41,585 nt of DNA from a virus (IMGVR_UViG_3300021138_000060:1-41585); one strand, 5' to 3'; counted from the stretch's first letter, positions 1-41,585 are shown. Notes: a model not told the origin generated them from the letters alone. Numbers and translations are program-made.

Positions 1-405
1 TCGCCGGTGCTTGTTTCAGGGCCAACAGGCGCATCGTGGTCTGTTGTTTCAGGCGGGTTCAATCATGCGGTTGGTATTACAACCACCGGTCTTCTTTATA
101 CGTGGGGATATAACGGTCTATATCAATTGGGCACTCTTTCTGCAACATCGGTGTCGTCGCCTGTGCTAGTGTCAGGTCCTGCAGGAACTTCGTGGTCAGT
201 TGCTGTTGCCAATTACGATGCGTCGTTTGGTATTACAACTACTGGTCTTCTTTATGGCTGGGGATTAAATACTTCAGGGCAACTTGGTATAAATTCCACT
301 ACAACAGTTTCATCACCTGTGCTAGTGTCAGGGCCTGCTGGAACTACTTGGGCTAGTGTTGCAACAGGACAGCCTGTATATCACTCACTTGCAATAACAA
401 CCTAA
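1..405 (+). CDS. RCC1-like repeat protein, 3' end only (fibre/adhesin-like)
   Basis: The reading frame is open from the first base, so only the C-terminal 134 residues are present. They contain near-identical repeats of about 50 residues with the cores SPVLVSGPAGTSW, GITTTGLLYGWG and QLG. This is the pattern of RCC1-type beta-propeller repeats (Gly-rich, W-G followed by N-x-x-GQLG). In T4-like phages such repeats often occur in tail-fibre or surface proteins. The location next to sugar-transferase-like genes and a fibre gene fits that role, but host binding is an inference. The gene ends in TAA and is followed by a 35-nt gap. Confidence 0.75.
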   Translation, partial: SPVLVSGPTGASWSVVSGGFNHAVGITTTGLLYTWGYNGLYQLGTLSATSVSSPVLVSGPAGTSWSVAVANYDASFGITTTGLLYGWGLNTSGQLGINSTTTVSSPVLVSGPAGTTWASVATGQPVYHSLAITT

Positions 406-440
406 ATAGAATAGATTAACACATTATTATGGAGTATATT

Positions 441-2132
441 ATGCATCCTATCGATAAAGAACTAAAACTAATGCTTGATGGTCGTTTTGATGAAGCTTGG
501 GAAATTTCTGAAGAACTTCAAAAGATCGGTCAAGGCGAAATAGAAGATAGTCAAGGTTTAAAAAATCCGGAAATGTGGACACGCCATAGCTTCAATCGTG
601 GTTGGTTCTTGCTACAACAAGGTCAGTATCAAGAGGGGTGTAAGCTTCTTGAAAATGGGCGTTACTTAAACGTATATGGTGGCGGTTTCTTAAAGACTGC
701 CGCTCCACTTTGGAATCCAGAAGAACATCCGGTTGATGGTAAAACGATTATACTTTCACTCGAAGGTGGGTTTGGTGATGAAATCATTCATGTTCGATTT
801 GCGGAATACTTAAAAAATAAAGGCTTTGACAAGGTAATTGTTGCTGCTGCACCTGAACTTCACTCAGTCTTTGCTCGTGTTAATGGTGTTGACCAGGTCA
901 TTCAAAGAGATCAGGCACATACAGTGGCACACGATTATTGGCTACCGGGATTTTCTGCTGGATGGGTAACTGGTAACACATTCGATACAATTGACCCAGG
1001 CCCATATCTTTCCGTAGAACCAAATAGCTCGTTGGTTTGGGATACACTCATTCAAAGCAAAGATAAGATCAAGGTTGGTATTCGCTGGGCAGGTAATCCA
1101 AAATTTGAACACCAACAATTCCGTTTGTTTCCTTCTCAGTTCTTGACTTCGCTTTCAAGATATAAGGAACTGGATATCTTCAGTTTCCAACGGGATCATC
1201 ATACGGTAAATCTTCCAGAAGGTATTACTGACCTGCAACATCTTCTTATCTCCTGGGAAGATACACTTGCGGCTATTAGCAAGATGGATTTGATCATTAC
1301 TTCTTGCACATCTATTGCTCACGCTGCGGCTGCTCTCGGCAAACCAACATGGGTTGTGGTTCCTATTCTGCCTTATCACACTTGGGCATGGGATGCACCA
1401 AAATCAACTGTTTCGCCATTTTATTCTTCAGTAACTCTGTATCGCCAGCAAAAGCCAAAGGAATGGACAGACACCTTCAACTTGCTTTACAAGGACTTGG
1501 AAAAGAAGTTTAAGTTGAAGAAAGCAAAAGCTCCTAAGATTATGGATAAGAAACTAAAGCTAAATCTTGGTTGTGGTTTTCAACACTTAGAAGGTTTTGT
1601 AAACGTTGATATTTCTGAAGCATGTAAACCAGATGTTCTTCATGATTTTATGCAGTTTCCTTGGCCTTTTGAAGATAACTCAGTAGATCATATTGTTGCA
1701 AAAGATATTCTGGAACATGTCGGATCAACACCAAAAGATTTCATCAATGTTCTGAAAGAAATGTATCGTATTTCTGCTGATGGCGCTGCTTGGGAGGTTC
1801 AATTCCCACATCATCGCAGTGATAATATTGTAAATGATCCAACACATGTTCGTTCTCTAACTCAGCAGACTTTTAGAATGTTTGATCAAAAAACAAATAT
1901 GGAATGGATCAAAACGGAACAAGCAGATTCACCTCTAGGTATTGATAACGATATTGATATTGAAGTTTGTGATGTTAAATTTGGTTGGAATGATATGTGG
2001 TCGGAAAAACTACGCCTCAAAGAAATTACCGAAGAACAGCTTTATTTCAATCTTCATCATATGAATAACATTGCTCATTCTGTGTTTTTGCTAATTCAAA
2101 CTCATAAGCCACAACGCTCAACAATCAAGTAA
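441..2132 (+). CDS. TPR-like / GT9-like glycosyltransferase fused to a SAM methyltransferase domain
   Basis: About 563 residues. An in-frame ATG lies at 429, but GGAG at 431-434 is well spaced for the ATG at 441, so 441 is preferred. Residues ~1-75 are helical and TPR-like (FNRGWFLLQQGQYQEG). Residues ~100-345 resemble the heptosyltransferase (GT9, GT-B) fold: LSLEGGFGDEI, then VGIRWAGNP, then TSCTSIAHAAAALGKP. Residues ~370-563 form a class I SAM-dependent methyltransferase: motif I LNLGCGFQHLEGFVNVDI and the later DHIVAKDILEHV. The fold assignments come from motifs; the substrate is unknown. It overlaps the next gene by 1 nt (TAATG). It may modify a fibre or a surface glycan; this is inferred from its neighbours only. 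Confidence 0.7.
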   Translation: MHPIDKELKLMLDGRFDEAWEISEELQKIGQGEIEDSQGLKNPEMWTRHSFNRGWFLLQQGQYQEGCKLLENGRYLNVYGGGFLKTAAPLWNPEEHPVDGKTIILSLEGGFGDEIIHVRFAEYLKNKGFDKVIVAAAPELHSVFARVNGVDQVIQRDQAHTVAHDYWLPGFSAGWVTGNTFDTIDPGPYLSVEPNSSLVWDTLIQSKDKIKVGIRWAGNPKFEHQQFRLFPSQFLTSLSRYKELDIFSFQRDHHTVNLPEGITDLQHLLISWEDTLAAISKMDLIITSCTSIAHAAAALGKPTWVVVPILPYHTWAWDAPKSTVSPFYSSVTLYRQQKPKEWTDTFNLLYKDLEKKFKLKKAKAPKIMDKKLKLNLGCGFQHLEGFVNVDISEACKPDVLHDFMQFPWPFEDNSVDHIVAKDILEHVGSTPKDFINVLKEMYRISADGAAWEVQFPHHRSDNIVNDPTHVRSLTQQTFRMFDQKTNMEWIKTEQADSPLGIDNDIDIEVCDVKFGWNDMWSEKLRLKEITEEQLYFNLHHMNNIAHSVFLLIQTHKPQRSTIK

Positions 2133-3364
2133 TGTTCGAAAAATCAATCAGAAAATCTCTGGCTGAAATTAGTGATAGTCTGGCTGCCGAATTGTTTTCT
2201 CAGAAGAAATATCAAGAAGCAATTTGGCAGATAGATATCACCAACAGTCTTATTGGAGGCGTTTTACCAATATCTCTTAAAAACAAAGCTGCTTGTTATA
2301 GTTTCCTTATGGAAGCTGATATGGCGGTGCGTGAGTTTGGCAATTATATGGATTTGTCCAATAGCGTAAGCAAAGAAGATATTCGTCAGATGGCGCAATA
2401 TTTCAATAATGCTGGTCGTATTCAGGATGGTTATGAATACATTTTAAAAAATCAACATGACTGCTCCGAAAAATGGTTGGATCTTGGATGGTATGCATAT
2501 CGAAATAAAGATTATGCTACTGCTTTTACTTATATGGAAAGAGGCAGAGATGCAGGTAACATCATTTGGATCGGCAAGGAAAAATATGATAATCTACCAA
2601 ATTGTCCTAGATGGCAAGGCGAACCACTAAAAAAAGCAAAAGTGCTATGCATTGCCGAAGGTGGTATGGGCGACGAATTTATATTTTCCAGATGGTTAAC
2701 GGTATTATGGAATCGTTATGGGCATGATTGTGATTTTGATTATTACACCACGAATACACTATCGGATGTTATAACAAGAAACTTCCCAGTCTCAAAATAC
2801 GATAAATCCAAGAAATATGATTACTGGTTTCCTATGATGAGTTTGCCATATCTTCTTAATGAAACTAAGATTAATATGCATACAAGTTATATCACACCGT
2901 CTGAAAAACATGTTGAAAAATGGAAGAAAATTCTAGGCAATAAGCAAATTGTTGCGTTGAGTTGGAAGGGCAGTAATACCTTTGCTGAGAACCATTTCAG
3001 AGATATAGATATTGACTATCTTGTTAAAAAACTAGGCAATCGTTTCACATTGGTCAGTGTTTGCAAGGAAGCAGATACTTGTCCAGCAGGTGTTTTAGAC
3101 TTAACTGATCAGATTGAATGTTGGGATGATACTCTAGCAATTCTGATGCTGAGTGAAATTGTATTTTGTTCTTGTTCCAGTGTTTCACATGCTGCTGGTG
3201 CATTGGGTGTTAAGACAATTGTATATACAAGACCTGATGATTATTTTACATGGGGTGGAACAGAATCAGGAAAGAAAACTGATTGGTATACAGATGTCAC
3301 TGTGTGGAGAACTAATCACATTGGAAAATGGCAAGAAGTTATTGATTTTTCAATTGAAAACTAG
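2132..3364 (+). CDS. GT9/heptosyltransferase-like protein with N-terminal TPR-like helices
   Basis: 410 residues, apparently a diverged paralogue of the preceding gene without the methyltransferase domain. The first ~150 residues look like tandem helical repeats (LDLGWYAYRNKDYATAFTYM). The rest has the GT-B signatures in the same order as the neighbour: CIAEGGMGDEFIFSRWL, VALSWKGSNTFAENHFRDID, and CSCSSVSHAAGALGVKT. The start ATG overlaps the upstream stop (TAATG), so the pair is translationally coupled. The product may act on a sugar donor, but substrate and acceptor cannot be told from the sequence. Confidence 0.65.
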   Translation: MFEKSIRKSLAEISDSLAAELFSQKKYQEAIWQIDITNSLIGGVLPISLKNKAACYSFLMEADMAVREFGNYMDLSNSVSKEDIRQMAQYFNNAGRIQDGYEYILKNQHDCSEKWLDLGWYAYRNKDYATAFTYMERGRDAGNIIWIGKEKYDNLPNCPRWQGEPLKKAKVLCIAEGGMGDEFIFSRWLTVLWNRYGHDCDFDYYTTNTLSDVITRNFPVSKYDKSKKYDYWFPMMSLPYLLNETKINMHTSYITPSEKHVEKWKKILGNKQIVALSWKGSNTFAENHFRDIDIDYLVKKLGNRFTLVSVCKEADTCPAGVLDLTDQIECWDDTLAILMLSEIVFCSCSSVSHAAGALGVKTIVYTRPDDYFTWGGTESGKKTDWYTDVTVWRTNHIGKWQEVIDFSIEN

Positions 3365-3415
3365 CAGAGATCATAGAAGCAATTAAAGACTAATATTCAT
3401 CATAACCACATATGG

Positions 3416-3444
3416 ATTATACCAGATATGTGATACCCTGTCAA
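3416..3444 (-). promoter_or_regulatory. Consensus sigma-70 promoter pointing antisense (leftward)
   Basis: On the minus strand, TTGACA (3444-3439) is followed by exactly 17 bp and TATAAT (3421-3416), a perfect host-type promoter. A transcript would start near 3409 and run leftward, antisense to the glycosyltransferase gene ending at 3364. The 31 bp at 3391-3421 match the region of a second such promoter at 27794-27824 in 28 positions. Confidence 0.6.
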
Positions 3445-3455
3445 CAGATTTCTTG

Positions 3456-3463
3456 TATAAATA
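3456..3463 (+). promoter_or_regulatory. T4-type late promoter (TATAAATA)
   Basis: An exact TATAAATA box lies 40 bp upstream of the fibre gene at 3503. In T4 this box is recognised by the late sigma factor gp55, which is encoded in this window at 27849-28421. Confidence 0.7.
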
Positions 3464-3502
3464 GAAAGAAATCTTTTAATCTCATCAGGGGATATTGAAC
3501 CG

Positions 3503-5698
3503 ATGGCCGACCAGAATTTTGTTGTCAAGAACACACTTATTGCAAATGGCGTATTTACTGCCAATAGCTTATTAACCCAAGCAAACAACCTAAACGTTTC
3601 GCTTGCAACCAATACTGCAACATTAAATACTACCGGACTTGCAAATATTGCGGCCCTTAACGTTGTTGGTGCTGTCAATACTGCAACATTATATACAACA
3701 GGTCTAGTAAATGCCGCATCACTAAACGTTGCCGGGGCTGTCAATACTGCAACATTCAACAGCACAGGTCTAGTAAATGCCGCTTCGCTAAATGTTGTTG
3801 GTTTAACTAATACGGCTTCAATAAACGTTGTTGGTGCTGTCAATACTGCAACTCTTAATACAACAGGTTTAGCCAATACAGCAAACCTTAACGTTGTTGG
3901 TGCTGTCAATACTGCAACTCTTAATACAACAGGTCTAGTAAGTGCTGCTTCACTAAACGTTGCCGGGGCTGTCAATACTGCAACATTCAACAGCACAGGT
4001 CTAGTAAATGCCGCATCACTAAACGTTACAGGTATAGCTAACGTTCAAAGTGGCAATTTTTACGCCAATAATCTAATTCTTCAGGGTGACGGAACGAATG
4101 CATATATCAGACCAACTAATTCTGGTAGCGTATTAACACTAGGTTCAAACAATACAAACCAAATAACTCTTGCGGCCAACGGTAATCTTGGTATCGGAAC
4201 AGCAACACCAGCAAACAAACTAGACGTTAATGGTGATATGCATGTTTCAAGCGTTTTTGCTACATATTTAAATGGTTCTATAACATCATCACAAGTAACG
4301 ACCGCTCTTGGTTATACACCATATAATAGCACTAATCCTTCTGGTTATATTTCTGCAATTAGTGGTTCTGGTAATGTAGCGTATGATTCTTCGAGACTTG
4401 GGGGAACTGCTGCTGCTTCTTATGCATTACTAGCATCACCAACATTTACTGGAACCGTTACAACTGGGAATGTTATAACGGTTGGAACTGCTGCATATCA
4501 TGTTTCAAATGGCAATTTTGGTGTAGGAACGTCTTCACCACTTTCAAAAATTGCAGTCCAACCATCAGCAAATAACACTGATGCATTAACGGTTGGGTCA
4601 AGTAATTACACCAATTATTTCACTATCAAAACAGAAAGTTCTGCTAACGCTGCAACATTGGGTTATTGGTGTGGTTCTTCTGCTTTCGGTAATGTTAATA
4701 TTTCTGCTAATTATGTAAATCTTCCAACAAACGTTACAATTAATGGTCTTCAAGCAGCAACCCAGTCTTATGTAACCGGTTATGCTCCATCATTAACAGG
4801 TTCTGGCGCATCAGGAACTTGGGGTATTAATGTTACAGGATCGGCAGCAAGTATTACTGGAACTTATGGTGGTTCTATAACATCATCACAAATAACAACC
4901 GGCCTTGGTTATACACCATATAATAGCACTAATCCTTCTGGTTATATTACATCTTCTTCATTGTCATCTTATGCTCCACTTTCTGGTGCAACATTCACGG
5001 GTTCTATTAATTCTGGATTATCTGTTGCTGCTGCGAACACCAATTCTTCTGCTATTGTAACTGGTGCATCATTCGTGGTTGGTGGTAGTGGTGGAAATTA
5101 TCTGGCATTCGGTCAATCAACAGGAACATATGCTCAGTGGATTCAATCTGGATATAATGGTGGCACAGCAAGATATTCAATCAACCTAAATCCGGCTGGA
5201 GGAAATGTTGGTATTAATACCGGTATTAATTCGGATGCTGCATATAACTTAGATGTTAACGGTAAAATTCGTGCAACATATTCTATCGGTGTAGGATCAG
5301 CAGCACCATCTACAACTACCGGTCAAATTCTTGCATCCGATAATATCATTGCATATTATTCTGATGCAAGACTGAAAGAAAACATCACACCAATCCCCGA
5401 CGCTCTGGCAAAAGTCAATACGCTTTCGGGTGTGACATATAATAGCAACGACCTTGCGGAATCTTATGGTTATACTGATCGTTCGCAGCAAGTTGGTGTT
5501 ATTGCGCAGGAAGTCAAAGCAGTTCTACCACAAGTAATCAAACCAGCACCATTTGATACTGATAGCGAAGGTAATTCTAAGTCTGGTGAAAATTATATGA
5601 CGGTGCAATACGAAAAGCTCGTTCCGCTATTAATCGAAGCAATCAAAGAACTAACCGCAAAAGTTAATGATCTAGAATCAAAACTGGGAGGTAACTAA
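3503..5698 (+). CDS. Tail fibre / structural protein with C-terminal S74 intramolecular chaperone
   Basis: 731 residues. The N-terminal ~190 residues are low-complexity repeats of the type LNVVGAVNTATLNTTGL. The middle contains fibre-type repeats (ITSSQVTTALGYTPYN twice; LDVNG twice). The last ~112 residues are a Peptidase_S74 domain starting near SDARLKENITPI, with IAQEVKAVLPQVI and a C-terminal coiled coil (LIEAIKELTAKVNDLESKL). In this family the C-terminal chaperone trimerises the fibre and cuts itself off with a Ser-Lys dyad; the Ser and Lys of SDARLKEN fit. A late promoter lies at 3456 and an AGGGGA ribosome site precedes the start. Confidence 0.85.
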   Translation: MADQNFVVKNTLIANGVFTANSLLTQANNLNVSLATNTATLNTTGLANIAALNVVGAVNTATLYTTGLVNAASLNVAGAVNTATFNSTGLVNAASLNVVGLTNTASINVVGAVNTATLNTTGLANTANLNVVGAVNTATLNTTGLVSAASLNVAGAVNTATFNSTGLVNAASLNVTGIANVQSGNFYANNLILQGDGTNAYIRPTNSGSVLTLGSNNTNQITLAANGNLGIGTATPANKLDVNGDMHVSSVFATYLNGSITSSQVTTALGYTPYNSTNPSGYISAISGSGNVAYDSSRLGGTAAASYALLASPTFTGTVTTGNVITVGTAAYHVSNGNFGVGTSSPLSKIAVQPSANNTDALTVGSSNYTNYFTIKTESSANAATLGYWCGSSAFGNVNISANYVNLPTNVTINGLQAATQSYVTGYAPSLTGSGASGTWGINVTGSAASITGTYGGSITSSQITTGLGYTPYNSTNPSGYITSSSLSSYAPLSGATFTGSINSGLSVAAANTNSSAIVTGASFVVGGSGGNYLAFGQSTGTYAQWIQSGYNGGTARYSINLNPAGGNVGINTGINSDAAYNLDVNGKIRATYSIGVGSAAPSTTTGQILASDNIIAYYSDARLKENITPIPDALAKVNTLSGVTYNSNDLAESYGYTDRSQQVGVIAQEVKAVLPQVIKPAPFDTDSEGNSKSGENYMTVQYEKLVPLLIEAIKELTAKVNDLESKLGGN
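3719..4014 (+). repeat. Exact 65-bp direct repeats inside the fibre gene
   Basis: 3719-3783 and 3950-4014 are identical over 65 bp, offset by 231 bp (77 codons), so the frame is kept. Shorter copies of the same unit (GCTGTCAATACTGCAAC) lie between them. These are substrates for recombination that would add or remove blocks of the fibre shaft. Confidence 0.8.
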
Positions 5699-5700
5699 AA

Positions 5701-5979
5701 ATGGCAATTTATCCACAAATTAGTTTTTTAGATTTAAGAAATGGTGGAACAACTTCTGGTAGTTTTGCGTCTTACGTTGGTAGTTCAGGACCAATTAGTT
5801 TGGGTGCTTTACGTGGTGCTACTGAATTTGACAGCAATGGTGGAAAATACATTGCTCCAACAACGGGTATTGGTATTGGGTTTTTTCTTTATGGTTATCC
5901 GTATGATCCAACAGGTGGTCAGGGATCGGGTTCAGGAACAACTTACGGTGCTGGTGATGGCCCCGGTGGTTTCATGTAA
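5701..5979 (+). CDS. Small Gly-rich structural protein (fibre-associated)
   Basis: 92 residues, starting 2 nt after the fibre stop with GGAGG as a ribosome site inside the upstream gene. The N-terminal half has two motifs of the kind ISFLDLRN and ISLGALRG, which recur in phage virion proteins. The C-terminus is very rich in Gly, Ser and Tyr (GGQGSGSGTTYGAGDG). Function unknown; the position suggests a fibre-tip or attachment component, which is an inference. Confidence 0.6.
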   Translation: MAIYPQISFLDLRNGGTTSGSFASYVGSSGPISLGALRGATEFDSNGGKYIAPTTGIGIGFFLYGYPYDPTGGQGSGSGTTYGAGDGPGGFM

Positions 5980-5981
5980 TC

Positions 5982-5989
5982 AATAAATA
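5982..5989 (+). promoter_or_regulatory. Possible late promoter (AATAAATA)
   Basis: One mismatch to TATAAATA, 22 bp before the gene at 6011, in the only gap between 5701-5979 and 6011. Confidence 0.4.
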
Positions 5990-6010
5990 CTACAATAATA
6001 GGAAAATATT

Positions 6011-6349
6011 ATGTCCGAAACAACAACCCCCACAGTAACATTTGATTGGGTTATTTCTGCCATTGAAGCACGAGTTAAAGAAGATTCACTTGATAATGTT
6101 ATTAAAACAATTCATTGGCGTTATGTAGCAACTTCTTCTGATGGTTTTACCGCTGATACTTTTGGTGCGCAAGGATTCGAATCACCTGACCCAGCAGCTT
6201 TTATTCCATATGCCAATCTAACCAAAGCACAAATGATTGCTTGGTTGGAAGAAAAGATAAATGTGACTGAATTACAAACAAGTTTAGTCAATACCATCAA
6301 TAATATGAGAACTCCACAAATCGTAACACTTATACCAAATTTTGCTTAA
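6011..6349 (+). CDS. Conserved small phage protein of unknown function
   Basis: 112 residues. The N-terminal half (TFDWVISAIEARVKEDSLDN, then VIKTIHWRYVATSS) matches my memory of a small protein family common near fibre and neck genes of T4-like marine phages, with a conserved V-x-W-R core and a C-terminal helix LTKAQMIAWLEEKI. No enzymatic motif is visible. The ribosome site is AGGAAA, 5 nt before the ATG region. It precedes gp13 by 13 nt and is probably co-transcribed with it. Confidence 0.6.
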   Translation: MSETTTPTVTFDWVISAIEARVKEDSLDNVIKTIHWRYVATSSDGFTADTFGAQGFESPDPAAFIPYANLTKAQMIAWLEEKINVTELQTSLVNTINNMRTPQIVTLIPNFA

Positions 6350-6362
6350 TAGGAAATAATCA

Positions 6363-7103
6363 ATGGCAGTCCCATCAACAAGAGAACAATTCAAATACTA
6401 TTGCCTTCGTAGATTGGGTCATCCTGTTATTGAAATCAATGTGGACCCCGATCAAGTTGAAGATCGTATTGATGAGGCGTTGTTATACTTTGCCGATTAT
6501 CATTTCGATGGCACCCAGGATACTTACTACAAATATCAAGTGACTCAGCAAGATATCACCAATCAATACATCACGCTGCCTGATAATATCATAGGCGCGG
6601 TTGATATGTTTCCAGTTGGTCAGGGTCTTAACACCAATAACCTGTTCAATATTCGTTACCAGATCGCCCTTAATGACCTATACACACTAACCTCGGTGTC
6701 TATGGTTCCTTATTATATGGCAATGCAACATATTCAATTCCTAGAAGAATTTCTCGTAGGTAAGCAGCCCATTCGTTACAACAGACATATAAATCGTGTC
6801 TATATCGATATGGATTGGGGTATTGTAAATCCGAGTGACTGGTTAATTATTAAGTGTTATCAGGTGGTTGACCCCGAAGTATATACCAGAACATGGGGGG
6901 ATCGTTGGCTTCAGCGTTATGCATCCACATTAATCAAACAACAGTGGGGAGCAAACCTAACAAAATTTACTGGTATGACACTTCCTGGTGGTGTTCAGTT
7001 TAATGGTGAAAAGATTTATAATGATGCTACAACAGAACGTGAAGAACTAGAACACGAAATGATTAACAGTTATAGTTTACCTGTTACGGATATGATCGGG
7101 TAA
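6363..7103 (+). CDS. gp13: Neck protein gp13
   Basis: 246 residues. The N-terminus (STREQFKYYCLRRLGHPVIE, then INVDPDQVEDRIDEALLYF) is the characteristic opening of T4 gp13, a head-completion protein that forms the neck with gp14 and allows tail joining. It is shorter than T4 gp13 (~309 residues) but similar to marine T4-like versions. It is followed by gp14, gp15 and gp16 as expected, except for a short inserted gene at 7108. Confidence 0.88.
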   Translation: MAVPSTREQFKYYCLRRLGHPVIEINVDPDQVEDRIDEALLYFADYHFDGTQDTYYKYQVTQQDITNQYITLPDNIIGAVDMFPVGQGLNTNNLFNIRYQIALNDLYTLTSVSMVPYYMAMQHIQFLEEFLVGKQPIRYNRHINRVYIDMDWGIVNPSDWLIIKCYQVVDPEVYTRTWGDRWLQRYASTLIKQQWGANLTKFTGMTLPGGVQFNGEKIYNDATTEREELEHEMINSYSLPVTDMIG

Positions 7104-7107
7104 ATAC

Positions 7108-7329
7108 ATGATGAAAGAATACAAACAGAGACCCCAAGATTTCTCTAGACAAATCGTTGCTATAGGAAAACATGCGGACATAAGAAAATTGGAAGCTAAA
7201 ATTCTTCAATCTGTGAATGCAAAAAACAATGAAGATTTTTATAATAAACACAACAACGATGGTTTTTACTTCGATGGTCGGGAAAAAAGAAAAGCTAACA
7301 AGTCAAAAACCACAGGAGGTATAGCCTAA
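7108..7329 (+). CDS. Small protein resembling an internal piece of a GIY-YIG endonuclease
   Basis: 73 residues between gp13 and gp14. Residues 4-20 (YKQRPQDFSRQIV...) match the region after the catalytic core in the GIY-YIG endonuclease at 24362-25189 (YKNRPQDFKRRIL), and LEAKILQSVNAKNNEDFYNK resembles the following E-x-x-x-L ... YN segment of that family. The GIY and YIG strands and the catalytic Arg are absent and an in-frame stop lies just upstream, so it cannot be an active nuclease of this type. The C-terminus is basic (GREKRKANKSK). It overlaps the gp14 start (TAATG). It is either a remnant of a homing endonuclease or a captured domain. Confidence 0.5.
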   Translation: MMKEYKQRPQDFSRQIVAIGKHADIRKLEAKILQSVNAKNNEDFYNKHNNDGFYFDGREKRKANKSKTTGGIA

Positions 7330-8050
7330 TGGCGACCAATTTTTTTTCAATAATTTCCAATCGTCAGGTGAACAAAATCTTTTCGAGGATTTGATCATTG
7401 AATCGATTCGAATTTATGGTCATGACATTTACTACATACCTAGAGTGATTACACATTTCGATTCTCTTATGACCGAAGATGATCAGTCTCAGTATAACAA
7501 TGCTTACATGGTCGAAATGTATATTAAGTCCGTCGATGGTTTCAGTGGTGACGGGGATTTCATGTCTAAGTTTGGTGTTCAGATTCGTGACCAAGTAATA
7601 TTCTCTATATCACAACGAGTATTCAATCAAGAAATTGGTATTCAGACAACACAACCAAGACCAAACGAAGGCGATCTTATCTTCTTCCCATTAAATCAAA
7701 AATGTTTTCAGATTAAATACGTTAATAAATTCGAAATGTTTTATCAATTCGGTGCTCTACAGACTTGGGAAATGACGTGTGAGCTTTTCGAATACTCAGA
7801 CGAACAATTCAATACTGGTATACCTGCTATCGATATTTTACAGACCAACTTCTCTACGAACATTATTGATTGGTCGTATCTAACCGAAGCTAATTTGTAT
7901 CTTGTTGATGAGAATAATAATACATTAGTCCTACAATCATATGATATTCAAAACATTGATACCACAGCCGAAAATGACGTATTTGATGATGACGCCAAAA
8001 CGTTCCTTGATTTTTCCGAAACAAATCCCTTTAGCGATCTAGCAGGATAA
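7329..8050 (+). CDS. gp14: Neck protein gp14, with an apparent -1 frameshift at an 8-T run
   Basis: From ATG 7329 the frame reads MATNFF and then runs into TGA at 7392. Shifting -1 on the T-run (7340-7347), or adding one T, gives MATNFFFNNFQSSGEQNLFE and joins without a break to the long frame LIIESIRIYGHDIYYIPR..., the typical N-terminus of T4-like gp14. The restored protein has 240 residues (T4: 256). The only start in the downstream frame is a TTG at 7391 with a badly spaced ribosome site. gp14 is essential for head-tail joining, so either the run was miscounted in sequencing or ribosomes shift on the poly-T slippery site. Confidence 0.8.
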
Positions 8051-8051
8051 T

Positions 8052-8867
8052 ATGGCACTTACTTCACCTTTCTATCATGCACTTATTAGAAAATATGTAA
8101 CAATGTTTGGATACATATTCGATGACATGCGTATTGAGCGTTTTGATTCTGCTGGTAACGAAACTGAATTGATCTCGGTCCCTATTACGTATGGGCCAAA
8201 AGATAAGATGATGGCTCGCGTTATTGAAGACCCAACAATCACCAAACAGGCTGCAATTCAACTACCTGTAATGTCTTTTGAAATGACCGGTTTCCAATAC
8301 GATCCAAGTAGAAAAACACCAACCGTAAATAGGCAGGCTGTTGTTAATGCATCAAATCCAAATAACATGTATTATTCCTATGCCGCAGTTCCTTATAATA
8401 TTGGATTCGCTCTTTATATCTACGTGAAAAACATCGAAGACGGTAACAAAATTATTGAACAAATTCTACCATTCTTCACACCTGATTGGACTTTGACTGC
8501 CGATCTTATTCCTGAAATGGGTATAACTGTTGACGTTCCGCTTGTTTTATTAAATCTCACATGCGAAGATTCTTATGGTGAGGATTTCAAGGAACGCAGA
8601 GCACTAATATGGACTATAGAATTTACGCTAAAAGGTTATTTCTACGGTCCTACAGCAAATTCTGGTATTATCAAGTTTGCTGATAGTAATATACACAATT
8701 CCATTGACATAACAAAACCAGCCGTATCCAATATTATTTCTGAACCGGGATTATTAGCTAACGGACAACCGACTTCTAATGCAAGTCTGTCTATCCCGCA
8801 AAGTTTGGTTAAAGCCACCGATAATTACGGATATATAACATTAATAACCGAAAAAAATCAAGGATAA
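8052..8867 (+). CDS. gp15: Tail sheath stabiliser / tail completion protein gp15
   Basis: 271 residues, the same length as T4 gp15. FYHALIRKYVTMFGYIFDDM followed by VPITYGPKDKMMAR is the family signature. gp15 caps the tail as a hexamer and binds the neck gp13/gp14. It starts 1 nt after gp14 and the gene order is as in T4. Confidence 0.9.
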   Translation: MALTSPFYHALIRKYVTMFGYIFDDMRIERFDSAGNETELISVPITYGPKDKMMARVIEDPTITKQAAIQLPVMSFEMTGFQYDPSRKTPTVNRQAVVNASNPNNMYYSYAAVPYNIGFALYIYVKNIEDGNKIIEQILPFFTPDWTLTADLIPEMGITVDVPLVLLNLTCEDSYGEDFKERRALIWTIEFTLKGYFYGPTANSGIIKFADSNIHNSIDITKPAVSNIISEPGLLANGQPTSNASLSIPQSLVKATDNYGYITLITEKNQG

Positions 8868-8875
8868 TATTAAAA

Positions 8876-10954
8876 ATGTTAACTTTTCGTAAACTAAAAA
8901 CTATTATTTCCGAAGAACTTAATGATACCGAAAAGAAAACTGTTGCTAAATGGAAACGCGATCCAGAAGCATTGAGACATACTGATCATTATTTTGGTAT
9001 TGGTAATGACGATAAACACGAAGAACTTGCGGGAACTGTCGATAAATCCGAAATTCATAAAGCTGTCGAACGTCATTTAGGTCATAGTATTCACCCAGAT
9101 GATTATCGTGAGGGTTATACATTGGATAGACACGGCAGAAGGGTTAAGATTGGTTCTATGCTCGCTAAATCCAAAGCTGAACCTAAACTTATTAATAATT
9201 TTGCCAATGATAGCACCCGACAAGGACACAGACAAAGAGGTCTTTCCGTTCGTGTAACAAGGTCTCCCGCTGGCGTTGCTGGTCAGACTTCTCATAATCA
9301 ATCATGGGAACATCAGTCATGCAAAAATTTTAATACGGGGGTAAATCGTAGATACCTCAATCAAGAAGTTAAAAATGGGACAGTAGTTGCTTATCTTCAC
9401 AATCATAAAGGTGAAGAGATTGCAAGAACAACATTACAGCCACACATCAATGATGAAGGGCAAAGAGCATATGCGGTTGATTCTCACTACGGAATAGATC
9501 ACGCAGGTTTCAAAAAACATACAGAAAATCTAGCTAAAAGACTTTCTGGGGAACATAAAGGCGGCAGCATAATTTATAAAAAACACGATGAAGTATATAA
9601 CGATAATGCTGTGAAAACCATAATACACCCAAATGCAACTAAAGAACATATCGATAAAGCATTGGATGATAAAGATGACGGGGTTCGTAGAGCAGCAGCA
9701 AGACACCCAAATGCAACTAAAGAAAATATCGATAAAGCATTGGATGATAAAGATGACGGGGTTCGTAGAGCAGCGGCATCAAACCCAAATGCAACTAAAG
9801 AAAATATCGATAAAGCATTGGATGATAAAGATAACTGGGTTCGTAGAGCAGCAGCAAGAGACCCAAAAGCAACTAAAGAACATTTGGACAAAGCATTGAA
9901 TGATAAAAACCAATTTGTTCGTATAGCAGCAGCAGAACACCCAAAAGCAACTAAAGAACATATCGATAAAGCATTAGATGATGAAAATGACGGGGTTCGT
10001 AGAGCAGCAGCAGAACACCCAAATGCAACTAAAGAACATCTGGACAAAGCATTAGATGATAAAGATTTTTATGTTCGTGAAGCAGCAGTAAGAAACCCAA
10101 AAGCAACTAAAGAACATATCGATAAAGCATTGGATGATAAAGATAACTGGGTTCGTAGAGCAGCAGCATCACACCCAAATGCAACTAAAGAACATTTGGA
10201 CAAAGCATTGAATGATAAAGATTCATCTGTTCGTATAGCAGCAGCAGAACACCCAAATGCAACTAAAGAACATTTGGACAAAGCATTGGATGATAAAGAA
10301 TCATATGTTCGTAGATCAGCAGCAAGAAACCCAAAAGCAACTAAAGAAAATCTGGACAAAGCATTGGATGATAAAGATGACGGGGTTCGTAGAGCAGCAG
10401 CAGAACACCCAAATGCAACTAAAGAACATTTGGACAAAGCATTGGATGATAAAGATGACGGGGTTCGTAGAGCAGCAGCAAAACATTCAAATATGACTAA
10501 AGAACATTTGGACAAAGCATTGGATGATAAAGATGACGGGGTTCGTATGGCAGCAGCAAGAAACCCAAAAGCAACTAAAGAACCTTTGGACAAAGCATTG
10601 AATGATAGAAACAAATTTGTTCGTATAGTAGCAACAGAACACCCAAATGCAACTAAAGAACATTTGGACAAAGCATTGAATGATAAAGATTCATATGTTC
10701 GTATAGCAGCAGCAGAACACCCAAATGCAACTAAAGAACATTTGGACAAAGCATTGAATGATGAAAATGACGGGGTTCGTTTAGCAGCGGCATCACACCC
10801 AAATGCAACTAAAGAACATCTGGACAAAGCATTGGATGATAAAGATGACGGAGTTCGTAGAGCAGCAGCAAAACATTCAAATATGACTAACGAGCAATTT
10901 GAATTAAAAAAGTATTCAAATATGGTCAGAATTATAAAAGAAGCAAAAAAATGA
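8876..10954 (+). CDS. Solenoid protein with 16 HEAT/LRV-like 26-residue repeats and a unique N-terminal domain
   Basis: 692 residues, inserted between gp15 and gp16. Residues ~1-250 form a non-repetitive domain, starting MLTFRKLKTIISEEL (similar to short leader peptides of T4-like internal head proteins) and later containing RYLNQEVKNGTVVAYLHNH. From residue 251 there are sixteen perfect-length 26-residue units plus a degenerate terminal one; the consensus is H-P-N-A-T-K-E-H-L-D-K-A-L-D-D-K-D-x-x-V. Each unit would form two helices, as in HEAT or leucine-rich-variant repeats. Positions 18-19 of each unit vary strongly (DG, NW, QF, FY, SS, SY, KF). The function is unknown; a binding scaffold is likely. 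The ATG of gp16 overlaps its stop. Confidence 0.75.
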   Translation: MLTFRKLKTIISEELNDTEKKTVAKWKRDPEALRHTDHYFGIGNDDKHEELAGTVDKSEIHKAVERHLGHSIHPDDYREGYTLDRHGRRVKIGSMLAKSKAEPKLINNFANDSTRQGHRQRGLSVRVTRSPAGVAGQTSHNQSWEHQSCKNFNTGVNRRYLNQEVKNGTVVAYLHNHKGEEIARTTLQPHINDEGQRAYAVDSHYGIDHAGFKKHTENLAKRLSGEHKGGSIIYKKHDEVYNDNAVKTIIHPNATKEHIDKALDDKDDGVRRAAARHPNATKENIDKALDDKDDGVRRAAASNPNATKENIDKALDDKDNWVRRAAARDPKATKEHLDKALNDKNQFVRIAAAEHPKATKEHIDKALDDENDGVRRAAAEHPNATKEHLDKALDDKDFYVREAAVRNPKATKEHIDKALDDKDNWVRRAAASHPNATKEHLDKALNDKDSSVRIAAAEHPNATKEHLDKALDDKESYVRRSAARNPKATKENLDKALDDKDDGVRRAAAEHPNATKEHLDKALDDKDDGVRRAAAKHSNMTKEHLDKALDDKDDGVRMAAARNPKATKEPLDKALNDRNKFVRIVATEHPNATKEHLDKALNDKDSYVRIAAAEHPNATKEHLDKALNDENDGVRLAAASHPNATKEHLDKALDDKDDGVRRAAAKHSNMTNEQFELKKYSNMVRIIKEAKK
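9626..10951 (+). repeat. 78-bp coding tandem repeat, 16 full units plus a degenerate 17th
   Basis: Units start at 9626 and recur every 78 bp up to 10873; 10874-10951 is a diverged last unit. Long stretches are identical between units (for example CCAAATGCAACTAAAGAACA), while the codons for residues 18-19 differ. Such high nucleotide identity suggests recent duplication and gene conversion. Confidence 0.9.
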
Positions 10955-11364
10955 ATGAAGACAACGACGAAGACCCATTAAACCGAGCTTTGGGATTGGG
11001 TCCAATACCAGAAAATAACGTTGCCATAGCAATGATTATGGATAAGATTAGCGACGATTCTGCACTGGAAGATTTTACCTTTGCTCGTGCTAATATTCGT
11101 GAAGTAATCGAAAATGGAACAGAAGCAATTGCTAAACTTGCTGTAATTGCTGATCAATCGCAAAATCCAAGAGCATTTGAAGTTCTGGCAAAACTTATGG
11201 ATACTGTAACAAACGCTTCCGAAAAGATGCTGGATATTCAAAAGAAAGTTAAAGAAATGACCAAAGCTTCTGAAACAAGCGATGGAGAAAAGAAAGTCAC
11301 CAATAATTTATTCGTAGGAAGCACAGCAGAATTACAAAAAATGATAGAGGATATGAAGAAATGA
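10951..11364 (+). CDS. gp16: Terminase small subunit gp16
   Basis: 137 residues (T4: 164), acidic N-terminus and a long helical centre (FTFARANIREVIENGTEAIA) typical of T4-like gp16. It recognises and regulates packaging of DNA together with gp17. ATGA overlaps join it to the repeat protein upstream and to gp17 downstream, so translation is coupled. Confidence 0.88.
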   Translation: MNEDNDEDPLNRALGLGPIPENNVAIAMIMDKISDDSALEDFTFARANIREVIENGTEAIAKLAVIADQSQNPRAFEVLAKLMDTVTNASEKMLDIQKKVKEMTKASETSDGEKKVTNNLFVGSTAELQKMIEDMKK

Positions 11365-11759
11365 GTTTTACGGCAAATATCAATAATTATAAAGGATATA
11401 ACGCGAATCCACTTTTAAAAAAATCTGGCGTTGAAATTAATTGGACTCCTGAAATTGTCGAAGAATATATGAAATGTTCCAGAGATGTTATATATTTTGT
11501 CGAAACATATATGAAAATTATCAACGTTGACAAGGGTTTAATTCCCTTTCATCCGTATGATTATCAAAAAGATATGCTTCGTTCTATGGCCGAAGAACGC
11601 TATACAATTATTGGAACAGCACGTCAAGCAGGAAAATGTTTTTGTATAAATACTCCTATACGAGCCAGAAATAAAAAAACTGGTCAAATTATAGAAACTA
11701 GTATAGGAGAGTTCTATGAAATGCAATCAGTGCGACAACCAATTCGAACAAAAACGTAA
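11361..11759 (+). CDS. gp17: Terminase large subunit gp17, N-terminal part plus N-half of a split intein
   Basis: 132 residues. Residues 1-92 are the N-terminal region of gp17 and end in the first part of the Walker A motif, GTARQAGK. At Cys93 the sequence changes to an intein N-terminus: CFCINTPIRARNKKTG, then QIIETSIGEFYEM (block A: Cys1, T-P-I, G, and the I-x-x-F/L end). It stops at TAA 11757 after 40 intein residues, with a TAG two codons later. The remaining intein half and the rest of the terminase are encoded separately from 11973. The chain must be trans-spliced to Ser in the second chain to rebuild GK-STT. The split and block assignment are read directly; splicing activity is inferred. 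Confidence 0.88.
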   Translation: MSFTANINNYKGYNANPLLKKSGVEINWTPEIVEEYMKCSRDVIYFVETYMKIINVDKGLIPFHPYDYQKDMLRSMAEERYTIIGTARQAGKCFCINTPIRARNKKTGQIIETSIGEFYEMQSVRQPIRTKT

Positions 11760-11838
11760 AAATAGTCTGTGGTGCTCTGTTTCTTGCCGAGATACATGGA
11801 ACACAGTCAAAAAAGCAAAGAAAAATATAATGGTATGA
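11716..11838 (+). CDS. Small zinc-finger ORF nested between the intein halves
   Basis: 40 residues starting MKCNQCDNQFEQKRKNSLWC and then SVSCRDTW, giving C-x2-C ... C-x3-C, a zinc-binding knuckle like those of homing endonucleases and HNH-type proteins. It starts inside the intein N-half in another frame; AGGAG at 11705-11709 is well placed for ATG 11716. It has no nuclease residues. It may be translated, or may be only the first exposed piece of a decayed endonuclease. Confidence 0.5.
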   Translation: MKCNQCDNQFEQKRKNSLWCSVSCRDTWNTVKKAKKNIMV

Positions 11839-11997
11839 ATGAACAAGAAGATTATGTGGTCTGTGATATTTGTGGGTTCTGCGCCGCTGCTTTATCCGGT
11901 CATCTGGTTTCTCATAACATTACCACAGAGGAATAATGATTATAAAAAATATCCAGAGGAAATTGTTGAAAAATGCTTAAACTTTCTGAGAGAGTAG
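11796..11997 (+). pseudogene. Decayed homing-endonuclease DNA-binding segment (frameshifted)
   Basis: From ATG 11796 (or ATG 11835, coupled by ATGA to the ORF before) the frame reads KYNGMNEQEDYVVCDICGF and then AAALSGHLVSHNITTEE before TAA at 11934. This is the C-x2-C ... H-x3-H finger typical of phage homing endonucleases. In that family it usually continues with an EYKKKYP-like segment. Here DYKKYPEEIVEKCLNFLRE is found directly after, but in another frame (11938-11994, stop 11995). Together with the preceding ORF this suggests one protein broken by at least two frameshifts. Confidence 0.45.
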
Positions 11998-13724
11998 AAC
12001 GAAAATTTATAGAATCTTTTGATGTTGATGATTGGGAAATTGACACAGATACTGGTTGGCAATCGATTTCCTCTATTCATAAAACCATTGAATATGAAGT
12101 GTGGGAAATTGTGACGGAAAATGGTGCAAAAATATTATGTGCTGACACTCATATAGTATTTGACCAGAATTTTAATGAAATTTTCGTAAAAGATTGTATT
12201 CCTGATTTTACTTTGATAATGACACGCGCAGGCCCATCAAAAGTAAAATCAGTTGAACAACTTTCAATATCAAAAGAAAATATGTTTGATGTGACCGTGG
12301 ATAGTGATGATCATCGTTTATGGACTGGTGATATTCTTTCACACAATTCGACAACGACTTGTGGATTTATTCTATGGTATATTCTTTTTAACTCCGAAAA
12401 GGTTGTTGCGCTTCTTGCTAACAAAGGAGAAACGGCCCGAGAAATTCTTGGTAAGATTCAGCTTGCGTATCAACATCTTCCAAAATGGTTACAGCAGGGC
12501 GTCGTTGAGTGGAATAAAGGATCGTTTGTTCTTGAAAACAATTCTCGTGTTATCGCTTCTGCAACGTCATCCGATAACATTCGTGGGTTCTCGATTAATC
12601 TTCTATTCATCGATGAGGCTGCGTTCATTGAAAATTGGGATGCATTCTTTACCTCAGTTTATCCTACCATTTCTTCCGGTCTGTCAACAAAGGTCGTTCT
12701 GGTATCAACACCAAATGGATTAAACCACTTTTACCAGATATGGCAAAATGCTCATGAAGGCGTAAACAACTACAAGCCAATCAAAGTCACATGGGATAAT
12801 GTTCCTGGCCGTGATGATAATTGGAAAAGAGACACCCTTGCGTCTATGAACTTTGATACCGAAAAGTTCGAGCAAGAATATTGTGTTGAGTTCCTTGGTT
12901 CATCAGGCACACTAATTTCTGGTTGGAAACTTAAAGAACTGGTTGCGCAAAGACCAATTCAGCAAAAAGAAGGTCTTACACTTTATAAACATCCGGCAGC
13001 AAACCACGTCTATACTTGTATCGTTGACGTTTCTCGTGGTAAAGGACTGGACTATTCTGCATTCAGTATTATTGACGTTACAAAAATGCCATACGAGCAA
13101 GTATGCGTCTATCGAAACAATACTGTAACACCCATTGATTACGCTGACGTTGTATATCGTGTAGCCAAATCATATAATAATGCAGCTACGTTGGTCGAAA
13201 TTAATGATATAGGTGAACAAGTTTCTACTTCATTACACTATGATTTTGAATATGACAATATTTTGTTTACCGAATCTGCTGGTCGTTTGGGTAAAAGAAT
13301 TACTACTGGATTTGGTAATAATGTTGATCGAGGTATCAGAACATCAAAAATCGTGAAATCTGTTGGTTGCTCGATTCTAAAATTGCTTATTGAACAAAAC
13401 CAGCTAGTGATCAATGATTTTAATACTATTGGTGAGCTTGCAACATTTTCCAAAAAAGGATCAAGTTACCAGGCAGAACCAGGGAAACATGACGATATGG
13501 TTATGGGTCTTGTGCTGTTTGCTTGGTTATCGGATCAATCGTATTTCAAAGATATCACAGACATAAATACCTTAGCAAGACTCAGAGAAAAATCTGAAGA
13601 AGATACAATCAATGATTTACTTCCTTTTGGTTTCGTGGACTTTGGTGGTGATCTGGAAGATGTTTTTGATCAGCGACCTATGCGCAGTTGGATGAGTGAC
13701 GAAGTAGAAAACGAGTTTTTATAA
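11973..13724 (+). CDS. gp17: Terminase large subunit gp17, C-half of the split intein plus ATPase/nuclease body
   Basis: 583 residues. The first 125 are the intein C-half, ending ILSHN. From Ser126 the terminase continues: STTTCGFILWYILF completes Walker A, LLFIDEAAF is Walker B, and STPNGLNHFYQIW is the coupling motif. The nuclease domain follows with IVDVSRGKGLDYSAF and KHDDMVMGLVLF (metal-binding Asp residues). The spliced product would be 92 + 458 = 550 residues, normal for a T4-like gp17, which packages DNA and cuts the concatemer. ATG 11973 is preceded by AGAGGA at a rather long distance; stops in all upstream codons exclude readthrough from the first half. Confidence 0.9.
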   Translation: MLKLSERVERKFIESFDVDDWEIDTDTGWQSISSIHKTIEYEVWEIVTENGAKILCADTHIVFDQNFNEIFVKDCIPDFTLIMTRAGPSKVKSVEQLSISKENMFDVTVDSDDHRLWTGDILSHNSTTTCGFILWYILFNSEKVVALLANKGETAREILGKIQLAYQHLPKWLQQGVVEWNKGSFVLENNSRVIASATSSDNIRGFSINLLFIDEAAFIENWDAFFTSVYPTISSGLSTKVVLVSTPNGLNHFYQIWQNAHEGVNNYKPIKVTWDNVPGRDDNWKRDTLASMNFDTEKFEQEYCVEFLGSSGTLISGWKLKELVAQRPIQQKEGLTLYKHPAANHVYTCIVDVSRGKGLDYSAFSIIDVTKMPYEQVCVYRNNTVTPIDYADVVYRVAKSYNNAATLVEINDIGEQVSTSLHYDFEYDNILFTESAGRLGKRITTGFGNNVDRGIRTSKIVKSVGCSILKLLIEQNQLVINDFNTIGELATFSKKGSSYQAEPGKHDDMVMGLVLFAWLSDQSYFKDITDINTLARLREKSEEDTINDLLPFGFVDFGGDLEDVFDQRPMRSWMSDEVENEFL

Positions 13725-13727
13725 ATA
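13720..13727 (+). promoter_or_regulatory. T4-type late promoter (TATAAATA)
   Basis: Exact box overlapping the gp17 stop codon, 45 bp before the sheath gene. Confidence 0.75.
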
Positions 13728-13772
13728 GAATAAAACAAGTTTAATACCCATTCTATATGAAGGAGAGTAAAA

Positions 13773-15854
13773 ATGGCTTTTCAATTAAGTCCTGGCGTAA
13801 ACGTTACAGAAATTGATCTTACAACGATTGTCCCTGCGGTTTCAACCTCTACTGGTGCTATTGCTGGTGTGTTTCGTTGGGGTCCAGTTAATCAGGCAAC
13901 TCTCGTAACAAATGAAAACGATCTTGCAAACTTTTTCGGCACACCAACTGCTAATAACGCAGAAACATGGTTCACGGCTGCAAGTTTCCTTGGCTATGGA
14001 TCATCCCTTTATGTTGTAAGAACTGCCAATACTTCAGATTCAACTTTGACAAACGGCGCAATTAGTGCTTTTGCCAATTCAACCGCTGCCCCAGCAAGCA
14101 ATATTGCACAAACGATTTTAAACCGTGCTTATTACGATAATACAGCATCTTTTGATAGTGCCGTTCAATATGTTGCAAAGTATCCTGGTGCGCTCGGTGG
14201 TTCACTTCGCATTAGTGTTTGCGATACTGCTGGTGTTTATGCGTCAAACGTTTCGATGGTTAATACAGCAAACCAAGCTTGTAACGCAACATTCACATTC
14301 GCAATCGGTTCAAACTCTGCTGTATTCTCACAAAATACTTCATTACTAGATACCAACGCCAACACTTGGGTTGCATCAGTAATTACAAACAATTTGTCTG
14401 TTGGTGACGTTATTACGGTTGGTAATTCATCAGTCGGAACTCAGGCGATGAAGATTTCCAATATCGGCACTGTTTCCGCTGCTGCTCTTACTATCAATTT
14501 TACAACTCCTTTTGCTCTTGCAACTCCTTTTGTTGCTAATAGCGCAACTGGTCTCAGCCGTAAATGGGAATTTGCGTCAGCAGTTCCATCAGCACCAGCA
14601 TCTTCTTATTGGAATACAAATTTCGGTAACACTGCCGCAATCGATACACTTCATGCTGTAGTTGTTGACGCTGGTGGTTTGTTCACCGGAACTCCTAACA
14701 CAATTCTTGAAGTATTCCCTAACGTTTCTCGTGCTACTGATGCTCAGAGTGCAGATGGTGCTTCAATCTATTACAAGACCGTAATCAACAATACATCAAA
14801 GTATGTTTGGTGGGCTAATGATCGCGCTAATGCTTTATCAAATACCGCAGTAAATATCGCAACTTCAACAAACACTACCGCATATAATCAGCGTTTTGTT
14901 GCTGGTAATGATGGTTACACAGAAACAACAGTTCCTTTGGCAACTCTCGCAACTGGTTATAGCTTATTTGCAGACAAGCAAACTCTGCCTATTTCTCTGG
15001 TTCTTCAAGGAAAGCCAATTGGTGGAACTGTTACAGTAAACGGTCAGGCACTTAATAATTTCCAGCTTGGTAACTTCTTGATTGATAACATTGGTGAAGT
15101 AAGAAAAGACTGTGTTGTTTTCGTTACACCAGACCAAGGAATCGTAACTTCCAACCCAGGAGCAGAAGCAGTAAGTCTTGTTAATTGGGCAACCAACGCT
15201 TTGCATACTTCAACTTATGCCGTAGTCGATTCTGGTTATAAGCAGATGTATGATCGTTATAATGACGTTTATCGTTACATTCCAACAAATGGTGACGTTG
15301 CTGGTCTATGCGCAAGAACTGACGTAACCAACAATTCTTGGTGGTCTCCTGCCGGTTTCAATCGTGGTCAGATCAAAAACATTGTAAAACTACGTTGGAA
15401 TCCAAACCAAGCTTCTCGTGACGTGCTTTATTCAAACGCAATCAATCCTCTAGTATCATTCCCAGGTCAAGGCACAGTTCTTTATGGTGATAAAACATTC
15501 ACTGTTAAGCCTTCTGCATTTGATCGTATCAATGTTCGTAGATTGTTCATTGTTATTGAAAAGGCTATTGCGCAGGCTGCTCAATATTCTCTCTTTGAAT
15601 TCAATGACGATTTCACAAGAGCACAATTCAGAAACCTGATTACTCCTTATCTATCACAAGTGCAGGCGCTTCGTGGTATCACAGACTTCCTTGTTGTGTG
15701 CGATGCTACAAACAATACCTCTGCTGTTATCAATGCAAATCAATTCGTTGGTGACATTTACATTAAGCCAAATCGTTCGATCAACTTCATCCAGCTAAAC
15801 TTTGTTGCTGTCAGAAGCGGCGTCGATTTCTCAACAGTAGTCGGTCGTTTCTAA
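13773..15854 (+). CDS. gp18: Tail sheath protein gp18
   Basis: 693 residues (T4: 659). The N-terminus SPGVNVTEIDLTTIVPAVST followed by GAIAGVFRWGP and the C-terminal RRLFIVIEKAIAQAAQY ... FEFNDDFTRAQFRN are diagnostic for the contractile sheath subunit. The middle (~150-330) is Ala/Thr/Asn-rich and variable, as in the surface-exposed domains of the family. Strong ribosome site AAGGAGAG and its own late promoter at 13720. Confidence 0.95.
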   Translation: MAFQLSPGVNVTEIDLTTIVPAVSTSTGAIAGVFRWGPVNQATLVTNENDLANFFGTPTANNAETWFTAASFLGYGSSLYVVRTANTSDSTLTNGAISAFANSTAAPASNIAQTILNRAYYDNTASFDSAVQYVAKYPGALGGSLRISVCDTAGVYASNVSMVNTANQACNATFTFAIGSNSAVFSQNTSLLDTNANTWVASVITNNLSVGDVITVGNSSVGTQAMKISNIGTVSAAALTINFTTPFALATPFVANSATGLSRKWEFASAVPSAPASSYWNTNFGNTAAIDTLHAVVVDAGGLFTGTPNTILEVFPNVSRATDAQSADGASIYYKTVINNTSKYVWWANDRANALSNTAVNIATSTNTTAYNQRFVAGNDGYTETTVPLATLATGYSLFADKQTLPISLVLQGKPIGGTVTVNGQALNNFQLGNFLIDNIGEVRKDCVVFVTPDQGIVTSNPGAEAVSLVNWATNALHTSTYAVVDSGYKQMYDRYNDVYRYIPTNGDVAGLCARTDVTNNSWWSPAGFNRGQIKNIVKLRWNPNQASRDVLYSNAINPLVSFPGQGTVLYGDKTFTVKPSAFDRINVRRLFIVIEKAIAQAAQYSLFEFNDDFTRAQFRNLITPYLSQVQALRGITDFLVVCDATNNTSAVINANQFVGDIYIKPNRSINFIQLNFVAVRSGVDFSTVVGRF

Positions 15855-15862
15855 TATAAATA
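15855..15862 (+). promoter_or_regulatory. T4-type late promoter (TATAAATA)
   Basis: Exact box directly after the sheath stop codon, 22 bp before the tube gene. Confidence 0.75.
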
Positions 15863-15884
15863 GATAAAAATAGGAGTAACAAAA

Positions 15885-16565
15885 ATGGCTTTTAATGTTA
15901 GTAATTTTCTTCAGGGTGGTCTATCACAGGGTGGTGCTCGTCCCACTCTGTTCGATGTAAACATTCATATTCCACCCGCAGTTGGCGGTAACGGAACAAA
16001 TATTGAAAGAAAGCTGAATTTAACTTGTTCAGCTACTTCAATTCCTGCCGCAAGTTTGGGTATGATCGAAGTTCCTTATTTTGGTCGTAAAATTAAGTTG
16101 GTTGGCGATAGAACGTTTGATAATTGGTCAGTAACAATTATGAACGACGAAGACTTCTTGGTTAGAGACGCTTTCGAAGCTTGGTCAAATCTCATGAACA
16201 ACATCGTAGCAAATCAAACTGACGGAAGTTTTATTGCAAACCAGTATAAGTCAACTGCCCAGGTTTCACAGTATGCCAAAGGTGGTAATGCTTCCGGTAG
16301 TGGAATTGATATAAACACTGGGGCGGTTGGTGTTAATTTTAATATAAACACTGGCGGGCCTGGTGTTAATTTGTCATCCACTTCTTCACCACCAATTAAA
16401 CAATATCAATTCTTCGGAATGTTTCCTTTGAGCGTATCTGAAATGAGCGTTGATTGGAATAGCACAGACGCTCTACAGACTTTCAATGTAACGTTTGCTT
16501 ATGATTACTGGATTCCATTGCCAGGACAAGGCACTTCAGTTGGTGTTGCGGTAGCTGGTATTTAA
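15885..16565 (+). CDS. gp19: Tail tube protein gp19
   Basis: 226 residues (T4: 163). SATSIPAASLGMIEVPYFGR followed by KIKLVGDRTFDNWSVTIMND is the tube-protein signature, and the C-terminus QTFNVTFAYDYW also fits. Residues ~132-165 are a Gly/Asn/Ser-rich stretch with an 11-residue duplication (INTGAVGVNFN / INTGGPGVNLS) absent from T4; it probably forms a loop. Late promoter at 15855 and ribosome site TAGGAG. A perfect hairpin follows the gene. Confidence 0.92.
   Translation: MAFNVSNFLQGGLSQGGARPTLFDVNIHIPPAVGGNGTNIERKLNLTCSATSIPAASLGMIEVPYFGRKIKLVGDRTFDNWSVTIMNDEDFLVRDAFEAWSNLMNNIVANQTDGSFIANQYKSTAQVSQYAKGGNASGSGIDINTGAVGVNFNINTGGPGVNLSSTSSPPIKQYQFFGMFPLSVSEMSVDWNSTDALQTFNVTFAYDYWIPLPGQGTSVGVAVAGI
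16309..16374 (+). repeat. 33-bp tandem duplication inside gp19
   Basis: Two adjacent 33-bp units, starting at 16309 and 16342 with ATATAAACACTGG and both containing TGGTGTTAATTT. They encode the 11-residue repeat in the Gly-rich insert of the tube protein. Confidence 0.7.
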
Positions 16566-16579
16566 TATATAATTGTTTA

Positions 16580-16605
16580 GGGGAGGTATTGAATTTTACC
16601 TCCCC
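16580..16605 (+). terminator. Strong hairpin between gp19 and gp20
   Basis: Perfect 9-bp stem GGGGAGGTA / TACCTCCCC with an 8-nt loop. Only GCTTT follows, so it is a weak intrinsic terminator or an RNA-processing or stability element limiting readthrough from the abundant tube message into the portal gene. Confidence 0.5.
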
Positions 16606-16625
16606 GCTTTGGAGTAAATTTAAGT

Positions 16626-18368
16626 ATGGCGACACTTTTTGGTTTCGAATTTAAAAGAAAAGCGCAAGAGCTTGATATTGCACCATCATTTGCCCCAAAA
16701 GAGCAAGATGATGGTGCAGTTGTTATTGCTGCGGCTGCTTCGTATGGAACGTATATTGACCTTGATGGAACTGTAAGAACTGAAGCCGAACTTGTAACAA
16801 AATATCGTGAAATGTCCCTACAGCCGGAAATTGATGCGGCTGTGGATGAAATCGTTAACGAAACTATGTCTATTGATGAAGATAATATTGTTAGTATCAT
16901 TCTCGATAATGTAGAAATCACAGACAAAGTTAAAAAAGCTATTCGTGATGAATTTTCTAATGTTCTTAATCTGCTGAATTTCCAGAATAGAGCATATGAA
17001 ATTTATCGTCGCTGGTATATTGATGGTAGACTTTACTACCACGTAATGATTGATGAAAAACATACAAAAGACGGGATCAAGGAACTACGATATGTTGATC
17101 CTAGAAAAATCCGTAAGGTCCGTGAAGTATCCAAGAAAAAGGCTCAGGGTGGCTCTGATGCAGGTGAAGCTGTTATCTTAAAGACTCAAAACGAATACTT
17201 TATGTTTAACGATAAAGGATTCAATTACGGTAATAAAACTGTCGGGCCTACAACATCAGGGCTTAGAATTGCTAAAGACGCTGTTGTTCATGTTACTTCC
17301 GGATTGACAGATAACCAAGGGACGATGGTTCTTTCTTATCTTCATAAATCCATTAAAGCTTTAAATCAACTTAGAACTTTGGAAGATGCTTTAGTAATTT
17401 ATCGTTTGGCTCGCGCACCTGAACGTAGAATTTGGTATATCGACGTTGGTAACTTACCTAAGATGAAAGCGGAACAATACGTCCGTGACATTATGACCAA
17501 GCATAAAAATCGTCTAATTTATGATGGTGCAACTGGCGAAGTTCGTGATGATCGTAAGTTCATGACTATGCTTGAAGATTACTGGTTGCCACGTCGTGAA
17601 GGTGGTAAAGGAACCGAAGTTACAACACTCCCAGGCGGTCAAACTTTAGGCGAAATGGATGACGTTTTATACTTCCAGAAAAAATTATTGCAAACACTTA
17701 ATGTTCCTGTCAATCGCTTAAATTCCGATGCGTTGTTCTCGCTGGGTCGTGCTACAGAAGTTACCAGAGACGAATTGAAGTTCGCTCGTTTTATTTCAAG
17801 ACTCCGTGGCCGCTTTGCTGTTTTGTTCTCATCACTTCTAGAAAAACAACTGGTTCTTAAGGGCGTTATGTCTCTGGAGGATTGGTCTAATATTGTTCCG
17901 GATGTGAAATACGATTTTGCCAAGGATAATTACTTCACTGAATTGAAAGATGCTGAAATTCTAGAAAATAGAACCAATTTGTTTACTCAGATGGAACAAT
18001 CAGGTCTTATCGGTAAATATTATTCGCATACTTGGGCGCGTAAAAATGTTCTTCACCAGTCAGATGATGATATTGAAGAAATGAATGAACAATGTGACGA
18101 AGAAGCAACCGATCCTCGTTATGCTATGACACCTCAAGATGGCGACGATCAAGACGATGAAGCTGTTGCCGGTAATGAAGAAAATCCCGGTGTGCAACCT
18201 TTAGCATCCGATGAAGATACTGACGCCACTCCCGCCACAGACCAAAAAAAATCAAAAATAAGCAACGCAAAGGCAAAAGTGAGATTACTGGGTGCCAAAA
18301 AATCTCGTTCCCCACAGGAAGAAAAAGAATATCGTTCTTCAGTTCTCATTGTTGCAAAAAATAAATAA
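16626..18368 (+). CDS. gp20: Portal protein gp20
   Basis: 580 residues (T4: 524). Diagnostic stretches are MSLQPEIDAAVDEIVNE, DGRLYYHVMID, RAPERRIWYIDVGNLPKMKA and VPVNRLNSDALFSLGRATEV. gp20 forms the dodecameric ring at the head vertex through which DNA enters and on which the neck is built. The C-terminal ~90 residues are acidic then basic and look disordered. GGAG lies ~10 nt before the ATG. Confidence 0.95.
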   Translation: MATLFGFEFKRKAQELDIAPSFAPKEQDDGAVVIAAAASYGTYIDLDGTVRTEAELVTKYREMSLQPEIDAAVDEIVNETMSIDEDNIVSIILDNVEITDKVKKAIRDEFSNVLNLLNFQNRAYEIYRRWYIDGRLYYHVMIDEKHTKDGIKELRYVDPRKIRKVREVSKKKAQGGSDAGEAVILKTQNEYFMFNDKGFNYGNKTVGPTTSGLRIAKDAVVHVTSGLTDNQGTMVLSYLHKSIKALNQLRTLEDALVIYRLARAPERRIWYIDVGNLPKMKAEQYVRDIMTKHKNRLIYDGATGEVRDDRKFMTMLEDYWLPRREGGKGTEVTTLPGGQTLGEMDDVLYFQKKLLQTLNVPVNRLNSDALFSLGRATEVTRDELKFARFISRLRGRFAVLFSSLLEKQLVLKGVMSLEDWSNIVPDVKYDFAKDNYFTELKDAEILENRTNLFTQMEQSGLIGKYYSHTWARKNVLHQSDDDIEEMNEQCDEEATDPRYAMTPQDGDDQDDEAVAGNEENPGVQPLASDEDTDATPATDQKKSKISNAKAKVRLLGAKKSRSPQEEKEYRSSVLIVAKNK

Positions 18369-18377
18369 GGATAAATA
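18360..18377 (+). promoter_or_regulatory. Two weak late-promoter-like boxes (AATAAATA, GATAAATA)
   Basis: AATAAATA at 18360-18367 and GATAAATA at 18370-18377 each differ from TATAAATA in one base. The second is only 4 bp from the start at 18382, so the first is the better candidate. Confidence 0.3.
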
Positions 18378-18381
18378 AAAC

Positions 18382-18573
18382 ATGACTGATATCGAATATA
18401 GAGTTTCTGACTTAATCAACTTTAGTTCCGGACAAAAACCAATCGAATTTCAACAAGCCTTTAATTCGATTATTGCAAGTAAGATTGAAGCAGCTATCGA
18501 TGATACAAAGCTTCAGGTGGCTCAGTCAATGTTTGGAAACCAAGAACCAGAGGAATACCAAGACGATGCCTAA
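18382..18573 (+). CDS. gp67: Prohead core protein, gp67-like
   Basis: 63 residues in the gp67 position between portal and protease. It has an amphipathic helix rich in Ala and Ile (QQAFNSIIASKIEAAIDDTK) and an acidic C-terminus (QEPEEYQDDA), as in small T4-like core proteins. Identification rests on size, composition and position. Its last 8 nt overlap the next gene. Confidence 0.55.
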   Translation: MTDIEYRVSDLINFSSGQKPIEFQQAFNSIIASKIEAAIDDTKLQVAQSMFGNQEPEEYQDDA

Positions 18574-19657
18574 ATCACTTAAAGACATTCTTAATGGTGT
18601 CAAGAAATCCACCGTAACTCCCGGTTCTATTGGTGTTGACCCTGGCGTTGATTATGAACCAAAAGCAGGTGATGAACAGAAATTTGTTAAGAAGCACAGC
18701 ACAGAAAAACATGCAAGTCGTGCTGGTAATAAAGAAGATATTTTCCAAGCTACCAACGTAAAATATTCTATGGACGATCCAAAAATGAAAAACTTCGGCC
18801 ACAAGAAAGACGAAGATGAAAAAGTTTACGGCGAAGAAACGGTTAACGAACTTGGACCAAATACTCTAGCCAGATACACACAAAAAGCTGCTGGTGATAT
18901 TGCACAAAAAGCTGTTACTATTGGTGCAAAGTCTCGAAATATTTTTGGTGGATCAACCGAAAAAGAACACAAAACAATCGCCAATCGTTTTGCTGGTATC
19001 ACAAAAGCAACCAATAAGCTTTCTCGTATGGCAAAGGAAGAAACAGAATTAAAATGCAATAAGTCACCAAAGGGAACTAAATGCCCCGTTCATGGTTTGG
19101 CTGAATGTGGTGGTATGGGGTATACTAAAAAAACCCTTAAAGAAGTTCTGACAAAAAAAACTTCTGCCGGTGAAGTAATTAAAGACTTTGAAAATTCAAA
19201 AGACCCAAAGTTTGCAGGTAAGTCTAAAGAAGAACGCAAACGTATGGCGCTCGGTGCTTACTACGGTATGCATCCGGAAAAGTCAAAATATACTAAAGAA
19301 GACCTAGCAATACCACTTCTTGGTGGTGATCAATCAGACCTACCAAAAGGTCGGGCCGATGATACTCAAGAAGAAATCGAAATGGTTAAGGCAGAACTAA
19401 AGGCACTAGCGAATAAGTCATTGCATATTCTGACTCAAATGCCGCACGACCTTCACGTAGAGCCTTGGGTCCAGGCTAAAATTGCTCAGGCTAAAGAAAT
19501 GATCAATAGTGTCCATGACTATATGATTTATGGCGATCACGACAAGCCAGAAGAAGACGAACAAACATCACCTTCTGATGGTGGTATTTCTAGTGTCACT
19601 ATGGCACCAAATAGTTACGGAGCACCAATGAGTCAATTTGGTGACGGGAGAATCTAA
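18566..19657 (+). CDS. Probable head-core protein of unknown function, in the gp68 position
   Basis: 363 residues from ATG 18566 (MPKSLKDILNGVKKS), preceded by AGAGG; an upstream in-frame ATG at 18473 lies deep inside the gp67-like gene and is unlikely. Segments: ~80-150 helical (NTLARYTQKAAGDIAQKAV), a Cys/His cluster ~170-190 (CNKSPKGTKCPVHGLAEC) that could bind zinc, ~215-245 SAGEVIKDFENSKDPKFAGK then SKEERKRMALGAYY, a motif common in phage head-region proteins, and a helical C-terminal part. It lies between gp67 and gp21, where T4 has gp68, but is much larger; a role inside the prohead is inferred. Confidence 0.55.
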   Translation: MPKSLKDILNGVKKSTVTPGSIGVDPGVDYEPKAGDEQKFVKKHSTEKHASRAGNKEDIFQATNVKYSMDDPKMKNFGHKKDEDEKVYGEETVNELGPNTLARYTQKAAGDIAQKAVTIGAKSRNIFGGSTEKEHKTIANRFAGITKATNKLSRMAKEETELKCNKSPKGTKCPVHGLAECGGMGYTKKTLKEVLTKKTSAGEVIKDFENSKDPKFAGKSKEERKRMALGAYYGMHPEKSKYTKEDLAIPLLGGDQSDLPKGRADDTQEEIEMVKAELKALANKSLHILTQMPHDLHVEPWVQAKIAQAKEMINSVHDYMIYGDHDKPEEDEQTSPSDGGISSVTMAPNSYGAPMSQFGDGRI

Positions 19658-19659
19658 TC

Positions 19660-20019
19660 ATGGCAAGAATTTATACACCAATAATCTCGGGTGCTTTCGT
19701 TCCGCTAGGTAATACAGTAACATTCCTTGCTAACACACAAGCACCTACTGCAATTCAAGCAGTTCAAACTGGCGCTAATGATTTAAGTTTTTGCCAATAC
19801 AGAATTTTTAATTCGGGACAGAATTTAATTTTTATCGGCGTTGGATCGAATACACTAAACGCTAATACCAATGCTGTAGTTGTTACGACTACAGCTAATA
19901 GCGTTCCCGTATTACCAGGAACTCTAGAAATCATTTCATTCCCGGCAAATTCTTTCTTCACCGCTATTACCGCATCTGGAACGTCTCAAGTTTACGTAAC
20001 CCCAGGTATAGGAGTATAA
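19660..20019 (+). CDS. Small beta-rich virion-type protein, unknown
   Basis: 119 residues. Short hydrophobic strands and no charged core (VPLGNTVTFLANTQAP, LEIISFPANSFFTAITASGT) suggest an all-beta fold. It sits in the head operon 2 nt after the preceding stop. It could be a head decoration protein or a fibre-like component; nothing in the sequence decides. Confidence 0.55.
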   Translation: MARIYTPIISGAFVPLGNTVTFLANTQAPTAIQAVQTGANDLSFCQYRIFNSGQNLIFIGVGSNTLNANTNAVVVTTTANSVPVLPGTLEIISFPANSFFTAITASGTSQVYVTPGIGV

Positions 20020-20020
20020 A

Positions 20021-20251
20021 ATGGCAGTCAAAGCATCAGTTTCAACCGGTGCAGCTTCGTTTTTGGGAATGTCAAACAGCAGTATTGCAATTGGCGCAGG
20101 AACCCCAGCAACAAATCATATCACTGGCGCATCATCCAGTCCATCAGGAACACCCATAACAGGATCGTTATATATAAATACTACTGGTTCCGCTGGTGGA
20201 AGAATTTATTGGTATTTTGGTGGTGCTTGGGTAGCTCAGTCAACACCATAA
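20021..20251 (+). CDS. Small Ser/Gly/Thr-rich protein, unknown
   Basis: 76 residues, starting 1 nt after the previous stop. It is low-complexity (SSSPSGTPITGSLYINTTGS) and ends in an aromatic strand GGRIYWYFGGAWV, like the C-terminal tip of phage fibre or decoration proteins. Function unknown; it is co-transcribed with the head genes. Confidence 0.5.
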   Translation: MAVKASVSTGAASFLGMSNSSIAIGAGTPATNHITGASSSPSGTPITGSLYINTTGSAGGRIYWYFGGAWVAQSTP

Positions 20252-20263
20252 GGAATATCTAAA

Positions 20264-20944
20264 ATGAAACTCATTACCGAAGCAAAATTCGAAGACGTAG
20301 AATATATCACTGAAGCCAAAGAAGATGGCAGCAAAAATCATTATATTCATGGTATCTTCTTACAAGCTGAAGTGCCAAATCGTAACGGTCGTATCTACAG
20401 ACTTCCTATTATGGAAGCTGCCGTAAATCGTTATATCGAAGATCACGTTAAAACAAATCGTGGTTATGGCGAACTGGGTCATCCCGCTGGTCCACAAATC
20501 AATCTGGACCGAGTATCTCATTTGATCACCGAACTGAAAAAAGACGGTAATAATTTCGTTGGTAAAGCAAAATTGGCTGACACACCAATGGGAAATATTG
20601 CCAAAGGTCTTTTAAAGTCTGGTTCTAATCTTGGTGTTTCTTCTCGTGGTTTAGGTAGTCTTAAGCCAAATAAACAGGGTATTATGGAAGTCCAAGAAGA
20701 TTTTCATTTAGCTACTGCCGCAGATATCGTTGCTGATCCATCTGCACCGGATGCTTTTGTTAAGGGTATCATGGAAAATGTTGATTGGGTTTTCGATCCA
20801 GTAAAAAACACATGGCATGAAGAACGCCTACACGAAATGAAAAAATCAATACGCAAAATGACCATGAACCAGATTGAAGAAAATCAGCTTGGTATTTTCG
20901 AGAGTTACATCAAGTCTCTCGCGTCAAAGAGTAGAGTTATATAA
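20264..20944 (+). CDS. gp21: Prohead core protease gp21
   Basis: 226 residues (T4: 212). VPNRNGRIYRLPIMEAAV, the catalytic-His region GYGELGHP and the Ser region LGVSSRGLGSL are typical of the T4 prohead protease, a serine protease of the herpesvirus-assemblin clan. It cleaves scaffold, core and capsid proteins during maturation. Order gp21-gp22-gp23 as in T4. Confidence 0.93.
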   Translation: MKLITEAKFEDVEYITEAKEDGSKNHYIHGIFLQAEVPNRNGRIYRLPIMEAAVNRYIEDHVKTNRGYGELGHPAGPQINLDRVSHLITELKKDGNNFVGKAKLADTPMGNIAKGLLKSGSNLGVSSRGLGSLKPNKQGIMEVQEDFHLATAADIVADPSAPDAFVKGIMENVDWVFDPVKNTWHEERLHEMKKSIRKMTMNQIEENQLGIFESYIKSLASKSRVI

Positions 20945-20947
20945 ATA
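20940..20947 (+). promoter_or_regulatory. T4-type late promoter (TATAAATA)
   Basis: Exact box overlapping the gp21 stop, 29 bp before the scaffold gene. Confidence 0.7.
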
Positions 20948-20976
20948 TTATAAATTAAGATTCGGGAGACAAATAT

Positions 20977-22404
20977 ATGTCAAAAAAAGATATAGATATC
21001 GATCAATTACTGGAAGACCTTTATAACGAACCTTCCGATGGCGTTGAAGAAATTCTAGAAGCAAAAATGTCTGATGCTGCCCATGAACTCACTCTTCATG
21101 CAGACAATAATACACACCTTCATCATACCGGCCACGAACCAATTATGAAAAACCTGATGAAAAAGGTTCAATCGGGCAAGTATGATCATGAAAAGGCAAA
21201 AAATCTCTGGGCTTATCATGCAGACAGAGCAGCACACAGCTACGCAAAAGAACATGGCGACGGAACACCTTGGCATAAGATGTTTACACCAGCCGATAGA
21301 AAACAAGCAGCAACACATTTCGCTGATCGTTCTAAGGAGGAACTAGGTTTGAAAGAAGAAACAATTAGAGAAGATTCGCTTGCCATGTCTTCATTGCATC
21401 CGAATTCACGTCCAGCAGGAGACGATCCAAAGTCAAAGATCGAACATATGACTGCTGTTCTTGGCGCTATGCATTCAATGAAGAAGGACGATCTTACAAA
21501 GTGGTTCCATGACGCAATGAATCTTATCGGTAAGGAAGCATCACATCTTCCCGGCAATGCAAACGAAAAGGGCAACGAAGCTTCTATTCGTATGAAGCCA
21601 TCATATGCTACAGGTAAGGGTGGAGCATCAGCCAATGACGCTATGCCAAAGCTTTCAAGCATTACCCCAGGTCAGTCTATGCGCGAAGATGTTGAAGAAA
21701 TGTTCGCCGGTCAAGACCTATCAGAAGAATTCAAAGACAAGGCTTCAACACTATTCGAAGCTGCCGTCAATCTAAAGGCGATTACTGAAATTGCTCGTAT
21801 TGAAGAAGAATATGAAACAAAGCTAGAAGAAGCGGTTTCAGAAATTCAAGAAGAACTAGAAACAAAAGTTGATACATATCTGGATTACGTTGTTGAAACG
21901 TGGATCAAAGAAAATCAAGTTGCTATCGAATCGACTCTCCGTAATGAAGTTATGGAAGAATTCATCGATGGTCTAAAGAATCTTTTCACAGAACATTATA
22001 TCGATGTGCCTGCTGATAAGGTTGATGTGGTTGAATCACTAGCTGCTAAAGTCGAACAACTGGAAAGCCAGCTAAATGAAGCTATCACTGAAAATGTAGA
22101 ATTGAGACAGGATGTAAATGAAGCCCGTAAGTCAGAACTCATTGAAGAATTCGCTGATGGTCTTACTCTAACTCAATCAGAAAAGTTCATTGCTCTTGCG
22201 GAAGGTCTAGAATATAACGGCGACCTCGAAACATTTGCAAAAAAACTTTCAGTCGTTAAGGAAAACTATTTTGCAACAAAGCAAGTAGCGGTTTCTAACA
22301 TTGAAGAAGAAACTTTCGAAGGCGAAACAACTGGTCAAACTCTTTCAATCGATCCAGAAGTCAACAGATATGCGCAGGCAATTTCTCGCACTATCAAGAA
22401 ATAA
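20977..22404 (+). CDS. gp22: Major prohead scaffold protein gp22, with an extra N-terminal domain
   Basis: 475 residues, far longer than T4 gp22 (~269). Residues ~220-475 are the classical scaffold: highly acidic, coiled coil (EEEYETKLEEAVSEIQEELE; VEQLESQLNEAITENVELRQ) with many L/I-x-E sites for gp21. Residues ~30-120 form an added His-rich helical block (HADNNTHLHHTGHEPIMKN, WAYHADRAAHSYAKEHGDG). The added block may be an internal protein co-packaged with the scaffold; this is an inference. Late promoter at 20940. Confidence 0.85.
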   Translation: MSKKDIDIDQLLEDLYNEPSDGVEEILEAKMSDAAHELTLHADNNTHLHHTGHEPIMKNLMKKVQSGKYDHEKAKNLWAYHADRAAHSYAKEHGDGTPWHKMFTPADRKQAATHFADRSKEELGLKEETIREDSLAMSSLHPNSRPAGDDPKSKIEHMTAVLGAMHSMKKDDLTKWFHDAMNLIGKEASHLPGNANEKGNEASIRMKPSYATGKGGASANDAMPKLSSITPGQSMREDVEEMFAGQDLSEEFKDKASTLFEAAVNLKAITEIARIEEEYETKLEEAVSEIQEELETKVDTYLDYVVETWIKENQVAIESTLRNEVMEEFIDGLKNLFTEHYIDVPADKVDVVESLAAKVEQLESQLNEAITENVELRQDVNEARKSELIEEFADGLTLTQSEKFIALAEGLEYNGDLETFAKKLSVVKENYFATKQVAVSNIEEETFEGETTGQTLSIDPEVNRYAQAISRTIKK

Positions 22405-22409
22405 GTTTT

Positions 22410-22417
22410 TATAAATA
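22410..22417 (+). promoter_or_regulatory. T4-type late promoter (TATAAATA)
   Basis: Exact box 32 bp before the major capsid gene. Confidence 0.75.
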
Positions 22418-22449
22418 CTACAAATAACCCATAAAGAAAGGGAATACAA

Positions 22450-23892
22450 ATGTATCTACAAGAAGAAATTCAAAGAAAGTGGGCACCAATTTTGGAACAT
22501 GCCGATCTTTCACCAATTAAGGACGCACACCGCCGTTCAATGACCGCTGTTATGTTGGAAAATACAGAACGCGCTCTTCGTGACGCTGCTGTTCAAAGCA
22601 ACTACGGTTCACTTAACGAAACATCATCACTTCTGCCAACTAATGCTATGGGTTCATCAAGCTCAACAGCAGGTGCAGGTGGTATTGATACTTTCGATCC
22701 AGTTCTGATTTCACTGGTTCGTCGTTCTATGCCAAACTTGATCGCTTATGACATTTGCGGAACTCAGCCAATGACAGGCCCAACCGGCTTGATCTTTGCA
22801 ATGCGTTCACGTTATAGCAACCAAACAGGATCGAACGGTCTTGCTGCTGGTCAGGTTCAGGATAACGAAACATTCTACAACGAAGTTAACACCATGTTCT
22901 CCGCAGAAGGTGGCGCTAACTCAACTCCAGGTTATATGTTAGCTGGTAACACAACATTTGGTCAGAATTTCTCTGGAACAATTCCAGGACAAACAAATAC
23001 AACACCATTTGTTTCTGGAACATCTAACAATGCAAACATCCAGTATAACACTGCGCAGGGTATGACAACAGCACAAGGCGAATCCCTTGGTGTTGATAGT
23101 GGATATCCATTCAACCAGATGGCATTCAGCATCGAAAAGGTTGCAGTTCAGGCCCGCACTCGTGCTCTGAAGGCAGAATATACGATGGAACTGGCACAAG
23201 ACCTGAAGGCAATTCATGGTCTCGATGCAGAAACAGAACTATCAAATATTCTGGCTGCCGAAATTCTTGCTGAAATCAACCGTGAAGTTGTTCGCACAAT
23301 CAACATCACAGCTAACTATGGCGCTCAGTTGAATACAACAACTCCTGGCGTTTTCGATCTTGACACCGACTCAAATGGTCGTTGGTCAGTTGAAAAGTTC
23401 AAGGGCCTAATGTTCCAGCTAGAACGTGAATCTAACCAAATTGCGAAGGATACTCGTCGTGGTAAGGGTAACATCGTTATCTGCTCTTCTGATGTTGCAT
23501 CAGCATTGCAAATGGCCGGTGTTCTAGATTACGCTCCTGCTCTAAACTCAAACAACCTGCAAGTTGACGATACAGGTAACACCTTTGCTGGTGTTCTCAA
23601 TGGCCGTCTGAAGGTTTACATCGATCCATATGCAATCGGTGGTAACTATTTGACTGTTGGTTATCGTGGTTCTTCAGCTTTCGATGCTGGTCTGTTCTAT
23701 TGCCCATACGTCCCACTACAGATGGTTCGTGCAGTCGATCAGTCAACATTCCAGCCAAAGATCGGCTTCAAGACTCGTTACGGCATGGTTGCAAATCCAT
23801 TCGCCCAGGGTCTTACAAAGGGCGCTGGCGCATTGAATGTGTCAACAAACGTCTATTACCGTAGAGTTATTGTAAATAACCTCATGGGTTAA
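22450..23892 (+). CDS. gp23: Major capsid protein gp23
   Basis: 480 residues. MTAVMLENTERALRDAAV, FDPVLISLVRRSMPNLIAYD, ALKAEYTMELAQDLKAIHGL, and FAGVLNGRLKVYIDPYA are the conserved blocks of T4-like gp23. The N-terminal ~65 residues are expected to be removed by gp21. Codon use and RBS (AAAGGGAA) are those of a highly expressed gene; a late promoter precedes it and a strong terminator follows it. Confidence 0.97.
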   Translation: MYLQEEIQRKWAPILEHADLSPIKDAHRRSMTAVMLENTERALRDAAVQSNYGSLNETSSLLPTNAMGSSSSTAGAGGIDTFDPVLISLVRRSMPNLIAYDICGTQPMTGPTGLIFAMRSRYSNQTGSNGLAAGQVQDNETFYNEVNTMFSAEGGANSTPGYMLAGNTTFGQNFSGTIPGQTNTTPFVSGTSNNANIQYNTAQGMTTAQGESLGVDSGYPFNQMAFSIEKVAVQARTRALKAEYTMELAQDLKAIHGLDAETELSNILAAEILAEINREVVRTINITANYGAQLNTTTPGVFDLDTDSNGRWSVEKFKGLMFQLERESNQIAKDTRRGKGNIVICSSDVASALQMAGVLDYAPALNSNNLQVDDTGNTFAGVLNGRLKVYIDPYAIGGNYLTVGYRGSSAFDAGLFYCPYVPLQMVRAVDQSTFQPKIGFKTRYGMVANPFAQGLTKGAGALNVSTNVYYRRVIVNNLMG

Positions 23893-23911
23893 TTATTACA
23901 ATCTAAGCATC

Positions 23912-23938
23912 AAAGCGGCTGTAAAAAGCCGCTTTTTT
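23912..23938 (+). terminator. Rho-independent terminator after gp23
   Basis: Stem AAAGCGGC / GCCGCTTT with loop TGTAAAAA, followed by a run of T. It ends the head operon. Confidence 0.9.
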
Positions 23939-23942
23939 GTTG

Positions 23943-23971
23943 TTTACTAAATACTACTAATATGTTATAAT
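23943..23971 (+). promoter_or_regulatory. Sigma-70 promoter
   Basis: TTTACT, 17 bp, TATAAT, placed just behind the gp23 terminator and 29 bp before the gene at 24001. CTAAATA within the spacer is too diverged to call as a late box. Confidence 0.6.
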
Positions 23972-24000
23972 AGATATATCAACAATGGAGAAATATATAA

Positions 24001-24362
24001 TGATTCCTGTAGAACAAGAATTTTTTTACGATAGGGGTGAAATTGGTGATTGTGTTCGCGCGATTACTGCTTCTATTCTAGAATTAGATAGAAAGGATGT
24101 TCCTCATTTTGTTAAAGATCAACCCGGATCAGATTGGTATGATACTTGGGAAAAATTCATGATTGATCACGGAATAAATCCAATCATGTTAACTGGTCCT
24201 TGGGAAAAACCACCAAAACCAGTAGGTTATTATTTGGCATCTGGTCCGGCTGATAGAGGATGTAAGCATATAGTAATAATGTGGGATGGAAAAGTTGTGC
24301 ATGACCCACATCCGTCTAAATCTGGATTGATCGAAATCGAAGCTATATGGATATTGCAATAA
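24001..24362 (+). CDS. Small papain/C39-like cysteine peptidase-fold protein
   Basis: 120 residues. GGAG at 23987 is spaced for ATG 24001, so the in-frame ATG at 23985 is not the preferred start. EIGDCVRAITASILELDRKD carries the Gly-Asp-Cys typical of a papain-like nucleophile; KHIVIMWDGK supplies a His and VVHDPHPSKSG a following Asp. This Cys ... His ... Asp order, with GDC-x-RA, occurs in a family of small phage proteins of unknown role. Activity is inferred from motif order. The stop overlaps the endonuclease start (TAATG). Confidence 0.55.
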
Positions 24363-25189
24363 TGAATAAAAAATATGGATTTGTTTATATCTGGTTTGAT
24401 CGCAAACACAAACGTTACTATGTTGGATGCCATTGGGGATTTGTTGATGATGGTTATATCTGTAGTTCACCTTGGATGAAAAAAACGTATAAAAATCGAC
24501 CACAAGATTTCAAAAGACGCATATTGAAAAATAACATACATTCCAAAAATGAAATGTATGACGAAGAGATGCGTTGGTTGAGAATGATAAAAATTTCAGA
24601 AATAAAACCATCGAACGAATTTCCGCGATATTATAATTTGAACATAAAAAACAACGAAACTTGGCACAAATATGATGATTCTATAAAAAATGTAGGTCAA
24701 AAAATATCAATAGCCAAAAAAGGTAAAAAGACCGGTCCATGTTCTCCTGAAAAAGCAGCAGCAATATCGATAGCAAAAAAACAAAAAAATAGAAAATTTA
24801 CCGAAGAACATAAAGAAAAGCTAAGACAAGCAAAAATTGGGATGAAATATTCTGATGAAAGAAAACAGGAAATTAGTGATCGAGTTAAAAACGAATGGGC
24901 TACCGGTAAAAGAATTCCGCGAGGCATACCACTATCAGACGAACATAAATCAAAAATTTCTACTTCGCAAAAAGGTAAGAAAATTTCACCAGAACAAATA
25001 GAGACGATGAGAAAATCAAATTCAAAAAAATATATTATATTATTTCAAAATGGCAACCAAAAAACTATATTTGGTCTCAAACAATATTCTAAAGATAATA
25101 ACATACCTTATGTTTCATTATATAAAGCGTCACAAAATAAAACAAAATTACCAAAATATTTCATAGAAAGTATTTCACTCTCGGTATAA
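24362..25189 (+). CDS. GIY-YIG homing endonuclease with NUMOD3 repeats
   Basis: 275 residues from ATG 24362 (an in-frame ATG at 24347 is possible). GFVYIW ... RYYVGCHWG is a GIY-YIG core with variant first strand, and DEEMRWL supplies the downstream Glu. Residues ~115-225 hold several NUMOD3-type DNA-binding motifs (ISIAKKGKKTG, FTEEHKEKLRQAKIG, LSDEHKSKISTSQKGKK). The organisation is like the free-standing T4 Seg endonucleases, which spread by cutting genomes that lack them. The gene is more A-rich and Lys-rich than its neighbours, consistent with recent transfer. It follows the capsid module. Confidence 0.85.
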   Translation: MNKKYGFVYIWFDRKHKRYYVGCHWGFVDDGYICSSPWMKKTYKNRPQDFKRRILKNNIHSKNEMYDEEMRWLRMIKISEIKPSNEFPRYYNLNIKNNETWHKYDDSIKNVGQKISIAKKGKKTGPCSPEKAAAISIAKKQKNRKFTEEHKEKLRQAKIGMKYSDERKQEISDRVKNEWATGKRIPRGIPLSDEHKSKISTSQKGKKISPEQIETMRKSNSKKYIILFQNGNQKTIFGLKQYSKDNNIPYVSLYKASQNKTKLPKYFIESISLSV

Positions 25190-25192
25190 ATA
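25185..25192 (+). promoter_or_regulatory. Late promoter box (TATAAATA) at the end of the endonuclease gene
   Basis: Exact box overlapping the stop codon. The next ~95 nt have no gene and end in a terminator, so any transcript from here would be a short RNA or would read through to 25353. Confidence 0.5.
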
Positions 25193-25285
25193 AATCAAAA
25201 GAAGCGATAAAACTCGACACTCGAAAAATAGAATGTAGCGTGTTAAAACGTCAAGAGATAATTTCAAAGACTTCTATTAAATTTT

Positions 25286-25316
25286 GGAAGGGTCGTAATT
25301 GGCCCTTCCTTTTTAT
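25286..25316 (+). terminator. Rho-independent terminator
   Basis: GGAAGGG / CCCTTCC stem followed by TTTTTATTT. It insulates the tube-like gene, whose own late promoter lies 6 bp further on. Confidence 0.85.
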
Positions 25317-25321
25317 TTGTG

Positions 25322-25329
25322 TATAAATA
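25322..25329 (+). promoter_or_regulatory. T4-type late promoter (TATAAATA)
   Basis: Exact box 23 bp before the gene at 25353. Confidence 0.7.
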
Positions 25330-25352
25330 TATTAAATCTTTGGAGATATATA

Positions 25353-25862
25353 ATGTCAGGAACTGTTCCATCAAATTTTCTCTCACCGATCAACTTCAAA
25401 TTTCAGATCAAGAGAGCACCAAACGTAAATTTCTTTATTCAGCAAGTCAATATTCCAGGTTTATCCCTACAGCCAATCGAAGTAAATAATCCTTTGATTA
25501 GAATTCCGTATGCCGGTGATCACGTTATGTATGAGGAACTTACCATTAATTTTAAGATTGATGAAAATCTTCAGAACTATCTTGAAATATTCAATTGGAT
25601 TAAAAGTGAGGGAAAACAAACTCAGGCTGAATATAATTCACTAGCATCCATGCCTATCTACTCGGGACAAGGATTGCGTTCGGAAATTTCACTGAATATT
25701 TTGACCAGCAAAAGAAATCCAAATTACGAAATTGTTTTTCATGACGCATTTCCAATAAATTTGTCATCACTCAATTTCAATTCGTCGCTGGAAGATATTA
25801 ATTACTTAGAAGCATCAGCACAATTCAGATATATAAGTTATGATATAAACAAAACTACTTGA
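25353..25862 (+). CDS. Tail-tube-like / baseplate-tube protein
   Basis: 169 residues from ATG 25353 (GGAG 10 nt before); a frame-open ATG at 25299 lies inside the terminator and is rejected. FKFQIKRAPNVNFFIQQVNI then PGLSLQPIEV and PYAGDHVMYEELTINFKID follow the fold pattern of tube proteins (gp19, gp48, gp54). The late promoter supports a structural role. It may be a tube-initiator or a second tube protein; it is not gp19 itself, which lies at 15885. Confidence 0.6.
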   Translation: MSGTVPSNFLSPINFKFQIKRAPNVNFFIQQVNIPGLSLQPIEVNNPLIRIPYAGDHVMYEELTINFKIDENLQNYLEIFNWIKSEGKQTQAEYNSLASMPIYSGQGLRSEISLNILTSKRNPNYEIVFHDAFPINLSSLNFNSSLEDINYLEASAQFRYISYDINKTT

Positions 25863-25887
25863 CTTTCGTAACAACTTCCTGTATAAT
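25859..25887 (+). promoter_or_regulatory. Sigma-70 promoter before uvsY
   Basis: TTGACT, 17 bp, TATAAT, overlapping the end of the tube-like gene. It marks the change from late to replication/recombination genes. Confidence 0.75.
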
Positions 25888-25913
25888 AAGCTTTATTAAA
25901 TGGGGAGTAAGTT

Positions 25914-26348
25914 ATGAAATTTGAAGATATTCTTACGGAATGGGAAAACGATAGTCAGATAGATAAAACGGAAATTGGTGACGAAAGCCTAAAGATTCCG
26001 AAGTTGCATTTTAAGTATTATAGAATTTATGTTGCCGAAAAGACTACGCTAAGAAATCTAGAAGCGCAACTAAAAGTGCTAAAACTCGATAAGCACGAAT
26101 TCTATACCCAAGGCCACACGGAAGAAACGAGAGCTAAGGGGTGGCAATTACCGGCAAAAGGTATGATACTAAAAACTGATCTTCACATGTATATGGAAGC
26201 CGATAAAGACATGATCGAGCTTTCATTAAAGATTGGTATGCAGCAGGAAAAAGTGGATGCTCTTGAAACGATAATCAAATCTCTAACGAACAGAGGTTAT
26301 TGGTTAAGAAACGCATTGGAGTGGGCAAAATTTGTTAATGGTGGATAA
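25914..26348 (+). CDS. uvsY: Recombination mediator UvsY
   Basis: 144 residues (T4: 137). KFEDILTEWENDSQIDKTEI, ... KIPKLHFKYYRIYVAEKTTL and the C-terminal IIKSLTNRGYWLRNALEWAK fit T4 UvsY. It loads the recombinase UvsX on gp32-coated single strands. It overlaps uvsW by 1 nt, the T4 pairing. Confidence 0.85.
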   Translation: MKFEDILTEWENDSQIDKTEIGDESLKIPKLHFKYYRIYVAEKTTLRNLEAQLKVLKLDKHEFYTQGHTEETRAKGWQLPAKGMILKTDLHMYMEADKDMIELSLKIGMQQEKVDALETIIKSLTNRGYWLRNALEWAKFVNGG

Positions 26349-27796
26349 TGACAGACACAATTACAGTCAAATATTATGATGAGACATATGCTAAGGTCAT
26401 ATGTGATCCTGGCATAGCTATGGAAATTAGTGATCATTACACCTTTGACGTTCCCGGCGCAAAATTCATGCCTAAATTCAAAAGTGGAATTTGGGACGGA
26501 AAGATACGCATATTCAATAGTATGAACCGTTTGTTATATGTTGGTCTCGTTGAAAGCCTGCGAGAATTCTGTGAAGCAAGAAATTACGATCTGGACCTTG
26601 ATGGAATGAAAGGTGACACAGAGTTTTCGTTGGTTCAATGCAACGAATTCATAAAGTGGCTGAAACCAAAACACAATCCAAGACCATATCAAATTGATGC
26701 TTTTCTTCATGCCGTAAGAAAACGTAGAGGATTGCTTCTTTCACCAACGTCTTCTGGTAAGTCTCTTATGATTTATATGCTCACCAGATATTACAATACA
26801 AAAACGTTGATCGTTGTTCCCACTGTTGGTCTAGTGCATCAAATGACTTCTGATTTTGTTGACTACGGGTATTCAGAAGAAAAAATCCATAAAATAATGG
26901 AAAACAGCAAAAAAGATTCAGATCGTCCGGTTATCATTTCAACATGGCAATCGATATACAAATTACCTAAGTCGTGGTTTGATCAATTTGATGTGGTTGT
27001 TGGTGATGAGGCTCATGGGTTTAAGGCCAAATCTCTAACAGATATTATGACGAAGCTGAATCAGTGTGAATATCGTTTTGGATTCACAGGAACTCTTGAT
27101 GGCACAGAAACAAACAAAATGATTCTTGAGGGTCTTTTCGGTCCCGTAAGAGTAGTCACCACAACTGCCGAACTTATTGAGCAAAAGTATGCCGCTGAAT
27201 TTAAGATCAAAGCTATCGTTTTAAAATATCCAGACGATATAAGACAGCAGATGGTCGGACTAAATTACCAAACCGAAATTGATTATATTGTTACAAGTAA
27301 AAAACGTAATAGATTTATCAAAAATTTGGCATTGTCTTTGGATGGCAACACGTTGTTACTTTTCCAATTTGTCGAAAAGCAAGGAAAAGACCTGTATAAA
27401 ATAATTAAGGAAAGCTGTGGTGATGATAGGAGTGTCTACTATATTTCTGGTGTTGTCAAGGGTGATGAACGTGAGAGAATTCGTAATATTCTTGAAACGG
27501 AAAAAAATGCTATTGTTGTTGGCTCATACGGTTGTTTGAGCACCGGTATTAACATTCCTAGTTTGCGTAATATTATATTCGCTAGTCCTTCAAAGGCACG
27601 AGTTAGAAATCTTCAATCAATTGGAAGAAGTTTACGTAAGTCTGCCACCAAAACTGATGCTGTTCTCTATGACATAGCTGATAATCTTTCTTGGGAAACT
27701 AATAGAAATTTTACGATGAACCATTTCGTTGAACGTATTAAGATATACAACGAAGAAAAGTTTCCATACAAGATATACAACGTAGATTTAACTTAA
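26348..27796 (+). CDS. uvsW: ATP-dependent DNA/RNA helicase UvsW
   Basis: 482 residues (T4: 503). SF2 motifs: Walker A SPTSSGKS (~132-139), DEAH (~220-223), FTGTLDG (motif III), and LQSIGRSLRK (motif VI). The N-terminal ~100 residues correspond to the small DNA-binding domain. UvsW resolves R-loops and branched DNA and helps the change from origin- to recombination-dependent replication. A leftward sigma-70 promoter just downstream would make RNA antisense to its 3' end. Confidence 0.93.
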   Translation: MTDTITVKYYDETYAKVICDPGIAMEISDHYTFDVPGAKFMPKFKSGIWDGKIRIFNSMNRLLYVGLVESLREFCEARNYDLDLDGMKGDTEFSLVQCNEFIKWLKPKHNPRPYQIDAFLHAVRKRRGLLLSPTSSGKSLMIYMLTRYYNTKTLIVVPTVGLVHQMTSDFVDYGYSEEKIHKIMENSKKDSDRPVIISTWQSIYKLPKSWFDQFDVVVGDEAHGFKAKSLTDIMTKLNQCEYRFGFTGTLDGTETNKMILEGLFGPVRVVTTTAELIEQKYAAEFKIKAIVLKYPDDIRQQMVGLNYQTEIDYIVTSKKRNRFIKNLALSLDGNTLLLFQFVEKQGKDLYKIIKESCGDDRSVYYISGVVKGDERERIRNILETEKNAIVVGSYGCLSTGINIPSLRNIIFASPSKARVRNLQSIGRSLRKSATKTDAVLYDIADNLSWETNRNFTMNHFVERIKIYNEEKFPYKIYNVDLT

Positions 27797-27818
27797 TATT
27801 CATCATAATCACATAATG

Positions 27819-27847
27819 ATTATACCACCACAGAATGAGGCTGTCAA
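27819..27847 (-). promoter_or_regulatory. Consensus sigma-70 promoter antisense to uvsW
   Basis: On the minus strand, TTGACA (27847-27842), 17 bp, TATAAT (27824-27819). A start near 27812 would send RNA leftward through the uvsW 3' end. The -35 box lies within the ribosome site/start region of gene 55, so use of this promoter could also interfere with it. A near-copy is at 3391-3444. Confidence 0.6.
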
Positions 27848-27848
27848 C

Positions 27849-28421
27849 ATGAAAAATGCGAAGACCACCAAAAAGCGTCACTACGTCAATAATGCTGATT
27901 TTTATCGAGCACTTGTAGATTATCGTGCCAGTCTTGCGGTTGATAAGAATACCCGAATTCCTGATTACATAGGTGATTGTTTCACTGAAATCAGCAAACG
28001 TCTATCCACCAAACCAAATTTCATTGCATATAGCTATCGTGAAGATATGATTGGTGATGCCATCGAAAATTGTGTTATGTCCGTTATGGGATTTGACCCG
28101 GCCAAAGGTGAGAATCCGTTTGCATATTTTACGCAGATTGCTTGGAATGCCATGATCCGTAGAATTAACAAGGAGAAGAAACAAACATATTTAAAGTATA
28201 AAAATATGCAGCATATGCACTTAACTTCTGATGACAATGGAGAATTGCATTTGGCGCATGACGAAATAGCCAACGAAATCATAAACAGCTTTGAAAATAA
28301 GTTGACAAAGACACCAAAAAAGACTATAAGGGGAATCGATAATCTTGTGGTTCCCGAAGATATTTTAGAAAAGGAACTAGAAGATGAACCAGAAACATTT
28401 GATCCCAGCGATAGTCATTGA
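27849..28421 (+). CDS. gp55: Late-transcription sigma factor gp55
   Basis: 190 residues from ATG 27849 with GAGG 8 nt before; an ATG at 27816 is in frame but lies in the promoter element. YIGDCFTEISKRLSTKPNF, REDMIGDAIENCVMSVMGFD then PFAYFTQIAWNAMIRRINKE correspond to the sigma region-2-like core of T4 gp55. It directs host RNA polymerase to the TATAAATA promoters seen through this window. The acidic C-terminus is where T4 gp55 contacts the polymerase/clamp machinery. Confidence 0.9.
   Translation: MKNAKTTKKRHYVNNADFYRALVDYRASLAVDKNTRIPDYIGDCFTEISKRLSTKPNFIAYSYREDMIGDAIENCVMSVMGFDPAKGENPFAYFTQIAWNAMIRRINKEKKQTYLKYKNMQHMHLTSDDNGELHLAHDEIANEIINSFENKLTKTPKKTIRGIDNLVVPEDILEKELEDEPETFDPSDSH
28302..28330 (+). 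promoter_or_regulatory. Possible internal sigma-70 promoter in gene 55
   Basis: TTGACA, 17 bp, TATAAG. It would drive the small gene at 28384 and genes 47 and 46. Inside a coding region chance matches are possible. Confidence 0.4.
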
Positions 28422-28554
28422 CTGCGTTGAATCTATGAACAACCGCCAGCTTAATATCAACGTTCGAAACAATTTTGAAGATCGCGTCAAAGCCATTAGA
28501 GATTATTGTGATGACGAACTTAAAAAGATGGCATTCACAAAACGAGGAAAATAA
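28384..28554 (+). CDS. Small protein between gp55 and gp47
   Basis: 56 residues beginning MNQKHLIPAIVIDCVESMNN. It overlaps the end of gene 55 by 38 nt in another frame and its stop shares bases with the gp47 start (TAATG). AAGGA ends about 8 nt before ATG 28384. The C-terminus is helical and charged (AIRDYCDDELKKMAFTKRG). Translational coupling on both sides and a good ribosome site support it as real; function unknown. Confidence 0.65.
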   Translation: MNQKHLIPAIVIDCVESMNNRQLNINVRNNFEDRVKAIRDYCDDELKKMAFTKRGK

Positions 28555-29627
28555 TGAAGATTGCGCTTATTTGCGATACCCATTGGGGCGTTAGGGGAGA
28601 TAATATTGCCTTTTTGGATAACAACAAAAAGTTCTTGGATAACGTGTTCTTTCCGACCATCGATGAAAATAAAATTGAAACAATTATACATCTTGGTGAT
28701 TTGGTAGATCGTCGTAAGTATATTAATATTCAAACAGCCAAACGTTTGCGTGAAGATTTTATTGACCCCATCGCAAAACTCGGAATCGATTACCATCAGA
28801 TTTTGGGCAATCACGATATATTTTTCAAAAATACAACGTCAGTAAATGCCGTCCAAGAACTTTGTTGTCCTGGAATGGATTCGCCTCGCTTTCATGTTTA
28901 CGATAAAGCAACAGAAGTGATTTTTGATGACACAAAGTTTCTGTTTGTTCCCTGGATATGTGCGGAAAACAAAGATGACACGTTCGAAAAAATTAACAAT
29001 ACGACTGCTCAAATCTGTCTTGGGCATCTCGAATTACGCGGCTTTCAGATGTTTAAGGGTAACGTCTCGACTCATGGCGATGATGCAAACATTTTTAGTC
29101 AGAAGTTTGATATTACTTGTTCTGGTCATTACCATCATCGTTCAAATGATGCTGGTGTTCATTATCTTGGTAGCCACGGTCAGTTTACTTGGTCGGATTA
29201 TGGAGATTCTAGGGGTTTCCATATCTTAGACACCAAAACAAGGGAATTGACTTTTATCGAGAACCCATATAGAATGTTCATGAAAGCGTTCTATGATGAC
29301 AGCAACTGCACCTCTGATGAACTACTGAATTGTGATTTCAGTGCCTTTAACGGTGTGCTATGCAAAATCGTTGTTCGTAATAAAACCAATCCTTACTGGT
29401 TTGATATGTTTTGTGAAAAAGTCGAAAAGGCCGGTGCTTTGGATATTCAGATTGTTGAAGATCATTTGAATCTAGACCTACAAGAAGAATCTGATATTGC
29501 CGAAGATATCGAAAACACTATCGACATTTTTCGTAATCATATCAATGATATATCTGGTTCTGTCAATAAGCAAAAACTTGAAGACGTAATGATTAACCTC
29601 TATCGTGAAGCGGCAACACTTGAATGA
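28554..29627 (+). CDS. gp47: Recombination nuclease subunit gp47 (SbcD/Mre11 family)
   Basis: 357 residues (T4: 339). Phosphodiesterase motifs in order: CDTHWG (8-13), GDLVDRR (48-54), GNHD (85-88), then LGHLE and GHYHHRS with the metal-binding His. Together with gp46 it resects DNA ends to start recombination-dependent replication. ATGA overlap with gp46. Confidence 0.95.
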   Translation: MKIALICDTHWGVRGDNIAFLDNNKKFLDNVFFPTIDENKIETIIHLGDLVDRRKYINIQTAKRLREDFIDPIAKLGIDYHQILGNHDIFFKNTTSVNAVQELCCPGMDSPRFHVYDKATEVIFDDTKFLFVPWICAENKDDTFEKINNTTAQICLGHLELRGFQMFKGNVSTHGDDANIFSQKFDITCSGHYHHRSNDAGVHYLGSHGQFTWSDYGDSRGFHILDTKTRELTFIENPYRMFMKAFYDDSNCTSDELLNCDFSAFNGVLCKIVVRNKTNPYWFDMFCEKVEKAGALDIQIVEDHLNLDLQEESDIAEDIENTIDIFRNHINDISGSVNKQKLEDVMINLYREAATLE

Positions 29628-31339
29628 ATATTGAATTTAAATTTATTCGTTGGAAGAATTTTCTTTCTACGGGAAATATTTTCACAGAAATTGATCTAAG
29701 CAAAGCAGGGACCACACTCATTGTTGGTGAAAATGGTTCCGGTAAGTCAACTATGCTGGATGCGTTGACCTTTGGTTTGTTTGGTAAGCCTTTTCGTAAT
29801 ATCAATAAAGGCCAGCTAGTAAATTCTATCACACGTAAAGATGCTGTAGTTGAGATCGAATTTTGGTCTGGTTCAAACATCTATCGTATCGTTCGTGGTA
29901 TAAAGCCTAATATCTTTGAGGTATACTGCAACGAAAAACTGATGAACCAAGATGCCGAGATGAAAGATTATCAGGCAATTCTTGAAAAACAAATCCTCAA
30001 AATCAATTTCAAATCATTCTGTCAGGTTGTTGTTCTTGGGTCCGCTTCGTTTGTTCCGTTTATGCAACTTACAGGTCCAAACCGTAGAGCCATCATCGAA
30101 GACCTTCTTGATCTTGAAATTTTTACCAAAATGAATGTTTTGCTTAAGGAACAAATTCAGCAAAACGAAAAAGATGTTCAAGAAACCGAAAATGATAAAA
30201 AGGTAGTCAAGACCAAGATTGATATGGTCCATCAATATCTTAAAGAAATTCGCTCCAAGAATGATGAATTTATCAAAAATAAGCAATCGGTAATCGATGA
30301 ATATACGGCTCATATTGAAACAGATAAGCATGAACTAGAAACTTTACAAAAACAAATTGATGAACTGGTCTCTCAAAGAGAAGATAAAGTTCACATCGAT
30401 AACGATTTAAATAAGCTTCGTGATTACCGCACCAAGTCTATGAATAATCGAGATATTTTAAAGAAAGAAATCTCCTTCTTCAAAAAACATGAAAATTGCC
30501 CAACGTGCTCACAGGGTATTGAACCTTCTTTTGCAGCCGAAATTGTGCAGGATAGACAAGCTAAAATTGATAAAATTGACAAAGCAATGATTAAATGGGA
30601 AGACGCTAACAATAAAGTCAGAGAACGTGCAGTAAAACACAGTGAAATTAGTGACAAACTTTATGCCGTAAATTCTCTTTTTGTGGAAGTTCAAAATTCG
30701 ATCAAACACTACAAGTCAATTTGTGTGTCTGCTCAAAACGAAATTGATAACGCAAAAAAATCGGTAAAGCAAACAACTGAAACGAAAATTGCCGATCTCG
30801 AAAAAGACTTAACCACTATTGAAAATAAATTCAATACTCTACAGGAAGATCGTCAAGTGCTGGCCGCTGCTGCTCTTATGTTAAAGGACGGTGGTATCAA
30901 AACAAAGATCATCAACCAATATATTCCGGTTATCAACAAATTGGTCAACAAGTATCTAGCAATGATGGATTTTTTTGTTAGCTTTGAAATGAACAGTGAA
31001 TTTCAAGAAAGCATCAAATCAAGATACCGCGATGATTTTAGTTATGCATCATTCTCTGAGGGTGAAAAACAAAAAATTGATTTGGCCTTGTTGTTCACAT
31101 GGAGAGCAGTAGCCAAACTTCGTAACTCAGTCAGCACTAACTTGTTGATTTTGGATGAGGTTTTTGATAGTTCATTAGACTCATCAGGGACAGATCAACT
31201 TATGGTTATCATCCAATCACTCGCAGCCGATAACAGTATGTTCGTTATATCACATAAGGAACAAATGAATGACAAGTTCAGTAATATCATTCGGTTCACG
31301 AAACACAAAAATTTCTCTAAGATGGAATCCGCAGCATGA
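29624..31339 (+). CDS. gp46: Recombination ATPase subunit gp46 (SbcC/Rad50 family)
   Basis: 571 residues (T4: 560). Walker A GENGSGKST (35-43), long coiled coil with the zinc hook CPTC (292-295) in the middle, ABC signature SFSEGEKQKIDLALLF and Walker B LLILDEVFDSSLD near the C-terminus. Partner of gp47. All catalytic features are intact. The stop overlaps the next gene (ATGA). Confidence 0.96.
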   Translation: MNIEFKFIRWKNFLSTGNIFTEIDLSKAGTTLIVGENGSGKSTMLDALTFGLFGKPFRNINKGQLVNSITRKDAVVEIEFWSGSNIYRIVRGIKPNIFEVYCNEKLMNQDAEMKDYQAILEKQILKINFKSFCQVVVLGSASFVPFMQLTGPNRRAIIEDLLDLEIFTKMNVLLKEQIQQNEKDVQETENDKKVVKTKIDMVHQYLKEIRSKNDEFIKNKQSVIDEYTAHIETDKHELETLQKQIDELVSQREDKVHIDNDLNKLRDYRTKSMNNRDILKKEISFFKKHENCPTCSQGIEPSFAAEIVQDRQAKIDKIDKAMIKWEDANNKVRERAVKHSEISDKLYAVNSLFVEVQNSIKHYKSICVSAQNEIDNAKKSVKQTTETKIADLEKDLTTIENKFNTLQEDRQVLAAAALMLKDGGIKTKIINQYIPVINKLVNKYLAMMDFFVSFEMNSEFQESIKSRYRDDFSYASFSEGEKQKIDLALLFTWRAVAKLRNSVSTNLLILDEVFDSSLDSSGTDQLMVIIQSLAADNSMFVISHKEQMNDKFSNIIRFTKHKNFSKMESAA

Positions 31340-31821
31340 CACAAAAATTTACCTTTCTAAAAGAAAAAAGTAATAACTTTGATTTTAAAGACCCACCGTG
31401 CGATCCTATTGAATTTGCTCAGGAACTTGTTAAAGTCATGTATGAGTATGGGGGAATTACATTAGCGGCACCACAAATGGGTTTACCATATCGAGTTTTT
31501 GCAATGCGTGGTGAACCCCAAAATTTCGTATGCTTCAACCCGCGTATTGTTATGCCCAGCGCAGAAACTATCATTCTTGAAGAAAAAAGCTTGACATGGC
31601 CTGGATTATCGGTTAAGATACGCAGACCTAGACATATTAAGGTTCGATTCGCTACTCCGAATAGCGAGGTCAGAACCGAGACATATACAGGTTTGACGGC
31701 CCGAGCTTTTCTACAAAGTATGGACTTTCTAGATGGTTATGAGTTTTATCGTCATGCTAATCCTATCCACCGTGAACAAGCTTTTCGTAAATCAAAACAA
31801 TGGGAAAGACAACATAAGTGA
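31336..31821 (+). CDS. Peptide deformylase homologue lacking active-site residues (pseudoenzyme)
   Basis: 161 residues. Motif 1 is kept (GGITLAAPQMG, 39-49). Motif 2, normally EGCLS, is EKSLT (83-87), so the metal-binding Cys is Ser85. Motif 3, normally HExDH, is QSMDF (127-131): both metal-binding His and the catalytic Glu are gone, while the following LDG is kept. It therefore cannot bind iron/zinc in the usual way. The fold is likely retained. Active phage deformylases are known in cyanophages; here another role such as binding nascent chains or host deformylase interference is conceivable but speculative. Coupled to gp46 and to the next gene. Confidence 0.8.
   Translation: MTQKFTFLKEKSNNFDFKDPPCDPIEFAQELVKVMYEYGGITLAAPQMGLPYRVFAMRGEPQNFVCFNPRIVMPSAETIILEEKSLTWPGLSVKIRRPRHIKVRFATPNSEVRTETYTGLTARAFLQSMDFLDGYEFYRHANPIHREQAFRKSKQWERQHK
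31591..31619 (+). promoter_or_regulatory. Possible internal sigma-70 promoter
   Basis: TTGACA, 17 bp, TAAGAT, inside the deformylase-like gene; it would serve the nucleotide-metabolism genes from 31818. Confidence 0.35.
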
Positions 31822-32354
31822 ACATCTTTTTTACTGATACCAATCCTGATTTAGCTGCACAATCACTAGTTGATAAGCATGTAGTGAAAATGATTTTGGA
31901 GTCAGCCCAACTTCTATCAACTGCTCATCGTGTTCTTGATGGTGAGCAGTTTATCGGTAAAACTAAAACAAATCGCAATGTTCAGCGATGGATACTAAGA
32001 GATGAACGCGAAAATGTGTTGTATGCGGCTACCCACGTCAACCATCCTTCTGCTGTATGGTGCCGTGAATCTATCGGTAATTATAATTGGCTCGTAGAAC
32101 ATTTCTTTGCTTTGTGCATGGAATATAATGTTCGCTACAACAAAACCCATAAATGCTATGATATGGGCTTCCTTCTACAATCACCACCTCTGAACCTCAA
32201 GAATTGGGATATGACACCTATACCTTCATGTATGGATGCGCAATACATCATTAGTGATGATCCCGTTATTAACTACCGTAACTACTACAAGGTGGGCAAA
32301 GCTTCGCTACACTCTTGGAAAAATCGTCAACCCCCAACATGGATCACACAATGA
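31818..32354 (+). CDS. Conserved phage protein of the DKHVVKMILE family, unknown
   Basis: 178 residues, starting at GTG 31818 that overlaps the previous stop (GTGA). LAAQSLVDKHVVKMILESAQ then LLSTAHRVL, VNHPSAVWCRES, NYNWLVEHFFALCMEYNVRY and HSWKNRQPPTW are strongly conserved landmarks I recognise from many phage proteins of unknown role; the conserved His, Lys and Glu residues suggest an enzyme. No assigned activity. Confidence 0.65.
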   Translation: MNIFFTDTNPDLAAQSLVDKHVVKMILESAQLLSTAHRVLDGEQFIGKTKTNRNVQRWILRDERENVLYAATHVNHPSAVWCRESIGNYNWLVEHFFALCMEYNVRYNKTHKCYDMGFLLQSPPLNLKNWDMTPIPSCMDAQYIISDDPVINYRNYYKVGKASLHSWKNRQPPTWITQ

Positions 32355-32575
32355 ATGAAATCGACAACGGAGAAACAGTAAACAAACAAATCGAAGTAAT
32401 GATGAGTAATATCGACAGTCTCATCATGATGTGCGATAACCCTTACCAATTGCTCATGCTGGCGTCGTCTATGCTTTCATCAGCAAAGCACATTTATGAA
32501 ACAACACTTGGTCCTGAAAATGCCAAGATTATTATGACAGAAGTAGCTGAAGGAAAACATGATGCCAAAGAGTAA
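32351..32575 (+). CDS. Small helical protein, unknown
   Basis: 74 residues from ATG 32351, overlapping the previous stop (ATGA). All-helical and Met-rich (MMSNIDSLIMMCDNPYQLLM). It overlaps the MazG-like gene by 14 nt. Position in a coupled chain of genes supports translation; function unknown. Confidence 0.6.
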   Translation: MNEIDNGETVNKQIEVMMSNIDSLIMMCDNPYQLLMLASSMLSSAKHIYETTLGPENAKIIMTEVAEGKHDAKE

Positions 32576-32945
32576 AAAAACAGAATTTTCGCTCACGACA
32601 GCAGAAGTAAAGTCACTTCGTGGTGTTCAGGAAAAATTGCATAATCAATCCGTAAATATGGGGTGGCATAAGAAGCCCCGCGAAATCGGAACTTTGATTG
32701 CTTTGTGCCACTCAGAACTTTCAGAAGCACTTGAAGGTGCGCGTAAGGGTTTGATGGATGATCATCTCACCGAACGACAAATGATTGAGGTAGAACTTGC
32801 TGACTGTATTATCCGCATACTGGACCTTGGTGGGTCGCTTAACCTTGATATCGCTGGCGCAATTGCAGAAAAACATGACTACAATGCACACAGAGAAGAT
32901 CACCAACTTGCAAACAGAGAAAAGGCAGGAGGTAAAACATTCTGA
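32562..32945 (+). CDS. MazG-like nucleotide pyrophosphohydrolase
   Basis: 127 residues from the second of two adjacent ATG codons (32559/32562; AAGGA suits the second). ELSEALEGARKG supplies the E-x-x-E helix and VELADCIIRILDL the second metal-binding E-x-x-D helix of the all-alpha NTP pyrophosphatase (MazG) superfamily. Phage MazG proteins hydrolyse non-canonical or excess NTPs. It overlaps the next gene by 1 nt. Confidence 0.8.
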   Translation: MPKSKKTEFSLTTAEVKSLRGVQEKLHNQSVNMGWHKKPREIGTLIALCHSELSEALEGARKGLMDDHLTERQMIEVELADCIIRILDLGGSLNLDIAGAIAEKHDYNAHREDHQLANREKAGGKTF

Positions 32946-33361
32946 TGAGTAGAGTAATTAATGGTGGAAACATCAATCCTATTCCAGATACAACTGTATT
33001 TAATCCTGCGATAGATATATCACAAAATTATATACATAGTTTACAAGTTAAAAACTCGAACAAAATTGTTGGTCCTACCATTTCGCCAACGTATAAATAC
33101 AAAGAAGCAACCATTCTTGAAGATATGCTTGAATATGTGAACAAAACATATGGAGAGCACTACAAGAAAGAAAATATCGAATGCCTTGACGCATGGATTG
33201 CTCGTGGAACTGCTGCTACTACGTGTGTTGATACTGCCGAAAAGTATCTCTGGCGTTATGGTTCCAAAGAAGGCAAAAACAAAAAAGACCTAATGAAAGC
33301 AATGCATTATATTATGCTGACGCTTTATATCGATCATTATAGAAAAGAAGGTGAAATATAA
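32945..33361 (+). CDS. DUF3310-like protein
   Basis: 138 residues. The C-terminal half, ATTCVDTAEKYLWRYGSKEG then KNKKDLMKAMHYIMLTLYID, matches the conserved K-Y-L-x-R-x-G-x-K ... D-L-x-K-A core of the small phage DUF3310 family, often annotated as nucleotide-kinase-like. The N-terminal ~50 residues are unstructured. The stop overlaps the start of the next gene (TAATG). Confidence 0.65.
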   Translation: MSRVINGGNINPIPDTTVFNPAIDISQNYIHSLQVKNSNKIVGPTISPTYKYKEATILEDMLEYVNKTYGEHYKKENIECLDAWIARGTAATTCVDTAEKYLWRYGSKEGKNKKDLMKAMHYIMLTLYIDHYRKEGEI

Positions 33362-34549
33362 TGGAAATTAAAATTGAAATGGACGATCTTCGCAAGCGTC
33401 GTCTTATGTTATGTGTGCCAATGTATGGTAGTTCTGCCTCGTAATTTAGTAATTTATTACGATAATTGAGTGAATTGCTGGAAACTCCTTAGAGCCAATG
33501 ATCTACACGATATACTGAAAAATGTATCGAACAGACCGAAAAACATTGGATTGGACAATCAGCAGCCAAGCCCCTAAGTCATTAAAAATGATATGGTGAA
33601 GGTTCAACGACTATCCCGTAAGGGAGTAGAGAATAAGCCGACGATTCTCGAAGTGCTCAACTCCTATTTGAAATAGGATGAAGATATAGTCTAATCTTTA
33701 TAGAAATATAAAGCAGTTTCTCAAAAGAAACGATATGAATTTTGCGAATTCATGTGAATATAAATGGGTCAATGTGTAGGGATGTTCGCCAAATCTGTTG
33801 CTGATTTGACTGCAATGTGCGCAGCAAATGGTATTCATATGCAGTCTTACTTCCTCTTTAACGAATCTCTTATTACTCGTGCTCGTAATTATTGCGTTGA
33901 TGAATTCATGCGTTCTGATTGCACACATATGATGTTCATCGATTCGGATATTGGTTTCGATCCGCGTGATGTTCTTGCGATGTTGGCTTTGCAGTCTGAT
34001 GATTCCGACTATGATGTTCTTGCTGGTCCTTATCCCAAGAAGTGCATTAGCTGGGAAAAGATTAAACTTGCTGTTGATAAGGGTATGGCAGATGAAAACC
34101 CGAATGCACTAGAACGTTTCGTTGGTGATTACGTTTTCAATCCAAAAGGCGGTGGCGGTTCATTCCGTATTGATGAGCCTATCGAAGTTTCTGAAATTGG
34201 CACCGGTTTCATGATGACTCGTAAAAGCACTTTTGAAAAGTTCCGTGACGCTTATCCTCAATATTCCTATAAGCCGGATCACATCCGCACAGAACATTTC
34301 GATGGAACCCGCGAAATTCATATGTATTTCCAGGCCGAGATCGAACCGGAATCGAAGCGTTATCTTTCCGAAGATTATTGGTTTTGTCATTATCTAGGTA
34401 AGATTGGTGGTAAAATTTGGTATTGTCCTTGGATGCGTCTTCAGCACGTTGGTAGCTATATCTTTGGTGGTTCTCTTGCAGACCTCGCATCTATTGGAGC
34501 ACCTGCAACGGCTGCACCAGAAATGCTAGGAAAAAAAGAATTAAGTTGA
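33361..34549 (+). CDS. GT-A glycosyltransferase, gene interrupted by a group I intron
   Basis: Exon 1 is 33361-33429 (23 codons, ending CVPMYG) and exon 2 is 33767-34549 (starting GQCVGMFAKS). Joined they give 283 residues and the continuous motif VPMYGGQCVGMFAKSVADL, usual for phage members of this family. CTHMMFIDSDIGF contains the D-x-D metal/nucleotide-sugar site (D82, D84); EIGTGFMMTRKSTFEKF and SEDYWFCHYLGKIGGKIWY follow as in GT-A enzymes. Without recognising the intron the gene would be wrongly started at an ATG (33764) whose bases belong to the intron. Substrate unknown. Confidence 0.82.
33430..33766 (+). ncRNA. ORF-less group I self-splicing intron
   Basis: 337 nt. 5' splice site after U33429 with P1 GGU/GCC (U-G wobble); 3' splice site after omega-G 33766. 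Core elements in order: P (AATTGCTGGAAACTCC, from 33473), Q (AATCAGCAGCCAAGC, from 33557), R (GTTCAACGACTATCCCG, from 33602) and S (AAGATATAGTCT, 33681-33692). R and S form P7 (GACTA/TAGTC). P2 is CGTAAT/ATTACG. Three hairpins near the 3' end (CTTTATA/TATAAAG, GTTTCT/AGAAAC, ATGAATT/AATTCAT) are P9-type. Similar to the T4 td/nrdB introns, subgroup IA likely. No endonuclease gene inside. Confidence 0.9.
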
Positions 34550-34574
34550 CGAACGCTGGCAGTTGGGTTATACT
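34546..34574 (+). promoter_or_regulatory. Sigma-70 promoter before gene 45
   Basis: TTGACG, 17 bp, TATACT, directly behind the glycosyltransferase stop and 35 bp before the sliding clamp start. Confidence 0.7.
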
Positions 34575-34584
34575 TGACTGCCAG
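34556..34584 (+). promoter_or_regulatory. Inverted repeat over the gene 45 promoter
   Basis: Perfect arms CTGGCAGT (34556-34563) and ACTGCCAG (34577-34584) flank the -10 box TATACT. Possible operator for a repressor, or, on readthrough RNA, a hairpin ending upstream transcription (TAACTTTTAT follows). Confidence 0.5.
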
Positions 34585-34608
34585 TAACTTTTATATGATG
34601 AGGATATA

Positions 34609-35244
34609 ATGATTTTAAACCCTAAGACTTTGAATGTTTTGAAGAATTTTGCTTCGATCAATCCGTCTGCTCTGATCAAGAAAGGTTCTGTTATCCGAAC
34701 TATGTCTCCCACTCAAAGCGTTATGGCTGTGGCTACTGTGCCTGATGTTTTTGATACTGAATTCGCTGTATACAACTTGTCACGTTTTATTAACACCATT
34801 AGTTTGCTCGGCAATCCTGAGTTGATTTTTGGTGAGCATTCGGTCCTAATTAAGGATGATCAGCGTTCTGTTGTTTATCACTATACTGAACCATCTTTAC
34901 TTGCACTTCCTGTTCGTGATAAAAATCCAACGTTACGTAATGTTGAAGCCGAAGTTATTTTAACGCACAAGAATATTCAGGACGTTAATAAGGCACTTGG
35001 TGTTCTTGGTCTTTCAGATATCGCAATTTCAGGTGACGGCAACCAAGTCATGCTACAAGCAATTGACAGCAAGCAGAATGATAATTTCAGTATCGTAATT
35101 GGCGAAACCACTAAGACTTTCCGTTCCATTCTGCGACAAGAAAATCTTAAGATGGTAGCTGGCGATTATCAGGTTCAGTTATCACCCAGTGCTGCGTATT
35201 TCAGGGGCGAAGATATCGAATATTGGATCGCTCTGGAATCCTAA
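34609..35244 (+). CDS. gp45: DNA polymerase sliding clamp gp45
   Basis: 211 residues (T4: 228). ILNPKTLNVLKNFASINPSA then LIKKGSVIRTMSP and EFAVYNLSRFINTISLLGNP are diagnostic. It is the trimeric processivity factor, loaded by gp44/62, and in T4 also the activator of gp55-dependent late transcription. Own promoter at 34546. Confidence 0.93.
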   Translation: MILNPKTLNVLKNFASINPSALIKKGSVIRTMSPTQSVMAVATVPDVFDTEFAVYNLSRFINTISLLGNPELIFGEHSVLIKDDQRSVVYHYTEPSLLALPVRDKNPTLRNVEAEVILTHKNIQDVNKALGVLGLSDIAISGDGNQVMLQAIDSKQNDNFSIVIGETTKTFRSILRQENLKMVAGDYQVQLSPSAAYFRGEDIEYWIALES

Positions 35245-35252
35245 GAAACTAC

Positions 35253-35281
35253 TTGACACAATTCAACAAGGGGGGTATATT
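35253..35281 (+). promoter_or_regulatory. Sigma-70 promoter before gene 44
   Basis: TTGACA, 17 bp (ending in GGGGGG), TATATT. The -10 box lies in the arm of the hairpin at 35268-35299. Confidence 0.75.
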
Positions 35282-35299
35282 CATATGTATATCCCCCTT
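35268..35299 (+). promoter_or_regulatory. Hairpin overlapping the gene 44 promoter
   Basis: AAGGGGG(G)TATA pairs with TATA(T)CCCCCTT around TTCATATG; TTTATATT follows the stem. On mRNA from gene 45 it could end transcription; on DNA it spans the -10 box and start site of the gene 44 promoter, and RNA from this promoter would begin within it. Confidence 0.6.
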
Positions 35300-35317
35300 T
35301 ATATTATGGAGCTAAAA

Positions 35318-36256
35318 ATGCTTGAGCACTTTTTGTGGGTCGAGAAATATCGTCCTCACACTATTGCCGATACTATCCTTCCTATTGATTTGAAAACGAT
35401 CTTTCAAAAGTTTGTTGATGACAAGAATCTACCCAACATGACTTTGTTTGGTGGTCCTGGGATTGGTAAGACCACTGTTGCTCGCGCTATCCTTGAAGAA
35501 ATTGATTGTGATTATATCGTCATCAATGGGTCGCTAAATGGTAACATCGACACTCTACGAAACGATATTGCCAACTTCGCATCTTCCATGTCTTTCAATG
35601 GAACCCGCAAGTATGTCATTTTGGACGAAGCAGATTATCTAAATCCCAATTCTACTCAGCCTGCTCTTCGCAATTTTATGGAAGAATTTTCAAAGAATTG
35701 TGGTTTCATTCTGACTTGCAACAACAAGAATAGAATTATTCCTGCTTTGCAATCTCGTGCGCCAGTGGTTGAGTTCAATATCAAAAAAGATGAAATGCCC
35801 AAGATCGCCATGCAGTTCATGAAGCGGGCTGAATTCATTCTGAATGCAGAGAACGTTTCATATGACAAGAAGGTTCTGTCTGTTGTCATTACCAAGCACT
35901 TCCCTGATTGGCGTCGTATTTTAAATGAATTGCAACGTTATTCTGCTACCGGTGCGATTGATAACGGTATTCTGTCTAGGTTTCAGGAAGTCCCCATTAA
36001 GGAAGTCATCAATCTTTGTAAAAATAAGGAATTTGATGCTCTTCGAAAGTGGACAGCCGAAAACACTGACATTGATCAGAATGACGTATTCAGCATGATC
36101 TATGAGTATTCCGATTCATCATTCAGTAAGCGTTCTATTCCTGTCCTTATCCTTAAGATTGCCGAGTATCAATACAAGGGTAGTTTTGTTGCTAATCAGG
36201 AATTGAACCTTTTGGCTTTCTTTGTTGAAATTATTCGTGAGTGTGAATTCCTATGA
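35318..36256 (+). CDS. gp44: Clamp loader large subunit gp44
   Basis: 312 residues (T4: 319) from ATG 35318, with GGAG 6 nt before. LWVEKYRPHTIADTILP, Walker A GGPGIGKT (45-52), Walker B VILDEADYL (~100-108) and the sensor/Arg-finger region FILTCNNKNRIIPALQSRAP are complete. AAA+ ATPase that opens gp45 with gp62. ATGA overlap with gp62. Confidence 0.95.
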   Translation: MLEHFLWVEKYRPHTIADTILPIDLKTIFQKFVDDKNLPNMTLFGGPGIGKTTVARAILEEIDCDYIVINGSLNGNIDTLRNDIANFASSMSFNGTRKYVILDEADYLNPNSTQPALRNFMEEFSKNCGFILTCNNKNRIIPALQSRAPVVEFNIKKDEMPKIAMQFMKRAEFILNAENVSYDKKVLSVVITKHFPDWRRILNELQRYSATGAIDNGILSRFQEVPIKEVINLCKNKEFDALRKWTAENTDIDQNDVFSMIYEYSDSSFSKRSIPVLILKIAEYQYKGSFVANQELNLLAFFVEIIRECEFL

Positions 36257-36681
36257 CCGAAAAAAATACTGAGAAGCGTATTGACGTGTGGGCGCTTCTC
36301 AATTCCATGAAGAACCATAAGAACTATATTTTTGATGAAGAAACCGAGAAGGTATATACATCATGGATCGTCAATAAGTCAATTGCGTCTTTCCCGGAAT
36401 ATCTATATTATGCGGATAGAATGAACGTATATCATCAATTGCCCAAGAAGATGCAATATGATTTTTATTTTTATTCTCTGCCCAAAGATCACCGGTATGC
36501 TAAGTGGTTGAAAAAGGATAAGAATTCTGATGATAAATATATCGAAGAACTGGCTAAGATTTCGAATATTTCGTTGCGTAAGGCTGAGATTGCTTGGGGC
36601 GTTTTGACCAACAAGCAACGGGAAGAAATTATAGAACGGTTTTTCAATCCCGAGTCGAAAAACTCCAAAAATAATAAATAA
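36253..36681 (+). CDS. gp62: Clamp loader small subunit gp62
   Basis: 142 residues (T4: 187). The position directly after gp44, the N-terminal helix DVWALLNSMKNHKNYIFDEE and NKSIASFPEYLYYADRMNVY fit gp62, the non-ATPase subunit of the loader. The C-terminus is lysine/asparagine-rich. Confidence 0.85.
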   Translation: MTEKNTEKRIDVWALLNSMKNHKNYIFDEETEKVYTSWIVNKSIASFPEYLYYADRMNVYHQLPKKMQYDFYFYSLPKDHRYAKWLKKDKNSDDKYIEELAKISNISLRKAEIAWGVLTNKQREEIIERFFNPESKNSKNNK

Positions 36682-36708
36682 TGGAGAAAACAATGAGGTA
36701 TCGAAACT

Positions 36709-37110
36709 ATGTCAATTTTAGAATCATTTGTGGAGGTGAAACTAGCTAGTGAAGAAGATTTCCTAAAGATCAAGGAAACACTAACACGAATTGGTGTAGC
36801 GTCTCGTAAAGAAAAGAAACTTTATCAATCCTGCCATATTTTACATAAACGAGGTCGTTATTATATTGTTCATTTTAAAGAACTTTTTGCCCTTGATGGA
36901 AAATCTACCGACTTCTCAGACGAAGATCGTGGTAGACGCAACGCTATTGCACAGTTGCTAGAAGATTGGAATTTGGTCGCAGTTATTAATAATGACGAAC
37001 TTTTTGATTTGAAATCACCAATTAGTCAAATCAAAATTATTTCGCATAAAGAAAAATCTGAATGGATACTCGAAGCAAAATATACGATTGGAAAAAAGAG
37101 AAATACATAA
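36709..37110 (+). CDS. regA: Translational repressor RegA
   Basis: 133 residues (T4: 122). EDFLKIKETLTRIGVASRKE, LYQSCHILHKRGRYYIVHFK and AIAQLLEDWNLVAVI closely match T4 RegA, which binds around start codons of early mRNAs (in T4, gene 44 and regA itself among others). Order 45-44-62-regA as in T4. Overlaps the next gene (TAATG). Confidence 0.95.
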   Translation: MSILESFVEVKLASEEDFLKIKETLTRIGVASRKEKKLYQSCHILHKRGRYYIVHFKELFALDGKSTDFSDEDRGRRNAIAQLLEDWNLVAVINNDELFDLKSPISQIKIISHKEKSEWILEAKYTIGKKRNT

Positions 37111-37463
37111 TGTGGACTTTTTGGAAAATAAAGAAAACGCCAGCAGAACGTAAAAGCGAAGCGGAAGTGAAATTGGCCCAATTGGAGCAAATTTTGTTTC
37201 CGCCTTTTACTACTGAATCGATGCCAGATGGAACCATTTTTCATATGGATTATTCAGCGGACAGCAACTTGTCTGCCGCATTGATTGATTTACAGGATGG
37301 AACCAATGATCGTGTGACGCAAAAAACGATTGCCAAAGTATTAAAAAACCTTGAAGATGCACGTAAAGTTTTGGAAGCATATCCATTCATGGACAAACGT
37401 GCCAAGTATGTTATCGTTGACACAGAAAAAGATGACGAGGCAGAAACTAATGACGAATTCTGA
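37110..37463 (+). CDS. Unknown protein following RegA
   Basis: 117 residues from ATG 37110, overlapping the RegA stop. N-terminus MWTFWKIKKTPAERKSEAEV then helical (VTQKTIAKVLKNLEDARKVL), acidic C-terminus (DTEKDDEAETNDEF). No motif recognised. Confidence 0.6.
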   Translation: MWTFWKIKKTPAERKSEAEVKLAQLEQILFPPFTTESMPDGTIFHMDYSADSNLSAALIDLQDGTNDRVTQKTIAKVLKNLEDARKVLEAYPFMDKRAKYVIVDTEKDDEAETNDEF

Positions 37464-37641
37464 CGAACTTTTAGCGGCCATAAAAAAATACGTCCAGACC
37501 ATGATTGATCTGGACGCTGATAAAAAAAATTGTGATCCGTGGTCATTTCAAAAGCATATGAGAGAAGACCACGAACCAGCAGAAGCAGAACTTAAAAAAC
37601 TATTAGAAAAAATTTTTATTCTTGGTGTTCAGAACAAGTAG
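37450..37641 (+). CDS. Small acidic helical protein, unknown
   Basis: 63 residues from ATG 37450 (MTNSDELLAAIKKYVQTM), overlapping the preceding gene by 14 nt. Two helices are predicted from the pattern (PAEAELKKLLEKIFIL). Its 3' end overlaps the 3' end of the convergent minus-strand gene by 26 bp. Confidence 0.55.
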   Translation: MTNSDELLAAIKKYVQTMIDLDADKKNCDPWSFQKHMREDHEPAEAELKKLLEKIFILGVQNK

Positions 37642-38032
37642 AAAGATATCCGCCACCTTTAGTTAGATAACCACATGTAGCTGGTTTAAGACACCCAGGT
37701 TCATCACAAATCAGACCCACATCATCAGCAATGAATCCTTCCTTCTTCATAATAAGACGGAATTCATCATTGACCGTGGCAACAGGACCGGAACAATACC
37801 AATCCATGTAGTTCCCCTTGTCAACGATTTTGGAAATCAAACTACCAGCACCACGAAATGAATAAGCACAGCGTAGCAATTTATCTCGATATTTTACGTA
37901 ATACCATTCCACATTAGCAAGAGAAGACCAAACTGTTTTGCATAGTTCTTCATCGGTCTTCATTCGTTCCCCAAGGTATTTTTCGATCACCTGTTCAAAA
38001 TGATCGTAGATGGTCGCTCCATTATATAACAT
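37616..38032 (-). CDS. Unknown early protein with C-terminal Cys/His cluster
   Basis: 138 residues from ATG 38032 (a TTG at 38059 is in frame but lies inside the small gene upstream). The C-terminus CDEPGCLKPATCGYL ... LSTCSEHQ has C-x4-C-x5-C ... C-x2-H spacing that could bind zinc. The middle (WYYVKYRDKLLRCAYSFRGA) is not recognised. Last gene of the leftward operon; it converges on the RegA operon. Confidence 0.6.
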   Translation of the reverse strand: MLYNGATIYDHFEQVIEKYLGERMKTDEELCKTVWSSLANVEWYYVKYRDKLLRCAYSFRGAGSLISKIVDKGNYMDWYCSGPVATVNDEFRLIMKKEGFIADDVGLICDEPGCLKPATCGYLTKGGGYLSTCSEHQE

Positions 38033-38159
38033 TTGTTTGGTCTTTCCAATTAGAAGCAAAACAAGACATTTTCAATAATTCTGGACCCATATCTTTTGCT
38101 GCTTTAAGTGCTGCTTCATACAATATCTTTTCTATTTCTTGTTTTTTCATTTTGTTCAT
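38022..38159 (-). CDS. Small helical protein, unknown
   Basis: 45 residues, MNKMKKQEIEKILYEAALKA then AKDMGPELLKMSCF. ATG 38159 overlaps the upstream stop (ATGA) and the end overlaps the downstream ATG, so it fits the coupled operon. No further identification. Confidence 0.5.
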   Translation of the reverse strand: MNKMKKQEIEKILYEAALKAAKDMGPELLKMSCFASNWKDQTNVI

Positions 38160-38500
38160 CCCTTATACTTTTTTGTTAGACGTTCGTATTCTTTTTGATC
38201 TTGCTCATCTTGTAATTTTTCTGCCCGTTTTTCTTGTGCAATACGGCGTTCCATTCGAACATTAGTTTCCCGTTCTTCTTGTGCAATACGGCGTTCCATT
38301 TGAACATTAGTTTCAGGAACCAATGCTACGACTCCTACATAAGCACGGAAATCACTACTCATCATTTGAACATGTGCATCAGGTCCGTGTTTCTTGATCA
38401 ATTTTTTAACATGGTTTAAAAGAAGTTCTAAATTTATATAGTTTACATACAACGTATCGACTTCAGCTTTAACCATCTTACGTTTACAATTTACATCCAT
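38156..38500 (-). CDS. Unknown protein with coiled-coil tail and internal duplication
   Basis: 114 residues. N-terminal ~70 residues are a small mixed domain (YVNYINLELLLNHVKKLIKK). The C-terminal part is a charged coiled coil containing a 15-residue duplication (ETNVQMERRIAQEER / ETNVRMERRIAQEKR). Function unknown. Confidence 0.55.
   Translation of the reverse strand: MDVNCKRKMVKAEVDTLYVNYINLELLLNHVKKLIKKHGPDAHVQMMSSDFRAYVGVVALVPETNVQMERRIAQEERETNVRMERRIAQEKRAEKLQDEQDQKEYERLTKKYKG
38231..38320 (-). repeat. 45-bp tandem duplication in a coding region
   Basis: Units 38231-38275 and 38276-38320 share nearly all bases (both begin TTCTTGTGCAATACGGCGTT on the plus strand). It encodes the 15-residue coiled-coil duplication. 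Confidence 0.85.
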
Positions 38501-38501
38501 A

Positions 38502-39203
38502 TTACTTCATCTCCTTTAGAGAATGCATATATTCCAAGTGTTTAACAAGAGCAATACTTTCACGTCCCAGTTTAGTATCACCGCGAGTGTTTGTCCAGTG
38601 CTCAATTGCTTCTGGAATGGTAAAAAACCTACAACCGGCAGTGATCCTGGTAGTCCCATCTACTTCATCAAAGATAGTAAAAGTATAACCATCACTGCGA
38701 TTAGCGGTCAGAACTCTATTCGTAATCTTAGCATTACCAGTGACCCTAGCATTGCCTGAGACCCTAGCATTGTCATCGACCTGAGCATTACCGCAGACCT
38801 CAGCATTACCACATACCTGAGCATTTCCATAGACCTGAGCATTGCCGAAGACCACAACATCGCCATAGACCCAAGTCTTGTCGAAGACCTGAGCATTACC
38901 AGAGACCTGAGCATTTTCATAGACCCTAGCATTGCCAAAGACCTCAGCATTACCACAGACTTCAGCATTACCATAGACCCGGGCACTATCAAAAACCTGA
39001 GCATTGTTACGGACCTCAGCATTACCACAGACTTCAGCACTATTAAAGACCCTAGCACTACCAAAGACTTTAGCCTCAAGTCCAACAAAAGCACTATCAG
39101 CAACAGAAGCTGTATCAGCAACCCAGCCACCACCATTTGAGTGTTGGTGTGCTGCTACTGGTCCTTTACCATCTTGAAAATCATACTTTGTTTCGTTAGT
39201 CAT
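38502..39203 (-). CDS. Hexapeptide-repeat beta-helix protein with C-terminal phage domain
   Basis: 233 residues from ATG 39203 (MTNETKYDFQDGKGPVAAH), with GGAGAAG upstream. Residues ~45-160 consist of about 20 hexapeptide-like units of the form G-N-A-x-V-x (VCGNAEVFGNARVYENAQVS), which would build a left-handed parallel beta-helix. The C-terminal ~70 residues contain DGYTFTIFDEVDGTTRITAG then CRFFTIPEAIEHW, a domain I recognise from phage proteins with such repeats. No acyltransferase active-site His is evident, so it may be a scaffold or binding protein. Confidence 0.7.
   Translation of the reverse strand: MTNETKYDFQDGKGPVAAHQHSNGGGWVADTASVADSAFVGLEAKVFGSARVFNSAEVCGNAEVRNNAQVFDSARVYGNAEVCGNAEVFGNARVYENAQVSGNAQVFDKTWVYGDVVVFGNAQVYGNAQVCGNAEVCGNAQVDDNARVSGNARVTGNAKITNRVLTANRSDGYTFTIFDEVDGTTRITAGCRFFTIPEAIEHWTNTRGDTKLGRESIALVKHLEYMHSLKEMK
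38717..39075 (-). repeat. 18-bp coding repeat array (hexapeptide solenoid)
   Basis: About 20 units with 18-bp periodicity; on the plus strand the recurring core is CTGAGCATT(G/A)CC followed by (A/G)(A/C)AGACC. All changes keep the frame. Confidence 0.8.
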
Positions 39204-39204
39204 A

Positions 39205-39420
39205 TCACTTCTCCGGTAGATCGTAATAATAATTCGTAATGGTAGCAACCAAACCTCCGATACCGAAGGCAATAACAAACACACCTAGAATAATAAAAGC
39301 ACAACCACAAAAATATTCTAGACCGGAGTGTTGTGGTGCTGATAGACCGGTTAAGAACGAAGTAACCCAGGCAGAAACCAACACACTCCAAAAAATAATC
39401 CTAAATTTGAGCTTGGTCAT
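39205..39420 (-). CDS. Small membrane protein with two transmembrane helices
   Basis: 71 residues from ATG 39420. Two hydrophobic segments (IIFWSVLVSAWVTSFLTGL and FIILGVFVIAFGIGGLVATI) joined by a short loop with two Cys. It overlaps the upstream gene by 20 nt and lies next to the beta-helix gene. Its place in an early operon would fit a host-membrane role; this is inference. Confidence 0.65.
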   Translation of the reverse strand: MTKLKFRIIFWSVLVSAWVTSFLTGLSAPQHSGLEYFCGCAFIILGVFVIAFGIGGLVATITNYYYDLPEK

Positions 39421-39733
39421 TTTCAATCTCCACTAATTCGCGTTCTTCGCCATAAAATTCGGCATATTCTTCATCGGTCAGCAGTTCATTACAGACCGCA
39501 AAAAGATCACCGTCTTGATATAAGAACCACTTATTTCCATTCTTGTCAATAAAAAAAGCGTTATCCAAAATAGTATTCCAGGCATCCCAATACCATTCAT
39601 GTTTTGGACCGCTCAGACATATATCAATATCTTCTTTATTGATGCCTTGCCATTCACTGAAATCACCAGCAAAAGCATATGGGACGTAGATGCCACGATT
39701 GCCGTCCAAAATACACTTAATACCTTGCGACAT
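39401..39733 (-). CDS. Conserved phage protein, unknown (MSQGIKCILDG family)
   Basis: 110 residues from ATG 39733 (AGAAGG upstream); an upstream in-frame TTG at 39778 overlaps the protease gene and is not preferred. GIKCILDGNRGIYVPYAFAG, GPKHEWYWDAWNTILDNAFF and WFLYQDGDLFAV are landmarks I have seen in short phage proteins without known function. No catalytic motif is assigned. Confidence 0.6.
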   Translation of the reverse strand: MSQGIKCILDGNRGIYVPYAFAGDFSEWQGINKEDIDICLSGPKHEWYWDAWNTILDNAFFIDKNGNKWFLYQDGDLFAVCNELLTDEEYAEFYGEERELVEIENDQAQI

Positions 39734-39771
39734 TTTTGGATACCTTCTTGCGGTTATAAACGATTTTAGAT

Positions 39772-40302
39772 TTAACAACGCGCTGTTTGAACAGAGGGTT
39801 GCTTAGGGCTTTTGCGATTGGATTTCGCTTTGCCTTCGGTTTTCTCATTTTTGACATAACGGCTATACAATCCTTTTTCTCTACCGTGTGCATCAATTTC
39901 CCAGGGTAAATCCCAATAATCTATCACGTCATCGTCAATTTTCTTACCATTCCATTTGGTGATGTTGGATGACGCAGTTTCTTGCAATTCTCCAACCGCG
40001 TATTGCTTAACATGCACCATTTCATGCGCCAATGTCAAGAGAATATTTTTACGAGAAATCGACGGATCAATATTTATGGTAAACCACCTATATTTTGAAT
40101 CATTTTCCCAATCTTCACAATAACTTTCGCCTTCATGACCACGACTTTTAAGCATACCGGTCACAAATTCGATATCAATGTGAAGCTCATCATAAACGCT
40201 TTTATCCATCAATAGGTTAGCGAAAAACTTAACAGCATTTCTCATCTTGTGTGATGTGATTTTGTTATTAACCAGATGCCTATGAGTAAACCTAATATTC
40301 AT
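39772..40302 (-). CDS. SprT-like zinc metallopeptidase
   Basis: 176 residues from ATG 40302 (AGGA upstream). The in-frame ATG at 40329 lies at or before the predicted transcript start, so it is rejected. ILLTLAHEMVHVKQY contains H-E-x-x-H (93-97), and WEIDAHGREKG supplies the downstream Glu/His expected of a third zinc ligand. The C-terminus is basic (KAKSNRKSPKQ). SprT-like proteases act on DNA-bound proteins; the role here is unknown. First gene of the leftward early operon. Confidence 0.75.
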   Translation of the reverse strand: MNIRFTHRHLVNNKITSHKMRNAVKFFANLLMDKSVYDELHIDIEFVTGMLKSRGHEGESYCEDWENDSKYRWFTINIDPSISRKNILLTLAHEMVHVKQYAVGELQETASSNITKWNGKKIDDDVIDYWDLPWEIDAHGREKGLYSRYVKNEKTEGKAKSNRKSPKQPSVQTARC

Positions 40303-40327
40303 ATGAATTCCTATATTGTCAGGAAGC

Positions 40328-40355
40328 ATTATACCAACTCCTAAAAATATGTCAA
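40328..40355 (-). promoter_or_regulatory. Leftward sigma-70 promoter of the early operon
   Basis: Minus strand TTGACA (40355-40350), 16 bp, TATAAT (40333-40328). A start near 40321 gives a short leader before ATG 40302. Confidence 0.8.
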
Positions 40356-40422
40356 ACGAAAACCACCAATAAGTTATGCAAAACTATCATGACCGATATG
40401 CGTTATGATGATACTATTTTGT

Positions 40423-40451
40423 TTGACAGCAATCATGGATGGGTATATAAA
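40423..40451 (+). promoter_or_regulatory. Rightward sigma-70 promoter
   Basis: TTGACA, 17 bp, TATAAA, 26 bp before the gene at 40478 and divergent from the leftward operon. TATAAATC within it is also a one-mismatch late box. Confidence 0.75.
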
Positions 40452-40477
40452 TCTCTCATAGACAACGGAGAGAGCAA

Positions 40478-40681
40478 ATGGCTGAAGGTCTTCAAATTCG
40501 AATTGACATTAAAAAATCTGGTAAAATTTTTTACTGGGAAATTGATGATGGTTTTGATGTGATTGCGTGTTCTCATTCGGATGGTCAAGTGTTGGCTTTT
40601 TCTTCAACTTCTTCTGCCCTCAAAGGTGCGCTGAAATTTATCGAAGAAAACGATTTTCTGTCAAAATACGACTTGACATAG
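40478..40681 (+). CDS. Small early protein, unknown
   Basis: 67 residues with ribosome site GGAGAGAG. Alternating hydrophobic strands (LQIRIDIKKSGKIFYWEIDD, GFDVIACSHSDGQV) and a C-terminal helix suggest a small alpha/beta fold. Own promoter at 40423; the next promoter's -35 box lies in its last codons. Confidence 0.6.
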   Translation: MAEGLQIRIDIKKSGKIFYWEIDDGFDVIACSHSDGQVLAFSSTSSALKGALKFIEENDFLSKYDLT

Positions 40682-40701
40682 TTTTCAAAATAATCTATGA
40701 T
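40673..40701 (+). promoter_or_regulatory. Sigma-70 promoter
   Basis: TTGACA, 17 bp, TATGAT, overlapping the end of the gene before and 26 bp ahead of ATG 40727. Confidence 0.75.
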
Positions 40702-40726
40702 ACCTTCATAAGCCAAGGAGAGTCAC

Positions 40727-41023
40727 ATGAAAATCGACCGCGACGAATTCACTAAAACTGCCAGTGTCATCTTGGTTGTCAATGAACACGCCAAGGAACG
40801 GTTTACTATTGAAAGTCTTACCAATTTTATGATTGGTATGGCCCATAAGACAATTGACGGTGAGGGTGCTACTTTCTGCGGCACGATGGGATTTTATTTG
40901 ACTGGTTTCCGTGATTATGATAATGAATTGCAAGTCCGTGCTACTCTTGCGTCGTGGATCGTAGATGAGTATTTGCAATCTCAGCGAAAAAAATTAAAAG
41001 AAGTGCTTGACATTCTCGCCTAA
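40727..41023 (+). CDS. Small early protein, unknown
   Basis: 98 residues, ribosome site AAGGAGAG. Mixed fold pattern (RFTIESLTNFMIGMAHKTID, GATFCGTMGFYLTGF) and a C-terminal helix ASWIVDEYLQSQRKKLKEVL. No known motif. Transcribed as its own unit. Confidence 0.6.
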   Translation: MKIDRDEFTKTASVILVVNEHAKERFTIESLTNFMIGMAHKTIDGEGATFCGTMGFYLTGFRDYDNELQVRATLASWIVDEYLQSQRKKLKEVLDILA

Positions 41024-41035
41024 ACCTTATAAGAT
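41007..41035 (+). promoter_or_regulatory. Sigma-70 promoter
   Basis: TTGACA, 17 bp, TAAGAT, overlapping the end of the preceding gene and 29 bp before ATG 41064. Confidence 0.7.
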
Positions 41036-41063
41036 GCATTCATAGACAAAAAGGAAGTTAGAA

Positions 41064-41387
41064 ATGAGCAATGTGAATATCGAATCGCGCCGTGAAAATG
41101 TTAAGGCTCTTATTGAGTCTGCTGGTTCCACTTTTATCGGTGTTGACTTTATTAAGGCAGACGGCACTCTGCGGACCATGAATGTGCAAACTCATGCCGG
41201 TCATTCACTCTTGAAGGGTGATGCTGCGTCTGATAGTGCTAAGGCCGCTGTTGCTACTCGTAAGTCAAATAATCCAAACCTTATGTCTGTATTTGACGTG
41301 GCCAATAATGCATGGCGTTCTATTAATCTTGATACCGTTCAGCGTATTACTATTCGAGGCACCACTTTTGTTATTCAGGAGAAATGA
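41064..41387 (+). CDS. SH3-like beta-barrel phage protein
   Basis: 107 residues. STFIGVDFIKADGTLRTMNV then QTHAG, and the C-terminal MSVFDVANNAWRSINLDTVQ then RITIRG fit the small SH3-like beta-barrel family frequent in T4-like phage early regions. Biochemical role unknown. Ribosome site AAGGAAG and own promoter at 41007. Confidence 0.65.
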   Translation: MSNVNIESRRENVKALIESAGSTFIGVDFIKADGTLRTMNVQTHAGHSLLKGDAASDSAKAAVATRKSNNPNLMSVFDVANNAWRSINLDTVQRITIRGTTFVIQEK

Positions 41388-41389
41388 TA

Positions 41390-41585
41390 ATGCGTAGTCG
41401 TCTTTTGCTTTCCGCTGCTGCTATTCTTGGTTTTGCTGCACTAAACCGCACACATGAAATTGTCAGTCCTTTGGTTAGTGGACCTATGGCAGCACAACAA
41501 TTGAGTGATAGCAACGCCGCTTATATTGGCACTCAGGTTGCTTCTACTTGGTTTAATGGGTCTGGAATGCCTGTTGCTGTGCTGC
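41390..41585 (+). CDS. Protein with possible signal peptide, 5' end only
   Basis: 65 codons present, cut by the window end. MRSRLLLSAAAILGFAALNR looks like a basic n-region plus hydrophobic core of a signal peptide or membrane anchor. Starts 2 nt after the previous stop with AGGAG upstream. No identification. Confidence 0.5.
   Translation, partial: MRSRLLLSAAAILGFAALNRTHEIVSPLVSGPMAAQQLSDSNAAYIGTQVASTWFNGSGMPVAVL

What the first reader, a model, noticed from the sequence alone, without database searches (positions are those of the whole stretch)
11361..13724. Terminase large subunit rebuilt from two genes by an atypically split intein inside Walker A
The first ORF ends GTARQAGK + CFCINTPIRARNKKTG...; the second begins with the remaining intein and ends ILSHN + STTTCGF. 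Joining the exteins gives an intact Walker A and a normal 550-residue gp17. The break lies between intein blocks A and B (40-residue N-half, 125-residue C-half), as in the AceL-TerL type. I recall the AceL-TerL junction being at a different site further downstream (before Cys-Glu-Phe-Leu), which would make this a distinct insertion site and possibly a new member of a rare class useful for trans-splicing.
Basis: partly seen in the sequence, partly recalled or inferred. Interest (0 to 1): 0.92.

Follow-up and report, generated by a model that had tools for sequence, protein, structure and literature searches.

The report
Phage packaging motor built from halves
A bacterial virus encodes its DNA-packaging motor in two separate genes, and a split intein should join the two proteins inside the motor's ATP-binding loop; the parasitic DNA-cutting gene that still sits between the two halves in close relatives has decayed here.

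Summary
gp17 (TerL) of this T4-like phage is encoded in two ORFs: 92 aa N-extein + 40 aa IntN, and 125 aa IntC + 458 aa C-extein. Joining the exteins gives 550 aa with an intact Walker A (ARQAGK|STTT). In about 75 intein-free TerL relatives the two exteins abut at exactly this bond. IntC shows intein homology to VidaL, gp41-1 and Cat by sequence, and the Hint fold by structure prediction. The split lies after helix alpha-1, as in AceL/GOS-TerL, but at another insertion site about 179 residues upstream. Trans-splicing is inferred, not measured.

It is the wreck of a Vsr/DUF559-type homing endonuclease (HE) gene, intact in sister L001 (324 aa) and broken here by a 1-nt and a 692-bp deletion. L001 and L191 share the cassette at 98.9% while their exteins are 64-69% identical, a homing signature. 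The class is not rare: 80 non-redundant copies, in Walker A of TerL, gp46 and once gp44; a few cultured phages carry split copies.

So this is a fractured-gene split intein at a new site, with an eroded HE. A side result is stranger: ten loci keep the intein frame stop-free across the entire out-of-frame HE gene.

The parts
10951..11364 (+). gp16 (small terminase), overlaps start of ORF1
   Evidence: ORF and gene order gp16-gp17-gp18; relatives show the same order
11361..11636 (+). TerL/gp17 N-extein, 92 aa, ends ...GTARQAGK (first half of Walker A)
   Evidence: phrog_5989 terminase 1.6e-23
11637..11759 (+). IntN, 40 aa (Cys1, block A; ~28 aa conserved), followed by TAA
   Evidence: Homologous IntN in ~88 split loci, lengths 30-64, median 38
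11705..11718 (+). AGGAG + 6 nt + ATG: ribosome-binding site and start codon of the endonuclease, embedded in the codons for the IntN motif IGEFYE (+1 frame)
   Evidence: an SD-like site plus ATG found here in 29 of 42 split copies with Vsr-type HE
11716..11997 (+). Wreck of the free-standing Vsr/DUF559-type homing endonuclease gene: Zn-binding N part 11716-~11805 in the HE (+1) frame, Zn-finger part ~11808-11934 in the intein frame after a 1-nt deletion, last ~20 codons (NDYKKYPEEIVEKCLNFLRE*) 11935-11997 back in the HE frame; catalytic domain absent
   Evidence: tblastn of the intact L001 HE and DNA alignment
11934..11935 (+). Junction of a 692-bp deletion that removed the endonuclease's central and catalytic regions
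   Evidence: Alignment with L001; short ATGAA-type microhomology in L001 flanks
11973..12347 (+). IntC, 125 aa, own ATG overlapping the endonuclease 3' end; block B ADTH, block F D106/H114, block G HN
   Evidence: dN/dS 0.08 against L001; Hint fold model
12348..13724 (+). TerL C-extein, 458 aa, begins Ser+1 (STTTCGF)
   Evidence: PF03237/PF17289 hits; dN/dS 0.055
29624..31339 (+). gp46 with an uninterrupted Walker A (GENGSGKSTMLDALTF): an empty copy of the site that homologous split inteins occupy in other phages
   Evidence: occupied in L085-L088, L090, L096 and others

Best explanation
This is a naturally split, class-1 type (Cys1 / Asn-terminal / Ser+1) intein in the Walker A loop of T4-like TerL. 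The halves are made as two proteins, N-extein-IntN and IntC-C-extein. The short IntN supplies strands 1-2 and helix 1 of the Hint fold, which IntC completes. The pair splices in trans between Lys92 and Ser93 and restores the P-loop ARQAGKSTT of a 550-aa TerL. The gene was fractured when a free-standing homing endonuclease (HE) gene (Zn-binding domains plus Vsr/DUF559 nuclease), read in +1 relative to the intein, came to lie between the halves and overlap both. In the window the HE is dead by a 1-nt and a 692-bp deletion, but the split persists, because removing the HE did not clear the stop codons. Shown: the anatomy, homology, intact catalytic residues, the empty site in relatives, the HE wreck, purifying selection, and recent mobility of the intact sister cassette. 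Inferred: that the halves splice efficiently in vivo, that the intact HE cleaves the empty Walker A site, and the order of events.
For: Exact empty site in about 75 intein-free loci. Same split in L001, L191 and dozens of other loci. Invariant T38, Y41, A57-D58, H60, G87, D106, H114 and S123-H124-N125 in a 55-row IntC alignment. Hint homology and fold. The AlphaFold model of a contiguous relative has strands 7-12 and 18-22, helix 23-44, then a disordered linker 45-62 where the HE sits in split copies, so the split is after alpha-1. IntC and C-extein dN/dS 0.08 and 0.055 against L001. Intact HE in L001 with ROS_MUCR and DUF559 hits and its wreck here. L191 vs L001: 1404-bp cassette 98.9% identical, N-extein 64%, C-extein 69%, boundaries at the splice junctions. 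In cultured phages VmeM-32 and SCTP-2 the two Walker A halves lie about 79 and 173 kb apart on opposite strands, an arrangement that needs protein trans-splicing or RNA trans-splicing to give one TerL. No intron in this region: the only Rfam hit in the window is elsewhere.
Against: No splicing, expression or mass-spectrometry data. Pfam's Intein_splicing model only reaches E=0.034 on ORF2. The Shine-Dalgarno for IntC (AGAGG, 13 nt from the ATG) is weak (sequence). One assembled contig without reads; the 1-nt deletion could be a sequencing error, although the 692-bp deletion alone removes the nuclease domain.
Confidence: 0.92

Rival explanations
1. Sequencing or assembly error in a contiguous intein: the real gene is unbroken and the two ORFs are an artefact.
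For: IntN and IntC lie in the same reading frame, and contiguous inteins at this site exist in Ackermannviridae and some IMG/VR contigs.
Against: The intein frame between the halves contains several stops. Sister L001 and L191 have the same split around a complete 324-aa HE. The spacer is a recognisable HE remnant read in another frame. Neighbouring long ORFs are intact.
Confidence: 0.03
2. Decaying TerL pseudogene with a broken intein.
For: The HE part is clearly decaying.
Against: Extein and IntC dN/dS are 0.055 and 0.08 and no catalytic residue is lost. No second terL was found in this 41.6-kb record, although the record is a fragment and cannot exclude one elsewhere.
Confidence: 0.02
3. 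The halves are joined at RNA level by an intron, as in ICP1 terL (PMC10448857).
For: ICP1 terL is RNA-spliced; the window does carry a group I intron, but at 33415-33713.
Against: No Rfam hit at 11.3-13.7 kb. Both flanks encode intein blocks ending in HN|S. The exteins meet exactly at the intein borders.
Confidence: 0.02
4. The two ORFs work as a two-subunit TerL without splicing.
For: HE-made 'genes in pieces' that keep function as two peptides are known for a ribonucleotide reductase (described in PMC10448857).
Against: The break is inside the P-loop (GK|ST), which must be one loop to bind ATP; splice-junction residues are conserved in the split copies.
Confidence: 0.01

Closest known systems
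AceL-TerL, GOS-TerL and the engineered consensus Cat (atypically split TerL inteins)
   Same: TerL host gene; short IntN (25, 37 and 30 aa) and long IntC (PMC11766414); natural split after helix alpha-1, the 'S2' position (PMC13014065); IntC profile and fold match Cat 6dsl
   Different: Insertion site: Walker A (92/93) here, against the CEF/CNF site about 179 residues downstream (the AceL site is recalled; its counterpart is seen in Vibrio phage Va1). Nucleophiles Cys1/Ser+1 here against Cys1/Cys+1 or Ser1/Cys+1. IntC is only ~23% identical to Cat
VidaL intein (atypically split)
   Same: Best sequence and structure match of IntC
   Different: VidaL is split after beta-2 with a 16-aa IntN (PMC13014065)
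Fractured genes with split inteins and Vsr-related homing endonucleases (Dassa et al. 2009, NAR 37:2560; not held here, content recalled)
   Same: Conserved phage gene broken by a split intein with a free-standing HE gene in between; the sister copies L001 and L191 fit fully, with a Vsr/DUF559-type HE
   Different: Here the HE is eroded; the split is atypical (between blocks A and B) and lies in the P-loop of TerL. The canonical split inteins from that work break between B and F (recalled)
Contiguous Walker A TerL inteins of Ackermannviridae (e.g. VAP7, Kuja, RPN242; a TerL intein is reported for Salmonella phage Maynard, PMC3868846)
   Same: Same insertion site GK|T, 37-44% identical IntC
   Different: Unbroken mini-inteins without HE
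Campylobacter phages CP220 / F379 / IBB_35 TerL inteins
   Same: IntC homologue in the TerL P-loop; F379 is split around a T5orf172-like HE, CP220 carries the same intein contiguous
   Different: Inserted at PRQ|SSKST rather than GK|S; [quoted passage not shown]

Membership tests
Split intein | Two separate ORFs carrying IntN and IntC fused to extein halves | tested here: met
   same in L001 and L191
Split intein | Conserved catalytic blocks: nucleophile at 1, block B His, block F Asp/His, C-terminal His-Asn, nucleophile at +1 | tested here: met
   Cys1; H60, D106, H114, H124-N125 invariant in 55 IntC rows; Ser+1
Split intein | Hint fold | tested here: met
   AlphaFold models with inteins as top Foldseek hits
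Split intein | Ligation of the exteins in trans | not testable with these tools
   Needs co-expression; indirect support from dispersed halves in cultured phages
Atypically split intein, AceL/GOS-TerL type | Short IntN, split after helix alpha-1 (S2) | tested here: met
   IntN 40 aa; the linker after helix 23-44 of a contiguous relative is the split and HE slot; comparison with PMC13014065
AceL-TerL intein allele | Same insertion site in TerL (before Cys-Glu-Phe) | tested here: not met
   Insertion at 92/93 in Walker A; the CEF-equivalent starts at residue 272 and is uninterrupted
Fractured gene (Dassa type) | Free-standing HE gene between the two halves | tested here: inconclusive
   Intact in L001 and L191; in the window only a frameshifted, deleted remnant
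Vsr/DUF559-type homing endonuclease | Nuclease domain with the IIEFDGxYWH motif | tested here: not met
   DUF559 7.6e-6 in L001 and motif conserved in A7, but deleted in the window
Group I/II intron | Catalytic RNA structure at the break | tested here: not met
   Only Rfam hit in the window is 33415-33713

The most novel reading that the evidence does not exclude
The window's split is one state of a single mobile Walker A intein family whose homing endonuclease gene is read in +1 relative to the intein. In one clade plus one outlier (ten loci analysed, L204-L217 and L263) the intein frame has no stop over the whole ~270-310-codon HE gene, against 15-23 expected, so a 421-451-aa contiguous intein hides a complete HE gene out of frame. 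On this reading, atypically split inteins such as the window's arise when dual coding lapses and stop codons close the intein frame, after which IntC is translated from the ATG overlapping the HE's 3' end. The dual-coded loci themselves look solid; that the window descends from such a state is open.
Probability: 0.3. Interest if true: 0.86.

Novelty: new variant of a known kind. Interest (0 to 1): 0.66.

Why it matters
It gives a natural Cys1/Ser+1 atypically split intein at a site (P-loop GK|S/T) that recurs in unrelated ATPases (TerL, gp46, gp44). It comes with dozens of environmental homologues, which is useful raw material for trans-splicing tools with a short IntN. The family also catches the life cycle of an intein parasite at every stage: intact and recently mobile (L001/L191), HE swapped (Vsr or T5orf172), HE eroding (window, L115, L116, L171), HE gone (L091 beside L092), halves dispersed in the genome, and HE hidden out of frame in an unbroken intein. 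That makes the open question of how natural split inteins are born directly testable.

Tried and rejected
Assembly-error, pseudogene, RNA-intron and two-subunit readings were tested and rejected (see rivals). The HE of L001 as a single query found only itself in IMG/VR; a profile was needed. I tested whether the out-of-frame linker of the dual-coded inteins is itself conserved: alternate-frame identity is 19-36% at 39-60% HE identity, no higher than in closed copies, so only openness seems selected. The direction of change (dual-coded to split) could not be settled: the HE tree needs only two changes and L001, the window's sister, lies in the closed part; the window itself has too little HE left to place. 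The embedded ribosome-binding site is common (29/42 Vsr-type split copies) but not universal. dN/dS of the first 28 IntN codons (0.54) rests on too few sites to mean anything. Dassa 2009 and a Cat paper are not held, so statements on them are recalled or come from other papers.

Full report
**What is there.** gp17 (TerL) of this T4-like virus record (G000, 41,585 bp) is encoded in two ORFs. ORF1 (11361-11759) reads through the first half of Walker A, GTARQAGK, into CFCINTPIRARNKKTG... and stops after 40 intein residues. ORF2 (11973-13724) begins with 125 intein residues ending ILSHN and continues STTTCGF.... Pfam recognises both terminase domains in ORF2, and joining the exteins gives 550 aa.

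**The empty site.** In the scan with ORF2, about 75 of the 80 best loci have no intein. In those that cover the junction, N-extein residue 92 is followed directly by C-extein residue 1. The insertion is therefore exactly between K92 and S93 of the P-loop.

**It is an intein, split after helix 1.** A 20-member IntC profile hits VidaL (3.8e-12), gp41-1 and Cat. The AlphaFold model of IntC (pLDDT 91) and of a contiguous relative, L183 (pLDDT 87), both have inteins as best structural matches. In L183, strands 7-12 and 18-22 and helix 23-44 correspond to IntN and are followed by a disordered linker 45-62, where the split falls in the window. That is the S2 position reported for AceL-TerL and GOS-TerL (PMC13014065). 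Catalytic residues are invariant across 55 IntC sequences.

**What lies between the halves.** The sister locus L001 (91% identical over ORF2) has the same split, but with a complete 324-aa ORF between IntN and IntC, overlapping both in another frame. It carries an N-terminal Zn-binding part (ROS_MUCR) and a C-terminal DUF559 (Vsr-like) nuclease domain with IIEFDGVYWH. Against L001 the window has a 1-nt deletion near 11803-11815 and a 692-bp deletion at 11934/11935, which remove the frame and the nuclease. What survives is the start, a Zn-finger stretch and the last 20 codons. The HE start (AGGAG, 6 nt, ATG at 11716) is written inside the codons of the conserved IntN motif IGEFYE, and the IntC start codon (11973) inside the HE's last codons.

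**Still under selection.** Against L001, dN/dS is 0.08 for IntC and 0.055 for the C-extein. The host gene and splicing domain are maintained although the HE is dead.

**Mobility of the intact form.** L191 (contig from a Kiruna metagenome bin) and L001 share the 1404-bp cassette at 98.9%, but their flanking exteins are only 64% and 69% identical, with sharp borders at the splice junctions. This is the footprint of recent homing, and it shows the split intein plus HE moving as one unit.

**A large family.** Profile scans and tblastn of phage genomes gave 102 loci, 80 non-redundant: 43 split with Vsr-type HE, 13 split with T5orf172 (GIY-YIG) HE, 9 split without HE, 4 split with decayed HE (the window among them), 9 contiguous, and 2 with dispersed halves. 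The script's host assignment, by sequence pattern, gives 53 TerL and 27 gp46-like copies; one further copy (L197) is in a gp44-like clamp loader. HE-less copies are scattered on the tree: nine changes, at least five forced by well-supported branches. In the nearly identical inteins L091 and L092 one has the HE and the other not. Cultured phages with split copies include Delftia PhiW-14, Campylobacter F379, Vibrio VmeM-32 and Salicola SCTP-2.

**Trans-splicing.** It is not measured here. The best indirect evidence is from VmeM-32 and SCTP-2: both are isolated phages whose detected TerL Walker A halves lie about 79 and 173 kb apart, on opposite strands, with matching IntN and IntC.

**A stranger state.** In Vsr-type split copies IntN and IntC are usually in one frame, with the HE at +1 (38 of 43). 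In L162 and nine further analysed loci the intein frame is never closed: a contiguous 421-451-aa intein runs through the whole HE gene with zero stops, where synonymous shuffles give means of 15-23 and never fewer than 7, and most split copies show about 30-54. The out-of-frame linker is not conserved as protein, so only openness appears selected. These loci form one clade plus one outlier on the HE tree. The nearest published case I found is the out-of-frame HNH endonuclease in the ShiLan element, which its authors found to be neither intein nor intron (PMC11855218).

**Verdict.** The finding is confirmed and best read as a fractured TerL gene with an atypically split Walker A intein whose homing endonuclease has eroded. 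It is a new variant of a known kind, in a family that is common rather than rare. The dual-coded relatives are the most surprising result and deserve their own follow-up.

Noticed in passing
L162/L204 (IMGVR_UViG_3300044729_002140), L205-L214, L216, L217, L263: Contiguous Walker A inteins of 421-451 aa in which a complete Vsr-type homing endonuclease gene is read out of frame (+1) and the intein frame has zero stops over ~270-310 codons (synonymous shuffles give means of 15-23, minimum 7).
   Followed up: yes
KU160494 (Vibrio phage vB_VmeM-32): ~1102-3216 (+) and 79947-80624 (-): TerL halves with matching IntC and IntN lie about 79 kb apart on opposite strands; the C-half also holds a second contiguous intein near Walker B.
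   Followed up: partly
MF360958 (Salicola phage SCTP-2): 256428-257321 (+) and 429356-429748 (-): TerL halves 173 kb apart; the C-half ORF ends in what looks like a second intein N-part, so TerL may be in three pieces.
   Followed up: partly
L191 (CAIWHI010000271.1) and L001: Split intein plus HE cassette 98.9% identical between phages whose exteins are 64-69% identical: recent homing.
   Followed up: yes
L104 (Campylobacter CP220) and L105 (F379): The same TerL intein is contiguous in one phage and split by a T5orf172-like endonuclease in its close relative; the IBB_35 paper read the related arrangement as an intein plus an intron.
   Followed up: partly
L109 (Delftia phage PhiW-14) 2476-2946: Unannotated N-half of TerL with IntN upstream of the annotated gp17: an HE-less split intein in a cultured phage.
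   Followed up: partly
L102 (Vibrio phage Va1) 2281-4566: Vsr-type HE fused in frame to IntC at the AceL-type TerL site (before CNFLGSS).
   Followed up: no
L101 (Caulobacter phage Cr30) 2986-4008: Free-standing HE of the same family just upstream of an intein-free terL, possibly collaborative homing.
   Followed up: no
L092/L093 versus L084, L090, L113, L130: Two unrelated nuclease types (Vsr/DUF559 and T5orf172) occupy the same slot behind similar DNA-binding regions; T5orf172-type copies always place IntN and IntC in different frames (13 of 13).
   Followed up: partly
window 33415-33713: Group I intron (RF00028, 101.5 bits) between ORFs 32945-33361 and 33764-34549.
   Followed up: no
window 24347-25189: Free-standing GIY-YIG-like endonuclease ORF downstream of the major capsid gene.
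   Followed up: no
window 8876-10954: 692-aa protein with many tandem HPNATKEHLDKALDDKDDGVRRAAA-type repeats inserted between the gp15-like gene and gp16.
   Followed up: no
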